Both the position numbers and the translations under genes were made by a program. Under the pieces are notes generated by a model. The model was not told where the DNA came from. It did not search any database and saw nothing but the letters and a program-made list of their open reading frames with translations. A DNA stretch of 64,000 nucleotides. Origin: Anaerolineae bacterium (GTDB lineage: Bacteria; Chloroflexota; Anaerolineae; 4572-78; J111). The DNA is taken from the NCBI GenBank assembly GCA_022071955.1, contig JAJVIM010000001.1, forward strand, positions 62,001-126,000, in the 5' to 3' direction. Numbering within the stretch: position 1 is the first letter of the stretch; each line of letters starts with the position of its first letter. Below, one piece after another: positions 1 to 64,000 of the stretch.

Positions 1-417
1 GCGAGAAAAAGTGCCCACTCGTTTGTTGGCGACGAGGCTCAGCCCCACCTGTTCCAGCAGCGTTTCGATGCGCTCGTTGGCCTCCGCCCGGCGCAGGCTG
101 TTGAGCCGGGCAATGTAGGCCAGGTTTTCGCGGGCCGTCATGCCATCGTAAAAGCCAACCTGATCGGGCAGGTACCCCACGCGAGCCTTTACTTTGAGCG
201 GCTGGCGCGAGGGGTCCATGCCCAGCACCTGCACCGTGCCGGCGCTCACTTCCGTGAGGCCCAGCAGCATCAAAATAGTGGTGGTTTTGCCGGCGCCGTT
301 TGGCCCCAGCAGGCCAAAGACCTCGCCCTGCCGCACGGTTAAATTCAGATTATCGACGGCTACCAGGTTGCCGTAACGTTTGGTTAGATTTTTGGTTTGC
401 AGCACAATGTTGTTCAC
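1..417 (-). CDS. ABC transporter ATP-binding protein (partial)
   Basis: N-terminal 139 residues of an ABC ATPase; the rest lies beyond the left edge. The start is GTG at 417, with an AAGGAGG-like Shine-Dalgarno sequence just upstream (around 422-428), which decides the start. The Walker A motif GPNGAGKTT is at about residues 38-46, and a Q-loop region ([18 protein letters not shown]) follows near residue 83. This arrangement is typical of the ABC-2 type, CcmA-like ATPases that energise drug or polymer export or membrane-protein sorting. The gene begins only about 20 bases after the stop of the NEW3-domain protein, so the two are almost surely co-transcribed. A permease would be expected next, outside the window. 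The signature motif and Walker B are not visible because of the truncation. Family assignment is firm; the substrate is unknown. Confidence 0.93.
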
Positions 418-440
418 TGCTGCCTCCTTGTCGCTATCAT

Positions 441-1622
441 TTAGCGGCGGCCAAAGCGCATAACGGCCAACCCCACCACTACCACCGCCACGGCAATCAA
501 GCCGATGCCAACCATCCCCCACAGGGTAGAGGTCAACACGGTGATGCGAAAATCGGCGGATTTACTGGGGCCATCCTGCGGCTGGGCGCGAACGGTTACC
601 ACGTAGTCACCGGCAATGGCCTGGTCCGATGGCTGAACGTTGGCCGTAACTTCTATTTGCTGGCCGGCCGGCACTTCCGGGATTTGCTTGGGGTTAAAGT
701 CAACTTTCCAGCCGCTGGGTTGATTGGCATTCAGCTCGATGTTTTGAGCCGGGGCGGAGCCGTTATTTTGCACCACCAGTTTTAACGGCGTTGTCTGGCC
801 AATGTAGGCTTCGCCAGATAGCCGCCCGTCCGGCGCAGTTACGCTCAAATCCGGCTGGCCGGTCACTTCGGCCACCAGACTGGCGTCGGCCTGTACCGAG
901 CCACCCTGAGCCGTAACTTTGATGGGGTACTGGCCGGCCGACATATCGGGGAAAACTTTTACGTCGATGCTCAGCCGTTTTGACTCGTTGGCCGCCACGG
1001 GAATGTTGGTAACATCCTGCCCGCTGAGTTTGAAATCGGCCTGCAAGCCGGATACCGTTTCGGCGGTCAAATTCACCGACAAATCTTCGTCACCTTCATT
1101 TTTAAGGGTGGCGTTGTAATGAAAGGTAGAGTTGGGCGCGCCTTTCAGCGTTGGCAGGTCAACCTGAAATTTCAGGCTGGGGGGCAGCTTTTCTTTGATA
1201 ACCAGTTCGATGGGCAGTTGGGCGGTACTGCTGTCGCCTTTGGCCAGCACCGAAAATTTGTAGGTGCCGGGGGTCACATCGGCCGGTGGATTCACCCGCA
1301 GATCAACTTTGGTGTCGTTTTCCGGCTCAACATAGGCCGATTCAACCACCCGGCCGCCGCCACGAAAATCGGCGGACCAGCCATCGGGCAAATCCTGAAT
1401 AACCAGCCGGGCAATTTGGGGGTCGGAGGGGGTACGGAGAACCAGCCCAAAAGTTACGCTTTCGCCAATGGCAACTTCCTGGGCGGGGTAGTTGGTGAAC
1501 AGGGCCAAATTTTGGGCAGTCACTTGTTGCTGGCCGGTATCGGCCAGCGCTGGCGAGACACTGACGGTAGTAATTAACAGCACCAAAACAAATAACAAGA
1601 ATAGAGTTGAACTGCGTCGCAT
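441..1622 (-). CDS. NEW3-domain secreted membrane-anchored protein
   Basis: 393 residues. A signal peptide (residues 1-27, ending SPALA) is followed by an extracytoplasmic region of three to four Ig-like beta-sandwich repeats. These include recurring phrases such as 'PPGTYKF / [10 protein letters not shown] / [10 protein letters not shown]' that mark NPCBM-associated NEW3 domains (COG1470). A single C-terminal transmembrane helix at about 364-388 and a short basic tail (RFGRR) anchor it. In Chloroflexota and archaea such proteins often precede ABC-2 exporter genes. Here the downstream ABC ATPase starts within about 20 bases, suggesting the protein is the extracellular part of, or cargo for, that transporter. 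Its molecular role is not known; the domain and topology assignment is what the sequence supports. Confidence 0.85.
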
Positions 1623-1934
1623 GGGTTGCCTCCAAAATTATAAATATTGATTGTGTGGCCGGTTACAAAAAGATGATTCGTGGCGCGGCGAGCACTGCAC
1701 CATCTTTTTGGCTGAAAATATTAAAACGATAACGAATAATTGACGGGCTGGGGATAATTCATACCGTGTCCTTTTCATCACAAGTTTCATCCTAAATTAT
1801 ATGGCCTGGCGAGACAGGTGTCTTTAAGAGAAGCTTAAACAGACTTTAAGAGTATCTAAAGCGTTTTTTCGCCACAATCCGGCCAGTTGCGCTAAAATAT
1901 CCGGGTAAAATCAATCGCAAAAAGGAGAGTTTAT
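1623..1934. promoter_or_regulatory. Divergent intergenic region with 11-bp-spaced direct repeats
   Basis: AT-rich spacer between the divergent NEW3/ABC operon and the 6-phosphogluconate dehydrogenase gene. It contains four consecutive 11-bp units at 1821-1831, 1832-1842, 1843-1853 and 1854-1864. Units 1 and 3 share CTTTAAGAG exactly, while 2 (GCTTAAACA) and 4 (TCTAAAGCG) are looser. Tandem sites with an 11-bp period are the usual target layout of OmpR/PhoB-family response regulators, so this may be an operator; the regulator is unknown. No convincing sigma-70 promoter could be fixed for either gene. An AAAGGAGAG Shine-Dalgarno sequence at about 1921-1929 precedes the gnd start. Confidence 0.45.
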
Positions 1935-2840
1935 ATGCAATTGGCAATGGTTGGGCTGGGAAAAATGGGCGCAAATATGGTGACCCGGCTGCTCAAAGGT
2001 GGGCATCAACTGGTGGTGTATGATCTTAATGAGAGCGCTATTCAGGCAGCGGAGCAACAGGGCGCAGCCGGTGCGCGCACGCTGGCCGAACTGGCCGGGC
2101 GGCTGGCCGCGCCGCGGGCGGTTTGGGTGATGGTGCCCTCCGGCAGCGCCACCGAACAGACCATCGAGCAACTGGCCGGGGTGCTATCCCCCGGCGATGT
2201 GATCATCGATGGCGGCAACAGCTACTACAAAGATTCGGTGCGGCGGGCGGCAACGCTGAAAGAGAGGGGGCTGAATTTTGTGGATGTCGGCACCAGCGGC
2301 GGGGTGTGGGGCGTAACGCAGGGTTACAGTATGATGGTCGGCGGGGAGGCGGCGGTGGTTACCGGCTTCAACTCCATTTTTGAGACGCTGGCCCCCGCGC
2401 CGGATACCGGCTGGGGGCACGTTGGCCCCAACGGCGCCGGCCATTTTGTAAAGATGGTCCACAACGGGATTGAATATGGTTTGATGCAGGCGTACGCCGA
2501 AGGCTACGAACTGATGCAGCAAAAAACCGAGTTTGACCTGGATTTGCACCAGATTTCTGAAATCTGGCGGCACGGCAGTGTGGTGCGCTCGTGGCTGCTG
2601 GATTTGATCAGCAAAGCGCTGGCTGAAAACGCCACGCTGGAGGGTATTGCCGCCTATGTGCCGGACTCCGGCGAGGGGCGCTGGACCGTGGCTGAAGCCA
2701 TCGATCTGGGCTGCGCCATTCCGGTGATCAGCATTGCCTTGCAGCGGCGCTTTATCTCGCGGCAGCAGGCCCCCTTTGCCGATAAACTTTTAGCGGCCAT
2801 GCGCCAGCAGTTTGGCGGTCACGCGGTTAAAAAAGAATAG
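1935..2840 (+). CDS. gnd: 6-phosphogluconate dehydrogenase, decarboxylating (short NAD-type)
   Basis: 301 residues, the length of the short GndA/YqeC-type enzyme rather than the roughly 470-residue form. It oxidatively decarboxylates 6-phosphogluconate to ribulose 5-phosphate in the oxidative pentose phosphate pathway. The Rossmann motif VGLGKMGANM is at residues 6-15. Asp30 at the end of the second strand (VVYDLNE) suggests NAD rather than NADP. The substrate-binding stretch SGGVWG is at 121-126, and the catalytic Lys173 and Asn177 lie in GHFVKMVHN. The start ATG has a strong Shine-Dalgarno sequence 6-8 bases upstream. The gene stands alone and is followed by a GC-rich hairpin. Cofactor preference is inferred from one residue; the family assignment is secure. 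Confidence 0.93.
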   Translation: MQLAMVGLGKMGANMVTRLLKGGHQLVVYDLNESAIQAAEQQGAAGARTLAELAGRLAAPRAVWVMVPSGSATEQTIEQLAGVLSPGDVIIDGGNSYYKDSVRRAATLKERGLNFVDVGTSGGVWGVTQGYSMMVGGEAAVVTGFNSIFETLAPAPDTGWGHVGPNGAGHFVKMVHNGIEYGLMQAYAEGYELMQQKTEFDLDLHQISEIWRHGSVVRSWLLDLISKALAENATLEGIAAYVPDSGEGRWTVAEAIDLGCAIPVISIALQRRFISRQQAPFADKLLAAMRQQFGGHAVKKE

Positions 2841-2902
2841 TCCACTTCCCACATATATCACGCGAAAGTGCCCTTAAATTTTTAGGCGGGGTAAATGATT
2901 TA

Positions 2903-2941
2903 GCGGGGAGACCGGGCGGCGCAGCCGTCCGGTCTCCCCGC
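2903..2941. terminator. GC-rich hairpin between convergent genes
   Basis: Perfect 13-bp stem: GCGGGGAGACCGG at 2903-2915 pairs with 2929-2941 around a 13-base loop. It lies between the convergent ends of gnd and the aldo-keto reductase gene, where a bidirectional terminator would be expected. There is no clear U-tract on either strand, so intrinsic termination is inferred from position and stem strength. It is followed at 2949-2980 by a C-rich/G-rich 'CCCCCTTCCC...GGGAAGGGGG' stretch of the kind also found at 10151-10175 and 17751-17879. Confidence 0.5.
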
Positions 2942-2996
2942 TTCCAGAAACCCCCTTCCCTGGGGAAGGGGGTAGGGGGATGGGGTAAATGCCGGG

Positions 2997-3986
2997 CTAA
3001 GCCAGGATTTCCTCAATAGTTTGCAGCTCTTCGGTGGAGAAGCTCAGGTTATCGAGCGCGGCCACCGCCTCTTCAATTTGGCGCACTTTGCTGGCGCCAA
3101 TCAACGCCGAGGTCATCCCCGGGTGGCGCAGCACCCATGCAATCGCCAACTGGGCCATCGATTGGCCGCGGGCCTGGGCCAACTCGTTGAGGCGGCGCAC
3201 TTTTTCCAGCCGCTGTGGTGAAACTTTGTCACCCCAGTGGAGTTTATCGTACTTGGCTCCCCGCGAATCTTCGGGGACGCCGCCCAGATATTTGCTGGTA
3301 AGAATACCCTGGGCCAGCGGCGAAAACGAAATGCAGCCGATGCCTTCGTCATCCAGCGCCTGGAGCAGGCCATCCTCAATCCAGCGGTCAAACATATTGT
3401 AGCGCGGCTGGTGAATGAGGCAGGGGGTGCCCAGGCTGCGCAAAATAGCGGCGGCCTGCCGGGTTTGCTCCGGGCTGTAGGTAGAAATACCAACGTACAG
3501 CGCCCGGCCGCTGCGGACAATGGTGTCCAGCGCGCCCATTGTTTCTTCCAGCGGGGTGTTGGGGTCGGGCCGGTGGCTGTAAAAAATATCAACGTAATCC
3601 AGCCCCATCCGTTTAAGGCTTTGGTCAAGGCTGGCTACCAGATATTTGCGTGAACCCCACTCACCGTAGGGGCCGGGCCACATCAAGTAACCGGCTTTGC
3701 TGGAAATGACCAGCTCGTCGCGGTAGGGCCGAAAATCCTGGGCGAACAGCCGGCCAAAATTTTCTTCGGCCGAGCCGGGCGGCGGGCCGTAGTTATTGGC
3801 CAGATCAAAGTGAGTGATGCCCAGGTCAAAAGCGCGGCGCAGCATGGCCCGCTGGTTTTCCAGCGGATCGACGCCGCCAAAGTTGTACCATAAGCCCAGC
3901 GAAATGGCCGGTAGCTGTAACCCGCTGCGGCCGGTGCGCCGGTAGGTCATCGAATCGTAGCGGGTTTCTGCGGGTAAGTAAGTCAT
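2997..3986 (-). CDS. Aldo-keto reductase, YghZ/Gpr-like (L-glyceraldehyde 3-phosphate reductase)
   Basis: 329 residues, full length for the AKR14 (YghZ) group of NADPH-dependent aldo-keto reductases. The sequence strongly resembles E. coli YghZ: YRRTGRSGLQLPAISLGLW near the start, the catalytic-site regions ITHFDLANNYGPPPGSAEENFG (Asp and Tyr) and ISSKAGYLMWPGPYGEWGS (Lys), then a His-containing FYSHRPDPNTP. The C-terminal NADP-binding segment ALIGASKVRQIEEAV is present. Known members reduce L-glyceraldehyde 3-phosphate and other aldehydes in detoxification. The ATG start has AAGGAG upstream, and directly ahead of that is one copy of the dispersed TCCTGA repeat. It appears monocistronic. Confidence 0.9.
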   Translation of the reverse strand: MTYLPAETRYDSMTYRRTGRSGLQLPAISLGLWYNFGGVDPLENQRAMLRRAFDLGITHFDLANNYGPPPGSAEENFGRLFAQDFRPYRDELVISSKAGYLMWPGPYGEWGSRKYLVASLDQSLKRMGLDYVDIFYSHRPDPNTPLEETMGALDTIVRSGRALYVGISTYSPEQTRQAAAILRSLGTPCLIHQPRYNMFDRWIEDGLLQALDDEGIGCISFSPLAQGILTSKYLGGVPEDSRGAKYDKLHWGDKVSPQRLEKVRRLNELAQARGQSMAQLAIAWVLRHPGMTSALIGASKVRQIEEAVAALDNLSFSTEELQTIEEILA

Positions 3987-4000
3987 AACAATCTCCTTGT

Positions 4001-4050
4001 AAAAATAGGATTCAGGAGTCGGGGGTCAGGAATTAGGAGTTAGGGGATTC
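4001..4050 (-). repeat. Dispersed TCCTGA leader repeat, copy 1
   Basis: Read on the minus strand it is a run of 7-base units of the TCCTGAN type ('CCTAACTCCTAATTCCTG... GACTCCTGAATCCTA'). It ends just before the AAGGAG Shine-Dalgarno sequence of the aldo-keto reductase gene. Near-identical blocks sit in the same position before the genes at 6629, 25379 and 38876. The last TCCTA unit can pair with the adjacent AAGGAG, giving a small hairpin over the ribosome-binding site; see findings. Confidence 0.8.
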
Positions 4051-4091
4051 TTGCTCCGACTCTAAAAAATTGTGACCGAAGTCAAAACAGG

Positions 4092-4132
4092 CGAATTGCG
4101 AATGCAGGGGCGCTTCACGAAGCGCCCCTGCG
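4092..4132. repeat. Palindromic GGGGCGCTTC intergenic repeat, copy A
   Basis: Perfect 12-bp stem CAGGGGCGCTTC (4105-4116) / 4119-4130 flanked on the left by GCGAATTGCGAATG. The same hairpin with the same flank, in inverse orientation, occurs at 6384-6420, and a third perfect palindrome is at 25113-25138. It lies just downstream of the GT2 gene and could serve as its terminator, but there is no U-tract. Its recurrence shows it is a member of a dispersed repeat family. Confidence 0.75.
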
Positions 4133-4167
4133 GTATTTTCATTGCGCGTTGTTGTTCAGCTCAGGTT

Positions 4168-5160
4168 TTACTGCTCAAGGGGCAGTGGGCGGCTGTCTGG
4201 TTCGACAGCCTCAGTGAGGGGCGGCTTGTCAAAGCCCACCGCCTCGTTGACCACGTACAGCGGCCGGCCGCGCACTTCATCGTAAATGCGGCCCAGATAT
4301 TCGCCAATAATGCCCAGCGAAATAAGCTGGATGCTGCCCAAAAATAGCACCATCACCAGGGTAGTGGCCTGGCCGGCAAAGGCCTGCCCGCCGGACAAAC
4401 GGGCGATGATGGCCCCAATGATGAACAGCACGCTCAACCCGGCAATGGCAAAGCCCATAAACGTGGCCAGTTGCAGCGGAAAAATGCTGAAACCCGTAAT
4501 GGCGGTGATGGCAAAGCGCACCATTTTGCGCAGCGGATATTTGGTTTCGCCGGCAAAACGCTCGTCACGCACATAATAAACGCCGGTTTGTTTAAAGCCT
4601 ACCCAACTGGTCATGCCGCGGATAAAGCGATGGTGCTCTTTCATCGCCTTCATCTGCTCCACCACCTGGCGATCCATCAGCCTGAAATCGCCGGTATCCA
4701 GCGGAATATCAACATCTGTGATCCGGTAGATAATCCGGTAAAAGAGCTTGGCCGTGAACAGCTTGAACCACGTTTCGCCTTTGCGCTCTTTGCGCACGGC
4801 AAAAACCACTTTGTACCCTTCTTTCCATTTCTGGATCATTTCCAGAATCAACTCCGGCGGATCTTGCAGGTCGGAGTCAATTAAAATTACGGCGTCGCCC
4901 TGAGCATAATCCATGCCGGCGGTAACGGCCAGTTGGTGGCCAAAATTGCGGGCAAAATCGATGAAATGGACGCGCGGGTCGGCCTCGTGAATCTGGCGCA
5001 TAATTTCCGGCGTCCGGTCGCGGCTGCCGTCGTTAATTAGCACCAGTTCCCACGGCTCGGCGGTTTGCTCCATCACCTCCGTAATACGCCGGTAGAGTTC
5101 GGGTAGGTTCCCTTCTTCGTTCCAACACGGGGCTACAATTGAGTAGCGGATGTCTCCCAT
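4168..5160 (-). CDS. Polyprenyl-phosphate glycosyltransferase (GT2, GtrB/DPM-like)
   Basis: 330 residues, matching the bactoprenol glucosyltransferase (GtrB/YfdH/YkcC) family. It transfers a hexose from a nucleotide sugar to polyprenyl phosphate on the inner face of the membrane, making a lipid-linked donor for GT-C enzymes. The GT-A core (1-220) shows [28 protein letters not shown], the metal-binding [10 protein letters not shown] (Asp95, Asp97, Asp100) and a TSWVGFKQ segment. Two long C-terminal membrane helices at about 235-262 and 272-295 end in the typical [19 protein letters not shown]. It stands alone between the aldo-keto reductase and the divergent M42 peptidase. The sugar is unknown. 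DUF2079-type and GT39-like membrane proteins elsewhere in the window are plausible users of its product. Confidence 0.92.
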
Positions 5161-5298
5161 TTAAAGTGGCTCCCTTTGAGAGTTTGCTTGAACCATTATA
5201 GCGCAAAGTGGGCCGTTTGCGTACTTGGTTCTCTCCAAATTTTTATTTTTGTCATTTGCTCTCACTGCGCCTATAATCCGCCAGTGTGAGCAACCAAA

Positions 5299-6366
5299 AT
5301 GACTGAAAATTCCACCCTGTCTCTCATTAAACGGTTGTCTGTGGCCATCGGCGTTACCGGCTACAGCGGCGATAACAACATTCACCAGGCCGTCGCTGGC
5401 GAGTTTGCCTCCATTGCCGATCGGGTTGAGCACGACCGGCTGGGCAGCGTGGTGGGCGTCAAGTTCGGCGAGCAGCCCGGCCCGGAGCGCCGCAAAATTA
5501 TGCTGGCCGCTCATCTGGATGAATTGGGCGCGGTTGTGACCAAAATCGACCGCGGTTTTTTGCGGTTTACCCGTTACGGCGGTTTGGACAACCGGGTGCT
5601 GATGGGGCAGGAGGTAATTGTTCACGGCCGGCGTAACCTGCCGGGGGTGATCGGCTCCATTCCGCCCCACTTTGCCGTGCCCGGCCACGATACCAGCGCC
5701 ATCGATCCGCAGGAACTGCTCATCGATATTGGGCTGCCGCCCGCCGATGTAGCCCGGCAGGTGCAGCCCGGCGATCTGATTTCCTTTTATCGCGAACCGG
5801 CCGAATTGCAGAATGATCTGATTTCCGGCAAAGCAATGGACAACCGTTCGTCGGTTGCGGCGCTGGTGGTTTGCCTGCAAACGCTGCAAAACCTCAAACA
5901 TCAGTGGGACGTGTACGCCGTTGCCACCGCCACCGAGGAATGGGGCGGCGGGTATGTTGGCGCAATAACCCAGGCCAACGCCATTCGCCCCGATGCCGCC
6001 CTTGTGGTTGATGTTACTTTTGCCGATGTGGACGAAATAGAGGTGAAGCTGGACAAAGGGCCGGTTATCGCGCTGGGGCCGGGTAATCACCCCGTCATCC
6101 GCCAAAAGCTGGTTGATATTTGCCGCCAGCTCGAATTGACCTTTCAAAGCGAAATTATGCCCAGCGGCGCCGGCACCGACGCCTACGCCATCGAAGTGAG
6201 CCGCGAGGGCGTGCCGACGGTGCTGGTTTCGGTGCCCAGCCGCAACATGCACACCCCGGTCGAAATTGTGAGCGTGAAGGATGTGGAGCGCACCGGGCGG
6301 TTGCTGGCCCATTTTATCAGCAGCCTGACCGATATGTTCATTACCGAGCTTATTCCGGCAGATTAA
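5299..6366 (+). CDS. M42 family metallo-aminopeptidase
   Basis: 355 residues, the normal length for the M42 (glutamyl aminopeptidase / tetrahedral aminopeptidase) family of cytosolic dodecameric enzymes that finish peptide breakdown. The expected di-metal ligands are visible: His72 in AAHLDELG, bridging Asp181 in GKAMDNRSS, Glu213/Glu214 (general base and ligand) in ATEEWGGG, Asp238 in VVDVTFAD and His318 in RNMHTPVE. No signal peptide. The ATG start has no strong Shine-Dalgarno sequence, but the reading frame begins close to the family N-terminus (KRLSVAIGVTGYSGDN). Upstream is the divergent GT2 gene. Exact peptide specificity cannot be read from sequence; some homologues were annotated as endoglucanase M (CelM) in error. 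Confidence 0.92.
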   Translation: MTENSTLSLIKRLSVAIGVTGYSGDNNIHQAVAGEFASIADRVEHDRLGSVVGVKFGEQPGPERRKIMLAAHLDELGAVVTKIDRGFLRFTRYGGLDNRVLMGQEVIVHGRRNLPGVIGSIPPHFAVPGHDTSAIDPQELLIDIGLPPADVARQVQPGDLISFYREPAELQNDLISGKAMDNRSSVAALVVCLQTLQNLKHQWDVYAVATATEEWGGGYVGAITQANAIRPDAALVVDVTFADVDEIEVKLDKGPVIALGPGNHPVIRQKLVDICRQLELTFQSEIMPSGAGTDAYAIEVSREGVPTVLVSVPSRNMHTPVEIVSVKDVERTGRLLAHFISSLTDMFITELIPAD

Positions 6367-6383
6367 CAAAATATAAACCGGGC

Positions 6384-6615
6384 AGGGGCGCTTCACGAAG
6401 CGCCCTTACATTCGCAATTCGCTATTTTCACAGGAAATGGACTCAGCCTGCGGCAGCGCAACGATGAATGCCTGTCCCTAAAGGGATACCCTTGCGGTAT
6501 ACCTGGCACAGGTGAAAATTAACTTTTATCCGGTCGGGAGACCCTTCGCTTTGCTCAGGGTGACGCCATTGAACGCACCCTAATTCCTAACTCCTGAATC
6601 CTGAATCCTATTTTC
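6384..6615 (+). repeat. Composite intergenic repeat (hairpin + CTCAGGG block + TCCTGA leader), copy 2
   Basis: Fills most of the gap before the MTA phosphorylase gene. In order it holds the AGGGGCGCTTC/GAAGCGCCCTT hairpin (6384-6406) with TTCGCAATTCGC; an 'ATTAACTTTTATCCGG TCGGGAGACCCTTCGC' block (about 6518-6550); CTCAGGGTGACG (6555-6566); and the TCCTGA-type leader (6580-6611) ending at the gene's Shine-Dalgarno. The same modules in the same order occur at 25113-25363 before the LysM/propeller gene, so this is a repeated composite unit about 230-250 bp long. No gene was seen in it. Confidence 0.75.
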
Positions 6616-6628
6616 AAGGGAGACCAAC

Positions 6629-7498
6629 ATGAGCGACGTAAAAATTGGTGTTATCGGCGGCAGCGGCCTGTACAAAATGGACGGCCTGACCAACGTCGAA
6701 GAAATTTCTATTTCAACCCCGTTTGGCGACCCGTCTGACAATTTTATTGTGGGCACGCTGGAGGGGCAGCGGGTGGCTTTTTTGCCGCGCCACGGCCGCA
6801 AACACTCCATCAGCCCTACCGAGCTGAACAGCCGGGCCAACATCTGGGGCATGAAAAAGCTGGGCGTCAAATACATTATCGCCGCCAATGCCTGTGGCAG
6901 CCTGCGCGAAGATTACAGACCGCGCGACATCGTTATCCCGGACCAGTTGTTTGACCGCACCCGCTCCCGCGAGCTGACCTATTACCAGGGCGGCGTGGTT
7001 GTGCATATGAGCGTCGCCGAGCCGTTTGAGCCGGCCCTCTCCCAAATTTTGTACGACAGCGTCAAAGAAACCGGCGGCACGGTTCACATGGGCGGCAACT
7101 TCATCATCATCGAAGGGCCGCGCTTCAGCACCATCGGCGAAAGCCGGGTGTTCCGCCGCTGGGGCTGCGACATCATCGGCATGACTACCATCCCCGAAGC
7201 GTTTCTGGCCCGCGAGGCCGAAATTGCCTACGCTACAATGGCCCACATTACCGATTACGACGTGTGGCACCAATCTGAGGAGCCGGTCACGGTGGATGCC
7301 GTCATTGCCAATTTGCAGGCCAATGTCGATGTGGCCAAGCAGGCAATTCGCAACGCGGTCAAAAAACTGGCCGGCGCGCCCAACATGCCCAGCCACAGCG
7401 CCCTGTCCACGGCTATCATCAGCAGCCGTCACCGCGCCGATGTGCCCGCCGACACCTGGCACAAACTGGAGCTGTTTATTGCCAAGTATTACCAGTAA
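6629..7498 (+). CDS. mtnP: S-methyl-5'-thioadenosine phosphorylase
   Basis: 289 residues, full length for MTA phosphorylase, which splits methylthioadenosine with phosphate into adenine and 5-methylthioribose 1-phosphate (methionine salvage and polyamine-byproduct clearance). Diagnostic motifs: IGVIGGSGLY at the N-terminus, TPFGDPSDNF, FLPRHGRKHSISPTELNSR (phosphate and sugar site), AANACGSLRE, and EGPRFSTIGESR followed by IIGMTTIPEAFLAREAE. The ATG has GGGAGA upstream, directly after a TCCTGA leader repeat. The 3' end overlaps the likely TTG start of the following SEDS-fusion gene by 20 bases, so the two may be translationally coupled. The final ~25 residues (HRADVPADTWHKLELFIAKYYQ) match a complete enzyme, so the overlap is not a truncation. 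Confidence 0.95.
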   Translation: MSDVKIGVIGGSGLYKMDGLTNVEEISISTPFGDPSDNFIVGTLEGQRVAFLPRHGRKHSISPTELNSRANIWGMKKLGVKYIIAANACGSLREDYRPRDIVIPDQLFDRTRSRELTYYQGGVVVHMSVAEPFEPALSQILYDSVKETGGTVHMGGNFIIIEGPRFSTIGESRVFRRWGCDIIGMTTIPEAFLAREAEIAYATMAHITDYDVWHQSEEPVTVDAVIANLQANVDVAKQAIRNAVKKLAGAPNMPSHSALSTAIISSRHRADVPADTWHKLELFIAKYYQ

Positions 7499-10133
7499 AC
7501 TTCAAACCGATATCCGGCCAGCCCGGGCGGGCGGGGCGTTAGCCCTGACTGTGCTGTACGGGCTGGCTTTTCTGTTTGTGGGGCTGGCGTTGCTGCAACT
7601 GGCACTGGCTGCCGGCGACAGCATCCAGCCGGCAACATTTTTGCCGCTGGCGGTGCTGCTGGGTTGCGTTGGCGGGTCGCTGGCTTTGCTGCGACGTCGC
7701 TTTGGCCCTTCCCCCGGCGATCCCCTGCTGCTGGCGGTTACCTTCTTTTTGAGCGGTTTTGGACTGGTGCTGATTGCCCGGCTCGCGCCCGTGTTTGTTA
7801 CCCGCCAGCTTTTTTGGCTGGTGCTGGCCACGATGCTGCTGTTGGCCGTAACCCTCGTCCCCAAAAATCTTGACTGGCTGCGCCGCTACAAATACACCTG
7901 GCTCTTTGCCGGCCTGGCTTTGCTGGCCAGCACGCTGATTTTTGGTGTCAATCCCAGTGGCTACGGCGCGCGCTTGTGGTTGTCGCTGGGCGGCCTCTAT
8001 TTTCAGCCCTCGGAGTTGCTCAAGCTACTGCTGGTGGTTTTTTTGGCCGGCTATCTGGCCGACCGCCGCCATGCGCTGGTCAACGCGCGGGCCTATCTGG
8101 GCCGATTGCCCATTCCCCACCCGGCCTATCTGGGGCCGATGCTGTTGATGTGGGGGTTCAGCATGGTGCTGCTGGTCTGGCAGCGCGATCTGGGCGCGGC
8201 GCTCCTCTTTTTTGGTACATTTTTGGGGATGCTTTACGCCGCCACCGGCCAGCTACGCTACATTTGGGCCGGCACGTTGCTGCTGATTGTGGCCGCGCTG
8301 ACCGGCTACTGGTTGTTTGATGTGGTCCGGCTGCGAGTGGATGCTTTTTTGGACCCGTGGCTCGACCCGGCCGGCCGCTCGTTTCAGATTGTGCAATCGC
8401 TGCTGGCTTTTGCCAGCGGCGGGGTGCTGGGGCAGGGGCTGGGGCAGGGCCTGCCCACCGCCATCCCCGTTGTCCACACCGATTTTGTTTTTGCCGCCAT
8501 CGGTGAGGAGTACGGCCTGCTGGGTGCGCTGGGCGTGCTGATCTGTTTTGGGCTGCTGGTGGGCCGCGCCTTTTTTATTGCCATCCGCGCCCGCACTGAG
8601 TTTGAGCAGCTATTGGCGGCCGGCATTGGCACGCTGCTGGGGCTGCAAACTATTGTTATTGCCGCCGGTACGCTCAAATTGATGCCGCTGACCGGCGTTA
8701 CCCTGCCATTTGTCAGTTACGGCGGCAGCAGTTTGTTAGTCAGCTTTTTTATGATCGGCCTGCTCTTTTTTATTTCGACCGGCCCGCCGGCGCCCCGCTA
8801 TCAGCCTGCGCCGGCTATTTATCATTTGCCGCTGGCTCGCGGCATCTTCTTTGGGCTGCTGGTGACGGCCGGCGGGCTGGTGCTGTGGCAGGTCCTGCTG
8901 TCGCCGCTGCTGGTCTCCCGGCGAGACAACCCCCGGCTGGTGGTCGCCCAGCAAAAAATCGACCGCGGCCGGCTGTTGTCGCGCAGCGGCATCCCCATCG
9001 CCGAAACCATTATTGCCGCCGATGGGTTGGCGCTGCGGCGTTACCCCTACCCGCGCCTGTCGTCGGTGACGGGCTATTACAGTATTCGCTACGGCGTGGG
9101 TGGCACCGAGGCCGCGTTTGATCCCATTTTGCGCGGCGTGGTCGGCCTCACTGCCGAGGATCGATTCTGGAACGATCTGCTGCACCGGCCGCTGGTGGGC
9201 GATGACGTACAATTGACCATCGATTTGCCGGCGCAGGCCGCCGCCGATGTGGCGTTGGGGGATCGGGAGGGGGCGGTGGTGCTGCTCGATCTGGACAGCG
9301 GCGCGGTGCTGGCGATGGCCAGCCATCCCACGTTTGACCCCAACACGCTCGATGAAGCCTGGGAGACCCTGCGCACCGATGCCCGGGCGCCGCTGCTTAA
9401 CCGGGCCACCCAGGGGCTGTTTCCCGTGGGCGATCTGGCGCGGTTGGTGGCGCTCATCGGCCTGCACGAGGCCGGCGCGGCGGTGCCGTCCAACCCGGCC
9501 GGCGCGCCGCTAGCAGACTTGACCCGGCCGCTGGGGCCAACCGGCTATCGGGCTACGGCTCACCAGTTGGGGCTGGCCCGGCCGGTGCCCGGTTTTCAGT
9601 CTGCGGCGGGGCTGCTGCCCGATTTCCCGCCGGCCGGCAAAGAAACTGCCCGCGATTTGGCGATAACGCCGCTGCATGTGGCCCGCCTGCTGGCCGGGCT
9701 GGATCGCGCCGGCCGCCTGCCCAACCCCACCCTGCTGCTCAACAGCCATGCCGACTGGCAGCCGGTGATTCAGCCTGCAACAGCTCTGGCCGGGCGCGCG
9801 CTGCTCACGCAAAAAGAGGGTCAGATCATCGGCCTGAGCGGGCTGGCCACGCCCACCGATACCGGCCAGGCTTATTTGAGCTGGTTTGCCGGGTTGGGGC
9901 CGACCAACGTTTCGCCGCAACCCGCGGTGGCGTCTTCGGCGGCGATGGGGGACGGCGGCCTGATTTTTGACCCCGGCCAGATTCCCGCAGCGACGCCGGC
10001 CGCTGCCAGTCCGGCCAGCAATCCCATTCCGGCGCGTTATGCCGTAGTAGTGGTGGTAACCAGCGCCACCGCCGATGAGTCGCTGGCGTATCGAATTGCC
10101 CGGCCGGTGCTCAATGCGGTGATGAATCGATAG
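7479..10133 (+). CDS. SEDS (FtsW/RodA) glycosyltransferase fused to a degenerate transpeptidase-like domain
   Basis: About 884 residues from a TTG at 7479. That TTG has GGAG at 7468-7471, and no SEDS-like sequence lies upstream of it, although the open frame extends into mtnP. Residues 10 to about 440 form a polytopic SEDS peptidoglycan polymerase with PSELLKLLL, the QRDLGAA motif and VVHTDFVFAAIGEEYG, whose Asp335 matches the essential Asp of E. coli RodA (D262). After a further membrane helix (about 450-480) comes an extracytoplasmic class B PBP-like domain with LTIDLPAQAAAD and GAVVLLDLDSGAVLAMASHPTFDPN. Where active enzymes have the Ser-x-x-Lys after NRATQG.YPPG, this protein has D652-L-A-R655. 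The KTGTA box is LSGLA (786-790), so acylation chemistry looks lost. It probably polymerises glycan strands with a built-in pseudo-partner that regulates or scaffolds it. Confidence 0.88.
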   Translation: MPSITSKLQTDIRPARAGGALALTVLYGLAFLFVGLALLQLALAAGDSIQPATFLPLAVLLGCVGGSLALLRRRFGPSPGDPLLLAVTFFLSGFGLVLIARLAPVFVTRQLFWLVLATMLLLAVTLVPKNLDWLRRYKYTWLFAGLALLASTLIFGVNPSGYGARLWLSLGGLYFQPSELLKLLLVVFLAGYLADRRHALVNARAYLGRLPIPHPAYLGPMLLMWGFSMVLLVWQRDLGAALLFFGTFLGMLYAATGQLRYIWAGTLLLIVAALTGYWLFDVVRLRVDAFLDPWLDPAGRSFQIVQSLLAFASGGVLGQGLGQGLPTAIPVVHTDFVFAAIGEEYGLLGALGVLICFGLLVGRAFFIAIRARTEFEQLLAAGIGTLLGLQTIVIAAGTLKLMPLTGVTLPFVSYGGSSLLVSFFMIGLLFFISTGPPAPRYQPAPAIYHLPLARGIFFGLLVTAGGLVLWQVLLSPLLVSRRDNPRLVVAQQKIDRGRLLSRSGIPIAETIIAADGLALRRYPYPRLSSVTGYYSIRYGVGGTEAAFDPILRGVVGLTAEDRFWNDLLHRPLVGDDVQLTIDLPAQAAADVALGDREGAVVLLDLDSGAVLAMASHPTFDPNTLDEAWETLRTDARAPLLNRATQGLFPVGDLARLVALIGLHEAGAAVPSNPAGAPLADLTRPLGPTGYRATAHQLGLARPVPGFQSAAGLLPDFPPAGKETARDLAITPLHVARLLAGLDRAGRLPNPTLLLNSHADWQPVIQPATALAGRALLTQKEGQIIGLSGLATPTDTGQAYLSWFAGLGPTNVSPQPAVASSAAMGDGGLIFDPGQIPAATPAAASPASNPIPARYAVVVVVTSATADESLAYRIARPVLNAVMNR

Positions 10134-10150
10134 GAAACCCCCACCCCTAA

Positions 10151-10223
10151 CCCCTCCCCCTGCCAGGGGGAGGGGAACGGAGAAGTGCGACGGGGCGGGC
10201 GCTTTGCGCCCGCCCCGTCGCAC
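10151..10223. terminator. Twin hairpins between convergent genes
   Basis: Two strong inverted repeats lie between the convergent SEDS-fusion and DUF2079 genes. One is CCCCTCCCCCTG (10151-10162) facing its complement at 10164-10175. The other is an 18-bp perfect stem (10185-10202 / 10206-10223) closed by a TTT loop. The second is followed on the plus strand by A6, which means T6 precedes it on the minus strand. Position suggests bidirectional transcription termination, although a classic 3' U-tract is missing on both strands. Confidence 0.55.
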
Positions 10224-10259
10224 AAAAAATCCCTGTTCCCCCCATCGGAGAGAATGAGC

Positions 10260-12656
10260 CTATCGCACAGTAACCGGGCCGAGGTTGATCACATTATCCG
10301 CCGCCGGCGGCCCGCTCGAATTTGTAACGGGCAGGCGCTGGCCGGTTGGCCCGTAATACCAGCCCACCACCAACTGGTACTCGCCCGGCGGTAAATCAGC
10401 CGGCAGCGGCAGCATTTGGCTGTCAATCACCGGCTGGCCCGGCTGCCACGAACTGGTGGGCCGGTAGCCGAGCGCGTCCTGCGGCCCCCAATCGAGTTGA
10501 GCCACCACGTCGCCGGCGGTGTTGCGCAGGTGAGCAAAGGTGGTCAAATCCACAGTGATGGGCGCGCTGCTCTGCCAGTAAAGGCTGAGCGGCAGCGACT
10601 CGCCGGGGCGCAGCGGGGTTTGCGGCAACGTGACACCGGTGAGATTGATGATGTCCCAAAATTGGGTCTGCATCGGCAGTTGGGGCGGCGGCGAATCGGG
10701 CGATACAGGTTGGTAGCTTTTGCGCCCGGTGCGGACAAACGCGCCCAGCCGCGTCCACGTGTTTTGCTCAAAAACGGGGCCATCGGCCTGTGAGATACCG
10801 AGCCGCTGCGCCGGAGTGAACCAGTCGCCGGCAGCAACGCCCACGGCCACGGTAAATTCATCGCCAAAATTGGAGGCCAGATCAAACGGCAGGGTGCGGG
10901 TGCGGATGATCTCGCCGGGCTGCCAGCGCGAGGTGGGGTACCAGATAGTGCTCACCAGCGGCCGCTCGGCCGGGGTTTCGATGGGCTGGCCGCTGCGGTT
11001 GAGGGTGAACGGCCACAACGTGTAGTCGGTGTCCAGCGGTTTGAGCGCCCGCCAGTAGAAAGTGAGCACCGGCAAAAATTGCTCGTGCGCCCCCAGCGAC
11101 AGATCGTAGCCCAGCAGCTCCAGCCGGTCATCGAACACCACGTGGGCCGGATATTGCGGTGAAAATTCGGCCGGGTTGGCCACGCGGGCAAAATCAAAAA
11201 ATTGATCGGGCAGGTGAGTGGGCAGGTCGGGCCGGTTTTTGGCCAGCAGCAAATAGCCATCGTTGGCGGTAACAATGCCGAAGCCGTTGCGCAAAAAATC
11301 GTCAACGCGTTGGCGCAGCGCCACCGGGTGCAGCGGCCACGAATCCTGCGTTACATCGAGCAAAATGGTGTCGGCGTCGTCGATACGGTCAAAAATGTAG
11401 AGTGTTTCGCGCTGGCTCACATGCGGGTTGAGCCGGTCCATCGCCGACAGTTTGGCTTCGGGCGGGATTTGGGCAAAAATCCCGGCGGCGCGGCGGTCGT
11501 GCTCCGTGACTTCTTCCCAGCCGCGAAATTGCCCGCCGGTCGGCAGGTAGCCAAATTGCAGGTGATAAGCCAGCGCGGCCGCGGCGATGGTCGCGCCGAG
11601 CAGCCCGCTGCTCGCCCCGGCAAAGCTGGCATCGAGCCGCCGCAGCCATCGTTTTAAATTGCGCACCCCGTAAATGCTGCTGATCATCAGCGCCGGCACC
11701 AGCGGCGCGGCGTAAATGAGCGAGTTGACGCGCTGCATCGGCGGGAAACTGCTGAGCAGGTTGATGCCCAGCGACGGCAGCGCCAGCAGCAGGGTGAGCG
11801 GGTTGAGCAGGGCGGTGTAGGCGGTGGGGGCCAGCAGCAACCGCAGGTAGCCCACGGCATCGACGGCGCGGAGGTGGTTGATAAAAAGCTGCGGCTGCAC
11901 AAACAGGTTGAACACAATGTTGAGCGGATTGCTGCCCAAATGATCGTAGCGGTTCCAGTGGATGTTTTCGGTGCCGGCAAAGGTGCGGGGGATGACAAAC
12001 ACGGCCACCGCCGCCCAAACCAGCGATAGGGCGATGGTCAGCCCGCCGAGCCGCCCCTGCCGGTTGACCACCAGCGCGTACAGCCCCAGCAGCAGCACAA
12101 TTAGCGTGATGTCTTCTTTGCAGGCCACGGCCAGCGCGGCAAACAGGGCAAACCAGCCGGCACGGCGCGTCTCCATAAAATAGAAGGCGGCCAGCAAAAA
12201 GGTGGGGGCCAGGGTGACGGCGTGAAAATCGAGCAGGGTGGCGGCTTGCAGCGGCGGCAGCAGCAGGTAGACCAGCGCAAACAGCAGCGCCAGCCAGTCG
12301 CTGTGGAGGGTGCGGCGGGCCAGGGCAAAAACGGGGACGGCCCCCAGCGCCGCAACCAGACTTTGAAACACAAACAGAATTTCCGGGCCGGGGTAAATTA
12401 AATACAGCAGCGACACCGGCAGCAGAATCGGCTCGACGTGGAGGCTGAGCCGGCTGGTTGCGCCGGGCTGGTTGGTTTGGTGAAACCAGTTACCCCGCGA
12501 GGTGTTCCAGATGGTTTGGCTGTGGTTGCCCAAATCCAGCGCCCGCGAGCCAAACGAGTCGAAATGGAGAATGAGTTGCGTTGAGAAAAAGGCGCTGTAG
12601 GCGATAATGCCTAATGCCAGCAGGCTTGTGACTAAACGAGGGTGGGTCATCGCCAC
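10260..12656 (-). CDS. DUF2079 polytopic membrane protein (GT-C-like)
   Basis: 798 residues. The N-terminal half has roughly ten membrane helices and the DUF2079 (COG3463) features: FDSFGSRALDLGNHSQTIWNTSRG in the first outer loop, LSLHVEPILLPVSLLYLI, LQAATLLDFHAVTLAPTFLLAAFYF and AVACKEDITLIVLLLG. The C-terminal half (about 420-798) is a soluble, probably extracytoplasmic domain with Ig-like stretches such as PLRPGESLPLSLYWQSSAPI and DLPPGEYQLVVGWYYGPTGQRLPV. The family is unassigned but resembles GT-C transferases using polyprenyl-phosphate sugars, with an Asp in the first outer loop; this is inference. The start is GTG at 12656, two codons ahead of an ATG. It begins 3 bases before the stop codon region of the upstream M50 gene ends the operon spacing, so it is co-transcribed with that gene. 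Confidence 0.8.
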   Translation of the reverse strand: MAMTHPRLVTSLLALGIIAYSAFFSTQLILHFDSFGSRALDLGNHSQTIWNTSRGNWFHQTNQPGATSRLSLHVEPILLPVSLLYLIYPGPEILFVFQSLVAALGAVPVFALARRTLHSDWLALLFALVYLLLPPLQAATLLDFHAVTLAPTFLLAAFYFMETRRAGWFALFAALAVACKEDITLIVLLLGLYALVVNRQGRLGGLTIALSLVWAAVAVFVIPRTFAGTENIHWNRYDHLGSNPLNIVFNLFVQPQLFINHLRAVDAVGYLRLLLAPTAYTALLNPLTLLLALPSLGINLLSSFPPMQRVNSLIYAAPLVPALMISSIYGVRNLKRWLRRLDASFAGASSGLLGATIAAAALAYHLQFGYLPTGGQFRGWEEVTEHDRRAAGIFAQIPPEAKLSAMDRLNPHVSQRETLYIFDRIDDADTILLDVTQDSWPLHPVALRQRVDDFLRNGFGIVTANDGYLLLAKNRPDLPTHLPDQFFDFARVANPAEFSPQYPAHVVFDDRLELLGYDLSLGAHEQFLPVLTFYWRALKPLDTDYTLWPFTLNRSGQPIETPAERPLVSTIWYPTSRWQPGEIIRTRTLPFDLASNFGDEFTVAVGVAAGDWFTPAQRLGISQADGPVFEQNTWTRLGAFVRTGRKSYQPVSPDSPPPQLPMQTQFWDIINLTGVTLPQTPLRPGESLPLSLYWQSSAPITVDLTTFAHLRNTAGDVVAQLDWGPQDALGYRPTSSWQPGQPVIDSQMLPLPADLPPGEYQLVVGWYYGPTGQRLPVTNSSGPPAADNVINLGPVTVR

Positions 12657-12659
12657 GGC

Positions 12660-13769
12660 TTAGCCTTGCAGCATTTGGGCCAGGCCGGCAAACAGGTAGC
12701 TGTAAAAGGCGATGCCGGCCAGCAGCAGCAGCGCCGCGCTCACCGCCAGCCCCGGCCAGTTGGGTTTGGGCTTGGTGTCCGTCCACGGCGAAGCACCCAA
12801 CTCCGACAGGCTTTCTTCGGCGTGGTCATCAATGGGCGTGACTTCGCTGAGCTGGTGAAGCTGGTACCAGGCTTCCTGGTGCGATTTTTGGTCGTCGGCA
12901 AACTGGATTGCGCCGCGAAAGGCGTGAATGGCCTCGCGCCGCTTGCCTTTGCCCAGGTAGGCCAGCCCCAGATTTACATACGCCGGGCCAAAATTCTGAT
13001 CGTTGGCAATGGCCTGCCGGTAACGGGCGATGGCGTCGTCAAATTTGTTGGTTTGGTGGTATTCGGTGCCGAGTTTAAAGTGGATGTCGGCCACGTTGTT
13101 GCGCCGGGTGTATTGGTCAACCGGGATAATCCGGCTCTGCATGTTGGCCGTCGGGTGCGTTGCTTTGGGCACGGCTTGCGGTTGCGGCATTTTCCGGCTG
13201 CGGTAGTGCGATACCAGCCCGATCAGCGCCACAAAGCCGTCCATGCGAGGCAGCGGCAGCAGGCTGGTAAAGCCAATCCAAAAACTGGCCACCGCCACTT
13301 TTGAAGTAAAGGCAATAGCCAGAGCCTGCATATCAAAGGCCTGCGGCCGGTTTTCAGTAACGATGGGGAAGAAAAACTGCAAAATTGTGTCGGTGGGCAG
13401 ATTGCTGTTATAAACCAGCACGGCGGCCATCAGCAGGGTAAACAGCAGCGTGGTCAGCCCAAACGTGAGGCTGACCAGCGGTCCGGCCAGCGCGGTGAAG
13501 GTCAGCGCCAGCCAGCGATTTTTGTAATTTTGCGGGCTGATTTCCAGCGGGTCGGCCCAGCCGATGCCGATGAGCAAAAAAGCAATCGAACCGAGCCAGG
13601 AGATGTGCCGGAACGGATTGAGCGTAAATTTACCCCGTTCCACCTGCGAGGTGTCGCCAAAAAAGTAGGCGGCCAGGGCATGGGCCAGCTCGTGAATGGT
13701 GTAACCGATGAGCAAACCGGGGATAATGAGCAGGTTAGTCCAGTGAAGCTGGGGCAAAAATCCGTTCAT
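12660..13769 (-). CDS. Site-2-type M50 metalloprotease with TPR domain
   Basis: 369 residues. The membrane protease core carries the zinc site HELAH (His26, Glu27, His30) within helix 1, NPFRHISWLGS after it, and the third-ligand region PLPRMDGF (Asp177). This is the rhomboid-independent, site-2 protease (SpoIVFB/RseP-like, minimal, no PDZ) layout that cuts membrane-embedded anti-sigma factors or transcription factors. After the protease come two TPR repeats (about 218-290, FKLGTEYHQTNKFDDAIARYRQAI... YVNLGLAYLGKGKRREAIHAF), then a last membrane helix at about 342-364. A TPR tail on the protease could recruit substrate or partner. It overlaps the upstream small gene by 4 bases (ATGA) and lies 3 bases from the DUF2079 gene, forming a three-gene operon. 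The substrate is unknown. Confidence 0.88.
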   Translation of the reverse strand: MNGFLPQLHWTNLLIIPGLLIGYTIHELAHALAAYFFGDTSQVERGKFTLNPFRHISWLGSIAFLLIGIGWADPLEISPQNYKNRWLALTFTALAGPLVSLTFGLTTLLFTLLMAAVLVYNSNLPTDTILQFFFPIVTENRPQAFDMQALAIAFTSKVAVASFWIGFTSLLPLPRMDGFVALIGLVSHYRSRKMPQPQAVPKATHPTANMQSRIIPVDQYTRRNNVADIHFKLGTEYHQTNKFDDAIARYRQAIANDQNFGPAYVNLGLAYLGKGKRREAIHAFRGAIQFADDQKSHQEAWYQLHQLSEVTPIDDHAEESLSELGASPWTDTKPKPNWPGLAVSAALLLLAGIAFYSYLFAGLAQMLQG

Positions 13770-14161
13770 CGCTCCGCCTGTTGTAACGTAAACGGCACCT
13801 CAACCACGTCGAGGGTGTTATTTTGGTAAGTCATTTCGGCGCGGGCAATGTACTGTTCGTTGTCGTTAGGGGCGCGCAGGTGCAGGGTGAGCGAGGTGTG
13901 CGGCTCTTTGTGTTCCACAATCAGCAGGCTGGCCACTTCTCGGCGCTGGCTGTTGAGGATGCTCAGCACCACGTCCGGGTAGGGGCTGGGCGCGTCGGGA
14001 TCGGGTTTTTCCGGCGGGCTGGGCGACATATCGGGAAATGAAAAGCTCACGTTGGCAAAAACGGTTGGCAGGTTGTCAACCACCATTTCCATCATCACGC
14101 GGCGGCGGTCGGGCAGAACCACCGGCCGGAAGGTGGCAATCCTGGGCAGTTTTTCGGTCAC
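13766..14161 (-). CDS. Hypothetical protein, beta-rich, first gene of M50 operon
   Basis: 131 residues of unrecognised family. The composition is beta-rich with no signal peptide or membrane segment. A Pro/Asp-rich hinge (SPSPPEKPDPDAPSPYPDVV, about 47-66) splits two strand-rich halves: MMEMVVDNLPTVFANVSFSFPDM, and VVLSILNSQRREVASLLIVEHKEPHTSLTLHLR with ARAEMTYQNNTLDVVEVPFTL. The pattern resembles a small Ig-like or C2-like fold, but this is a guess. Its stop codon overlaps the ATG of the M50 protease gene (ATGA), so the two are probably translated together and may act together. It begins the operon, 61 bases after the end of the PRPP synthetase gene. Confidence 0.7.
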   Translation of the reverse strand: MTEKLPRIATFRPVVLPDRRRVMMEMVVDNLPTVFANVSFSFPDMSPSPPEKPDPDAPSPYPDVVLSILNSQRREVASLLIVEHKEPHTSLTLHLRAPNDNEQYIARAEMTYQNNTLDVVEVPFTLQQAER

Positions 14162-14222
14162 GGTTATGTCCTTTGACTATATCGACCGCTTATTATAGCA
14201 CCGGCGGCGCGTTTGGGCTAAG

Positions 14223-15212
14223 TTACAGCAGCCGCAGTAAAGGGCTGATGGTTTTGCCGCAGTGGATGCGCAAAATCACATCGGCCAGCAGATGGGCAAT
14301 GGATTGCACCCTGATTTTGGGGTGCATTTTTTCCGGCGGGATGTAAATTGAGTTGGTGGTCACCAGCTCGGCGATATAGTCGCGGTCAAGCCGGCGCAGG
14401 GCCGAGGGCAGCAGCACCGGGTGGGTGATCGACAGGTAGACCGGCGGTTTGGCTCCAGCCTCGATGAGCGCCGGAATCTGCTCCAGCACGCTGCCGCCGG
14501 CCACCATATCATCAATGAGAATGGCGGTTTTGCCCTCAATATCGCCAACAACGGTGGTGGTTTTGGTTTGGCTGAAGCCCAGCCGCCGTTTGTGCATCAC
14601 CACCAGCCCCATGCCCAGTTGCTCGGCGTATTTGCCGGCCAGCCGCGCCCGGCCCACATCCGGCGACACAATAACCGTTTCATCGACGGGGAAACGGGCC
14701 TCGTCCTGAAAATAGCCGGCCAGCACCGGCAGCGCCGACAGCGGATCGACCGGGATTTCAAAAAAACCCTGAATTTGCAGCGAATGGATATCAACGTACA
14801 CCACGCGGCTGGCCCCGGCCATTTCCAGCATACGGGCTACCATTTTGGCGCTGATGGCCTCGCGGCCGGTGGCCATGCGGTCCTGGCGGGCGTACGGAAA
14901 GTACGGCACCACTACGTTGATGTAGCGCGCCGACGCGCGCCGGAAGGCATCGATGAGCAGCAGCAGCTCCATAAAATTGTCGTTTACCGGCTGGGCACAG
15001 GGTTGGATAATGTAGATATCCTGGTGGCGCACCAGTTCATCAATTTTAACGTGGATTTCGCTGTCGGCCAGATGGGTGATGGTTACCGGCGAAAGCTGGA
15101 TGCCGAGTTCGCCGGCCACGGCTGCGGCCAGCGGTTGGTTGGCCGTGCCCGAAAACAGCCGCAAATCTTCAAGTTTGGCTTCTGCAGGGGAAATTTCTAC
15201 GGTCAATCGCAT
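14223..15212 (-). CDS. prs: Ribose-phosphate pyrophosphokinase (PRPP synthetase)
   Basis: 329 residues from the ATG at 15212, chosen because AAAGGAGC sits directly upstream and the family begins here ([24 protein letters not shown]). The frame stays open 43 codons further but without homology. The enzyme makes PRPP from ribose 5-phosphate and ATP for nucleotide, His/Trp and phosphoribosyl-lipid synthesis. Motifs: [31 protein letters not shown] (ATP site), [15 protein letters not shown] (divalent cation and ribose phosphate), [12 protein letters not shown] and the PRPP loop [17 protein letters not shown]. The canonical loop is DDMIDTGGT, so the 'DTGGT' turn is slightly changed to VAGGS. It is divergent from the DprE1-like gene, a possible functional link through PRPP-derived lipid-linked ribose. 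Confidence 0.93.
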
Positions 15213-15237
15213 GCTCCTTTCGCTTTTGTGACGAAAA

Positions 15238-15266
15238 ATTATACCTTTTACATTCCGCTGGGCCAA
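15238..15266 (-). promoter_or_regulatory. Putative sigma-70 promoter of prs
   Basis: On the minus strand a TATAAT box (15238-15243) is preceded at a 17-base spacing by TTGGCC (15261-15266). The -10 is perfect and the -35 shares TTG. It lies 26 bases upstream of the prs start, leaving a short leader with the AAAGGAGC ribosome-binding site. Read from sequence only. Confidence 0.5.
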
Positions 15267-15289
15267 ATGTGAATGCCACGGCGCAAATT

Positions 15290-15317
15290 TTGTGAAATTA
15301 GTCATTTGTTTCATAAT
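15290..15317 (+). promoter_or_regulatory. Putative promoter of the DprE1-like/SDR operon
   Basis: TTGTGA (15290-15295), 16-base spacer, CATAAT (15312-15317), 45 bases before the ATG at 15362. It is back to back with the prs promoter in a 149-bp divergent region. The match to sigma-70 consensus is moderate. Confidence 0.4.
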
Positions 15318-15361
15318 GGGGAATGACATTTTGCAGGACACGATGTGGAAAGGATAACTGA

Positions 15362-16900
15362 ATGACCAAACGACGAACCTCGTTGTTTCAGCGGGCGGAA
15401 CGCTGCCGCCCGCCGCGAAGAAATATTTTTGCCCTGCTGGTTGCGCTTTTCTGCGGCGGCCTGGCCGGGTTGATAGCCGGCTTTTTGCTCGCGCCGCGCT
15501 CCGGGAAAGAAACGCGCCGGCAATTGCTGGAAAAAGTGAAACCGGGTGGCAGTGACCCGCAGGGGCGAACCACGCTGAGTAACTGGGGCAACTACCCCCG
15601 GCCGGCCGTTAAAATTTACGAGTTTGACACGGTGGAAACGCTGCGCCAAATTGTCACCCGCACCGATAACGTGATTGCCCGCGGCAACGGCCGCAGCTAC
15701 GGCGACCAGTCGCTGGCGCCGAACATCATCTCCTGCCTCAAGTACAACCGGTTTTTAGACTTTGATACCGAAGCGGGGATAATGCGCTGCCAGTCCGGCG
15801 TAATTTTATCGGAGTTGCTGGACGTGATTGTGCCTAAAGGCTGGTTTTTGCCGGTAACGCCCGGCACCAAACAGGTGACTGTTGGTGGGGCAATTGCCGC
15901 CGATGTGCACGGCAAAAGCCAGCACAAGGCCGGCAACTTCAGCGATCACCTGCTTGACATTGAGTTGATGCTGGCCGATGGCCGGGTGGTCAAATGCTCG
16001 CCGCAGGAGAACACGGAACTGTTTTGGACCACCTGCGGCGGGATGGGGCTGACCGGCGTTATTTTAAACGCCACGCTGAAACTTATCCCCGTTGAGACCG
16101 CGTATTTCAAACAGCAATCGATCAAGGCCAAAAATCTGGATCACTTGATGGATTTGTTTGAGGAGTCCGAAAGCTGGCCCTACTCCGTGGCCTGGATCGA
16201 CTGCCTGACTCGCGGTGACAGCATGGGGCGCGGCATTTTGATGCGCGGCGACCACGCGCGGGTGGCCGATTTACCCGATGAGGCCCGGCGCCGCGACCCG
16301 CTCAATCTCAAACCGAAGCTGCGGCTGAATGTGCCCATCAGCTTCCCGAGCTTCGCCCTCAATTCGCTGTCGATGCGCATTTTTAACGAATTGTATTATG
16401 GCAAACAGTTTGCCGAGCGGGTGGACGCGGTGGTTGATTACAACACCTTTTTCTACCCGCTCGATATAATTTCTAACTGGAACCGGGTTTACGGCTCGCG
16501 GGGGTTTACCCAGTACCAGTTCATTTTGCCCAAAAAAAATAGCCGCGAAGGGATGCACCGGATTTTGGAGCGAATCACCCACAGCGGGATGGTGTCATTT
16601 TTGGCGGTGTTGAAGCTGTACGGCCGGCAGCACGGCTATTTGCCCTTTGCAATGGAAGGTTATTCGCTGGCGCTGGATTTCCCCATCCAGCCGGGGCTGT
16701 TTGAATTTTTGGACGAGCTGGACCAGATTGTGCTCTCGTACGGTGGGCGGTTGTATCTTACCAAAGATGTGCGTATGAGCCAGGGTACGTTTAAGCAGAG
16801 CTACCCGCAAGTGGACAAGTTTATCGAAAACGTGCGCCAGATCAACACCAGTGGCAAATTCAGATCATATCAATCGGACCGGGTAGGGATTACTCAATGA
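15362..16900 (+). CDS. DprE1-like FAD-dependent oxidoreductase with YtxH-like membrane N-terminus
   Basis: 512 residues. Residues from about 70 onward align by eye along their length with mycobacterial DprE1, the oxidase subunit of the decaprenylphosphoryl-ribose 2'-epimerase. Features: [14 protein letters not shown] (FAD pyrophosphate), [26 protein letters not shown] with His183 (the DprE1 His132 position), [15 protein letters not shown], and YLTKDVR with Lys468 (DprE1 Lys418). The cysteine targeted by benzothiazinones (Cys387) is Ala437 here. An extra N-terminal part has basic residues, one membrane helix (21-44) and [17 protein letters not shown], which resembles a YtxH domain and would tether the enzyme to the membrane. 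AAGGAT precedes the ATG. The gene overlaps the SDR gene by 4 bases. The likely reaction is oxidation of a polyprenyl-phosphate ribose 2'-OH; the actual sugar is unproven. Confidence 0.85.
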
Positions 16901-17628
16901 AAACCGTACTTATTTTGGGAGCGGCCTCGGATATGGCGGTGGCGTTGGCCCACGCCTTTGCCGGCCAGGGGTTCAATGTACTGCTGGCCGCGCGGCAGGC
17001 CGGGCGGCTGGCCGAAACCGTGAGCGATTTGAAAATTCGGCACGATGTGGCGGCGACGGCGGTTGAGTTTGACGCGCTCGACTTTGCCAGCCACGCCGAG
17101 TTTTACCGCAACCTGCCGGCCGGCCCGGATGTGGCTATTTGTGTGTTTGGCTACCTGGGCGACCAGACAACCGCCCAAAGTGATTTTACCGAGGCGCACA
17201 AAATCATCGACACCAATTACACCGGCGCGGTTTCCATTTTGAACATCGTCGCTAATGATTTTGAACGGCGTGGCAGCGGCACCATCATCGGCATCAGTTC
17301 GGTGGCCGGCGACCGGGGCCGCCAGAGCAATTACCTGTACGGCAGCGCCAAAGCGGCTTTTACGGCCTATTTATCCGGGCTGCGCAACCGGCTGTTTAAG
17401 CGCGGCGTCCACGTGATAACGGTGAAACCGGGGTTTGTTCGCACCAAAATGACGGCCGGCCTGCCGCTGCCAAAGCCGGTTACGGCCAAACCGGCGCAGG
17501 TGGCCGCCGACGTTTTTCGGGCCTATTCCCGGCAGAGTAATGTGGTTTACAGCCTGTGGATGTGGCGCTTTATTATGTTATTGATCCGGCACATGCCGGA
17601 AGGGATTTTTAAGCGGCTAAAGTTGTAA
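16897..17628 (+). CDS. DprE2-like short-chain dehydrogenase/reductase
   Basis: 243 residues, a classical SDR. The Rossmann start is VLILGAASDMAVALA, with Ser134/135 in ISSVAG and the catalytic Tyr148-xxx-Lys152 in YLYGSAKAA. It overlaps the DprE1-like gene by ATGA, the same order and coupling as the two-subunit epimerase in mycobacteria, where DprE2 reduces the keto intermediate made by DprE1 with NADH to yield the arabinose-configured lipid. A C-terminal hydrophobic segment (WMWRFIMLLIRHM, about 222-234) is like DprE2 and suggests membrane association. A generic SDR assignment is certain; the epimerase role is inferred from the pairing. Confidence 0.85.
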   Translation: MKTVLILGAASDMAVALAHAFAGQGFNVLLAARQAGRLAETVSDLKIRHDVAATAVEFDALDFASHAEFYRNLPAGPDVAICVFGYLGDQTTAQSDFTEAHKIIDTNYTGAVSILNIVANDFERRGSGTIIGISSVAGDRGRQSNYLYGSAKAAFTAYLSGLRNRLFKRGVHVITVKPGFVRTKMTAGLPLPKPVTAKPAQVAADVFRAYSRQSNVVYSLWMWRFIMLLIRHMPEGIFKRLKL

Positions 17629-17914
17629 CCTGTTTTCCCGCGCGGGTTGGGCTTATCAAATAAGGTTTTTGTTTGCCCCTCACCCCCTGCCCCCTCTCCC
17701 AGACGGCTTGTCTTTACCCATAAATCTGTCAACTCTTCTTTGCCCCTACCCCCTTCTCCCCGCCGGGGAGAAGGGGGATTTATCTTTTGTGGTCAGTTTG
17801 GGGCGGCAAAGCCGCCCCAAACTGACCACGTAATGTTTTCCCCTCCCCCATTTTGGGGGAGGGGGCAGGGGGTGGGGGCCAAACCTGGAATCAATTTCTG
17901 CAATCTTGGCCCAT
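17629..17914. repeat. Intergenic cluster of GC-rich hairpins
   Basis: Non-coding gap with three stacked inverted repeats. The first is CTTCTCCCC/GGGGAGAAG (about 17752-17773). The second is a 19-bp perfect stem at 17789-17807 / 17811-17829 with an AAA loop. The third is CCCCTCCCCC/GGGGGAGGGG (17840-17849 / 17855-17864). The flanks are C-rich 'CCCCTCACCCCCTGCCCCCT' strings. Similar C-rich hairpins appear near 2950 and 10151. They lie between the convergent SDR and pckA genes and may terminate transcription from the left; no gene was seen. Confidence 0.6.
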
Positions 17915-17955
17915 AAAACAAAACAGCCCGGTTTTTTGCCGGGCTGTTTTGTTTT
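17915..17955 (-). terminator. Rho-independent terminator of pckA
   Basis: A 17-bp perfect stem (17915-17931 / 17939-17955) with a 7-base loop. Its GC-rich inner part (AGCCCGG) is followed on the minus strand by a TTTTGTTTTA tract. It lies 12 bases past the pckA stop codon, so this is a textbook intrinsic terminator for that gene. The A/T-rich outer stem would also allow it to work for plus-strand transcripts. Confidence 0.85.
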
Positions 17956-17967
17956 TGGAGTAGTAAT

Positions 17968-19572
17968 TTACGGTTTGGGCGCGGCAGCCTTGATTTCGCT
18001 GGAGACGCCATCTTCAAATTGCTTGAAATTGTTGATGAACATCTCGGCCAGTTTTTTGGCTTGCGCATCGTAGGCGGCTTTGTCGTTCCAGGTGTTGCGC
18101 GGAATGAGCACTTCTGGCGGCACACCGGGGCAGGAGTTTGGCACTTCCACGCCGAAAGTAGGGTCGGTTTCAAAGGCAACCTTGTCCAATCGGCCTTCCA
18201 GCGCGGCGTGAACCATAGCCCGGGTGTAGGCAATTTGCATTCGCTGGCCAACGCCGTAGGGGCCGCCGCTCCAGCCCGTGTTCACCAGCCACACGGTTGA
18301 GTTGTGCGCGGCGATCTTTTTGCCCAGCAGGTCGGCGTAAACGCCGGGGTGATGGGCCATAAACGGGGCGCCAAAGCAGGCGCTAAAGGTGGCCTGCGGT
18401 TCGGTGACGCCACGTTCTGTGCCGGCAACTTTGGCGGTGTAGCCAGAAATAAAGTGGTACATCGCCTGGGCCGGGGTGAGCCGGGAAATGGGCGGCAGCA
18501 CGCCAAAAGCATCGGCAGTGAGGAAGATAACATTTTTGGGATGCCCCTTGCCCAACCCATCGAGGGCGGCGTTGGGGATGTAATCGATGGGGTACGAAGC
18601 GCGGGTGTTTTCGGTCATCGAGCCGTCATCAAAATCTACCCGGCGGCCAATGGGGTCAAACACCACGTTTTCCAGCAGCGTGCCAAAGCGACGGGTTGTC
18701 TCAAAGATTTCCGGCTCGGCTTCTTTGGACAGGCGAATAACCTTTGCGTAGCAACCGCCTTCGAAATTGAAAATGCCGTTGTCGCTCCAGCCGTGCTCAT
18801 CATCGCCAATCAGCGTGCGGGAGGAGTCGGCGGAGAGGGTGGTTTTGCCAGTGCCGCTCAGCCCAAAGAACAAAGCGGTATCGCCTTCGGGGCCGTAGTT
18901 GGCCGAGCAGTGCATTGGCATAACGCCTTTGAGCGGTAGCAGATAGTTCATCACAGTAAAGATGGATTTTTTGATTTCGCCGTTGTATTTGCTGCCGCCA
19001 ATCAGCACCAGTTTTTTGGCAAAATTAACCAAAATGAAGGTTTCGGTGTTGAGGTTGTCGTTTTTGCCCCGGCCGTGGAAGCTGGGTACCGCCAGCACGG
19101 TAAATTGCGGCTCAAAGGTTTCCTGCTCGTCCTGTTTTGATTTGATGAACATATTGCGCGAGAACATGCTGGCCGAGGCGCGCTCGGTGATTATCCGTAC
19201 CGCCAGCCGGTAGTCCCGGTCGGCGCCGGCCCAGCAATCCTGCACAAATACATCTTTGTTTTGCAAATAGGCGGTCATCCGGCCGTGCAGGTCGTCAAAA
19301 TTTTCGGCGGGGATGGGTTTATTGACTTTACCCCACCAGATATGCTCGCTGCTGGATGGTTCATCGACCGTAAATTTGTCGTTGGGGGAGCGGCCGGTGT
19401 GCGGCCGGGTGTCTACCACCAGTGGCCCCAGATGCACAACTGTGCCTTCGCCGCGTTTGACGGCTTCTTCATACAACGACGCCGTTGACAGGTTCCAGTA
19501 AACCTTGTTGAGGTTGGTTAATCCCTGCGCGTCTAATCCAACTTTTTTGGAAAAAACTCCAACGTTTTCCAT
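17968..19572 (-). CDS. pckA: Phosphoenolpyruvate carboxykinase (ATP)
   Basis: 534 residues from the ATG at 19572. That start is preferred over the in-frame TTG five codons upstream because the AAAGGAG ribosome-binding site lies between them. The enzyme converts oxaloacetate and ATP to PEP, CO2 and ADP at the start of gluconeogenesis. Motifs: TGRSPNDKFTVDEPSS, the P-loop GLSGTGKTTLSAD (about 235-247), DDEHGWSDNGIFNFEGGCYAK with metal-binding Asp residues, and FLTADAFGVLPPISRLTPAQAMYHFISGYTAKVAGTERG. Full length for the ATP-type family. It ends in a clear intrinsic terminator and stands as a single gene. Confidence 0.96.
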   Translation of the reverse strand: MENVGVFSKKVGLDAQGLTNLNKVYWNLSTASLYEEAVKRGEGTVVHLGPLVVDTRPHTGRSPNDKFTVDEPSSSEHIWWGKVNKPIPAENFDDLHGRMTAYLQNKDVFVQDCWAGADRDYRLAVRIITERASASMFSRNMFIKSKQDEQETFEPQFTVLAVPSFHGRGKNDNLNTETFILVNFAKKLVLIGGSKYNGEIKKSIFTVMNYLLPLKGVMPMHCSANYGPEGDTALFFGLSGTGKTTLSADSSRTLIGDDEHGWSDNGIFNFEGGCYAKVIRLSKEAEPEIFETTRRFGTLLENVVFDPIGRRVDFDDGSMTENTRASYPIDYIPNAALDGLGKGHPKNVIFLTADAFGVLPPISRLTPAQAMYHFISGYTAKVAGTERGVTEPQATFSACFGAPFMAHHPGVYADLLGKKIAAHNSTVWLVNTGWSGGPYGVGQRMQIAYTRAMVHAALEGRLDKVAFETDPTFGVEVPNSCPGVPPEVLIPRNTWNDKAAYDAQAKKLAEMFINNFKQFEDGVSSEIKAAAPKP

Positions 19573-19735
19573 TGCTACTCCTTTCAATAAAATAGGGATG
19601 AGATTTTAAGTTTGGCCAACGCCAAACGGAATCAACAGCTTTTGCCTGGGCTGTGGTGAAATACGAAGCGAAGGATATTATCCCTGCCAGTAGCCGGTAT
19701 GGTTGTACCAGAATGGGTGGTTGAGTGCGAGCAGG

Positions 19736-20404
19736 TTAGTCGGCCTTGAAACGGGCCTCAAGTTCTTCCAGCATCATTGCTGCTTCAACAAGCTTATCGA
19801 GCGGGTTATCCTCGCCGCGATAATAGCGATAGTCGCACGGCATAATATCTAATATTTTGACCAGACTCTGGTGGCGGGTGCGGATGGCATCTTCTGTGGC
19901 GTTATACCATCCGGCCAGGTCTTCGAGGGCGGCATCCAAAAAGTTGATTTTACGAACAGTGTAATCCAAAGCAGCGGCCCAGGTTTCCGGGTGGGTCAAA
20001 TCGAGCGGTGCTGCGCCGATAGTGACCCGGTATTCAACCCACATTTGAATAGCGGCGCCAACAATTTCCAGCGCAATGTTCTGCTGAGGCATAACGCTGG
20101 TAAGCAGCGATTCTACATCGTCCAGTGAGTTGCTAAAGAGCGTTTCAAAGCGGTCGATCAGGGTTTTGTTGGTTTCGGTGCGTAAATAATCGCCCAAAGC
20201 CTGGAGCATTTGCTCGTAATCACCCATCCGCACCTGGGCGCGAGCCAGGTTCAGGTGATATTCGGGCAGTTGATCATCAAGCCGGGCCGCTTCCTGAAAC
20301 AAGGTGATGGCGCTGTCCAGTTCCCAGTGGTCAAAGTGCTCCAGGCCGGTCCGGTTGAGAGATTGTGCTCGAAGTTTGTCGGTGGTTGTTGCCTGTCGAA
20401 TCAT
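19736..20404 (-). CDS. TPR-containing hypothetical protein
   Basis: 222 residues, cytoplasmic (no signal or membrane helix). The N-terminal third holds about two TPR units: LNRTGLEHFDHWELDSAITLFQEAARLDDQLPEYHLNLARAQVRMGDYEQMLQAL. The remainder is helical and unrecognised, with LEIVGAAIQMWVEYRVTIG and a Trp/Tyr-rich part (DLAGWYNATEDAIRTRHQSLVKILDIMPCDYRYYRGEDNP). It lies 38 bases downstream of the DUF1385 gene, so the two may share a transcript. The TPR section suggests protein binding; no function is assigned. Confidence 0.75.
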   Translation of the reverse strand: MIRQATTTDKLRAQSLNRTGLEHFDHWELDSAITLFQEAARLDDQLPEYHLNLARAQVRMGDYEQMLQALGDYLRTETNKTLIDRFETLFSNSLDDVESLLTSVMPQQNIALEIVGAAIQMWVEYRVTIGAAPLDLTHPETWAAALDYTVRKINFLDAALEDLAGWYNATEDAIRTRHQSLVKILDIMPCDYRYYRGEDNPLDKLVEAAMMLEELEARFKAD

Positions 20405-20442
20405 TTGAGAGTCTCACCATTTTTTAAGTTGACGCTGCCCGG

Positions 20443-21372
20443 CTAGGCCGAGCTTTGCGCAGTAACGGTGTCGCTTTCAACAGTTGCGGTTTCGGCGGCC
20501 AGTTCTTCTTCGACCAGCAGCCGTTGGAGCGCGGCAATGGATACCTCCAGCATGCTCAGGTCTGGCTCGCGGGTGGTCATACCCTGCAGGGCCAGGCCGG
20601 GGGCAATAAGCAGTTTCATTATCCGGTTTTCCTGATGGACGGCGCTAAACTTTAAAAATTCGTAGGCAATGCCGGCGATCACCGGAATCAGCACAATTCT
20701 GGAAAGAACTTTGAGCCAGATGTTGGGATTGCCCACCAGCGCAAACACAAAAATTGAAATGACCATCACTATCAGCAAAAAAGCCGTTCCGCAGCGGGGA
20801 TGGACAATACTGCACTGCGCCACTTTTTCCGGCACCATGTCAACATTGTTTTCATAGGCGTTGATGGCTTTGTGTTCGGCGCCGTGATAGCCAAACACGC
20901 GCCGCACGTCGTCCATGTGGCCAATGGCCCAGACATACCCAATAAACAGGGCCAGCCGGACAACCCCTTCAATGAGGTGCTGCACCAGCAGCGGTATTTC
21001 GACAAAATAGTTGATCAGGCTGATGAGCGCCAGCGGGCTGACAAAAAAGATGGCCAGCGCCAAAACCAGCGAAACGGCAACCGCGCCCCAGGCCATCGGG
21101 CCGGAAAATTCAACATCTTCCTCGCCCATCGCCACATCGGCGGAGTACATCAGCGTGCGCATGCCCAGTACCAGGGTATCCCACAACAGGGTAAAACCCC
21201 GGATAAACGGCACTTTGTTGATAAAACTGGAATAGATGCGGGGGTTGAGGGGTTCGGTGTGCAAGACAATTTCGCCCTGCGGATTACGGACGGCCACAGC
21301 CATGTGTTTGCGGCCACGCATCATCACCCCTTCGATGACGGCCTGGCCGCCGTAGTTAAATGGTTTGCTCAT
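20443..21372 (-). CDS. DUF1385 membrane protein (YqhQ-like)
   Basis: 309 residues with the hallmark N-terminus YGGQAVIEGVMMRGRKHMAVAVRNPQGEIV of DUF1385 (B. subtilis YqhQ). About four to five membrane helices lie between residues 80 and 235, with the conserved YHGAEHKAINAYENN and CSIVHPRCGTAFLLIV segments between them, whose His and Cys residues look like a metal or redox site. The C-terminal tail (260-309) is cytoplasmic and rich in Glu and Thr. The family is widespread in Firmicutes and Chloroflexota; its molecular function is poorly defined. The neighbouring TPR gene follows closely. Start is ATG at 21372. Confidence 0.88.
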   Translation of the reverse strand: MSKPFNYGGQAVIEGVMMRGRKHMAVAVRNPQGEIVLHTEPLNPRIYSSFINKVPFIRGFTLLWDTLVLGMRTLMYSADVAMGEEDVEFSGPMAWGAVAVSLVLALAIFFVSPLALISLINYFVEIPLLVQHLIEGVVRLALFIGYVWAIGHMDDVRRVFGYHGAEHKAINAYENNVDMVPEKVAQCSIVHPRCGTAFLLIVMVISIFVFALVGNPNIWLKVLSRIVLIPVIAGIAYEFLKFSAVHQENRIMKLLIAPGLALQGMTTREPDLSMLEVSIAALQRLLVEEELAAETATVESDTVTAQSSA

Positions 21373-21501
21373 ACAATCCTCGGGTTAAGTTAACAAGTGG
21401 TTCGATTGTACCCCGATTTGTGAACAATGCCAAACGACGGCCCGGCCGCTTTCTGAGTCGCGCCTCCCCAAATTTCGGGGAGACGGTTGGGCTGACGATC
21501 G

Positions 21502-22170
21502 CTATTCTTTCTTTTCTGTGGGCAGATGGCCAACCGCATTAACAATAATGTGCGCCGCGCTTTTTACATCGTACTTGTTGGTGTTGAGTATCAGGTCGTA
21601 GAGCATGGGGTCTTCCCAGTCCACATCGTAAAATCGTTTCAAGTATTCTGCCGAAGCCCGATCGTGTTTGAGAACGGTATCTTTAGCGCCGCCGGGGTTG
21701 AAGTTTTCGCGTTCCAGCAGGCGCTGGACTCTGGCCTGATAAGGCGCAACAATCCTAACGTGGAGCACACCCGGTTTGTCTTTGAGCACCGCCTGCCCGC
21801 CGCGGCCAACGATGACCACGTTGCCACGCTCGTACACGGCCAGAATGGTGCCGCGCACAAACGACACTCCGGCGGCTTCATCGAGCTTGGTCACCTCGCG
21901 GGCGAGCACGCCGCCGCCGGCGTCGCTCCAGGTGCGAGCTTCGCCCAGAGTTCTGGAGCCGCGCCAGGCCGTCAATCGTTCCAGAAAGCTGCGGGTTTGG
22001 TAGTGGTCCTCGGAAAAATCCAGAATTTCGCTGTCAGAAAGTCCTACTTCGGCCGCAACCTGAGTCATCAGGCGTTTGTCAAAAAAGCGATACCCCAGCG
22101 TTTCACAAACGCGGTTCGCAATTTCGTCGCCGCCGCTGCCAAACTGCCGAGAAATGGTTATCACTGCCAT
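21502..22170 (-). CDS. Cytidylate kinase-like family protein
   Basis: 222 residues from the ATG at 22170, chosen because AAAGGAG precedes it and MAVITISRQFGSGG is the family's usual start; the open frame extends 40 codons upstream without homology. The P-loop-like ISRQFGSGGDEIA (residues 4-16), FFDKRLMTQVAAEVGLS and VIVGRGGQAVLKDKPGVLHVRIVAPYQARVQRLLE match the cytidylate kinase-like (AAK_like / COG1102-related) family. These proteins resemble CMP kinase but lack parts of its NMP-binding domain, and their substrate is not established. A 129-base gap with a small ctcccc/ggggag hairpin (21464-21482) separates it from the DUF1385 gene. Confidence 0.85.
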   Translation of the reverse strand: MAVITISRQFGSGGDEIANRVCETLGYRFFDKRLMTQVAAEVGLSDSEILDFSEDHYQTRSFLERLTAWRGSRTLGEARTWSDAGGGVLAREVTKLDEAAGVSFVRGTILAVYERGNVVIVGRGGQAVLKDKPGVLHVRIVAPYQARVQRLLERENFNPGGAKDTVLKHDRASAEYLKRFYDVDWEDPMLYDLILNTNKYDVKSAAHIIVNAVGHLPTEKKE

Positions 22171-22448
22171 AGTAAAAACTCCTTTCGATTTTTTTACGGT
22201 GCATGTTAATAAATGCAATAGATTTTTAATGCGACCAGACAGGGGCGTTAAAGGAGTTTGCGGTTGCGATAGATACACGCCAATGAGCATCGGAGTAAAT
22301 AGTTGAGGCGAGAACAGCGGGAGAAATTACTGTGGGGAAAGGCAGGCCAAAAGGGTGATGGTGCTAAACATGATAGCACACTATCGGCCAAAATTGTAGT
22401 GACAATTATCGTGGATTAGCGGATATTTGTCATTTTGGCAGTCAACTG

Positions 22449-24095
22449 TTACCGGTTTTCGGAGTAGACAACCTGGCGGGTAAGAACGTACCAGTCGGTG
22501 ACGGTGGCAAAACGATCACTGGGGTTGGTCATGGGGGCCAGCCGGACATCGTAAACCTGGTTGCTGACGCCGTAGGTGTGAACCGGATGGTACAAAATGA
22601 GCGAGGGCACTTCAGCGGCAAAAATGCGCTGAAATTCAAAATAGTCGTCGCTGCGGCGGCCCCGGTCGGTGATGGTGCGGGCGGCTTCGAGTAGTTTGGA
22701 AGCCTCGGTGTTGTCCCAACCGGCGTAATTTTGGCCGCCGTCAATTTGGGTTTGGTGCCACAAGGGGTAGGGGTCGGGATCGCCGGCGGTGAGCACTTCG
22801 GCCAGGGCGGCGTCAAAGTTGTGGTTAACCAGCCGGTCGCCCAGGCCCGCGCCGACAATTTCAACCGTGGCCGAAATGCCGGCGCGCTGCCACTGCTCGC
22901 TGACGGCGCGGGCCACGTTGATTTTGTCCGGCTCTTCGCTGCTGAGCAGGTTAAAGGCCAGCTTCACCCCTTCTTTATCACGGATACCATCGCCATCGGA
23001 GTCAGTCCAGCCGCTGTCATCAAGCAATTGCGCCGCATGCTGCGGGTCAAAACCGATGCTCGACTGGCCGGCGTTGTAGGCCCAACTCCAGGGCAAAATT
23101 GGCCCGCTGGCAATCAACCCCTGGCCGTTGATGGCCGAGTCGATGATTGCCTGCCGGTTGAGCGCCGCCAGCAGCGCCTGTCGCACGTTTTTATCCTGAA
23201 AGAACGGCAGCTTGTCGCTGTTTTGTAGATTGAGGTACACAATATTGTACCCCGATAACCGGCCGCTGTAGATATTGAGCGTATCCAGTTTTTGCACCGC
23301 CGGCATTAACATGGGCGGAATGTAACTAATACCCTGCACGTCGCCATCTTCATAGGCGGAGATTGTTTCCTGAAAGCTGCGGTAAAACTTAAATTCCAGC
23401 CCGGCCAGCCGGGGTTTGCTGCCCCAATAAAACGGATTGGCCGATAGTCGGGCGTGCTGGGCGTTCACCATGTCCAGCTTAAATGGGCCAGTCCCCACCG
23501 GGTTAAGATTGAAGGAGTGATTCAGCAGATCGCGGGCGGGCATATTTTTGAGCAGGTGTTGGGGCAAAATGCCGGTGGTCGTAAATTCGGCAAACGCGGG
23601 CAGCGGTTCAGGTAAAATGAACCGCACGGTGTAATCGCCCAGCTTTTCAACCTGCACCGAGTTCCACAACTGGCTCAGGTAGGGCGCGCCCGGAAAATCC
23701 GGGTCCTGCATTAAATTGATGGTATACAGCACGTCGTCGGCGGTAAACGGCTCGCCATCCTGCCAGCGCACATCTCGCCGCAGCCGAAACACATACACCA
23801 ACCCGTCGTCGCTAACATCCCAGCTCCGGGCCAAAACCGGCTGGAGCGTGCCGTCGCCGTCCATTTTGGTGAGGCCGTTAAAAATCAACGCCACCAAATC
23901 CTGGTCAACCTGGTTGTATTGGGCCAGTAGCGGGTTAACAAACTGCGGGCTGCCGGCAATCGCTTCGGTGTAAGTGCCGCCGATATCGGGGATGGTTACG
24001 GTTTTGCGCGATAACGACAAAAAGCTCAAAAAGGCCATCGTCATTGCGATACCGGTAACGGTTAAAATCGCCTGCCAGCGAATATAACGTCCCAA
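22449..24095 (-). CDS. ABC transporter substrate-binding protein, family 5 (peptide/oligosaccharide)
   Basis: 548 residues. The N-terminal hydrophobic segment (about 8-28, AILTVTGIAMTMAFLSFLSL) has no lipobox Cys, so the protein is either secreted or held by an uncleaved helix. The body is a family-5 solute-binding protein (DppA/OppA-like): GGTYTEAIAGSPQFVNPLLAQYNQVDQDLVALIFNGL, WQDGEPFTADDVLYTINLM (the class signature), LNPVGTGPFKL and DDSGWTDSDGDGIRDKEG. The last contains the loop common in this family before the C-lobe. No permease or ATPase gene is nearby, so it is an orphan in this window. It follows secG after a terminator-like hairpin. The ligand is unknown. Confidence 0.9.
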   Translation of the reverse strand: MGRYIRWQAILTVTGIAMTMAFLSFLSLSRKTVTIPDIGGTYTEAIAGSPQFVNPLLAQYNQVDQDLVALIFNGLTKMDGDGTLQPVLARSWDVSDDGLVYVFRLRRDVRWQDGEPFTADDVLYTINLMQDPDFPGAPYLSQLWNSVQVEKLGDYTVRFILPEPLPAFAEFTTTGILPQHLLKNMPARDLLNHSFNLNPVGTGPFKLDMVNAQHARLSANPFYWGSKPRLAGLEFKFYRSFQETISAYEDGDVQGISYIPPMLMPAVQKLDTLNIYSGRLSGYNIVYLNLQNSDKLPFFQDKNVRQALLAALNRQAIIDSAINGQGLIASGPILPWSWAYNAGQSSIGFDPQHAAQLLDDSGWTDSDGDGIRDKEGVKLAFNLLSSEEPDKINVARAVSEQWQRAGISATVEIVGAGLGDRLVNHNFDAALAEVLTAGDPDPYPLWHQTQIDGGQNYAGWDNTEASKLLEAARTITDRGRRSDDYFEFQRIFAAEVPSLILYHPVHTYGVSNQVYDVRLAPMTNPSDRFATVTDWYVLTRQVVYSENR

Positions 24096-24126
24096 AAAGC
24101 AATCCTTTTAATGCGGTGTCAACAAA

Positions 24127-24155
24127 ATGCACAACAGGAGCGCCCTGTTGTGCAT
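24127..24155 (-). terminator. Intrinsic terminator after secG
   Basis: A 12-bp perfect stem (24127-24138 / 24144-24155) with a 5-base loop, followed on the minus strand by TTTTGTT. It lies between the secG stop and the start of the solute-binding protein gene, so the two are probably separate or only partly read-through transcription units. Confidence 0.7.
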
Positions 24156-24196
24156 CGGTTTTAAACAGCAATTCTGATGAGTGAAGCCGGGCTGAC

Positions 24197-24418
24197 TTAG
24201 CCGGCGTAGGTTACAATGAGCAGCGCCGTTACAAAAAAGATAATGGCCAGCCCAATGGTAGACTGGTACATGGTTTTTTCCAGGCCGCGGCGGGTGCGAT
24301 AAACGCCGCCGTCACCGCCAAAAATCCCGCCGATGCCGCCGCCCTTGGCCTGCAGCAGAACCAGCGTGATCAGCGCAACTGACAGAATGATCTGAATAAT
24401 TTGCAACGATATTGCCAT
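24197..24418 (-). CDS. secG: Preprotein translocase subunit SecG
   Basis: 73 residues with the two-helix SecG topology: helix 1 about 6-24 (IIQIILSVALITLVLLQ), the conserved cytoplasmic loop AKGGGIGGIFGGDGGVYRTRRGLEKTMYQST, then helix 2 about 52-70. SecG is an accessory membrane subunit of the SecYEG channel that aids SecA-driven export. The GGG-x-GG loop and length fit the family well. The ATG has GGAGTT upstream and the gene ends with an intrinsic terminator. Confidence 0.92.
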   Translation of the reverse strand: MAISLQIIQIILSVALITLVLLQAKGGGIGGIFGGDGGVYRTRRGLEKTMYQSTIGLAIIFFVTALLIVTYAG

Positions 24419-24593
24419 AATTTCAAACTCCTGTACTCAAACCCAAGTGGATTGAGGTTATTTGTTAGGGTAAACTTACAAGGCCGTAATTATAAGCCGG
24501 ACTGAGCAATTCAACAAACTGCTTTCCATAATTTTTGATTGCCCTTGTCTCTGGGTAGAATATCTGGTATCAATATCAACTTGGAGGTACGGC

Positions 24594-24953
24594 ATGGCCG
24601 GTATACTGGATAACGCACTCCCGTGGCCGCGGTCTCAAAAAAACGCGGCTAAAACAACCGAAACTACCCGCGGCGGCTCCGAAACGACGCGCTGGGTTAA
24701 GGTTGCCGAAAATCTCAACCCCGGCGAGGCGGTGGTTATCAAAGGGCGGCTGGACAGCCTTGATATCCCGGCGATTGTCCAGCAAGAGGCGCTCGGTGCG
24801 GTGCTGGGGTTAACGGTGGGGCCGCTCGGCTCGGCCAACGTGCTGGTGCCGGAACCCCTGGCCGAACATGCGCTGGCTGTTCTGGCCGAAACCTTTGACC
24901 CCGATAACGATGAGTTTTGGGTTGATGACGAATTTGGTGACGACGAGCCGTGA
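24594..24953 (+). CDS. Small DUF2007-like putative signal-transducing protein
   Basis: 119 residues, no signal peptide. The central part (35-100) reads WVKVAENLNPGEAVVIKGRLDSLDIPAIVQQEALGAVLGLTVGPLGSANVLVPEPLAEHALAVL. This is the pattern of the DUF2007 fold (a small PII-like ferredoxin fold: strand, helix with AxxIKGRLDSxxIPA, strand giving V.VP...A..A). The first 33 residues are basic and low-complexity; the C-terminal end is very acidic (DPDNDEFWVDDEFGDDEP). The start is ATG with GGAGGT 8 bases upstream. A hairpin terminator follows. Function is unknown. Confidence 0.75.
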   Translation: MAGILDNALPWPRSQKNAAKTTETTRGGSETTRWVKVAENLNPGEAVVIKGRLDSLDIPAIVQQEALGAVLGLTVGPLGSANVLVPEPLAEHALAVLAETFDPDNDEFWVDDEFGDDEP

Positions 24954-24999
24954 AGGTTGGCCGCCGGGCCGGCGTATCATTTTAAATAAGCCAGTATTC

Positions 25000-25023
25000 A
25001 AACCTGACTCTTGAGTCAGGTTT
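25000..25023 (+). terminator. Terminator of the DUF2007-like gene
   Basis: Stem AAACCTGACTC (25000-25010) with its complement at 25013-25023, followed by a T/A-rich stretch (TTTATTAATTT). Only two unpaired bases are left, so the innermost pairs must open. It is 47 bases past the stop codon. Confidence 0.65.
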
Positions 25024-25112
25024 ATTAATTTCAGGAGCGTGTGACAGTTCCGGGGTGCCCATTGCATGTCCCGGCAGAGCGAAGCCTCCCTGTGGGACGG
25101 ATGGAAATAGAG

Positions 25113-25363
25113 TAGGGGCGCTTCGCGAAGCGCCCCTACATTTGCTACACCTGCACTGCGCGCAGGCGCAAGTGTTCGCTATTCGTTTACTTTCAAGGGA
25201 GACTAACCGAAGCTGCGCTGCTGCAACGAGGATGAATATTAACTTTTAACCAGTCGGGAGACCCTTCGCCTTCGGCTCAGGGCCTGCCCCGCGTGCAGTT
25301 GGCGGGGTGACATGCCTGAGCATTTCCCTAATTCCTGACTCCTGAATCCTGAATCCTGTTTTC
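25113..25363 (+). repeat. Composite intergenic repeat, copy 3
   Basis: Same module order as 6384-6615. First comes a perfect 26-bp palindrome centred on CTTCGCGAAG (25113-25138), then 'ATTAACTTTTAACCAG TCGGGAGACCCTTCGC' (about 25230-25268), CTCAGGG (25276-25282) and the TCCTGA leader (25328-25359). It abuts the AGAGGAG ribosome-binding site of the LysM/propeller gene. Together with 24954-25112 it fills the 425-base gap; apart from the terminator at 25000, nothing else was recognised there. Confidence 0.75.
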
Positions 25364-25378
25364 AGAGGAGAGAGTGCC

Positions 25379-26677
25379 ATGTTTACCTACAAAAAACTAC
25401 TGTGGTTGGTGGCCGGCTGCGCTCTGGCCCTGGGCCAGTTATCTGCTACTGGCGCGCAGAATAACGATGGGCAAATGTACGTGGTGCAAGCCAACGATAC
25501 GCTGTTCAAACTGGCGGAAAAATATCTGGGCGATGGTCACCGCTACCCGGAAATTGTAGCTGCAACCAACGCCCGCGCCGCTCAGGATGGTGCCATCACC
25601 ACCATTGATGACCCCAATATCATCCGCCTGGGGGCATCGATCTGGATTCCCGCCGCCGGCGCAACATCGACTCCGGCCCCGCAGCCGGCTCAACTTCCGG
25701 CAGCCTCCGGCCAGCTTGCGGGCCACATCGCCTTCAGTTTTTGGAACAATTCGCCGGAACGCTGCGTGTATGAAATCAACGTGATCGATGCGGCGGCTTG
25801 CCAGGCCGGCAGCGCCCAATGCCAGGCCAACCGGCGCATTTACGCCCTCAACAACGCCAGCGAGCCGGCGCTTTCGCCGGATGGCAGTCGGCTGGCATTT
25901 CGCGGCTGGGGGCCTTACCCGGAAAAGTACAACGAGGATAAAATTGACCACCCCTACTACGGTTGCCCCGGCCCCTTTGCCGAGCGAATGCTGGGCCACA
26001 CCACGCTGGACGGCACCGATTATTACCGCCTGGCCAGTTACTGGGAAGACTCGCACCCCGACTGGTCGCCGGACGGCACGCGGTTGCTATTTGACACCGC
26101 CCGCCTGGGCGATGGCATCACCCGGATAATGGCCGTTAGCGCCGATGGCCACACCGAAGAAACGCTGCGCATTGCCGGCCAGCAGCCCAGTTGGGCGCCG
26201 GACAACGACCGCTTTGTGTACCGCGGCTGCGACCTCACCGGCAATCGCTGCGGGTTGTGGCAGGCCCGGGCTTTGGCGGTTGAAGCCTGGGACGTGGGCA
26301 AAAACCTGATCGGCCCCATTTTGGAAGAACCCGAAGCCGCCCAGCCCGATTGGTCGCCGGTAGGCGAGCAAATTGTTTACCAGAGTCCGGTTGGTGGCAG
26401 TTGGGATTTGGTCGTGATCAACGCCGATGGCAGCGGCAAGCGCCAACTGACCAGCGCGCCGGGTATCGAAGGGCTGCCGGTTTGGTCGCCGGACGGGCAG
26501 TGGGTGGCCTACCTGTCCAACGCCGATGGCAACTGGGGGATTTGGGCCATTCGCGCCGATGGCAGCAGCCAGCCGCTCAAACTGTTTGCCTTTGACGGCG
26601 GCGGATTTTCCCCGCAGGCAATTCCGCCGTTTGGCCAGCGGGATTGGCTCGACGAGCAGATTTCGTGGTCGCGGTAG
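25379..26677 (+). CDS. Secreted LysM and TolB-like beta-propeller protein
   Basis: 432 residues. The signal peptide (about 1-26, ending ATGAQ) is followed by a LysM-like peptidoglycan-binding module at about 32-95 (YVVQANDTLFKLAEKYLGDGHRYPEIVAATN... IIRLGASIWIPAAG). A Pro/Thr linker leads to a beta-propeller of at least five PD40/TolB blades (LSPDGSRLAFRG, HPDWSPDGTRLLFD, QPSWAPDNDRFVYRG, QPDWSPVGEQIVYQ, LPVWSPDGQWVAYLSNADGNWGIW). The likely location is the cell envelope, bound to the wall through LysM; the ligand of the propeller is unknown. It has a strong AGAGGAG ribosome-binding site next to the dispersed repeat. Its TAG stop abuts the stop codon of the convergent small membrane-protein gene (TAGCTA). 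Confidence 0.87.
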   Translation: MFTYKKLLWLVAGCALALGQLSATGAQNNDGQMYVVQANDTLFKLAEKYLGDGHRYPEIVAATNARAAQDGAITTIDDPNIIRLGASIWIPAAGATSTPAPQPAQLPAASGQLAGHIAFSFWNNSPERCVYEINVIDAAACQAGSAQCQANRRIYALNNASEPALSPDGSRLAFRGWGPYPEKYNEDKIDHPYYGCPGPFAERMLGHTTLDGTDYYRLASYWEDSHPDWSPDGTRLLFDTARLGDGITRIMAVSADGHTEETLRIAGQQPSWAPDNDRFVYRGCDLTGNRCGLWQARALAVEAWDVGKNLIGPILEEPEAAQPDWSPVGEQIVYQSPVGGSWDLVVINADGSGKRQLTSAPGIEGLPVWSPDGQWVAYLSNADGNWGIWAIRADGSSQPLKLFAFDGGGFSPQAIPPFGQRDWLDEQISWSR

Positions 26678-27013
26678 CTAAAACTCGCCGTCGGTGTCGG
26701 CGTCGCCAATCACCGTCCACTGCCGGCCCTGAGGCGACGCCGGCACTGCCGGTAGCGACATTGTTGGCGGGCCGGGCCGGTCGCTGCCGTTGATCACCAC
26801 CACCGGCGGCTGGTAGGGCGCTGGCGGAGTCTGCTGGTTGGCGCGCTGGCGGGTGAGCAAATAGATGGTTACCAGCGTGGTGGGCACGGTGCTGGCCACG
26901 CCCAGCACAATGCCGATGATCACGGCCAGCGCGTCGGCGCTAACCCGCAGGCCGAACACAATGGCCAGCGTAATTGAAAAGCAAATGCCCATTACCCACA
27001 GCGCTCGTTTCAT
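26678..27013 (-). CDS. Small two-helix membrane protein of unknown function
   Basis: 111 residues. Two membrane helices at about 4-22 and 28-52 (ALAVIIGIVLGVASTVPTTLVTIYLL) are followed by a cytoplasmic or extracytoplasmic Pro/Gln-rich tail (RQRANQQTPPAPYQPPVVVING) ending in an acidic DADTDGEF. No family recognised. It starts 7 bases after the end of the FtsK-like gene, so it is probably the second gene of that operon and under the same LexA-type promoter. It shares no intergenic space with the convergent LysM gene. Confidence 0.7.
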   Translation of the reverse strand: MKRALWVMGICFSITLAIVFGLRVSADALAVIIGIVLGVASTVPTTLVTIYLLTRQRANQQTPPAPYQPPVVVINGSDRPGPPTMSLPAVPASPQGRQWTVIGDADTDGEF

Positions 27014-27020
27014 ACTTTGC

Positions 27021-28193
27021 TCACTTGATTAACTGCAATTGATGGCCAAACACCGCGCCCAGCTTTTTGCGGGCCAGCGACACCCGGCCCTGGGTGCCGG
27101 TGGCGGCCAGCGGCTCAACCGGTGGCGATTCCAGCCAGCGCCCGCCGGTTCGATGGCGGTTGTGCAGCAACCGAACCTGCGCCCGCAGGTCGGCGTCCGG
27201 GGCGTAAGCCGCCTGAAAACGCAGTACCTGGCCTTTGGCCACCAGCAAAAAATCGCCCCGGCCCAATAGTTTTTCCGCGCCGGTGCCGGGAATGCCGGCC
27301 GCAATGCGGGCGTCATCGGCGCTGGCCACGCTGCCCACCAGCCGCACCGGAAAGTTGCTCCGCGTCAGCGAGCCGATGGTGGCGGCCAGCGGTTTTTGGG
27401 TGCAGGCGACAAGGTGAATACCGGCGCTGCGGCCGCGTTGGGTCAGGCGGGTCATCAGCCGGTCCATCGCCCGGCCGCCCTGCTCCATCAAATCGGCCAC
27501 TTCGTCGATGAAAACCACCAGCCGCGGCGAGCAGATATTTTCGCGGTCTCGCCGCACCATTTCGGTGACCAGTTCGCCCAGTAAAAAGATGGCCTGATGA
27601 ACGTCGTCAACTACGGGCCGGAGCAGGTGGGGCAGGGTGCAGCCCGCTTCGGGCTGGGCCAGGCTGGCAAAGCCGCTGCGTTTGGGGTCAATAAAAATAA
27701 GCTGGATGTCGCCGAGACGGTTGGCCATGGCCAGCGACAGGGCCATACTGCGCGCCAGCGCCGTTTTGCCGGAGCCGGTGGTGCCGGCCACCAGCACGTG
27801 CGCCACCTCCGGCGATGACAGCCGCAGCAGCAGCGGCAGCCCGGCTTCGTCCAGCCCCAGCAGCGCGGTTTGCCGGGGAATCTGGCCCAGCCGCTGGGTC
27901 AATTTAAACAGGTTGACGGTTTGGGCGTCGGTACGGGGAACGTCGATGTGAACGGCAGCGCCCTGGCGGGAAATTCTCACGTTCGGCGCGCCCAGCCGGA
28001 GCGCGATTTCTTCGGCCAGGGCGACGATGCGGGAGATTTTGGTGGTAATTTCGGGGAGAATCTGGTAGCGAACCCAGCGCGGCGATACCGCGCCGCCGAC
28101 CACTCGGGCCGGCAACCGATGACTGACCAGCACCAATTCAATCTGGTCGGCCTGATATTCCAATGCTTGTTCAATCGGGTTGCTGGTAAACAC
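27021..28193 (-). CDS. FtsK/SpoIIIE-domain ATPase, soluble short form
   Basis: 390 residues from a GTG at 28193, with AGAGGA 7-8 bases upstream. It lacks the N-terminal membrane domain and the C-terminal DNA-reading gamma domain of cell-division FtsK. What remains is an alpha-like part (1-110: ILPEITTKISRIVALAEEIALRLGAPNVRIS) and the FtsK/HerA ATPase core with Walker A AGTTGSGKTALA (136-147), IFIDPKRSGF, Walker B LVVFIDEVADLM and the arginine-finger region TRLTQRGRSAGIHLVACTQKP. It is therefore a DNA-pumping type motor without its usual anchors. Its promoter overlaps a perfect GAACATATGTTC palindrome, so DNA-damage (SOS) control is likely. Similar short forms occur in chromosomes and in integrative elements; no other element genes are here. 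Confidence 0.88.
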   Translation of the reverse strand: MFTSNPIEQALEYQADQIELVLVSHRLPARVVGGAVSPRWVRYQILPEITTKISRIVALAEEIALRLGAPNVRISRQGAAVHIDVPRTDAQTVNLFKLTQRLGQIPRQTALLGLDEAGLPLLLRLSSPEVAHVLVAGTTGSGKTALARSMALSLAMANRLGDIQLIFIDPKRSGFASLAQPEAGCTLPHLLRPVVDDVHQAIFLLGELVTEMVRRDRENICSPRLVVFIDEVADLMEQGGRAMDRLMTRLTQRGRSAGIHLVACTQKPLAATIGSLTRSNFPVRLVGSVASADDARIAAGIPGTGAEKLLGRGDFLLVAKGQVLRFQAAYAPDADLRAQVRLLHNRHRTGGRWLESPPVEPLAATGTQGRVSLARKKLGAVFGHQLQLIK

Positions 28194-28201
28194 AAAAAAT
28201 C

Positions 28202-28256
28202 CTCTTGACAGTAGTACAGGAATTGTACTAGAACATATGTTCTAATGTCAAGAGGC
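28202..28256 (-). promoter_or_regulatory. LexA-type operator and promoter of the FtsK-like gene, nested in palindromes
   Basis: On the minus strand: -35 TTGACA (28247-28252), 18-base spacer, -10 TACAAT (28223-28228). The spacer holds the perfect 16-bp palindrome TAGAACATATGTTCTA (28230-28245), whose core GAAC-N4-GTTC is the Gram-positive-type LexA (SOS) box. A second palindrome TAGTACA-N5-TGTACTA (28213-28231) covers the -10. An outer inverted repeat, CCTCTTGACA (28202-28211) and its complement (28247-28256), brackets the whole region and includes the -35. LexA binding here would block RNA polymerase directly. The role of the other palindromes is unknown. Confidence 0.75.
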
Positions 28257-28263
28257 AAACATA

Positions 28264-28298
28264 AAAGTGACTCGATTTTAAGGTGATCGAGTCACTTT
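28264..28298 (-). terminator. Terminator of rpsT
   Basis: A 13-bp perfect stem AAAGTGACTCGAT (28264-28276) / 28286-28298 with a 9-base loop, followed on the minus strand by TTATG after a run of T from the stem. It lies 28 bases past the rpsT stop and separates it from the FtsK promoter. Confidence 0.75.
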
Positions 28299-28326
28299 AT
28301 TTTGAGCAATTTGTACTAAAATAGAA

Positions 28327-28599
28327 TTAAGCGGCGGCCCGGGCTTTGTTGAGCGCCTTCATCAAGCGTGATTTGTGACGAGCGGCATTGTTGCGATGCA
28401 AGACACCTTTTTGAGCCGCTTTGTCCAACGCTTTAATCGCTTTTTGGACGTTTGCTTCAGCGGTTTCAAGGTTATCGGATTCTACAGTTACACGCGCGCG
28501 TTTGAGAAAAGTTCGCGCGGTGGTTTTAAAATACCGGTTTTCGTCGCGTCGCTTCAGGTTTTGCCGGGCACGCTTGGCAGAAGATTTGATGTTAGCCAA
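28327..28599 (-). CDS. rpsT: 30S ribosomal protein S20
   Basis: 90 residues from a TTG start at 28599, chosen because GGAGGA lies 6-7 bases upstream and the protein then begins (M)ANIKSSAKRARQNLKRRDENR, the invariant S20 N-terminus. S20 binds 16S rRNA in the body of the small subunit. The sequence is Lys/Arg-rich, all-helical, and ends LHRNNAARHKSRLMKALNKARAAA as in other bacteria. A TTG start for S20 fits the known tendency to poor start codons used for autoregulation in E. coli (UUG there too). It is monocistronic with its own terminator. Confidence 0.95.
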   Translation of the reverse strand: MANIKSSAKRARQNLKRRDENRYFKTTARTFLKRARVTVESDNLETAEANVQKAIKALDKAAQKGVLHRNNAARHKSRLMKALNKARAAA

Positions 28600-28703
28600 C
28601 TTGTTCCTCCAGAAACTAAATAATGGTCTTGTTGCACACAAACGGGTATATTAGCCGAAGCCGCGTTTTTTGTCAAATTGAACATAACACAGGCTGCTCC
28701 ACG

Positions 28704-29900
28704 TTACGACCCGGCCGCTGCTTTAACGTACGTATCAAAAAACTGAATTGAACGCTGCCTCGCTGTGCTGAAATTGACGGAAATATTGTGGTTGTCGCCA
28801 TCGTAGGTGTACAGCTCTACCGGCTGGCCGGCCGTTTCCATTTCAGCCTGCAATAGCTCGGAAAATTCCACCGGCACCGAGCTGTCCGCGGTGCCGTGGT
28901 GAAGCTGGATGGGGCCAGACAGATCGGCCAGGAATGAATTGGGCGAAATTGAAGCCCAAAACGCGGGGTTGTCCTCCGGCGAACCGTAAGTTGCCAGCAG
29001 TTCTCGTCGCCAGCGGCCGCGCTGGCTGTTGGGGTCTGGCGTGGGGAAGATGCCATCGCTGGACCGCCGCCAGCGTTCCAGCAAATCCGGGTAGGCGGCC
29101 ACCACTCCGGCCCAAATGACCCCGGCTTTGATGTCGGGCGAGACCACCATGCTGCGGAGGGTGATTTGGCCGCCCATCGAGTGGCCCCACATGCCAATCC
29201 GGGCCGGGTCGGCGGCGGGGTAATTTTTGATGGCCTCGACCGCGTTGAGCACATCCACGGTGTAGGCCGGCGAACCGTAGCCGCCGGCGGCCTCACCCTC
29301 GGAGCTGCCGTGGCCGCGGTAATCGGAGCGAAAGACAATGTACCCGTTGCGGGCAAAACCATCGACATAGGCCACGTAGCGTTCGGTAGTGCGGTATTGG
29401 GCCGGTGGGATGTAGCCGTGGTTAAAAATAATCACCGGCCAGCCGGTGGCGGGCTGTTCGCCGCGGGGCACGGTGAGCAGGGCGTAAATTTTGTTGCCGT
29501 CAGACAGGTAGGAGGCCAGGTAGCGGTCGTAATTGGCGCCCGGTTCCAGCGTTTCTTCGATGGTGATGTCGCTGCCGGGATATGGTTGCCGGCGCATCTG
29601 CTCGATCATCAGCGGGTGGACCGGCGTGGGTGTGGGCGATGGCGTTTGGGTGAGCGTTGGGCTGGCGGTGCTGGTTGGGGAGGGGGTTGCCGAAGGTGTG
29701 GCGGTTGGCAGCGGGATACGGGTTGCGGTTGGCGAAGGTGATATTGCCGTGGGTGTGCTGGCTACGGCAGCCGCAATGTTACTGGCGGCGACCGCCGGTG
29801 GCTGTGTTGCTGCGGGCGTCGCAGTGTTGCAGGCCGCAATAGACAGGGTAAAGGCGATACAGGGGCTAACAACTCGGATCAATGTTGAGTATAGTCTCAT
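28704..29900 (-). CDS. Lipoprotein alpha/beta hydrolase (S9/dienelactone-hydrolase-like)
   Basis: 398 residues from the ATG at 29900 (AGAGG upstream); the frame runs 19 codons further upstream without signal-peptide logic. A lipoprotein signal ends in SIAAC (Cys24). A long Pro/Thr/Ser-rich linker (about 27-95) then spaces the catalytic domain from the membrane. The domain has the oxyanion-turn region IFNHGYIPP, YVAYVDGFARNGYIVFRSDYRGHGSSEG, the nucleophile elbow GMWGHSMGG, the acid region QLHHGTADSSVP and the terminal His in DGDNHNI. It is probably an extracellular peptidase or esterase of the prolyl oligopeptidase/dienelactone hydrolase group. It is divergent from the large sensor kinase across a 475-base gap. 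Confidence 0.88.
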   Translation of the reverse strand: MRLYSTLIRVVSPCIAFTLSIAACNTATPAATQPPAVAASNIAAAVASTPTAISPSPTATRIPLPTATPSATPSPTSTASPTLTQTPSPTPTPVHPLMIEQMRRQPYPGSDITIEETLEPGANYDRYLASYLSDGNKIYALLTVPRGEQPATGWPVIIFNHGYIPPAQYRTTERYVAYVDGFARNGYIVFRSDYRGHGSSEGEAAGGYGSPAYTVDVLNAVEAIKNYPAADPARIGMWGHSMGGQITLRSMVVSPDIKAGVIWAGVVAAYPDLLERWRRSSDGIFPTPDPNSQRGRWRRELLATYGSPEDNPAFWASISPNSFLADLSGPIQLHHGTADSSVPVEFSELLQAEMETAGQPVELYTYDGDNHNISVNFSTARQRSIQFFDTYVKAAAGS

Positions 29901-30375
29901 GAACAACCTCTTCTCTTTGGCTATAGTGCGAGTTATGTAGTTGGGCCAAATGGCCAAGAATATTGTTAGTTTTAGGCCACGAATTTTCTTACGACGTGTT
30001 GCGTGGTCCGTTTGCGGCGCGTTTTTTACGCAACACGCAATACACGCAGGCCAGCAGGTGGCGAAAAATTTGTGACGCTAACCGTAATTTATAGATGAAA
30101 CGGTATGGGTTATAGTACTCAAAAATTCTTAGAATCAGTTGAGAAAATCGGAGCGCAACCCCAAGTCAATAGCTTTTCATTATAGCCGGCACGATGGGTT
30201 AACAGATCGTTATGTGGACTTCAAAAATCCTTAATAATCAATTTTTGGCGAAAAAGGCGTTATTGCCTATTTCCCGGTACATCATATTGTGATACAATAC
30301 GCAAAACTTGCGCGTATAACCGCCTGACTCGTGCAGCGGATTTCGTAAAATCAAGCATTGTGAAGGAAATCACTT
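29901..30375. promoter_or_regulatory. 475-base divergent intergenic region, no gene seen
   Basis: AT-rich gap between the divergent hydrolase and hybrid kinase genes. It contains inverted motifs TATTGT-GAT-ACAATA (30286-30300), which overlaps a possible -10 TACAAT (30293-30298), and CGCAA-AAC-TTGCG (30300-30312) just beyond it. These could be operator sites for the kinase gene, whose start lies 63 bases downstream. The stretch around 29992-30053 carries ACGTGTTGCGT / ACGCAACACGCA strings related to fragments at 38772-38790 and 44600-44640. No ORF of note, tRNA or small RNA was recognised. Confidence 0.35.
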
Positions 30376-33300
30376 TTGAACAAGCATACCCGGTTATTCA
30401 GTAAAACGTTAATTGGTCGGTTACAGGTTATTTTTTGGCTCTGCATATTGCTTTTTCCCATTGGCGTACAGGCTCAAAATGGGCCAACCCTTCGGTTTGA
30501 AACCATTTCAACGGACGCCGGTCTGTCGCAGGCGACTATTTCTACCATGCTGCAGGACCGGCAGGGGTTTATGTGGTTTGGCACACTTGATGGCCTCAAC
30601 AAATATGACGGGTACGAATTTAAAGTGTACAAGCCAGACCCGGATGATCCGGGATCGCTGTCTCACAACTCGGTTTTGTCGTTGCATGAGGATAAGGCTG
30701 GGGCGTTATGGGTGGGTACAGATGGTGGCGGCCTGGACCGGTTCAATCCAACGACCGAGACGTTTACCCATTACCGCCACAACCCGGACGACCCGCATAG
30801 CTTGAGTAATAATTCGATCTGGACGATTTACGAGGATCGGGCCGGGACAATGTGGCTCGGCACCAATGACGGCCTCAATAAGTTTGACCCCGCCACAGAA
30901 ACATTCATCACCTACCGCTATCGGCCGGAAGACCCCCTTGGTTCAGATGAGGATTTTGTCCGAGCTATTTTTGAGGATCGGGCCGGTAATTTTTGGCTGG
31001 GCACCAATGCTGGTCTGATTAACTTTGACCGGGCCACCGGGGTATTTACCGCGTTCAGGTACAATCCGGCCGACCCGCACAGTTTAAGCGATAACCACAT
31101 CGTGTCTATTAACGAAGGGCCGGATGGGGTGCTTTTTATTGGCACCTTTGGCGGCGGCCTGAATAAATTTGACCCGACGACCCAGTCATTCACGCGCTAT
31201 CAGTATGAGCCGAGTCGACCCGGCAGTTTATCGGATAACACAGTTTGGGTTATTTTTAAAGACAGCAGCGATACCCTCTGGTTGGGTACCAGTAAAGGCT
31301 TAGACAAATTTGATCCCGAAACCGAAACCTTTACCGCTTTTCAACATAACCCAACCAACACCTTTAGCCTGAGCCACGATATTGTTTACTCCATTTACGA
31401 AGACAGAACAGGCATCTTGTGGGTGGGCACCAAACAGGGCGGCCTGAGTAAACTCAACCCAACCGCCAAAAGTTTTGCGTTGCTCCAGCAAAATCCGCTC
31501 GACCCCCAAAACAGCCTCAGTGATAATTCTATTTGGTCAGTTTACAAAGACCGTCAGGGAATTTTGTGGCTGGGCACCAATAAAGGGCTTAACCGCTTTG
31601 ATCCGGTTACCCAAACCTTTACTGTTTATCAACACAACCCCGACGACCCCCGTAGTCTGAGCCACGATGTGGTGGTGCAGTTGCTGGAAGATCGAATGGG
31701 GAATTTTTGGGTGGGAACCGACAACGGTCTCAATAAATTTGACCCCACTACCGAAACCTTTACCGTGTATCATTATGATCAAACCAACCCGCACGGATTG
31801 CCCAGCAATCCAATCGGCGCCATGTTTGAAGATCACATCGGCGTGTTGTGGGTAGGCACAGATAACGGACTCAGTAAATATGATCCAGCGACGGATACAT
31901 TTACCACCTACCACGCTGACCCAACTGACCCCACCCGGCTGAATAATGACGGTATTTGGGCATTAACGGAAGATCGGGCCGGGGTGCTGTGGATTGGTAC
32001 CGGCGATGGCGGTCTCAATAAATACGATCGCAACACAGATACATTCAAAGCCTACCCGCCAAACCCTGACAACCCCACCAGCATCAGCGATGGGGTGGTA
32101 CTCTCCATCCACGAGGACCGGGCCGGAACCCTGTGGGTGGGCACCTTTGTGGGCGGTCTCAACAAATTTGACCCTGCCACCGAAACTTTTACCGCTTACA
32201 CCGAAGCCAATGGCCTGCCCAACAACACTATCTACGGTATTCTGGAAGATAATACCGGCCAGTTGTGGCTGAGTACGGTCAACGGGCTGTCCCGGTTTAA
32301 CCCGCAAACCGAAACCTTTAAAAACTATTTTGTTATCGATGGCTTGCAGGAAAATGAGTTCAACGTTCGCTCTTATTTTCAGGATGACGACGGTATTATG
32401 TATTTTGGCGGCCTTAATGGGCTGAGCTTTTTTGACCCGGCCAATTTTGCAGATGATTCTGCCCCCCCGCCGGTAGTGCTTACCGCGTTTGAGAAATTTA
32501 ACGAGCCGGTAAAGCTGGATCGCCCCCTCAACCAGCTCACCGATATGGTGCTGTCCTATCAGGATTACGTTTTTTCTTTTGAATTTGCGGCCCTGGATTA
32601 CATCGACCCGGCCCGCAACCAGTATGAATACAAGCTGGAGGGGTTTGATAAAGATTGGGTGCAGGCCGGCAACCGGCGATTCGCTCCCTATTCTAACCTT
32701 AGCGGCGGCGATTACGTCTTTCGGGTGAGGGCCGCCAACAGCAACGGCATCTGGAACGAAGAGGGTGTTACGGTCAATATTACGGTGACGCCGCCCTGGT
32801 GGGAAACCTGGTGGTTTAGAGGATTGGCTGTACTGGCTGTGGCCGGGCTGGTACTGGGCTTTGTAGCCTTGCGGGTGCGGACAATCGAGGGGCAGCGGCG
32901 TCAACTTGCAATTCAGGTGGCCGAACGAACCCAGGAATTGCAGGAGGCCAAAGAAAAAGCTGAACTGGCCAACCAGGCCAAAAGCACATTTTTGGCCACT
33001 ATGAGCCACGAACTGAGAACCCCGCTCAACGGCATTTTGGGCTATGCTCAAATTTTAAAGCGCACGCCGTTAACCACGCCGGACCAGCAAAAAAATGGAC
33101 TGGACATTATTGAACAGAGCGGTCGCCACCTGCTGGCGCTGATCAACGATATCCTCGATTTGGCCAAAATTGAAGCCGGCAAAATTGAACTGTATCAAAC
33201 CAATTTTCACCTGCACACCTTTCTCAGAGAAATCAACGAATTGATCCGCGTCCGTGCCCAGCGAAAAAATGTAATCTTCCGGTTGGATATTCCAGACAGA

Positions 33301-34431
33301 GAAGCCGCAAATGGACAGCAGCTCCCCGGCATGGTGCGCGCCGATGAAAAGCGGTTGCGCCAGATTTTTCTGAACTTGCTGGGTAACGCTGTAAAATTTA
33401 CGGATCAGGGCAATGTTACGTTTACGGTTGAAAGACTGGCCCCCGACGAGGCGCAACCTGAGACATCAGATTTAGCTTTCTGCCGGCTTCGGTTTACCAT
33501 CAAAGACACCGGCGTTGGTATTTCGCCGGAGAATTTGCAGGTGATCTTTGAACCATTTCAGCAGGTTGGCGCTCAAAATTATAAGGCCAAAGGCACAGGA
33601 TTGGGGCTGGCAATTAGCCAGAATTTGTTAACAATCATGGGGAGTCAGCTTCATGTTGAAAGCCAACTCGGTTTGGGTAGCACATTCTGGTTCGACTTAA
33701 CGCTGCCGGTGGTTGGTCAAGTCAATAACGTTCAAAGCACAATTTCTCAACAAGAGATCATCGGTATTAAATCGTGTCAGGCGTGTCGCGCCGGAAGGCC
33801 GGTGGTGCTGGTTGTTGATGATAACTGGGCCAACAGGTCGGTGTTGTTTGATTTGCTGTCGCCGTTGGGATTTGAGGTAGTTCAGGCCGGTGATGGCCGG
33901 GAAGGGCTGGCCAAAGCCACGGAATTGCAGCCAGAGGCCATAATTGTTGATCTGGTAATGCCCGATATTGACGGCTTTGAGTTTATCCGCCAGGCTCGCC
34001 AGATGCCAACATTAAAAGACAAAGCGTTGATTGCTACGTCGGCCAGCGTTTACGAAGAGGACCATCAGAAGAGCCTTGATATGGGCAGCGACATGTTTTT
34101 GCCAAAACCCGTTGACACCCGCCTGCTGCTTGACCAGTTGCAGCGATTGCTGGGCCTGGAATGGGTTTACCACCAAAGCCCGGATCAGCCGGTGAGCATT
34201 TTGGAGCCGGCCGAGTTAGTGATCCCCCCGGCTTATACCTTGCAGGATTTGCTTGAACTGGTAAGGCTGGGTGATATCCAGGCGCTCCACGATTACCTGT
34301 CGGTTTTAAACCAATCCGATGAACAGTACCGGCCCTTTGTCGCCGAGATCAAACAGTTGGCCCGGGAATTCAAACTAAACAAAATTAGCGACCTGCTCAA
34401 AACATATTTGACCGCGGCAGATCAACTGTAG
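30376..34431 (+). CDS. Propeller-sensor hybrid histidine kinase / response regulator
   Basis: 1351 residues from a TTG start (AAGGAA upstream). Signal peptide or anchor at 1-34. Residues about 40-700 contain 14 Reg_prop blades of about 47 residues, each with the pattern '[31 protein letters not shown]...IYEDR', enough for two seven-bladed propellers. The periplasmic Y_Y_Y Ig-like domain ([24 protein letters not shown]) follows, then a membrane helix at about 816-838 and a short coiled coil. The kinase core has the H-box [15 protein letters not shown] (His878), then N, G1 (IKDTGVGIS) and G2 (GTGLGLAI) boxes. A C-terminal receiver has Asp1192 in IIVDLVMPD, and a last helical segment follows. 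It is a membrane sensor of the BT-type hybrid system class; those in Bacteroides sense glycans, and the ligand here is unknown. Confidence 0.93.
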
Positions 34432-34469
34432 CACCCTGCCACCGGGCAGAACAGTTTTTTATACCGTAG

Positions 34470-35591
34470 ATGGGACTCACTGCCACAATGAATTCAACCC
34501 ATAAGGGTACAATTTTAGTTGTTGACGATACACCGGCCAACCTGGGCGTGTTGTTTGAAGCGTTGCGCCAGGCTAACTTTAAAGTGCTCATTGCCGAGGA
34601 CGGCGTCAGCGCCTTAAAACGGTTCGACTATGCCCTGCCCGATGTGATTCTGTTAGATGTGCAAATGCCGGATATGGATGGCTTTGAGGTTTATCGCCGC
34701 CTGAAAAGTTTGGACAGCTTTGCCGATGTTCCCGTAATTTTCCTGAGTGTGGTCTCGGAGCCGTTGGAGATTGTTCGCGCTTTTGGTTTGGATGCAGTGG
34801 ACTATGTAACCAAACCGTTTGACCCCGCCGAAGTTGTAGCCCGGGTTGAAAAACATTTGACCATGCGGAATCTCCAAAAGAGTCTGGAAGAGAGAAACGC
34901 TCAATTGCAGCAGGAAATCACCGAACGCAAACGGGTGGAAGAACAACTCAAGACTGCGTTGACCGAGAAGGATGTATTACTGGATGAAGTTTATCATCGG
35001 GTAAAAAACAACCTTTCTATGCTTATCTCACTCATTAATTTGCAGGCCAAAACGGCTGATACCCCGGCAACAGCCCAAATGTTTTATGAGTTTAGGGGGC
35101 GGGTTGAAGCTATGAACCTGATCCACCAAAAACTGTATCAATCAAATGATGTCGGGCAGATTAATTTTGGTGATTTCTTGCGCGAGTTAATTGCGGATTT
35201 AGTTTACGCTCAGCATGTTGATCGGCGGATAATGTGGCGAGTTGAAGCTGAAAATATTTTTGTCAATGTGAGTAAAGCCATTCCGTGCAGCCTTATTGCC
35301 AACGAACTGGTAACCAACGTGCTTAAATATGCTTTTCCCCCGGACCGGCCCGCCGCAACCGGAAAAAGCGAAATGCACGTGGCCTTTGGTTTAACCGCAG
35401 AAGGATACATTCTCACGGTAAGCGATAATGGCGTCGGGCTGCCACCCGGCCTCGACTGGCAAAATTCAACCACGCTGGGTCTGCATCTGGTCCAACTTTT
35501 GGCCGTTCAGCAGCTCAAAGGCAGCATTGAGGTAGAAGACGCCCGGCCCGGCGTTACATTTAAAGTAAAAATCCCCGGGATTATAGTTTAA
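34470..35591 (+). CDS. Receiver domain-histidine kinase (HisKA_2/HWE type)
   Basis: 373 residues. The N-terminal receiver (about 12-130) shows LVVDDTPANLGVLFEAL, phospho-acceptor Asp63 in VILLDVQMPDMDGFEV and the Lys in YVTKPFDP. A coiled coil (about 132-165, LQKSLEERNAQLQQEITERKRVEEQL) leads to a HisKA_2 domain with His176 in LLDEVYHRVKNNLSMLISLINLQ and a HATPase_c with VSDNGVGLPPGL and TTLGLHLVQLL. It is cytoplasmic, 38 bases after the hybrid kinase and probably in the same operon. It may take phosphate from that kinase through its receiver and pass signal to a downstream regulator not in this window. A second ATG at 34488 is also possible; neither start has a strong ribosome-binding site. 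Confidence 0.9.
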   Translation: MGLTATMNSTHKGTILVVDDTPANLGVLFEALRQANFKVLIAEDGVSALKRFDYALPDVILLDVQMPDMDGFEVYRRLKSLDSFADVPVIFLSVVSEPLEIVRAFGLDAVDYVTKPFDPAEVVARVEKHLTMRNLQKSLEERNAQLQQEITERKRVEEQLKTALTEKDVLLDEVYHRVKNNLSMLISLINLQAKTADTPATAQMFYEFRGRVEAMNLIHQKLYQSNDVGQINFGDFLRELIADLVYAQHVDRRIMWRVEAENIFVNVSKAIPCSLIANELVTNVLKYAFPPDRPAATGKSEMHVAFGLTAEGYILTVSDNGVGLPPGLDWQNSTTLGLHLVQLLAVQQLKGSIEVEDARPGVTFKVKIPGIIV

Positions 35592-35667
35592 ATGGACTGA
35601 CCAAAAGCATCGATCTGGTTAATTTTTTCTGGGCAATCAACATCAATTTTGAGGAAACTACGGTCAG

Positions 35668-36336
35668 ATGAATAAAAGCGTAATCTGGGATATGGATGGT
35701 GTTTTGATTGATACCGGCCCCTTGCACTACCAGGCCTGGGTCAAAACATTAAACGGCTACAGCGTTGAGTTTTCTGAAACATTTTTTAGAACTACGTTTG
35801 GTATGAACAATCAGGGTGTTTTAACTGCTTTGTTCAACAACCCGTCCCCGGCGCTGGTGACAGAATTGAGTGACAAAAAAGAAGCGCTGTTCCGAGAGCT
35901 GATTCGGGGGAACGCCCAGCTTTTGCCGGGCGTGCTCGGCTGGTTAGACAGGTTGAGTCGGCTTGGCTACACTCAAGCCATCGCTTCGTCAGCCCCACCG
36001 GCCAATATTGAATCGTTGCTGACTGAATTGAACATCCAGCATCATTTTCAGGCGGTGGTTTCCGGGTTTGATATGCCCGGCAAGCCGAATCCGACCGTGT
36101 TTTTACTGGCGGCCAACCAACTGGGCACGCCGCCTGCTCGCTGTGTTGTGGTTGAAGATGCCACCGCCGGGGTGACCGGCGCGCTCAGGGCGGGCATGCG
36201 CTGCATTGCCGTCACTACCACCAATCCGGCCCACGCGCTCAGCGCGGCCAACATTGTCGTTAAAGACCTCACGTACTTGCCGCCGGACGCGTTTGACCAA
36301 CTTCTGAACCAAAACCAATCCAGCCGAAATCAATAA
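35668..36336 (+). CDS. HAD superfamily hydrolase, beta-phosphoglucomutase-like
   Basis: 222 residues, the normal size for the beta-PGM/GPH branch of HAD phosphatases with an alpha-helical cap. Motif I WDMDGVLID has the nucleophile Asp8 and the acid Asp10; motif II is AIASSAPPANI; motif III Lys is in MPGKPNPTVFLLA; and motif IV is VVVEDATAGVTGALRAG. It acts on a phosphorylated sugar or similar small substrate. The ATG at 35668 has GAGGAA upstream. Its last 7 bases overlap the 3' end of the convergent sugar transferase gene. It is 76 bases after the kinase gene, and whether it belongs to that operon is unclear. Confidence 0.9.
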   Translation: MNKSVIWDMDGVLIDTGPLHYQAWVKTLNGYSVEFSETFFRTTFGMNNQGVLTALFNNPSPALVTELSDKKEALFRELIRGNAQLLPGVLGWLDRLSRLGYTQAIASSAPPANIESLLTELNIQHHFQAVVSGFDMPGKPNPTVFLLAANQLGTPPARCVVVEDATAGVTGALRAGMRCIAVTTTNPAHALSAANIVVKDLTYLPPDAFDQLLNQNQSSRNQ

Positions 36337-37730
36337 CTCCCCCGGCGGCTCAACACCGCACTCACGGTGCGCCACAATATTTTAACATCGAGCCACAGCG
36401 AATAGTGTTTAATGTAGTACAGGTCATCGTGAGTGCTGAGGTGCATGGGGTTATCGGCGCGGCCATTCACCTGCCACCAGCCGGTTAGGCCCTGCGGCAC
36501 TTCAAACCGTTTGCGCTGCCAGGGTTCGTATTGTTCAACCAACCACGGCAACTCGGGGCGGGGGCCGATCAAACTCATATCGCCTTTGAGAACGTTGATA
36601 AACTGGGGCAGTTCATCCAGGCTGGTGCGCCGCAAAAAGCGGCCAAACCGTGTAACCCGCGGGTCGTCGTAAAATTTGTACACTGGCTGGCCATCGATGA
36701 TTTTTTCCATAGCCTGCGGCGACAGGCGCTCCGGGTCGTGGAACATGGTTCTGAATTTGATCATCTTGAAAATCCGGCCGTTTTCGCCCACACGCGGCTG
36801 GGTAAACATAATCGGCCCGGGCGAGTCATATTTGATGCCAATGGCGATGAACGCCATTAGCGGCAGCGCCACCAAAAAGCCCAACGTCCCCAAAACCAGA
36901 TCGAACCCGCGTTTAACCAGCCGTTGTACCGGGTTTAAAACCGGCTCTTTCAGGGTGATCAGCGGGATTTCCCCCAAATCTTCTACCACCGAGCGCAAAA
37001 AAACCAGATCGAAAAAATCTGGCACCATCCGCACATTTACATTGAGCGCGTGCAGGGTGGCAACCAGATTGCCCAGCCGGGCGTGAGCATTACGCGGCAG
37101 GGCAAAGATTACCTCGTTAATCTGATGCTCGGTAACCACCTCAATTGCCTGATCCAGCAGGCCAAGGTAAGGGCTGTTTATCTCGACGGGGATGGGCGGA
37201 TCGCTCACGTAGCCAACCAGTCGCAGGCCGGTCCAACTGTGGGCGGTAATTGTGTGGGCCACTTCCTGCCCGGCCATGCTTGCCCCAACAATCAGTACCC
37301 GGCGCGTACCGTAGCGTTTTTCGCCAAAAAAGTGTAGCCCCAACCGCAGCAGCAGTCGAAATGTGAGCAGCAGAATCAGGCTAAACAGCGCAAAAATAGC
37401 TACTTGCAGCCTGGAAATGTTACGAAACGAGAAATACAGGCAGCCGGCAAAAGCCAGTGTGGCCGCGGCGTGGGCTGCCATAATTCGCTGGATTTCTTCG
37501 GCCAGGTTCAGGTTTTTGCGTAGGGTGTAAACATCCATCATCGTAAAGCCAATGGCCCAGATGACCAGCGCCATCACAAAAACAACCAGTTCCGGCCAAA
37601 CATTTTCTAAGGCAATTGGCTGTCCAATGTGAAGCTGCGGCCGAACCCAACTGGCTAACAGCAGCGCCAGGATAATCACAGCCATATCGCCCAATATCAA
37701 GGCAATTTGAATACTGATCCGGCGAAACAC
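36330..37730 (-). CDS. Initiating polyprenyl-phosphate sugar phosphotransferase (WcaJ/WbaP-like)
   Basis: 466 residues from a GTG at 37730, chosen because AAAGGA lies 8 bases upstream; 36 further codons are open but show no membrane-protein character. The family (sugar transferase, Pfam Bac_transf) moves a sugar 1-phosphate from a nucleotide sugar to undecaprenyl phosphate, the first step of exopolysaccharide or O-antigen synthesis. About four N-terminal helices (about 10-130) and a CoA-binding-like central domain ([18 protein letters not shown]) precede the catalytic end [59 protein letters not shown] and [11 protein letters not shown]. It is divergent from the polysaccharide ABC permease, so the locus begins glycan synthesis and export together. 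Confidence 0.94.
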
Positions 37731-37764
37731 AGGCGCATCCTTTGCTGAAAAATTACGACAATGA

Positions 37765-37793
37765 ATTATACTGTAATCTGCTGGCCCCGTAAA
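37765..37793 (-). promoter_or_regulatory. Promoter of the sugar transferase gene
   Basis: Minus-strand TATAAT (37765-37770), 17-base spacer, TTTACG (37788-37793). The -10 is perfect and the -35 matches weakly. It lies 35 bases ahead of the GTG start. Confidence 0.55.
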
Positions 37794-37829
37794 GATCGGG
37801 ATTGCCTGAATTTGGACCTGAATGACAAC

Positions 37830-37857
37830 TTGCCTCAACCGTGGAAATTTGTATAAT
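37830..37857 (+). promoter_or_regulatory. Promoter of the ABC permease gene
   Basis: TTGCCT (37830-37835), 16-base spacer, TATAAT (37852-37857), 37 bases before the ATG at 37894. It points opposite to the sugar transferase promoter; their -35 boxes are about 37 bases apart, so one regulator could govern both. Confidence 0.55.
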
Positions 37858-37893
37858 CGGCCTGACCGGCAGTTTTATGCAATTGGACGATTT

Positions 37894-38769
37894 ATGTTGG
37901 CTGAACAGAATATAACCTCGCCGCAATTGATATCCGCGCACCGTGACAGCGTGCGTCAGTACGCAAATCCCGTTAAAATGGCGCAGAATCTGTGGAGGCA
38001 ACGGGAACTGATTAGCCAATTCACGCGCCGGGAGGTGCTGCAGCGCTATCGAGGCTCATATCTGGGGCTGCTGTGGTCGTTTGCCACGCCGCTGGCGCTG
38101 CTGCTGGTTTACACCTTTGTCTTTTCGGTGATCTTTAAAGCGCGCTGGCCGGGCATGGATACCGGCAGCCACGCCGAATTTGCGGTGGCTCTGTTTGCCG
38201 GGCTGATAGTTTTCAACGTCTTCAGTGAAACCGTGCAGACCGCCCCGCGCCTGATTGTCAGCAACCCCAACTACGTCAAAAAAGTGGTCTTTCCGTTGGA
38301 AATTTTGGTGGTCAGCACCCTTGGCGCGGCACTGATCCATTCGCTGTTCAGCCTGGTTATTTTGCTGGTCAGCGAGGCGCTGATATTGGGTGGCATCCCG
38401 TGGACCATCATCTTTTTGCCGCTGGTGTACGCCCCCCTGCTGCTGCTGTGCCTGGGGCTGGGCTGGTTTTTTGCCTCACTGGGCGTGTTTATCCGCGATA
38501 TTCACCACCTGCTGGGCGTGGTGGTGCAAATGTTGTTTTTTCTGACCCCCATTTTTTACCCGCTCGATGCTATTCCCTGGCCGTACCGCTATCTGATCTA
38601 TCTCAACCCGCTTACGTTTATTGTCAATCATTTCCGGCGCGTGGCGCTGTTTGGGCAACTGCCAGACTGGAGCGAATTTTTGGTGATGCTGCTGCTCACC
38701 GCCGGATTGTGTATGGTGGGTTACATCTGGTTTATGAAGAGCAAAAAAACCTTTGCCGATGTGGTGTAA
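37894..38769 (+). CDS. Polysaccharide ABC exporter permease (Wzm-like)
   Basis: 291 residues from the ATG at 37894; the open frame upstream includes the promoter and is unlikely to be translated. It is an ABC-2 type permease with six membrane helices and the N-terminal amphipathic part RELISQFTRREVLQRYRGSYLGLLWSFATPLALLLVYTFVF that defines Wzm/TagG polysaccharide exporters. LTPIFYPLDAIPWPYRYLIYLNPLTFIVNHFR is also characteristic. It would form the channel for lipid-linked glycan with an ATPase (Wzt/TagH). No such ATPase gene follows; the next gene is cysD after a dispersed repeat. The partner must be encoded elsewhere, or the exporter is incomplete here. Confidence 0.93.
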   Translation: MLAEQNITSPQLISAHRDSVRQYANPVKMAQNLWRQRELISQFTRREVLQRYRGSYLGLLWSFATPLALLLVYTFVFSVIFKARWPGMDTGSHAEFAVALFAGLIVFNVFSETVQTAPRLIVSNPNYVKKVVFPLEILVVSTLGAALIHSLFSLVILLVSEALILGGIPWTIIFLPLVYAPLLLLCLGLGWFFASLGVFIRDIHHLLGVVVQMLFFLTPIFYPLDAIPWPYRYLIYLNPLTFIVNHFRRVALFGQLPDWSEFLVMLLLTAGLCMVGYIWFMKSKKTFADVV

Positions 38770-38818
38770 AACGTAAAACGTGTTGCGTAAACTGTCACTG
38801 GTCATTGGTCATTCGTCA

Positions 38819-38864
38819 TCCTTAATTCCTGATTCCTGACTCCTGGATCCTATTTTTAGAGGAG
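38819..38864 (+). repeat. Dispersed TCCTGA leader repeat, copy 4
   Basis: Five TCCTGA-like units (ATTCCTGATTCCTGACTCC...) end 5-10 bases before the AGAGGAG ribosome-binding site of cysD. The last TCCTA unit can pair with TAGAGGA. The preceding 38772-38790 (ACGTGTTGCGTAAACTG) is a fragment of another dispersed string seen near 30000. Confidence 0.8.
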
Positions 38865-38875
38865 CATTAATTAAT

Positions 38876-39787
38876 TTGTCAACAACATCCTATTTAAGAC
38901 CCTATCTCAAGCAGCTTGAATCCGAAGCCATTTACGTGATGCGGGAAGTCGCCGCCCAGTTTGAACGCCCGGTGCTGCTTTTTTCCGGTGGCAAAGACTC
39001 AATTGTGATGGCCCATCTGGCCCGCAAAGCCTTTTTCCCCGGCAAAATCTCTTTCCCGTTTCTGCACATCGATACCGGCCACAACTTCCCGGAAACGCTC
39101 ACTTTTCGGGATGATTTGGTGCAGCGCCTGGGCGCGCAGTTGATTGTGCGCTACGTGCAGGACTCTATCGATCAGGGCCGCGTGGTTGAAGAAACCGGCC
39201 CCACCCCCAGCCGCAACGCCCTGCAAACAGTCACGCTGCTTGATGCCCTGGCCGAACTGAAGTTTGAAGCGGCGCTGGGCGGCGCTCGCCGCGACGAAGA
39301 AAAGGCCCGGGCCAAAGAGCGCTTCTTTTCTCACCGTGACGCGTTTGGCCAGTGGGACCCCAAAAACCAGCGGCCGGAACTGTGGACCCTGTACAACGGC
39401 CGCAAACTGCCCAACGAGCATTTTCGGGTGTTTCCGCTCAGCAACTGGACCGAACTGGACGTGTGGCAGTATATCTTTGAGGAGAACATCGAACTGCCCT
39501 CCCTCTATTTTGCGCACCGGCGCGATATTTTGGCCCGCGATGGCATGCTGCTGGCCGTATCTGAAGTGGTGCGGCCCCTGCCCGGCGAAACCGTAACCAA
39601 CCAGGTTGTCCGCTTCCGTACCATCGGCGATATGACCTGCACCGGCGCAGTCGAGTCATCGGCTGCCACCCTGGCCGAAATTATTCAGGAAATTGCCGCC
39701 GCCCGCGTCACCGAACGGGGCACCCGCGCCGATGACAAACGCTCGGAAGCAGCGATGGAAGACCGCAAACGACAGGGATACTTTTAA
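38876..39787 (+). CDS. cysD: Sulfate adenylyltransferase subunit 2 (CysD)
   Basis: 303 residues from a TTG start with AGAGGAG upstream. CysD is the PP-loop ATP sulfurylase subunit that makes adenosine 5'-phosphosulfate from ATP and sulfate. Motifs: the PP-loop LLFSGGKDSIVM (about 34-45), FPFLHIDTGHNFPETL, ALGGARRDEEKARAKERFFSHRD, WTELDVWQYI and the C-terminal RSEAAMEDRKRQGYF. It is directly followed by the CysN-CysC fusion with no spacer, forming the usual cysDNC operon. Neither APS/PAPS reductase nor sulfite reductase is in the window, so the product could feed sulfation as well as assimilation. Confidence 0.96.
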   Translation: MSTTSYLRPYLKQLESEAIYVMREVAAQFERPVLLFSGGKDSIVMAHLARKAFFPGKISFPFLHIDTGHNFPETLTFRDDLVQRLGAQLIVRYVQDSIDQGRVVEETGPTPSRNALQTVTLLDALAELKFEAALGGARRDEEKARAKERFFSHRDAFGQWDPKNQRPELWTLYNGRKLPNEHFRVFPLSNWTELDVWQYIFEENIELPSLYFAHRRDILARDGMLLAVSEVVRPLPGETVTNQVVRFRTIGDMTCTGAVESSAATLAEIIQEIAAARVTERGTRADDKRSEAAMEDRKRQGYF

Positions 39788-41740
39788 ATGACCACACAAG
39801 ACCTTTCCGCAACCCAGCCCGCCGCGCCGGGCATTCAGCCCAATGTTGACCTGCTGCGCTTTACCACCGCCGGCAGTGTTGACGATGGCAAAAGCACGCT
39901 GATTGCCCGGCTGCTGGTGGATTCAAAAGCAATTTTTCAGGACCAACTCGAAGCCGTAGAGCGGGCCAGCCGTAGCCGCGGCGACGACACCGTTGACCTG
40001 GCCCTGCTGCTCGATGGCCTGCGCGCCGAGCGCGAGCAAAAAATCACCATCGACGTAGCTTACCGCTATTTTGCCACGCCCCGGCGCAAATTCATCATCG
40101 CCGATACCCCCGGCCACATTCAGTACACCCGCAATATGGTTACGGGCGCATCAACCGCCGAACTGGCCATAATTTTGATTGACGCCCGCAAAGGCGTGCT
40201 GACCCAATCCAGGCGGCACGGCTTTTTGGCCACGTTGCTGCAAATTCCGCACCTGGTCGTCGCCGTCAACAAAATGGACCTGGTTGATTACGATCAGGCC
40301 GTCTACCGGCAAATTGTGGCCGATTACCGCGAATTTGCCGCCCGGCTGTCGGTGCAGGACATTGTTTTTATCCCGATTTCCGCGCTGCGCGGCGACAACG
40401 TCGTCGACAAAAGCCGGCACATGCTCTGGTACGATGGCCCCACGCTGTTGCATCATCTGGAAAATGTCAACGTGGGAGCCAGTCGCAACCTGGTTGATTT
40501 TCGTTTTCCGGTGCAGTTGGTGGTGCGGCCCAACCAGGATTTCCGCGGTTTTGCCGGGCAGGTGGCTTCGGGCCGAATTGCCCCCGGCGAAGACATTGTA
40601 GTGCTGCCCTCCGGCCTGCGCAGCACCGTCAAATCGATTGTCACCGCTGCCGGCGAACAAAATGAGGCAGTGATTGGCGATTCGGTGGTGCTGACTCTGG
40701 CCGATGAAATTGACATCAGCCGCGGTGATATGATTGTTCGCACCCGCAACCTGCCCCAAAAGAGCAACCAGCTCGATGCCACGTTGTGCTGGATGAGTGA
40801 AACTCCGCTCAACCCGCAGGGCACCTACTGGCTGCAACACACCAGCCGGCAGGTAAAAACCTTTATCGCCGAGCTGAATTACAAAATCGATGTGGACACC
40901 ATGCACCGCCACCCCGCTGCCACGCTCGAACTCAACGAGATTGGCCGGGTGCAACTCACCACCACCCAACCGCTTTTTTACGACCGCTACCAGCTTAACC
41001 GGGCCACCGGCAGCTTTATTTTGATTGATCCCTACACCAACACCACCGTCGCCGCCGGAATGATCCGCGGCCAGTCGCGCCAGATCAGCGATCTGGTAGA
41101 GCAGGAAACCACCCCCGATCTGGCGGCAGCCCGCAAAAAATCTACGGATGTGGTCTGGCAATCCGGCGGCATTGCCCGCGAGCAGCACGAGCAGCAAAAC
41201 GGCCACAAAGCGGCGGTGTTGTGGTTTACCGGCCTGTCCGGCTCCGGTAAATCGACGGTGGCCCGCCAGGTAGAGCAGCGCCTGTTTGCCCGTGGCTGCC
41301 GCACCATATTTTTGGATGGCGACAACCTGCGCCACGGCCTCAACGGCGATCTGGGTTTTTCTGACGCCGACCGGCAGGAAAACATCCGGCGTGTGGCCGA
41401 GGTGGCCCGGCTGGGTTTTGAACACGGCAACATTGTGCTGGCCAGCTTCATATCGCCGTTTCAGCGTGACCGCGATTTTGGCCGGTCGTTACTGCCGGCC
41501 GGTCGCTTTTTTGAGATATTTGTCAAATGTGATCTTGAAGTGGCCAAACGGCGCGATCCCAAGGGTCTGTACGCCAAAGCCCTGCGCGGCGAAATTCAAA
41601 ACTTCACCGGCATCAGCTCGCCCTACGAAGAGCCGCAGTCGCCGGAGCTGGTGGTTGAAACGGATTTGCAGAGCACCGAAGAAATTGTGGCCAAAATATT
41701 GGCCCAACTGACCGAAGCCGGGATTATTCCGGCGGCGTAG
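39788..41740 (+). CDS. cysNC: Bifunctional sulfate adenylyltransferase subunit 1 / APS kinase (CysN-CysC, NodQ-type)
   Basis: 650 residues, the fused CysNC (NodQ) form. The N-terminal GTPase (about 20-440) has G1 GSVDDGKSTL, G3 DTPGHIQYTRNMVTG and G4 VNKMDL, and drives ATP sulfurylase with CysD by GTP hydrolysis. The C-terminal APS kinase (about 470-650) has the P-loop GLSGSGKST, DGDNLRHGLNGDLGFSDADRQENIRR and FVKCDLEVAKRRDPKGLYAKALRGEI, and phosphorylates APS to PAPS, the sulfate donor for sulfotransferases. The ATG follows the cysD stop directly. The rhizobial NodQ enzyme supplies sulfate for Nod-factor glycans. Here the position beside polysaccharide genes suggests, but does not show, sulfated surface glycan. 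Confidence 0.95.
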   Translation: MTTQDLSATQPAAPGIQPNVDLLRFTTAGSVDDGKSTLIARLLVDSKAIFQDQLEAVERASRSRGDDTVDLALLLDGLRAEREQKITIDVAYRYFATPRRKFIIADTPGHIQYTRNMVTGASTAELAIILIDARKGVLTQSRRHGFLATLLQIPHLVVAVNKMDLVDYDQAVYRQIVADYREFAARLSVQDIVFIPISALRGDNVVDKSRHMLWYDGPTLLHHLENVNVGASRNLVDFRFPVQLVVRPNQDFRGFAGQVASGRIAPGEDIVVLPSGLRSTVKSIVTAAGEQNEAVIGDSVVLTLADEIDISRGDMIVRTRNLPQKSNQLDATLCWMSETPLNPQGTYWLQHTSRQVKTFIAELNYKIDVDTMHRHPAATLELNEIGRVQLTTTQPLFYDRYQLNRATGSFILIDPYTNTTVAAGMIRGQSRQISDLVEQETTPDLAAARKKSTDVVWQSGGIAREQHEQQNGHKAAVLWFTGLSGSGKSTVARQVEQRLFARGCRTIFLDGDNLRHGLNGDLGFSDADRQENIRRVAEVARLGFEHGNIVLASFISPFQRDRDFGRSLLPAGRFFEIFVKCDLEVAKRRDPKGLYAKALRGEIQNFTGISSPYEEPQSPELVVETDLQSTEEIVAKILAQLTEAGIIPAA

Positions 41741-41956
41741 GTTTTGTTGATATTTCTCTCCTGTGGCCATTCCAGAGAGCGCAGCGACGAAGAATCGCAA
41801 ATAATGCTATTTGCTTTGGTCTGTAATCGGGGATTCCTGGCGCTCGTTGGCCGCTCAGGGTGACATAATACGAAAGGTTCACAAGCCTGGCCATTTGCTC
41901 ATAAACTGTAAACGTTGTAAAGTTTGGGCATCGGGGCTGAGAATTGGAGGTTTTAC

Positions 41957-42793
41957 GTGTTACAATTAATTCTTAAACATACTCAACGCCTGACCGGGGC
42001 GCTAAGTGTGCTGGCAGTTTTGATCGGCCTGAGCGGCTGTTTTGCGGCGGTTACGCCTGCGCCCGAAGCCGATATGCCCTCACCGCAGCCCACGGAAACA
42101 ACCCAATCGGCCGCCGCGGCGACGGTGGAGTCGTCTGCTATTGCCAGCCAGACGCCGACCAAAACCGCAACGGTTCGCCCGGCTGCGGTCAGCCGCACCC
42201 CAACAACTGCCACCGGCGGCGCGTCAACCACCACAACGCCAACTAAATCCGCCACTAAACCCAAAGGCACACCGAATGCGACAACCTCACCCGCAGCTAA
42301 AGCTACGCCGGCGGCAGTCTCGTCAAAGGTAACCACCGGCAAAGTGGCTCAGCCGCTGTCGCCGGCCGATGGCGCGGTTTTTACCGATATGTCCGGTGAC
42401 ATCCAGATTGAACTTAAATGGAGTCCGGTCAAGCCCAAGCTGGCCAACAACGAATATTACGTGGTAACCTTGCAATATCAACAGTTTGGACAGACCTGGA
42501 CAGACCGGGCCGAAACAAAGAATACTAACTGGCTGGTTAATGAACACAGTTATTTGCGGGGGATGGCCGATGACGGGCTGTTTTACTGGTCGGTAACGCT
42601 GGCGCAGCAAACCGGCACCGATGCCAACGGGGTGGCGATTGAAACGCCGCTAAGCGAGCCTGGTCCAGCCTGGGCGTTTGTGTGGCAAACGGGTTCTTTG
42701 AGCACGTCTGGCACAGACAAACGCTCCGGTAACAACAACAAGAGCAGTGGAGGTAGCAGTGGCGGTGGAGGCGGACTGCCTGGTTATCCCTGA
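41957..42793 (+). CDS. Lipoprotein with Thr/Pro-rich linker and Ig-like domain
   Basis: 278 residues from a GTG at 41957 with GGAGG five to nine bases upstream. The signal peptide ends in the lipobox LSGC (Cys about 29), so it is lipid-anchored outside. A low-complexity Thr/Ala/Pro/Lys linker (about 32-125) follows, then a beta-sandwich-like domain (VAQPLSPADGAVFTDMSGDIQIELKWSPV... NEYYVVTLQYQQFGQTWTDRAETKNTNWLVNEHS... GLFYWSVTLAQQTG) of the fibronectin/Ig type. The tail is Gly/Ser/Asn-rich (GNNNKSSGGSSGGGGGLPGYP). No family is recognised for the whole protein. It overlaps the following membrane-protein gene by about 35 bases in another frame. Confidence 0.75.
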   Translation: MLQLILKHTQRLTGALSVLAVLIGLSGCFAAVTPAPEADMPSPQPTETTQSAAAATVESSAIASQTPTKTATVRPAAVSRTPTTATGGASTTTTPTKSATKPKGTPNATTSPAAKATPAAVSSKVTTGKVAQPLSPADGAVFTDMSGDIQIELKWSPVKPKLANNEYYVVTLQYQQFGQTWTDRAETKNTNWLVNEHSYLRGMADDGLFYWSVTLAQQTGTDANGVAIETPLSEPGPAWAFVWQTGSLSTSGTDKRSGNNNKSSGGSSGGGGGLPGYP

Positions 42794-44399
42794 GCCGCTG
42801 GTTAAAAACCGACACTGGACCAGCCTGCATTTGCCGGCGGTGGTGTTGTTTGGTTTAATTTTGTTATGGCGGCTGGCGCAGGTACAACATCTGGCGCTGC
42901 CGGCCTGGGTCGACTCGGTCCACCATGCGCTGCTGGTCCGGCTGCTGCTGGAGCAGGGGCAAATTCCGGCCACCTGGGCGCCGTATTTACCTGATGTTCC
43001 GTTCTATTACCATTTTGGTTTTCATCTGACAGCTGCTGCTGTCACCGTGTTGACCGGCTTGAACGTAGGCCAGTCCGTGTTGCTGGCCGGCCAGGTGTGG
43101 CAAGCGGCGATGGCGCCGGGCGTATACCTGCTCAGCCTGACAATCTGGAAAGACCGGCTGGCGGCGCTTATGGCCATGCTGCTGGTCGGCTTTGTCTCCC
43201 AGATGCCGGCCTATGCCACCACCTGGGGCCGCTATACGCTGCTGGCCGGGCTGGTGTTGCTAAGCCTGGCCCTGACAGCGGCGATAGCCGGCCGGCCGCT
43301 GCTTTTGGCCGGGCTCACCGCGGCCATCGCCATTACCCATTATTACACTTTTTTGTTGCTGCTGTTGTTTGTGGCTATCCGACTGGTTGTTCCCGGTGGC
43401 GGCAAACGGCAGGTGGTGTGGGGCAGTGTTGCCGGCGTGCTGCTGGCCTCGCCCTGGCTGATATGGGTATTGTGGCAAGCGCTAAACCGGCGCTTGTTGT
43501 ATGTGGCTGCCGGGCCGCAAAGCGCTGATTATACGCCGGAGTATATGGCTTATCTGCTGGGACCGGCGCGCAATTATGTGTTGCTGGCCCTGGCCTTAAT
43601 GGGGTTGGTCATCGTTATCAGGCGGGTCTGGCAAAACCCCGCCGCTGCCTCACCCGGCCTGATCGCCTTACTGGTTTGGAGCGGGCTGCTGATCGCATTT
43701 TTAGGGCCGTGGCGATTGGGGCCATTCCGGCCCGATTTGCATGCGGCGCTGGTTATTTTTTTGCCGGCGGTCCTGTTTGCCGGCGCGGCCCTGCGGCAAA
43801 TGCGCCGGCCACTCTTGGGCGGCCTGGTGATCGCCGTGCTGGTAGTTTGGGGCATAATCCAGACCCGTGATATTGTTAATCCGGCCACAATTTTGGCCAC
43901 GCCGGCCGATGTAACGGCGCTGGACTGGGTCGCCGCCAATACCCCACCGCAGGCCGTGTTTTTGATCGATGTCGCTCCCTGGGAAAGCCAATGGCGCGGC
44001 GCGGACGGCGGCTGGTGGATCACGCCCTTAACCGGGCGGCCAACTGTGATCCCCCCGGCCGTTTATGGCTGGGGCAGCCCGGCGCTGGTCGACCGGTTCC
44101 GGGCACTTGGGGTACGGATTTACGCCCTGCGCCAGGCCGATAACGCCGTTTACTGCCAGCGTTTGGCCGCAGTAATGGCCGACGCCGGGGCCATGTATTA
44201 CTACACCCGCTCGCCGCGCCCGGAGCAGTGCGCGGGATTGCAGCCGGTTTACCGGCAGCCCCAGGGTGTGTTTATCTACCGGAGTAACTACTCAGCCGTC
44301 ATGCCCGAATGTCTTTATCGGGCATCCACTGAAGGCCCAAACGGTGGATTTCCGCTTAAAACGTGCGGGAATGACATCCAGAATGGTGGGGCTGAGTAG
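42759..44399 (+). CDS. Polytopic membrane protein, GT-C-like
   Basis: About 546 residues from a GTG at 42759, preferred because GGAGG lies 5 bases upstream; GTGs at 42747 and 42765 are alternatives. About 10-11 membrane helices follow residue 30. The first outer loop, LALPAWVDSVHHALLVRLLLEQGQIPATWAPYLPDVPFYYHFGFH, contains Asp and His residues placed as in GT-C glycosyltransferases and related Chloroflexota membrane proteins. A C-terminal soluble part (about 395-510) reads ADVTALDWVAANTPPQAVFLIDVAPWESQW. The last about 38 codons, including the TAG stop, lie inside a terminal-inverted-repeat element (44284-44403), so the normal C-terminus may have been replaced. The function is inferred only by resemblance. 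Confidence 0.72.
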   Translation: MAVEADCLVIPEPLVKNRHWTSLHLPAVVLFGLILLWRLAQVQHLALPAWVDSVHHALLVRLLLEQGQIPATWAPYLPDVPFYYHFGFHLTAAAVTVLTGLNVGQSVLLAGQVWQAAMAPGVYLLSLTIWKDRLAALMAMLLVGFVSQMPAYATTWGRYTLLAGLVLLSLALTAAIAGRPLLLAGLTAAIAITHYYTFLLLLLFVAIRLVVPGGGKRQVVWGSVAGVLLASPWLIWVLWQALNRRLLYVAAGPQSADYTPEYMAYLLGPARNYVLLALALMGLVIVIRRVWQNPAAASPGLIALLVWSGLLIAFLGPWRLGPFRPDLHAALVIFLPAVLFAGAALRQMRRPLLGGLVIAVLVVWGIIQTRDIVNPATILATPADVTALDWVAANTPPQAVFLIDVAPWESQWRGADGGWWITPLTGRPTVIPPAVYGWGSPALVDRFRALGVRIYALRQADNAVYCQRLAAVMADAGAMYYYTRSPRPEQCAGLQPVYRQPQGVFIYRSNYSAVMPECLYRASTEGPNGGFPLKTCGNDIQNGGAE

Positions 44400-44403
44400 T
44401 TAC
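44284..44403. mobile_element. MITE-like palindromic element at the 3' end of a gene
   Basis: A 120-bp element bounded by perfect 14-bp terminal inverted repeats, GTAACTACTCAGCC (44284-44297) and its complement (44390-44403). Inside are two inverted copies of the widespread GTCATTCCCG...CGGGAATCCA type repeat. The left one (44298-44328) forms a hairpin ATGCCCGA/TCGGGCAT (44301-44308 / 44318-44325); the right one reads GTCATTCCCGCACG on the minus strand (44375 leftward). There is no ORF of its own and no target duplication visible. It is best seen as a non-autonomous or REP-like mobile unit. Confidence 0.65.
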
Positions 44404-44438
44404 CTGCCGGATAAAACTGGCTCATTTTTGGTCTTTTT

Positions 44439-44548
44439 GTTTCCTTACTGAGTTCGAGTCGTTTCCTTACTGAGTTTGACTCGTTTCCTTACTGAGTTCG
44501 AGTCGTTTCCTTACTGAGTTTGACTCGTTTCCTTACTGAGTTTGAGTT
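44439..44548. repeat. Five-copy 22-bp tandem repeat
   Basis: Five head-to-tail 22-bp units at 44439, 44461, 44483, 44505 and 44527, each starting GTTTCCTTACTGAGTT. Two variants alternate: units 1 and 3 end CGAGTC, 2 and 4 end TGACTC, and 5 ends TGAGTT. A sixth degraded start (GTTTCTTTATG) follows. No spacer sequence divides the units. The rest of the 333-base gap (44404-44732) holds AATAGCGAATAGCGAATTACGG and two CGCCAAACTCACC strings, but no gene. Confidence 0.9.
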
Positions 44549-44732
44549 GTTTCTTTATGAAATTTTGGCGGGTGGCGGCTAGTGAACAACGAATAGCGAA
44601 TAGCGAATTACGGGTTGCGGGTTACGCGGTCAATTTCTCACGTAACTCGCCAAACTCACCTGACCCACCCAATTTAGCAAACTGCTAACAACCCGCCAAA
44701 CTCACCCAATTTATTCCTGGTCGAGATCATCA

Positions 44733-45662
44733 ATGAACCGCCAGACCACCTCAATTGAATTAGCCCGCCTGGACGAGCCTGACCCGCCTGTTGCCCCCGA
44801 CCTGGAACTGGCGGTGCTGCCTGTGGCTGAAACCGACCTGGCCCGGCAATTGGCCGAACAGCAACAGCAACTGGCGGAATTGCAGCGGCAGGTGCATGTG
44901 CTGCAGACCGATCGTTGGCGCAAGTGGCAATGGTTGGCCTGGGCCGGGCTGGCTGTCATCGCCCTGGGGTTGGTTATAACTGCGTTGTGGCGCAATGCCT
45001 CACCGTCCGAATCCCAACTGTTGCTGCGGCTGGCCCAGGTAGCCCAGGCTGCCAAACAGCCGGAGCTGGCGCTGCAAACCCTGGATCAACTGGCCGCCAG
45101 CGGGGTTGATGATGCCGAGACCCTGACCGGGATGGGCCAGACCTACTTTAAGCTTAAAGAGTACGCCAGGGCGATCGACGCGCTGCAGCAGGCCACCGCC
45201 CTCGCGCCGGTTGATGAGGCGGCCTGGCTGGCTCTGGCCCGTAGTTACGCCACCGCCAAACAACCGGCCGAAGCCGTTGTGACGTATAACCACCTGCTGG
45301 CGCTGAACCCGGTCAACTGGCGCTACTATTTTGAGCTGGGCCAGCAGTACGACATTCTGCCCAACCACGATCAGGCGTTGGCCGCTTACCGGCGGGTGCT
45401 TGAGATTCAGCCCAATAATGCCGGCGCGTATATGCAAATGGGCAGTATTTACCAGAACCAAAACCGGCTGATCGAGGCGGCTACCGCTTACCGGTGGGCA
45501 GTAGAGCGCAAACCTGACTGGGTTGACGCTCAGGTGGCGCTGGCCCAAACCTACCTGGCCCAGAACAACTGCGACCGGGCCATACCGGTCTTTCTGGCCG
45601 CGCAGCGGCTGGCGCCCAATAATGAAGATGCGGCCACCGGCCTGGCCGAATGTCGGAAGTAG
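44733..45662 (+). CDS. Membrane-anchored TPR protein
   Basis: 309 residues. The N-terminal cytoplasmic part is acidic (1-45) and forms a Gln/Leu-rich coiled coil (47-68, LARQLAEQQQQLAELQRQVHVLQ). One membrane helix at about 76-95 precedes about five to six TPR repeats to the end. Typical repeats are LTGMGQTYFKLKEYARAIDALQQATALAP, WLALARSYATAKQPAEAVVTYNHLLALNP, YMQMGSIYQNQNRLIEAATAYRWAVERKP and ALAQTYLAQNNCDRAIPVFLAAQRLAP. It probably scaffolds envelope proteins, possibly the glycan assembly machinery encoded next to it. No catalytic signature is seen. Start ATG; no strong ribosome-binding site. Confidence 0.82.
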   Translation: MNRQTTSIELARLDEPDPPVAPDLELAVLPVAETDLARQLAEQQQQLAELQRQVHVLQTDRWRKWQWLAWAGLAVIALGLVITALWRNASPSESQLLLRLAQVAQAAKQPELALQTLDQLAASGVDDAETLTGMGQTYFKLKEYARAIDALQQATALAPVDEAAWLALARSYATAKQPAEAVVTYNHLLALNPVNWRYYFELGQQYDILPNHDQALAAYRRVLEIQPNNAGAYMQMGSIYQNQNRLIEAATAYRWAVERKPDWVDAQVALAQTYLAQNNCDRAIPVFLAAQRLAPNNEDAATGLAECRK

Positions 45663-45723
45663 GAGACAGGGATGAAGGGTGCAGGGTGAGGAATGAAAGG
45701 TGATTCTTTAAGTGAAAATGGTA

Positions 45724-45744
45724 GGTCACGCTACAAGCGTGACC
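45724..45744 (+). terminator. Short hairpin after the TPR gene
   Basis: Perfect 9-bp stem GGTCACGCT (45724-45732) / 45736-45744 with an ACA loop. It lies between the TPR gene and the GT2 gene. No U-tract, so it may be an attenuator-like or processing structure rather than a terminator. Confidence 0.35.
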
Positions 45745-45804
45745 GCCGGGCTGATGTTTCGCTGGACAGTGACCAACCGTGTTGTGGAGAGGAGACAAAA
45801 AACT

Positions 45805-47064
45805 ATGTTACAATCCGGGGCTAAACCCTATGAATACAGGCCAACCCGGCCGGCGGAGTCGACCGCTCCGGCGGCGGTTGAGCCGTTTGAAGCGCCCCAC
45901 CCCAGGCCGACGACAGGGGAAATAGAGCTTTCGATTGTGATGCCCTGCCTGAATGAAGCCGAAACCCTGCGGGTGTGTATTGCCAAGGCCCAGCAATTTC
46001 TGGCCGAACACAACGTGACCGGCGAAATTATTGTGGCAGATAACGGTAGCAGCGACGGTTCCCAAACTATCGCCACACGAATGGGGGCCGTGCTGGTTAA
46101 TGTGTCACAAAAGGGGTATGGCGCGGCGTTGATGGGCGGTATTGCCGTCGCCCAGGGGCAGTACATTATTATGGGCGACTCTGATGACAGTTATGATTTT
46201 ACCAACCTGATGCCTTTTGTGGCCAAACTGCGTGAAGGCTATGACATGGTGATGGGCAACCGTTTTGCCGGTGGCATTGCGCCGGGGGCCATGCCGCCGC
46301 TGCACAAATATCTGGGCAACCCGGTGCTAAGCTGGTTGGGGCGTCTCTTTTTTCACACACCGACAGGTGATTTTCATTGCGGGCTGCGCGGCTTTAACCG
46401 GACTTCTGTTAATAAACTGGAGTTGCAAACCACCGGCATGGAGTTTGCCAGCGAGATGGTGGTTAAAGCCTCATTGTACGGCCAGCGGATTGCCGAAGTG
46501 CCGACGACGCTCTCGCCCGACGGCCGCAGCCGGGCGCCCCATTTGCGTAGCTGGCGCGATGGCTGGCGGCACCTGCGTTTTTTACTGCTTTACAGCCCGC
46601 GCTGGCTCTTTTTGCTGCCTGGCGCGGCCATGTTTGGCCTGGGCATGCTGCTCATGCTGGTGTTGGTCTGGGGGCCGGTCTGGGTGGGCAGTTTGTACTT
46701 TGGTCTGCACTATATGGTGCTGGGCAGCCTGCTGGCCTTAATGGGCTTTCAAACCATTGCTCTGGGAGTTTACGCCAGCGTCTATTCGGTTACGGAACGT
46801 TTTGCCCGGCAAAGCACTACCGTGACCCTGATTAACCGTTACTTTAATCTGGAGCGGGGCATTGGCCTGGGCAGCCTGATCTTTTTGGCCGGGTTGGGGA
46901 TTAACGGTTACGTGCTGTATATCTGGTTAACCGCCGGATTTGGCGGCCACCTGCACATCAGCGAAACGGTGCTGGCAATGACCCTGATGGTGATTGGGGT
47001 GCAGACGGTTTTTTCTTCGTTCTTTTTGAGTTTGTTGGGGATTGCCCATAAATCGCGACCATGA
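45805..47064 (+). CDS. GT2 glycosyltransferase with C-terminal membrane helices
   Basis: 419 residues from the ATG at 45805, set by the GAGAGGAG ribosome-binding site. A Pro/Glu-rich leader (1-45) precedes a GT-A domain of the dolichol-phosphate-sugar synthase type: LSIVMPCLNEAETLRVCI, VADNGSSDGSQ, the metal site GDSDDSYDF and HCGLRGFNR, with the catalytic WRDGWRHLRFLL near the end. Four membrane helices follow (about 270-410). It probably glycosylates polyprenyl phosphate for later GT-C transfer. It is the last high-GC gene: its TGA overlaps the ATG of the first AT-rich glycosyltransferase gene by 4 bases, so translation continues across the composition boundary. Confidence 0.9.
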   Translation: MLQSGAKPYEYRPTRPAESTAPAAVEPFEAPHPRPTTGEIELSIVMPCLNEAETLRVCIAKAQQFLAEHNVTGEIIVADNGSSDGSQTIATRMGAVLVNVSQKGYGAALMGGIAVAQGQYIIMGDSDDSYDFTNLMPFVAKLREGYDMVMGNRFAGGIAPGAMPPLHKYLGNPVLSWLGRLFFHTPTGDFHCGLRGFNRTSVNKLELQTTGMEFASEMVVKASLYGQRIAEVPTTLSPDGRSRAPHLRSWRDGWRHLRFLLLYSPRWLFLLPGAAMFGLGMLLMLVLVWGPVWVGSLYFGLHYMVLGSLLALMGFQTIALGVYASVYSVTERFARQSTTVTLINRYFNLERGIGLGSLIFLAGLGINGYVLYIWLTAGFGGHLHISETVLAMTLMVIGVQTVFSSFFLSLLGIAHKSRP

Positions 47065-48206
47065 AAATAGCCTTTATTTATGATGTGGTCTATCCCTATG
47101 TCAAAGGTGGGGCAGAACGGCGGTATTACGAATTAGCCAAACGACTCAAAGGTGATTATGAAATTCATCTTTGGGGTATGAAATTTTGGGAAGGGCCAGA
47201 TGTTATCCAAACCGAGGAAGGTGTAATTCTGCATGGCGTATGCCCGCCAATGCCGTTATATGTCAATGGCCGTCGTTCCATCAAACAAGCAATTTACTAC
47301 GCATTACGTTTAATCCGCCCATTACTCAAAGAGAATTACGATTTGATTGAATGTCCTTCAGCCCCTTTTTTCCCCATTTTTACATGTAAATTGTACTCTC
47401 TACTTAAACGCCGACGATTGGTAGTCGTGTGGTTAGAATATTGGGGAGATTATTGGTATGAATACCTAGGAAAGTTGGGTGGAATTGCTAGATTTATCGA
47501 AAAAATAGCCGGCAAATTACCCGATCATATTATTGCTATTTCCGATCATACCCGAGATGCGCTGATCGCTAACGGAATTAATGGTGGCAATATAACCTCT
47601 ATTCCTTTGGGTATTAATTTGGCTGAGATTGAAGCGGTGGCACCGTCACCCGTTCAAAGCGATCTAATTTTTGTGGGACGGTTAATCAAGGAAAAAAATG
47701 TTGATGTACTTCTATATGTAATCAAAGAATTGGTAGATAATGGGTTGAATGTCAAGTGTTGTATTGTGGGTGATGGTCCTGAACGAGTAAAATTGGAGCG
47801 ATTGGCTCAATCTTTGGCCTTGACCGACCGGGTTGCGTTTTTAGGGTTTGTTGAAAAATCCGAAGATGTCTATGCCCTGCTGAAAAGCTCAAAGGTGTTT
47901 GTGTTCCTTTCCACGCGAGAGGGATTCGGTTTGGTTGTGCTAGAAGCTAATGCCTGTGGGTTACCAGTAATTGTAGCTCAGCACGAACAAAACGCAGCCG
48001 TTTCTTTGGTCAGAGATAAAGAAACGGGTTTTTTATGTAACCTGGAGACAAAAGAAATTGCTGATTGTGTCCATAAACTCATTATAGATGATGGAGTCCG
48101 TTATCACATGCAACAATCGGCGATGCAATGGGCGCATTATTTTGATTGGAATAAGACGGCGGAACGAACCGAAAAACAATATCAAGGGTTAATAGAGCCA
48201 CGTTGA
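47061..48206 (+). CDS. GT4 glycosyltransferase 1
   Basis: 381 residues, a two-domain GT-B fold retaining transferase. The N-terminal acceptor domain starts MKIAFIYDVVYPYVKGGAERRYYELAKRL. The donor domain begins about 195 (SDLIFVGRLIKEKNVDVLL) and carries the E-x7-E region REGFGLVVLEANACGLPVIV. It overlaps the preceding GT2 gene by ATGA and ends at the next gene. Its AT-rich codon use (roughly 40% GC by eye, against well over 50% in the gene before) opens the low-GC block. It probably adds one sugar to the lipid-linked repeat unit on the cytoplasmic side; the sugar cannot be told. Confidence 0.92.
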   Translation: MKIAFIYDVVYPYVKGGAERRYYELAKRLKGDYEIHLWGMKFWEGPDVIQTEEGVILHGVCPPMPLYVNGRRSIKQAIYYALRLIRPLLKENYDLIECPSAPFFPIFTCKLYSLLKRRRLVVVWLEYWGDYWYEYLGKLGGIARFIEKIAGKLPDHIIAISDHTRDALIANGINGGNITSIPLGINLAEIEAVAPSPVQSDLIFVGRLIKEKNVDVLLYVIKELVDNGLNVKCCIVGDGPERVKLERLAQSLALTDRVAFLGFVEKSEDVYALLKSSKVFVFLSTREGFGLVVLEANACGLPVIVAQHEQNAAVSLVRDKETGFLCNLETKEIADCVHKLIIDDGVRYHMQQSAMQWAHYFDWNKTAERTEKQYQGLIEPR

Positions 48207-48230
48207 TTGACAAATATAGGAACAAAAAAA

Positions 48231-48947
48231 ATGGGTTTAACTTTTCTTTACACTAGTGGGGATGAGGAAAACAGAAAAGCAATTCTTTCCTTGGTTTCTC
48301 CCCAACCAGGCTGTCACTTACTTGATTGTGGTTGTGCAGATGGAGCATTTACTTTACGTATCGCTCAGAGTCTACAAACCTCAAATGTGTACGGTATTGA
48401 AACGCATACAGCTACAGCCAAACTGAGTCAGGAAAAAAATATTGTAGTGTCATCGAGCAACTTAAATTCCGGGCTGAATTTTGGTTCAGATTTTTTCGAC
48501 GTTGTCCATGCGAATCAGGTAATTGAACACTTGATTGAAACCGATCTATTTGTGCAAGAAATTTACCGAGTTCTGAAACCAGGTGGATATGCTATCATTT
48601 CAACTAACAATATGGCTAGCTGGCATAACATTATATCTTTAGCGCTGGGAATGCAACCTATGCCAAATCATGCCAGTAATGAAATTCGATTGGGAAACAT
48701 ACTCGACCCAACACATGGCAAACGCCACCCCCATCGGGGGGCAATACATTGGCGCATTTTCGCTTTTGCAGCATTACAGGAATTATTTGATTACCACGGC
48801 TTTAAACCAGTCTGTATGATGACCTCTGTCTATTATCCTTTTCCCAATCCATTGTCAACTTTTCTATGCAAAATAGATAAATGGCATGGAGCTTATCTGA
48901 TTGTCAAAGCTCATAAACCTTTTAAAACGGGGAAAGGTTTATCGTGA
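48231..48947 (+). CDS. SAM-dependent methyltransferase 1
   Basis: About 238 residues from the ATG at 48231, chosen for the TAGGAA upstream; a TTG at 48207 overlapping the previous stop is an alternative. Class I fold: motif I HLLDCGCADGAFTLRIAQ, acidic motif II GIETHTATA, then FDVVHANQVIEHLIETDLFVQEIYRVLKPGGYAIISTNN (motifs post-I to III), as in Methyltransf_11 and _23. The C-terminal part is unusually long with a hydrophobic end. It sits between GT4 genes and overlaps the next by GTGA, so it probably O- or N-methylates a sugar of the glycan. Confidence 0.88.
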   Translation: MGLTFLYTSGDEENRKAILSLVSPQPGCHLLDCGCADGAFTLRIAQSLQTSNVYGIETHTATAKLSQEKNIVVSSSNLNSGLNFGSDFFDVVHANQVIEHLIETDLFVQEIYRVLKPGGYAIISTNNMASWHNIISLALGMQPMPNHASNEIRLGNILDPTHGKRHPHRGAIHWRIFAFAALQELFDYHGFKPVCMMTSVYYPFPNPLSTFLCKIDKWHGAYLIVKAHKPFKTGKGLS

Positions 48948-50122
48948 GAATTTGTATTCTGATAGATAGTTGGCAGTCAGATTTTAGTACCGGGGGCGGT
49001 CACGTGGCTGTGTGGCAACTGGCAATGAGGTTGGTTAAAAACCATAACTGCCGGGTTGACCTGGTAACGGGTATACAGCCAACTTCCCAAGGAACCCAAC
49101 CTAAACGGGTAGAAACTTATTTGGATGGAGCGCTGCGTCTTATTCGGGTTGGACCATGTTGTTTTACGGCTGAAAGTTTGGTGGGCAAGCTGCTATATTG
49201 TGCCGCTGCAATACCCTTTGTTATACGCCAAAATTATGACCTGATCAATGCCCAGGCATTTGCGCCCGGGTTACCAGGATGGGTGGCCGCGCGATTAGCT
49301 CGGGTTCCAGTGATTTACACTATTCAAGGGATCGGGCAGCGAAGCATGACCGCAATGGTGGCCAACCGGTTAAAAGCTTGGTTGTTAAGCCAATTGGAGA
49401 ATCTGCTTCTGTTCAAGATTAAATACGATTATGAAATTAGTGTTAGCGCAGATATTTTTGAGTATGCCAATGTTAATCAAAATATTACGGTAATTCCCAA
49501 TGGCGTTGATGTGGCAGAATTTGATGCTGTGGCCTGCAAAAAAGCCAGTAAATTTCAAATTCTGTTTGTTGGGCGTATTCATCCTCAAAAAGGATTGTTA
49601 TATCTAGTTGAGGCTATGCGGGAAGTAGTAAAAGTACAGACCGCCATCAGAGTTTTGATAGTTGGAACTGGCGCGCAACTGCCAGAACTACGCCGCCAGA
49701 TCAGGGATTACGGATTGGAAGCATATTTTGAATTTACCGGGCATCTCACCGGCGTCGACAAAATTCGGGCTTTTAAATCATCTCATTTGTTTGTGTTGCC
49801 ATCACTGTACGAGGGGCAGCCATTGACGTTGCTTGAAGCATGGGCGGCCAGGTTGCCGGTAATTGTCACGGAAGTGGGGGCAAATCCGGATTTTGTCAAA
49901 CCTGGAATTAACGGTTATTTGGTACCACCCAAACAACCCAGACAATTAGCTGAAGCAATTGTCCGGGCCATAGATAATCCCGAGTTGGTTGCATTGGGAA
50001 AATATGGGTATGATATGGTACAAAACACTTATACTTGGGATGCAGTGGCCGAACAGACATACCATGTATGTCAGCAGGTGCTGGCGGAGTCACTTGCCAA
50101 CATTGGGGTACAACATCTATGA
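48944..50122 (+). CDS. GT4 glycosyltransferase 2
   Basis: 392 residues from a GTG overlapping the previous TGA. The GT-B N-terminal domain opens RICILIDSWQSDFSTGGGHVAVWQLAMRL, with a Gly-rich acceptor loop. The donor domain starts FQILFVGRIHPQKGLLYLVEAM and the sugar-nucleotide site is LFVLPSLYEGQPLTLLEAWAARLPVIVTEVGANPD. A hydrophobic segment near 80-105 suggests peripheral membrane binding. Its last bases overlap the next GT4 gene (ATGA). Role: a further glycan elongation step. Confidence 0.92.
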   Translation: MRICILIDSWQSDFSTGGGHVAVWQLAMRLVKNHNCRVDLVTGIQPTSQGTQPKRVETYLDGALRLIRVGPCCFTAESLVGKLLYCAAAIPFVIRQNYDLINAQAFAPGLPGWVAARLARVPVIYTIQGIGQRSMTAMVANRLKAWLLSQLENLLLFKIKYDYEISVSADIFEYANVNQNITVIPNGVDVAEFDAVACKKASKFQILFVGRIHPQKGLLYLVEAMREVVKVQTAIRVLIVGTGAQLPELRRQIRDYGLEAYFEFTGHLTGVDKIRAFKSSHLFVLPSLYEGQPLTLLEAWAARLPVIVTEVGANPDFVKPGINGYLVPPKQPRQLAEAIVRAIDNPELVALGKYGYDMVQNTYTWDAVAEQTYHVCQQVLAESLANIGVQHL

Positions 50123-51282
50123 CACGCAAGAAAGTGCTGATAGTAATGGGCCCCATCATTCGTGGTGGGGCCGAGTTACAGGTTTTTGAGATAGTTCGCC
50201 ACTTGGATCATGATAAATTTGACCCTATTATTTGTTCTGTTAGCTACAAGCCCAGCATAATGCTGAATAACGAGCTTGTCGAGAGATCCCTACAGGATGT
50301 TGATTTATATCATCGGTTTAAAGATTTGGGCATTACTTTGTACGAACTTAACCGCTATTCGGTTTATGATTTACGGGGAGTTAAACAAATTGCCGAAATC
50401 GTCCGTCATGAGCAAATCGACCTGATTCATGTTAACCTGGTAATTTGGGGGCAGTTAGCCGGCCTACTTACCAAAATCCCTACTATACCGCATGTTCGCT
50501 CTGAACTGGAATGGCCCGATATCCCCAGACTGGCCTATTGGGGAAACTATGCCACCCATCGTTGGTTTAAGGTGGTCATTGCGGTTAGTGAAGCGGTAAA
50601 GTCACAAGTGGTCAGCCGCTGGCATGTAAAAGCAGAACGTATTCAAGTTGTCCATTCGGGGATTGACCTGAGTCGTTTTAATCCTGACCAGGTTCAAGGA
50701 GTAACTGAATTGCGGCAAAGCCTGGGAATTAAGCCAGACGAAAAAATTATAATCCGGGTAGCCAATGCCAGAGAGGCTAAAGGGTTAAGTGACTACGTTG
50801 ATTTGGCCGCTATAATCTGCCAGCAGCGCTCAGATATACGCTTTTTGTTAGTGGGTGACGGTGAGTTATTACCTCAGTTGAAATATCAGGCACAAAAACT
50901 GGATTTGGGAGATCGTCTGTTATTTTTGGGTCGGCGCGGTAATGTGCCTCAACTGCTGGCTATGTCTGATGTTTTTGTGTCTACTTCGCTAAAAGAAGCC
51001 AGCCCCGGTTCAATGAAAGAGGCAATGGCGATACGGTTGCCTGTGGTAGCTACTGATGTGGGAGGGCACCCGGAAATAATTAAAGAAGCATATAATGGTT
51101 TTTTGGTTCCATCGAAAAATCCACATGCAATGGCTGAAAAAGTAAACTGGTTGTTGAATCACTCGGCTGAAGCTCAAACTATGGGGCAGAATGGTCGAAA
51201 AATTGTGGCTGCCCAATTTACCAACCAACATATGGTTAAGGGGGTAGAGCGAGCGTATTCTACCGCCTTGAGTATGAGTTAA
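50119..51282 (+). CDS. GT4 glycosyltransferase 3
   Basis: 387 residues from the ATG at 50119, which overlaps the previous stop by ATGA; the open frame reaches 84 bases further upstream but inside the prior gene. N-terminal domain: VLIVMGPIIRGGAELQVFEIVRHLDHDKFDPIICSV, with IDLIHVNLVIWGQLAGLL. Donor domain: EKIIIRVANAREAKGLSDYVDLA, FLLVGDGELLPQLKYQAQKL and the nucleotide-sugar site SLKEASPGSMKEAMAIRLPVVATDVGGHPE. The first Glu of E-x7-E is kept. It closely follows GT4-2, so the two probably act in sequence. Confidence 0.92.
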   Translation: MTRKKVLIVMGPIIRGGAELQVFEIVRHLDHDKFDPIICSVSYKPSIMLNNELVERSLQDVDLYHRFKDLGITLYELNRYSVYDLRGVKQIAEIVRHEQIDLIHVNLVIWGQLAGLLTKIPTIPHVRSELEWPDIPRLAYWGNYATHRWFKVVIAVSEAVKSQVVSRWHVKAERIQVVHSGIDLSRFNPDQVQGVTELRQSLGIKPDEKIIIRVANAREAKGLSDYVDLAAIICQQRSDIRFLLVGDGELLPQLKYQAQKLDLGDRLLFLGRRGNVPQLLAMSDVFVSTSLKEASPGSMKEAMAIRLPVVATDVGGHPEIIKEAYNGFLVPSKNPHAMAEKVNWLLNHSAEAQTMGQNGRKIVAAQFTNQHMVKGVERAYSTALSMS

Positions 51283-51293
51283 GGGAGAATCTT

Positions 51294-52094
51294 GTGTCAA
51301 AACATGATGTGCTAACCCAGCGAGAATTGCTCAATTACCAGCCTGGTGCAGCAACGTTATGGTATCTTGAAAAATATCGCCAGCAAAATGCTCTAAATAA
51401 AGAAGATTTGAATGTGTTGGATTGGGGATGTGGGCGCGGCCGTTCGGTGGCCTATTTAAGAGAGCAGGGTTATAACGCCTATGGTGTAGATATTGATCCT
51501 GATGTTATAGCCAAGGGACGACCATTTTTTGAAGAACGGGGAGAAACTGCCGAACAGATATTGACGTTATTTGATGGCGCTGGAAATACCTGTTTTGCTG
51601 ATAAATTTTTCCACGTGACCTTTTCCGAGGCAGTATTTGAGCATGTAAGAAACCTGACATTAGTTGCCAATGAACTGAAGCGCGTGACGCGATCAGGCGG
51701 CATTGGTATACATTCTTTTCCCGCCCACCGACATTTTATCGAAGCCCATTTACACATGCCATTAGTTCATTGGCTACCCAAGAATCATCTGCGCCGACAA
51801 TTAATTAACTTATTTTTGCATTTGGGATTTGATCCTGATTGGCCAGAAGCAAAGAACTGTAGTATGCAGGACAAAGTAACTTTATACCATCAATATAGCA
51901 TTGATAAGACATACTATCGCAAGCCGGTTGTTATTAAACGAATCCTGGAGCAAAATGACTTTACAGTTGAAGTAGTTACAATTGACCATCCAAAATTAAA
52001 ACAATATCGATTGGCAAATAGCCCTTTGCGAACGATTTTTAACTGGGTGTTTAGCAACTTTTTTTTGGTGGTTTTATTGGTTGTTAAACGATAG
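51294..52094 (+). CDS. SAM-dependent methyltransferase 2
   Basis: 266 residues from a GTG with GGGAG upstream, 11 bases after GT4-3. Motif I is VLDWGCGRGRSVAYLREQG, then YGVDIDPDVI (motif II acidic). FFHVTFSEAVFEHVRNLTLVANELKRVTRSGGIGIHSFPAHRHFIEAHLHMPLVHWLPKNHLRRQ has an extended C-terminal part often seen in sugar methyltransferases, and a C-terminal hydrophobic helix (NWVFSNFFLVVLLVV) suggests membrane binding. The 71-base gap to the flippase gene has no recognised site. Confidence 0.88.
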   Translation: MSKHDVLTQRELLNYQPGAATLWYLEKYRQQNALNKEDLNVLDWGCGRGRSVAYLREQGYNAYGVDIDPDVIAKGRPFFEERGETAEQILTLFDGAGNTCFADKFFHVTFSEAVFEHVRNLTLVANELKRVTRSGGIGIHSFPAHRHFIEAHLHMPLVHWLPKNHLRRQLINLFLHLGFDPDWPEAKNCSMQDKVTLYHQYSIDKTYYRKPVVIKRILEQNDFTVEVVTIDHPKLKQYRLANSPLRTIFNWVFSNFFLVVLLVVKR

Positions 52095-52165
52095 TAAGCA
52101 GCAATATACTTTGTAACACGCTGATAGAAAGTGTTGCAAGGTATATTTTATGGAGTTCTTCGTAC

Positions 52166-53500
52166 GTGATCAGGTCTGTCCAGTTATTTCTTTTGCGTAG
52201 TCGTGAGGCACTTTCACGAGATCCCCTCTTTAAACGCTTGTTAAGAAATTCCGGTTGGTTGCTAGGTGCAAACACTAGCACAGCTTTATTTGGGTTTTTA
52301 CAAGGCATCATTGTTGCGCGCGCTCTTGGCGTCGAAAAATTAGGTGTTCTTACTCTGGTAATGAGTTATGTTACACTTATCAACCAGCTTGTAACTTCAA
52401 GGGTATGGGAGACAGCCATCAGATATGCTACACTTTATATTGAGCAGAAAAATTTTACTCACGCTACTGCTGTAATAAAACTGTGTTATGTCGTTGATAG
52501 TATCACAGGAATTTTAGCGTTTATACTGGTTTTCTTATCGGCAGAAACGGCGGCCAGGTTATTTATTAAAGATACAACGGCTACAAGTATGTTGCATTTG
52601 TACGGTCTTTTTATACTTATATCGATCCCGGTAGATACTTCATCAGCCTTGCTTCGAATTGGGAACCGTTTTCGTTGGCTGAGCTATCAAGAAACCGGCG
52701 TTGCCGTAGCAAAGCTGATACTGGCGTCGATAGCTTTGTTTTTTGGAATGGGAGTGACTGGCGTTTTGGGCGCGTATTTAATAGCAGCTTGGTTGGGGTT
52801 ATTAGCATTACTGTTTTTTTCCTACACAACCTTTACCGAATTACAGTTGGTTAGATGGCAGCACGCGCCATTATTGTTGTTACGTAATGACCTTGGGCAG
52901 ATTGGACGTTTCATGCTTACCACTAACGGGGGAGCATTGCTCAAACTATTGCAACTGAATGCCGACACATTGCTGGTAGGTTATTGGTTATCACCCTATC
53001 AGGTGGGTTATCTTAGGGTAGCCCGGTCTATGGCCGAATTGGTAAACTTTCCGGTTGCTCCGTTTTATGCTGCCAGCTACCCAGAATTTGCCCGATTGTG
53101 GCATCAAAAAAATATTCAATCATTACAGAATCTGGTCCGTAAATCAACATTTGTAATGGGGGGTATTGGGCTGGCCGGTTTTTTGATCATCTTGCTTAAT
53201 GGTGAGTGGCTTGTCAGATTAACTGTTGGTCAAGAGTATTTACCGACACTCCCTGTGCTTTATTGGCTGGCGTTCGGAATGGCTATTGCCGTAAGTTTTA
53301 GTTTTGGCCATCCGTTGTTGTTGGCTGTTGGTAAAGCAACGTTTTCTTTTTTGGCCATGTTAGCCGGAGTTACAGTTCAGCTTTTGTTACTGATTTATCT
53401 AATCCCCAGGTATGGTGTTGTGGCGGCGGGTATAAGTTTTGCTGGATTTTATTTTGTTTGGACAATTATCGTATTATTCATGATTAGGAAAATAGAATGA
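52166..53500 (+). CDS. Lipid-linked oligosaccharide flippase (Wzx-like)
   Basis: 444 residues from a GTG with GGAG about 11 bases upstream. About 12 membrane helices in the MOP/PST layout: WLLGANTSTALFGFLQGIIVARALGVEKLGVLTLVMSYVTLINQLV at the start, then FMLTTNGGALLKLLQLNADTLLVGYWLSPYQVGYLRVARSMAELVNFPVAPFYAASYPEFARLW and the final NGEWLVRLTVGQEYLPTLPVLYWLAFGMAIA. Members flip undecaprenyl-diphosphate glycan units to the outer face. A Wzx flippase and a Wzm permease within 15 kb is unusual, since they serve alternative export routes. It overlaps the next gene by ATGA. Confidence 0.93.
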   Translation: MIRSVQLFLLRSREALSRDPLFKRLLRNSGWLLGANTSTALFGFLQGIIVARALGVEKLGVLTLVMSYVTLINQLVTSRVWETAIRYATLYIEQKNFTHATAVIKLCYVVDSITGILAFILVFLSAETAARLFIKDTTATSMLHLYGLFILISIPVDTSSALLRIGNRFRWLSYQETGVAVAKLILASIALFFGMGVTGVLGAYLIAAWLGLLALLFFSYTTFTELQLVRWQHAPLLLLRNDLGQIGRFMLTTNGGALLKLLQLNADTLLVGYWLSPYQVGYLRVARSMAELVNFPVAPFYAASYPEFARLWHQKNIQSLQNLVRKSTFVMGGIGLAGFLIILLNGEWLVRLTVGQEYLPTLPVLYWLAFGMAIAVSFSFGHPLLLAVGKATFSFLAMLAGVTVQLLLLIYLIPRYGVVAAGISFAGFYFVWTIIVLFMIRKIE

Positions 53501-54231
53501 TCAAATTATGGGATGACCCTGCTCTTGATTTTCGTCAACGTTACAAGGTGCCAGAACAATTTGTTTGGGAAGAGAATGATTTTCCACGCATCATTTTTGA
53601 TGGGTATATGCGCGTGGTATTGAGTATGCTTCCTTCGTCGCCTGCTAGGGTAATTGACATTGGTTGTGGGCCAGGGTTAGGAACTAAAATTCTTTGTGAC
53701 CATGGCTACAAAGTTACGGGAATTGACTATAGTGAACGAGGCATAGGTTTTGCTAAAATATTAGTTCCAGAAGCACATTTCTATCAAGTTGATATTCGCT
53801 TGCTCCAGGAAAACCTGCAACTCCATCATCAGTTTGATGCGGCCATACATATTGAGGTGATTGAGCATATTCCACCCGCATATCATGAATTGGTTGTTAG
53901 CAATATTCGCCAAACGTTGCGCCCATCAGGTACACTAATTATCACTGTCCCATCTTGTAATTTGCCTCTTCATTATTGGCATTATAAACACTTTAGCCAG
54001 GACGAAATCACCGGACTCCTTACAAACAATGGTTTCGCCGTGAAAAAAATTATTCACCAACAACGTTTAGGTATAATAAATTCTCCGTACTTGTGGGCAT
54101 TGGCAAGTAACCGGGTTTATGATTTGCGGTTTGTGCGTTATTTAAGACGGTATATGTTTTTGAAATGGTTTAATACCACAGATGACCCTGCTAAAGCTGG
54201 CCGACTTGTTATTCAGGCTGAGGCCTTATAA
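53497..54231 (+). CDS. SAM-dependent methyltransferase 3
   Basis: 244 residues from an ATG overlapping the flippase stop. Motif I is VIDIGCGPGLGTKILCDHGYKVTGIDYSERGI, followed by FDAAIHIEVIEHIPPAYHELVVSNIRQTLRPSGTLIITVPSCN, the Methyltransf_11/25 pattern. A long N-terminal lead (1-45) with DDPALDFRQRYKVPEQFVW has no clear homology. Probably another glycan methylase; the acceptor is unknown. Confidence 0.88.
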   Translation: MIKLWDDPALDFRQRYKVPEQFVWEENDFPRIIFDGYMRVVLSMLPSSPARVIDIGCGPGLGTKILCDHGYKVTGIDYSERGIGFAKILVPEAHFYQVDIRLLQENLQLHHQFDAAIHIEVIEHIPPAYHELVVSNIRQTLRPSGTLIITVPSCNLPLHYWHYKHFSQDEITGLLTNNGFAVKKIIHQQRLGIINSPYLWALASNRVYDLRFVRYLRRYMFLKWFNTTDDPAKAGRLVIQAEAL

Positions 54232-54247
54232 TTGCCAAAGGTAATTA

Positions 54248-54952
54248 ATGTCGAATATTGCAAAGTCTACAATTGAACCTTCCATCAAGACTGAAACCAT
54301 TTATCAAAAATTGGTGTACTTGATGGCTAATAGTATTACTCGCCAGGGTGTTGATGCATTTGTAAAACAACACATCCGGTCAATAAAGCCGGGAATGGTG
54401 TTAAATCTTGGGTCTGGCTCTAGGAGAATTTTTCCAAAAACACCGGCAGGTGTTAAAGAAATTGGGTTAGATATTATCGCCCGCCCTACCACTTTGGCTT
54501 TGGGTGATAGCCACCAACTTCCTCTAAAAGATCAGACTTTTTCGGCTATTGTGGCTCGAGAGGTGCTAGAACATTTCCACGATCCAGATGCGGCAGTTGA
54601 GGAGATGCATCGTTTACTCATTAATGGTGGTAAAGTAATACTCACAACCCGGTTTCTATTTCCCGTTCATGACGCGCCGCATGATTATTTTCGATTTACC
54701 GATTATGGGTTGCGCTACTTATTTAGGGATTTTTCTAAGGTTCAGATTGTTGCCCAAGATCATTCAATTGTTGCTGTAGCAGTGGTATTGGCACGCCTGG
54801 CTTTAGAAGGTCCCCCAAATTTATTCCGTGCTGTTATGAATTTTATTGTGGTTCTTTTTGCACTTGTGTTGTTCTTCTCTGAAAAAATTGGTCACATAAT
54901 TTGGCCAAGTAAAAATTTTTCCAGTGGTTATTTTGTTGTCGCTATTAAATAA
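54248..54952 (+). CDS. SAM-dependent methyltransferase 4
   Basis: 234 residues. Motif I is MVLNLGSGSRRIF, less canonical than in its neighbours, then IGLDIIARPTTLALGDSHQLPLKDQTFSAIVAREVLEHFHDPDAAVEEMHRLLINGGKVILTTRF, which places it in the Methyltransf_11 family. A C-terminal membrane helix (about 195-220, NLFRAVMNFIVVLFALVLFFSEKIG) would tether it to the membrane where lipid-linked glycans are built. AAAGG is upstream of the ATG, 16 bases after the previous gene. Confidence 0.86.
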   Translation: MSNIAKSTIEPSIKTETIYQKLVYLMANSITRQGVDAFVKQHIRSIKPGMVLNLGSGSRRIFPKTPAGVKEIGLDIIARPTTLALGDSHQLPLKDQTFSAIVAREVLEHFHDPDAAVEEMHRLLINGGKVILTTRFLFPVHDAPHDYFRFTDYGLRYLFRDFSKVQIVAQDHSIVAVAVVLARLALEGPPNLFRAVMNFIVVLFALVLFFSEKIGHIIWPSKNFSSGYFVVAIK

Positions 54953-54975
54953 ATATTTTTAAGGACTAGCCTTGT

Positions 54976-56877
54976 ATGTGTGGGATCTTTGGTGTTGTCC
55001 AGTCAAACAATGATATAAATGAGCACTTTTTTGCTAATGCACTTAATACAATTGCTCATCGCGGACCAGATGACAGCGGGCTTAAGATTTGGCAAGATCA
55101 TAAAGTAGGGTTGGGGCATCGTCGGTTAGCAATTATTGATTTAAGTCCAGCTGGTCGTAATCCAATGACCAATGAAGATGGAACAATTTGGATTACCTTT
55201 AATGGAGAAATCTACAATTATAAGGAATTGCGAAGCGAATTAGAGAGTGTAGGTCATCGATTTAAATCAAATACAGATACCGAAGTAATTATTCATGCCT
55301 ATGAAGAATGGGGCGATAATCATATACAGCGTTTGCGTGGTATGTTTGCCTATGCTCTTTATGATCGGCGGATCAAAAAAGATACTTCCCCCGCCAGGAG
55401 AGAGATGGCGTTTCGTTTGCTTTTGGTCCGTGATAGGCTGGGTATAAAACCCCTCAACTACTATTGGGATGGACAGACATTTCTTTTTTCCTCAGAGACC
55501 AAGGCTATATTAGCTTACCCAGGCACAAACCACTCAATTGATCGCAGCGCTATTTTTGATTATTTAACAATTTTATACATCCCGGCACCTAAAACGGCAT
55601 ATCAACATATAAGAAAACTTCCATCTGGGCACTGTTTAATGTTTGATAGCGAATTGGGCGAGTTCCCGCAACCCAAAGTCCAGCGTTATTGGGAGTTCAA
55701 TGTAGGGCAAGAGCAACGGTGTACCCAAGCAGAAGCAATTGAAACAACCAGAGATCATTTATTAGACTCGGTACGTGCTCATTTGGTGAGTGATGTACCT
55801 GTCGGTCTGTTTTTGAGCGGAGGAGTGGACTCTAGTTCAATTCTAGCTTTAACCGCCGATATTCAATCTGACCAGTTGTTTACATTCTCAATAGGGTTTG
55901 ATGTAACTGCGCATTCAGAAACAAACTATGCGCGTATTATGTCTACCGCCATTCAAACAAAGCATCAAGAAGATATTTTGTCACAGAACTCTTTGAAGAT
56001 GGTCTTACCTCACGTAGTCTGGATGTATGACGAACCTTTTGCAGATAGTTCCGCTATTCCAACCTATGCAGTATCAAGGCTGGCCAAAAAAAATGTTAAG
56101 GTTGTTTTGTCTGGTGATGGTGGTGATGAAGTATTTGCTGGGTACAACTGGTATGGCAACTGGCTAAGACAGCAAAAGTTAAGAGCAATCCCGGCAACGA
56201 TTCGTGAGCTTATTCTGGGAAAAATGGGCAATGTATGGCCGCAGCAAGTGAGAGGAGCTAGCCTTAAACAATTTCTAGAGGATTTCACTTATTCGCCTTT
56301 TGAGCAATATGCTCGCCAACTAGAGACATTTTCTCCAATTGAAAAGAGGCAGCTATTAAAATTGAATTGGGCCAAAGAATTTGCCGATTATGATGACTAT
56401 TGGTTTTTAAGACAATATTGGCGCTCAGATGTGGATCCAATCACTCGAGTACAATATCTTGATTTGAAGACTTTCTTGGTAGATGATATTCTCACAAAGG
56501 TAGACCGGGCCAGCATGGCTGTATCCCTTGAGGTACGACCTCCTTTGCTAGACCATAATCTTGTGGAGTTCATATTTCGTATTCCGAGTGACTTGCGTAC
56601 TAAGAATTCTGAGCAAAAGTATTTGCTAAAACAGGCCATGAAGCACAGTTTGCCTAGCGAAATTCTCAACCGCAAGAAAAAGGGTTTTAGTTCACCACTT
56701 TATAAATGGATTGAAAAGGAGTTTGCTTGGACTCAGAACCAATTAACATCGGGCGTATTGGCCAAGGAAGGCATAATTGACCCGGCTTATGTGAAGAAAC
56801 TGGCGCCTTTTTATAAAGGCGGTAAATGCCACTGGGGGTTGCTTGTGTTGGAGCAATGGTTTCAAGCTAACTTATGA
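54976..56877 (+). CDS. asnB: Asparagine synthase (glutamine-hydrolysing) / sugar amidotransferase AsnB-type
   Basis: 633 residues. The N-terminal class II glutaminase has catalytic Cys2 (MCGIFGVVQSN), RGPDDSG and GHRRLAIIDLSPAGRNPM. The C-terminal synthetase has the PP-loop GLFLSGGVDSSSIL (about 275-288) and VVLSGDGGDEVFAGYNWY, with EVRPPLLDHNLVEF near the end. True AsnB makes asparagine. In polysaccharide loci closely related proteins (WbpS-like) instead amidate uronic acids, which is likely here because the gene lies among glycosyltransferases and overlaps GT4-4 by ATGA. The sequence does not tell the two activities apart. Confidence 0.92.
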   Translation: MCGIFGVVQSNNDINEHFFANALNTIAHRGPDDSGLKIWQDHKVGLGHRRLAIIDLSPAGRNPMTNEDGTIWITFNGEIYNYKELRSELESVGHRFKSNTDTEVIIHAYEEWGDNHIQRLRGMFAYALYDRRIKKDTSPARREMAFRLLLVRDRLGIKPLNYYWDGQTFLFSSETKAILAYPGTNHSIDRSAIFDYLTILYIPAPKTAYQHIRKLPSGHCLMFDSELGEFPQPKVQRYWEFNVGQEQRCTQAEAIETTRDHLLDSVRAHLVSDVPVGLFLSGGVDSSSILALTADIQSDQLFTFSIGFDVTAHSETNYARIMSTAIQTKHQEDILSQNSLKMVLPHVVWMYDEPFADSSAIPTYAVSRLAKKNVKVVLSGDGGDEVFAGYNWYGNWLRQQKLRAIPATIRELILGKMGNVWPQQVRGASLKQFLEDFTYSPFEQYARQLETFSPIEKRQLLKLNWAKEFADYDDYWFLRQYWRSDVDPITRVQYLDLKTFLVDDILTKVDRASMAVSLEVRPPLLDHNLVEFIFRIPSDLRTKNSEQKYLLKQAMKHSLPSEILNRKKKGFSSPLYKWIEKEFAWTQNQLTSGVLAKEGIIDPAYVKKLAPFYKGGKCHWGLLVLEQWFQANL

Positions 56878-58106
56878 TTATCGACCCGGCTTCAATTATT
56901 TCTGACCCAAAATATTATCACAAACAGCGTTGTTTTTCCAAACGATTGGTTTATATTTCCGGCTCCACTATCCCTTCTCGGAGTGCCAACAGTCTACAAA
57001 CTATGCTAATGTGCCAGGCCTTCGCCCGGTTGGGGTTAATAGTTGACCTCATTACCCCTATCAAATTATGGCATTATTGGAAAAATCGAAATGAAAATTG
57101 CTATCAATACTATGACGTAGATCAAGATTTTACTATTACCTATATTCCATTTCCTAGCCCGCATCTGTTGACCTCTTTTGATACATTTACTTTTTACCTG
57201 GGAGCTGATCAATTTGCAGCTTGGTTGGTTCATCAACGTAAGGCAGATATTTGTTATACGCGTGAAATGCGTGTTGCTTGGACAACCGTAGCATCACAAA
57301 TCCCCACCATTTATGAGTGCCATTATCCGCCACCGACACAGGCCAAAGCGCAGAAATTGGCTTTGGCAGCCGAACAGAGCTCTATGCTTGCAGTTGTAGC
57401 TATTTCGGCAGCCTTGCGAGATTTGTTAATCTCAACGGGGGTTCCCGCCGAAAAAATTATCGTAGCCCACGACGGAGTAGACTTGTCTCGTTACAATCCA
57501 ACTCTAACCCGGGACGATGCCCGCCAACTATTAGGGTTACCTTTACAAAAGAAAATTGCGGTGTATGCCGGACATCTCTTTTATTGGAGTAATAAAGGTG
57601 ACGGTAAAGGTACTAACCATATCATTGAAAGTGCAGCTTTGCACCCTGATGTGTTATTCTTAATAGTGGGCGGCTGGGGCGAGCATATTGACCGGGCTCG
57701 CAACCTGACTAGTGGTCTTGAAAATATCCAATTTATAGGTTTTGTACAAAACAAACTGGTGCCTCTTTATTTGGCGGCAGCCGATGTTTTGTTGATGCCT
57801 TATACTTGGGATTTACCTATTGCTGGTTATTTTTCGCCGTTGAAAATGTTCGAATATATGGCTTCAGGTAGGCCCATAATTGCGTCTTGTTTGCCTACAA
57901 TCCAAGAAGTGCTAACGAATGGTGAAAACGCTATTTTGGTTCAACCGGGAAGTACGGCACAATTGGCCAAAGGAATCAACACAGTGTTGGAAAATCCAGA
58001 CTTAGCCATTCGCTTGGGACTGCAAGCTTACCAGAGTGTGTTGAAATACACCTGGGAAAAAAGAGCGGAACAAATTATACGTTCTGTTTGTGTAAATTCT
58101 ATTTAA
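56874..58106 (+). CDS. GT4 glycosyltransferase 4
   Basis: 410 residues from an ATG overlapping asnB (ATGA). The N-terminal domain RLVYISGSTIPSRSANSLQTMLMCQAFARLG has the 'SRSANSLQ' acceptor motif of the WbpX/GT4 family, and the donor domain starts KKIAVYAGHLFYWSNKGDGKGT. The nucleotide-sugar site is DVLLMPYTWDLPIAGYFSPLKMFEYMASGRPIIA. It overlaps the following giant gene by 19 bases in another frame if that gene starts at its GTG. It is likely the fourth transferase of the repeat unit or a side-branch enzyme. Confidence 0.9.
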   Translation: MIIDPASIISDPKYYHKQRCFSKRLVYISGSTIPSRSANSLQTMLMCQAFARLGLIVDLITPIKLWHYWKNRNENCYQYYDVDQDFTITYIPFPSPHLLTSFDTFTFYLGADQFAAWLVHQRKADICYTREMRVAWTTVASQIPTIYECHYPPPTQAKAQKLALAAEQSSMLAVVAISAALRDLLISTGVPAEKIIVAHDGVDLSRYNPTLTRDDARQLLGLPLQKKIAVYAGHLFYWSNKGDGKGTNHIIESAALHPDVLFLIVGGWGEHIDRARNLTSGLENIQFIGFVQNKLVPLYLAAADVLLMPYTWDLPIAGYFSPLKMFEYMASGRPIIASCLPTIQEVLTNGENAILVQPGSTAQLAKGINTVLENPDLAIRLGLQAYQSVLKYTWEKRAEQIIRSVCVNSI

Positions 58107-61100
58107 TCGGGTTCTTGCTTTCCATGATATTTTTTAATGGGATATACATTAGAAAGGTTAGATGGCTGTTCGGGGTGGTGTTGGTGTCGTCTATCTTTTT
58201 GGGTACTATTGTTATAGAAACAACCTCACCATTATTGCTTCAAGGCGTTGTTTATCTTGCCCTCCTCCCAGGCTGGAGTATCTATCTGACTTTTATGAAG
58301 AATACAAACGATATCCCCACGCTATGGCAAGTTAGTGTTGGAGCACTGATTGTTTTATCATTGACCGCCTGTATGTTGATCTTCATCAACCCTAAACGCT
58401 ATAGTTTCTCTCAAAAACAAACCTTTTGGTTGGTTGTTGGATTGCATATAGGTATTCTCTTTCTGTTGATTCTACCGTTACTATCATTAAAGGCGGTTGA
58501 GCTTAACCCCGATGCCGTCACGTATATGACTTGGGCATTGAATTTAGCAAAGGGTCACGGCTATACCGAACTAGAAGAAATGGTAACGCGTCGGGGTCCC
58601 GTGCATGCCTTTATGTTGGCAATTCCATTTTGGTTATTTTCACCTTCGCCAGATGCAGGGTTGATAACATCCAAATTGGTGGGTATTTTAAACATAGCAC
58701 TCATATATTGGATGGGTATTGTACTTTTCAAAAATCATTGGGCCGGGTTCATCGGATCGTTGTTGGTCATTAGTTGTGAAGCAATGATGACCCAGTTCTT
58801 CTCCTTGCAAATGCTCGATGGCACGTTGGCCTTGTTTGTTAATCTTAGTCTATTAACATTTTATTTGGCATTAGAGCGCAAAAATTACTGGTTATTTGCA
58901 TTGGTGGGCTTTTTTCAGGGAATTGCCATTCTCACCAAAGAACTGGGAGTAATTTGGGTAGCTCTGCCCTGGATTTTCTTAATATTTAGCCCCCGGTGGT
59001 ATTCGGCAAAGAATTTTATCGGTCTTTGGTTAATGACCTTGGTATTGATATTTACGTTATACCCTTGGTTTGCTTATGTATTTCAAGTTAGCGGTCAACT
59101 GTTTTTCCTTAGAGAAGGCCAAAATATCTTAGCATTGCTTACTGGATTTCATCTAGGACTCCTGATTTATATTATCAGTGGTATATATGCGCTTCAAAAA
59201 CGAGATGCCATTTCAAAGTTCTTTTCAGAGTTAGATACTTATCAACAGAAATCAATACAAACCGGAATTAAGACACTTGGTTTCATTTTGTTGGCAACAA
59301 GTATCGCCAGCATAATTTACTATTTTTGGGGTAATATCTCAAAATTAACCTTGCCAGAGGTTATACAATATTTCCAGATCATTATGTTTCCGGTGTTAGG
59401 GAGTTTGTTTTGGATTATATTACTGGCTTGGGGTGTGACGCTGGTATTCGCTCAACGTAGTGACCCTCATCGTTTATTGGCAATTATGTTTTTGCTGACC
59501 ATACCAATTTTTCTCATGCTCAGCCAACGCGGATGGCAGTCTCGAAACTTTTTCGGAATTTTTTTATTATCATATCTCTTACTGGGACATTACTTAGCAG
59601 CAAGTATTCATTGGTTAGCGCGATCAGGTAATGCTACTTCTAAGCATTTATTGTATGTTAAAAATATGGTAGTTGTAGTAAGTTTAGCATTGTTAATTAC
59701 CGGATCAGTCAATTCCATAACCAGCCAAGTTATCGCTAATAAACTGCAACAAGAAAAATATGGGGACCAAGTATTGTTACGGGACTGGAAAGGGCAGCTT
59801 TCTGCCGCTACAGCCAGTTGGATTACTAATCACGTTGAAGCGGGTGAGTCTATAGTTGCATTTACAGAGGCTTGGCCGTCATTAACTTATTTTTTGCTTC
59901 GAGGACAATACCCCTTCTATGCAGTCCCTTATGAACGGATGAATGCCAACCAATTTTCTAACTACCTTTTAGATAATCCCAATGCTAATATTTTCTATAT
60001 TCAGCACGCGCGGGATTATTACCCGATTTTTGACATTTATCTAGAGCAAGAGCTATACCGATCATTACGTCAGCACCAAGCCAGATATATTATTCTCGGT
60101 GGCAAACATATGTCGCTTATGGGTACCACCGATTTTTTTGAACTTCACCCGGCATTTAAACAAGTTTTTGAGATAGAGAGCGGGTGGTATGGAGAGGTGA
60201 TTTATGAAGTAGATCTTGCGGCATTAAATAGATGTGCCTTTTGCCCGGTAGTCATTGACGATTGGTCGTATCTCCATTTCCAAGAAATAGCCAATAAAGA
60301 GGGCTTCAATAATCAATATTTGGATCAAATACTTCAGTCGTCGCTGACAATTTCTTTTCAGCCAAATGTTTTTACAGGTATAACAATAGCTAATAACCTA
60401 GACAAATTGAATTCTCTCGACTCGCTGGGATTATTGCAAGACATCACATTGTATCTGGAAAAACTAAAAGAATTATCGCACCGACCACCAGAGCAAGCAC
60501 TGCTTGCCGATGTGTATAAACAAGTTGGCTATAAACATAAAAGTTTGGGAAACAAACCGTATGCGCTTATCGCGTTTGAACGTGCAGTTTTTTTAACTCC
60601 AGCCTTAAGACCAACCCTTGACAAAGAAATACAAACCTTGAGTGTTGAATTAATAGACTATTATTCACACGGAAAAGGCACAAATGAATCACTGCCCCCA
60701 GTTATTGCGCGACTTCTCCCGGTTGTGGCTGTAGCTGTTGCCCAAGAACGTGGTCAAGACATAGTTGTTGATCTAGCAGATAATTACAATTACATCACCC
60801 AAATAATCTCTGATCCGGTCCTAAAAAAAGATGAGGATAAATTTTCTGTAATGCTGGATTATATCCGTAAAATGAATTCTGATGATATACGGATTAGACA
60901 ATTATTGGCAGCGGCTTATGTAGATTTGGCAATTGATTACCTCAAGCCGGGGGAAATTCTTGACCAGACAGAGCGGGTTAATAAAGCAATAATTTCTTTT
61001 CAAACTGCAATTAGTTTGGTGCCAAATCGGTGGGATATGCGTGCTGATGTAATAAATGGATATATTACTATTGGCGATCGTTTTTTTGCCGGCTATCTTC

Positions 61101-61900
61101 GCCAACAAAACCCAGAACTGCTATCAAGGGCAATAACAGTTTATTTAATGGCCGCATACCTCCGTCCAGAAGATAATAGGCTCAGATCTGCTATTACCAA
61201 AGTCAATTTAGTTCGGGCTGATCCATTACCAGAATTTGAAATGTTATTAAAGACAACCAATAATACAACTGATACACTCCTGTATGCGCTGTTAGATATT
61301 GGAAATATATATCTAAGGCAATACCAGGTATCTGGTGATCGTCAATTTGGGCAAAAAGCAGCTGAAAATTTTCAGCAGGCGTTCTTTTTAGCGCCCGGAA
61401 ATAACGATATACGTGACAGCATACTAAATTCCTATCAACTGCTTTCGTCTTATTATTCAGATAACTTGTTAGGCTCAGTCATCGCTAGTTATTCTGAGGC
61501 AATTTTTGATGATAAAAAGCAAGTCGACAATTACCTTCGTCTTGCAGCGGTCTACAAAAAATTAGGAAAAACTGACAAAGCACTCAAGGTTTATGAAGAT
61601 GGTGCTATTAATCAACCTGACAATAGTGAAATACATATTAATCTGGCACGGGCCTACGCCCATCAATATCAGCTTGACTTGGCTATTCGTCATTACGAAT
61701 TAGCGTTAACCTTGGACTCAAATCGCAAAGATTTGATTACAGAGCTTTTACCTTTGTATCAGCAACAAAAGCATATCAACACTTCTATAACTCTACTACA
61801 AACTTTGAGTGAGCATCAACCAAACGTTGCCTGGCCTCATATCGAACTGGGTAAATTATACCTTAACCAATTTACTAGTTTAGGAGAAAATAATAAATGA
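58088..61900 (+). CDS. Giant GT-C (GT39/ArnT-like) membrane protein with C-terminal TPR array
   Basis: 1270 residues. The first about 570 hold roughly 14 membrane helices in the GT39 pattern. Outer loop 1 has LNPDAVTYMTWALNLAKGHGYTELEEMVTRRGPVHAF, whose Asp is placed as the catalytic Asp of PMT/ArnT enzymes that use polyprenyl-phosphate sugars. LLVISCEAMMTQFFSLQMLDGTLALFVNLSLLTFYLA and ILTKELGVIWVALPWIF follow. Residues about 600-780 form an outer soluble domain, and 790-1270 hold about eight TPR-like helix pairs (LADVYKQVGYKHKSLGNKPYALIAFERAVFLTP... LRLAAVYKKLGKTDKALKVYEDGAINQPDNSEIHINLARAYAHQYQLDLAIRHYELALTLD). A GTG at 58088 gives the longest frame; an ATG at 58124 is equally possible as neither has a good ribosome-binding site. 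Confidence 0.82.
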   Translation: MCKFYLIGFLLSMIFFNGIYIRKVRWLFGVVLVSSIFLGTIVIETTSPLLLQGVVYLALLPGWSIYLTFMKNTNDIPTLWQVSVGALIVLSLTACMLIFINPKRYSFSQKQTFWLVVGLHIGILFLLILPLLSLKAVELNPDAVTYMTWALNLAKGHGYTELEEMVTRRGPVHAFMLAIPFWLFSPSPDAGLITSKLVGILNIALIYWMGIVLFKNHWAGFIGSLLVISCEAMMTQFFSLQMLDGTLALFVNLSLLTFYLALERKNYWLFALVGFFQGIAILTKELGVIWVALPWIFLIFSPRWYSAKNFIGLWLMTLVLIFTLYPWFAYVFQVSGQLFFLREGQNILALLTGFHLGLLIYIISGIYALQKRDAISKFFSELDTYQQKSIQTGIKTLGFILLATSIASIIYYFWGNISKLTLPEVIQYFQIIMFPVLGSLFWIILLAWGVTLVFAQRSDPHRLLAIMFLLTIPIFLMLSQRGWQSRNFFGIFLLSYLLLGHYLAASIHWLARSGNATSKHLLYVKNMVVVVSLALLITGSVNSITSQVIANKLQQEKYGDQVLLRDWKGQLSAATASWITNHVEAGESIVAFTEAWPSLTYFLLRGQYPFYAVPYERMNANQFSNYLLDNPNANIFYIQHARDYYPIFDIYLEQELYRSLRQHQARYIILGGKHMSLMGTTDFFELHPAFKQVFEIESGWYGEVIYEVDLAALNRCAFCPVVIDDWSYLHFQEIANKEGFNNQYLDQILQSSLTISFQPNVFTGITIANNLDKLNSLDSLGLLQDITLYLEKLKELSHRPPEQALLADVYKQVGYKHKSLGNKPYALIAFERAVFLTPALRPTLDKEIQTLSVELIDYYSHGKGTNESLPPVIARLLPVVAVAVAQERGQDIVVDLADNYNYITQIISDPVLKKDEDKFSVMLDYIRKMNSDDIRIRQLLAAAYVDLAIDYLKPGEILDQTERVNKAIISFQTAISLVPNRWDMRADVINGYITIGDRFFAGYLRQQNPELLSRAITVYLMAAYLRPEDNRLRSAITKVNLVRADPLPEFEMLLKTTNNTTDTLLYALLDIGNIYLRQYQVSGDRQFGQKAAENFQQAFFLAPGNNDIRDSILNSYQLLSSYYSDNLLGSVIASYSEAIFDDKKQVDNYLRLAAVYKKLGKTDKALKVYEDGAINQPDNSEIHINLARAYAHQYQLDLAIRHYELALTLDSNRKDLITELLPLYQQQKHINTSITLLQTLSEHQPNVAWPHIELGKLYLNQFTSLGENNK

Positions 61901-62622
61901 CCCTGGATGTTACAACTGTTGTAGCGCATTTTGCCTCCAGTGCCGATAGATATGCTAACACGAGAAATTTACCCGATCAGAGAGATTTCTTTATTAAGGC
62001 TTTTCAAAAGTTATCCGATAAACACCTTAAGATATTGGACATAGGGTGCGGCACAGGTCACCGTCTCAGAGGTTTTCGGTTGTTTTATCCGTCATTTGAC
62101 TTGTATGGGATTGATATTACCCCTAACATGTTACGATCAGGCCAAGCAACTCAAGCAGGTGGGATTAATCTTATGGTTGGTGATAGCCTTAACATCCCTT
62201 TTCCCAATCAAAGTTTCGATGCCATCATTATAAGCGAAGTTCTCCATCATCTTGTTTCCAACGATAGGGTAGAGTCTTGCCGTTTGCGGGAACTAGCTTT
62301 GTTAGAAATCTTGCGTCTGGTTAAGCCTGGCGGCCTCATTCTACTGCACGAAGTATGTTTTTATTCGCTGTGGCGATCAATTGCAATTTTTCACCTGAGT
62401 TACCTGTTTTCAAGGTTTAATTTCTCCATTCCAATGCTCAACGTTCATAAGAATGTAGTTGTAAATTTTTTTACCTTACAAGAATTGGAACGCACCTTTA
62501 AGCAGTTTAATCTGGAGATTCTGGCACGAGATTTTCATTCGTACAAAACAATTGTAAATTGGTTGTCAGGATTATTTGCACATCCGGTTTGGGTCAAGTA
62601 TGTTCTGCAACAAACCCATTAA
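61897..62622 (+). CDS. SAM-dependent methyltransferase 5
   Basis: 241 residues from an ATG overlapping the giant gene by ATGA. Motif I is KILDIGCGTGHRLRGFRLFYPSFDLYGIDITPNML, then NIPFPNQSFDAIIISEVLHHLVSNDR, then LALLEILRLVKPGGLILLHEV. It is a Methyltransf_11-type enzyme with a hydrophobic section (about 155-185) suggesting membrane contact. It is the last complete gene of the AT-rich block. Substrate unknown. Confidence 0.88.
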   Translation: MTLDVTTVVAHFASSADRYANTRNLPDQRDFFIKAFQKLSDKHLKILDIGCGTGHRLRGFRLFYPSFDLYGIDITPNMLRSGQATQAGGINLMVGDSLNIPFPNQSFDAIIISEVLHHLVSNDRVESCRLRELALLEILRLVKPGGLILLHEVCFYSLWRSIAIFHLSYLFSRFNFSIPMLNVHKNVVVNFFTLQELERTFKQFNLEILARDFHSYKTIVNWLSGLFAHPVWVKYVLQQTH

Positions 62623-62703
62623 CCTGTAATTATTGATCACCTAAAATAACTCGTCTCTTATAACCTTATTATTAGCGTTTTGGAATTACTAAACAGTATT
62701 TTG

Positions 62704-64000
62704 ATGGTTAATTTAAACCATTGGTTAGTAGTTATTACTTTTATAGTTGTTCTTATTGCTCCGGGGTTGCTGTTAATAAGACTCTTACATAATGATACGC
62801 ATTCACCTTGGAGAACACTTGTACAGCTGCCCGAAGCTCTCACCATAAGTCTTGGTTTGTTAAGCCCGCTGGCCTTATTAGTTATAGAGCTAGGGCTAAG
62901 CCTCTTTGTACTTGGTAGTGTGACTCTGGTTATCACGTTAGCGTTGGTCGGCTTACTTATTTTTAAATTTGTGCGCCAATTAGCGCACGCAAAATTAACC
63001 GCCAATGCTCCTACGGTACGGCTTCATTCCCCAATTAGTCTTTTGTTGGCATGGGCTGCTGTTTTAGCTGCGGTTGCAGTCTTCTATCATTTCTATATGA
63101 CCATCAGTACGTGGACCTCTGGCGACACGTGGTATTTGCAGTACATTCAAGCCTATATTGACACTCCGACGCAAGTCCCCTTTGATTGGCGGGCCAGTTG
63201 GTGGATTTTACAGGCGCTGCTTGATTATCTTAGTGGGATTCAACCACTGGACGCCTTTTCCTTTTACCTGCCGCCGTTGTTAATGATCCTCTCACTGCTG
63301 GCGACTTACGCCTTCGCCGTGGAACTCTTTCAAAATCCCAACTCAGCCCTGCTGGCCACCTTGTTGCAGATGCTTTTTTACGTATCCAGCATCAACTCCC
63401 ACGACTGGTTGGGGCGCGGCTTTTTTGACCGGATTGTGGAGGATAAATTCCTGATCTGGCTGATCATCCTGCCGGTCACCTTGTTGCTGACAGTGCGTTA
63501 TTTCAGAACAGGTAATCAGCGTCTGCTGTTGCCGTTGGCGCTGAGTTTCAGCGCCCTGACTTTTATCCACCCCATAGGCCTGGTACAGGGCGCGCTGGCG
63601 GTTGGCAGCTTTGGTTTGGTTCACCTCGTCTTCAACCGACGGCGGCAGATGTTGTTTCAGGTATTGCTGGTGGGGGTTGTGTTGCCTTTCGTCTTTGTGA
63701 CGGTACCCTGGCTCCAGAGCCGCACTATCTGGGGTCGCCAACCCGGTGAGGCAGTTGAAGAAAGCCGGGCCTTTAATTATGCCTTCGGCAGCAGCCGCAA
63801 CCCGGACCTGCTTGACCTGTTCCAAACTCGTCTGTGGGTTCTCTCCGCCAGCGATGACCACTACGTAGCTCACCCACATCTGATCGCCCACCCGCTAATC
63901 CTGTTGGCCATCCTGCTGATGCCGCTGCTGCTTTTTAATATCCGGCGCAGCCTTGCCGCTCAATTTTTGGTCAGTAATATGGTTGCAACCTTGCTGCTGC
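62704..64000 (+). CDS. Polytopic membrane protein, GT-C-like (partial, 3' end off the window)
   Basis: 432 codons are visible from the ATG at 62704 to the window end with no stop; an in-frame TTG at 62680 is an alternative start and neither has a clear ribosome-binding site. About 12 membrane helices are visible. The outer loop MTISTWTSGDTWYLQYIQAYIDTPTQVPFDWRASWW contains an Asp placed as in GT-C transferases. QNPNSALLATLLQMLFYVSSINSHDWLGRGFFDRIVEDKFLIWLIILPVTLLL and FSALTFIHPIGLVQGALA follow. The first about 150 codons are AT-rich like the block before it, and the rest GC-rich like the host, so the gene may be a chimera made by recombination. Function inferred by resemblance only. Confidence 0.8.
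   Translation, partial: MVNLNHWLVVITFIVVLIAPGLLLIRLLHNDTHSPWRTLVQLPEALTISLGLLSPLALLVIELGLSLFVLGSVTLVITLALVGLLIFKFVRQLAHAKLTANAPTVRLHSPISLLLAWAAVLAAVAVFYHFYMTISTWTSGDTWYLQYIQAYIDTPTQVPFDWRASWWILQALLDYLSGIQPLDAFSFYLPPLLMILSLLATYAFAVELFQNPNSALLATLLQMLFYVSSINSHDWLGRGFFDRIVEDKFLIWLIILPVTLLLTVRYFRTGNQRLLLPLALSFSALTFIHPIGLVQGALAVGSFGLVHLVFNRRRQMLFQVLLVGVVLPFVFVTVPWLQSRTIWGRQPGEAVEESRAFNYAFGSSRNPDLLDLFQTRLWVLSASDDHYVAHPHLIAHPLILLAILLMPLLLFNIRRSLAAQFLVSNMVATLLL

Follow-up and report, generated by a model that had tools for sequence, protein, structure and literature searches.

A RodA/FtsW-type SEDS protein fused, in Anaerolineae, to a PbpA-type PBP half that lacks the transpeptidase motifs

The need of a SEDS protein for its class B PBP (bPBP), whether for chemistry or for activation, has so far been studied with drugs and point mutants. 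Engineered RodA-PBP2 fusions polymerise while transpeptidation is blocked by mecillinam, and changes in PBP2 activate RodA (PMC6207328); MreC, acting at the pedestal, has been proposed to promote an opened structure of PBP2 that activates RodA (PMC10257715). A catalytically dead Bacillus subtilis PBP 2B supports division, the chemistry being supplied by PBP 3, a relative of Staphylococcus aureus PBP2A (PMC5656894). Natural SEDS-bPBP fusions are mentioned in PMC7614612, so that the fusion as such is already known. No description of a natural, conserved pseudo-bPBP partner was found in the literature searched, which excludes most subscription journals.

Here we describe such a protein, encoded in a 64,000 nt stretch of an Anaerolineae bacterium (GCA_022071955.1, contig JAJVIM010000001.1, positions 62,001 to 126,000 of the forward strand), called hereafter the window, to which all coordinates refer. 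As in the natural and engineered SEDS-bPBP fusions (FtsW-FtsI, RodA-PBP2), a single chain holds the SEDS part at the N-terminus, a cytoplasmic linker, and the PBP at the C-terminus; unlike the engineered constructs, whose transpeptidase motifs are intact, it has lost these motifs. It would also resemble B. subtilis PBP 2B S309A, where a dead class B PBP stays structural and a PBP2A-like PBP crosslinks (PMC5656894), but that is a laboratory mutation in an unfused protein, whereas the present case is natural and ancient.

Another close system is the RodA-PbpA pair encoded in the FhaA-FhaB-PP2C-RodA-PbpA-PknB cluster of Actinobacteria, Clostridia and other Chloroflexota, in which a SEDS gene likewise stands beside a PbpA-type PBP gene. 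The order FhaA-FhaB-PP2C-SEDS-PbpA-PknB was found in many active loci, those whose PBP keeps SxxK. Of the loci in which the PBP has lost it, called hereafter pseudo loci, a part have FhaA and FhaB upstream as in this cluster (34 of 51 fused, 3 of 12 split loci), and M. tuberculosis PbpA is the best structural match of the window protein. Pseudo loci differ by the loss of the motifs, by a methylthioadenosine phosphorylase (MTAP) gene inserted upstream (38 of 51 fused, 6 of 12 split loci), by frequent fusion, and by the absence of PknB and PP2C, found in 0 of 63 pseudo loci versus 9 and 8, respectively, of 16 active loci (in loci of about 10 kb or less; a kinase may lie farther away). Fused relatives mostly have the order FhaA-FhaB-MTAP-SEDS-PBP. 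At the window locus itself MTAP is present and no FHA gene adjoins the fusion, the upstream neighbours being MTAP and a peptidase-like ORF. We know of no link between MTAP and SEDS functions.

Layout and active site of the fusion

The ORF at 7479-10133 (+) encodes an 884 aa product in which a RodA/FtsW-type SEDS half is followed in frame by a PbpA-type class B PBP half (Table 1). The first-pass annotation, made from the sequence alone, was correct in its ORF, frame and coordinates, as in describing a complete SEDS half with the outer-loop Asp335. PF01098 matched residues 105-434 with 248.8 bits, for a gathering score of 26.4, and Asp335 aligns with RodA Asp262, whose catalytic role has been described (PMC10449877). 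The NCBIfam ftsW and rodA models both scored below their cut-offs, so that neither equivalog name applies. In the PBP half, PBP_dimer_2 (PF21922) matched weakly and PF00905 over the first 41 of its 299 positions only. The start codon is uncertain: the TTG at 7479 sits 20 bases inside the MTAP gene, which ends at 7498.

Table 1. Features of the fusion gene and its upstream neighbour, in window coordinates
Feature	Position	Strand	Evidence
MTAP (S-methyl-5'-thioadenosine phosphorylase)-like gene, directly upstream, overlaps TTG start	6629..7498	+	ORF
SEDS (FtsW/RodA/SpoVE) half, residues 1-434, predicted TM helix bundle	7479..8780	+	PF01098 E 1e-73; AlphaFold2 helices; Foldseek to FtsW 8bh1, TM-score 0.84 on target
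Asp335, SEDS catalytic Asp (E. coli RodA Asp262)	8481..8483	+	aligned to RodA HTDFVF; invariant in 163/163 SEDS rows
TM helix 446-473, PBP-half membrane anchor after short linker	8814..8897	+	AlphaFold2 helix
PBP pedestal / PbpA dimerisation-type domain, residues 478-595	8910..9263	+	weak PF21922 match, 496-565; as well conserved in pseudo members as in active ones
Transpeptidase-fold domain without catalytic motifs, residues 596-884	9264..10130	+	Foldseek to M. tuberculosis PbpA, TM-score 0.66-0.72 on target; no SxxK/SxN/KTG
PLLNRATQG, residues 638-646, conserved, just before lost SxxK	9390..9416	+	P638, L639, N641, R642, A643, Q645, G646 invariant in 52 fusions
D652-L-A-R655, replaces Ser-x-x-Lys	9432..9443	+	phmmer alignments to PbpA structures; motif scan; relatives
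LSGLA, residues 786-790, replaces Lys-Thr-Gly	9834..9848	+	aligned to KTGTG of active fusion L033

A motif scan over residues 471-884 of the fusion returned neither SxxK nor SxN nor K(T/S)G. In phmmer alignments to the solved PbpA structures 3un7, 4mnr and 4jbf, D652 occupies the position of the nucleophilic Ser, and R655 that of the Lys; aligning the protein with the active fusion L033 places LSGLA on KTGTG and reveals that the SxN segment is deleted. Both replacements lie where the first-pass annotation had put them, with no SxxK elsewhere in the domain, and the sequencing error at 9420-9445 that it had feared might hide the motif is excluded: the DNA reads cleanly over 9400-9460, and DLAR is kept in six of the seven other fusions of the window's own family, the seventh having DVSR. 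Since SxxK, SxN and KTG are all missing, we file the PBP half as a PbpA homologue and not as a transpeptidase.

Structure prediction, which had been proposed as a check, still gave a transpeptidase fold. The AlphaFold2 model of the fusion (52 sequences; mean pLDDT 90, pTM 0.84) contains the SEDS TM bundle, the TM helix, the pedestal and the transpeptidase fold, the last three being the features of a PbpA-type class B PBP. The best PDB matches by Foldseek were the PbpA proteins of M. tuberculosis and Atopobium (TM-score 0.66-0.72 on target) and FtsW; a search of a viral structure library returned no match. In active PBPs, SxxK starts its helix, and in the model helix 651-665 begins at the D652 motif. 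A far homologue of a shorter type (L088, 807 aa) was predicted with a pLDDT of 88.8 and also matches PbpA. The transpeptidase fold is predicted to have been retained despite the loss of the motifs.

Relatives and the order of loss and fusion

Relatives were sought in 301 genomes of Chloroflexota and 396 of the class, and also by a scan of named genomes and in fetched regions, which together yielded 174 distinct PBP parts. Among 96 fused PBP halves, 94 lack SxxK and two have it (L033, and L141 from a Dehalococcoidia MAG), and among unfused PBPs 37 lack it and 41 have it (other Chloroflexota, Actinobacteria, Sporomusa, Pelotomaculum); as sampling followed similarity to the window protein, these counts do not represent class frequencies. 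The 37 unfused pseudo-PBPs adjoin their SEDS gene. The loss of SxxK in a fusion, which the first-pass annotation had suggested looking for among Chloroflexota homologues, is clade-wide and goes beyond the window protein alone. None of 129 pseudo-PBPs, a set that leaves out two isolated losses, has S..K at the place of the motif. Two types of loss were found: a short one, with the SxN segment deleted (window protein and many others), and a long one, in which GCP or ACP stands in for SxN and frequently HxG for KTG.

A tree of 163 SEDS rows was built by a quick method, with SH-aLRT support only. On this tree the active or pseudo state needs three changes, which we read as one basal to an Anaerolineae group of 122 rows, one in L012 (another class) and one in L157, whose sister L158 is active. 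The fused or split state needs about ten. A single clade of fused pseudo members, and with it a single origin of the fusion, was rejected (p-AU 1e-39 with all 163 rows, 4e-5 with a set reduced to 40 rows). In the window's family SEDS and PBP are fused, whereas in f83 and f84, the outgroups closest to it, they form split pseudo pairs; together with the changes on the tree, this indicates that loss preceded fusion here. Catalysis was lost first and essentially once, and fusions came later and repeatedly; the loss of the motifs is ancient and common to a large Anaerolineae clade.

Fusion as the cause of the loss is ruled out by the 37 split pseudo-PBPs and the two active fusions, and by the order of events on the tree. 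One part of the first-pass reading, a natural single-chain SEDS/PBP complex with a pseudoenzyme as its PBP half, stands as regards the missing motifs, the predicted fold and the low dN/dS (below), but the death of the PBP is not due to the fusion, and fusions as such had already been mentioned (PMC7614612). That dead PBPs were fused to their SEDS proteins more than once points to an obligate physical partnership, and this order of events, with the loss ahead of the several fusions, is evidence that something other than crosslinking keeps SEDS and bPBP together.

Three isolated cases were also observed. In L157 (1-4501, G305), low-complexity, GELE-like sequence takes the place of the active-site region, KTG being intact, and L158 (G361), of the same genus, is an active PbpA; L157 has either lost the region very recently or been misassembled. 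L012 (G011), outside the window's class, combines fusion with a loss of SxxK (PLAQ) that seems to be independent. L159 (G580) has a SEDS gene of the window's group, but no PBP ORF was found within 2.6 kb downstream of it; here the PBP half may have been lost naturally.

Selection, cell context and proposed function

We consider it probable that the fusion is an active SEDS polymerase with a built-in, dead PbpA-type activator or scaffold, a role already suggested in the first-pass annotation, crosslinking being left to another PBP acting in trans. To judge from its conserved residues, the SEDS half would polymerise peptidoglycan. By analogy with the systems described above, the dead PBP half would be its structural and allosteric subunit, the TM helix and pedestal holding the SEDS half in a polymerising state and presenting the complex to regulators. 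A different transpeptidase would crosslink the new glycan, the most plausible candidates being class B PBPs of the MecA_N type and class A PBPs.

Asp335 is invariant in all SEDS rows, and most of the SEDS core residues tested are invariant in 124 of 124 pseudo rows, the rest nearly so. In close pairs, dN/dS was about 0.03-0.17 for the SEDS part, 0.03-0.25 for the pedestal and N-lobe, and 0.05-0.31 for the remaining transpeptidase domain, synonymous sites being saturated in several pairs. These ratios support purifying selection on the pseudo-PBP half, even if part of the transpeptidase domain may be drifting, since its C-terminal part evolves faster (dN/dS up to 0.3). Mean identity in pseudo versus active members was 0.43 versus 0.38 in the pedestal, 0.53 versus 0.51 in the N-lobe, 0.27 versus 0.62 in the SxxK helix and 0.27 versus 0.38 in the rest of the transpeptidase domain; as the active set is taxonomically broader, it is the contrast within each set that counts. 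On these alignments, the pedestal is conserved while the active site drifts.

It is unlikely that the PBP half is a functionless, decaying remnant, tolerated since another PBP does the work. Large deletions and the poor conservation of the C-terminal half of the transpeptidase domain would suit such decay, but the pedestal and N-lobe are conserved across pseudo members, dN/dS is low, a full fold is confidently predicted in two far members, separate pseudo-PBP ORFs stay open in many genera, and re-fusion was repeated.

A new catalytic or binding role acquired in the old cleft (new nucleophile, hydrolase, binding of glycan or stem peptide) is improbable as well. The near invariance of PLLNRATQG before the motif and the retention of a cleft-forming fold are in its favour. 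However, pseudo members have T, A, D, S, G, L, N, M and others at the Ser position, and Q, E, R, L and others at the Lys position, so that no candidate nucleophile is conserved at the motif, and Ser615, invariant in the 52-row alignment, belongs to an N-lobe stretch common to active members.

Genomes of the class that have such a protein mostly carry it as a third SEDS, in addition to FtsW and a canonical RodA. It is not the only non-FtsW SEDS accompanying an Mre system, relatives carrying a separate RodA and MreC, and the idea that it is the cell's main RodA had to be abandoned, as most relatives with the fusion have both other proteins. The system was not seen in half of the class and is therefore accessory. 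This dispensability, and the presence of FtsW and canonical RodA, could also mean that the SEDS half is itself inactive or mainly a scaffold, and that the whole fusion is a regulatory adaptor for canonical RodA, FtsW or class A PBPs; this is very unlikely in view of the invariance or near invariance of Asp335 and the tested core residues in pseudo rows, which a pseudo-polymerase would not need. Finally, the masking of a catalytic motif by a sequencing or assembly artefact is practically out of the question, for although the source genomes are mostly metagenome assemblies, nothing else was found to support it, and the relatives already refute it, the loss being common to 131 distinct sequences, which come from many different genera and assemblies, and DLAR being conserved in the window's family.

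Returning to the activator or scaffold reading, its extension to the clade seems to us evenly balanced between true and false: that a whole Anaerolineae clade has a dedicated SEDS synthase in which the bPBP, after a single ancient loss of catalysis, has been nothing but an activator or scaffold, crosslinking being done by a separate MecA_N-type or class A PBP. This would be a natural polymerase-only machine, and a cell-wall synthase whose own PBP should not bind beta-lactams. As evolution would have split chemistry from activation and kept them apart across many genera, conserved surfaces on the dead PBP would mark what activation needs, and the old loss, common to a large clade, offers a natural test of the partner's role apart from chemistry. 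The single-chain proteins offer themselves for structural work.

No MreC, true MreB or canonical RodA was found in the assembly of the window genome. This is probably an assembly gap, since among the other family members MreC occurs in 11 of 11 and a canonical-length second SEDS match in at least eight; real loss of the Mre system was rejected on the same counts. Among genomes with a third SEDS, picked by hand irrespective of the motif state of its PBP, MecA_N PBPs were commoner than in the others (16 of 18 versus 19 of 42 genomes, Fisher p 0.0017, uncorrected for shared ancestry). The window genome itself encodes FtsI, two MecA_N-type PBP2 relatives and three class A PBPs with intact SxxK and KTG, as well as three YkuD proteins.
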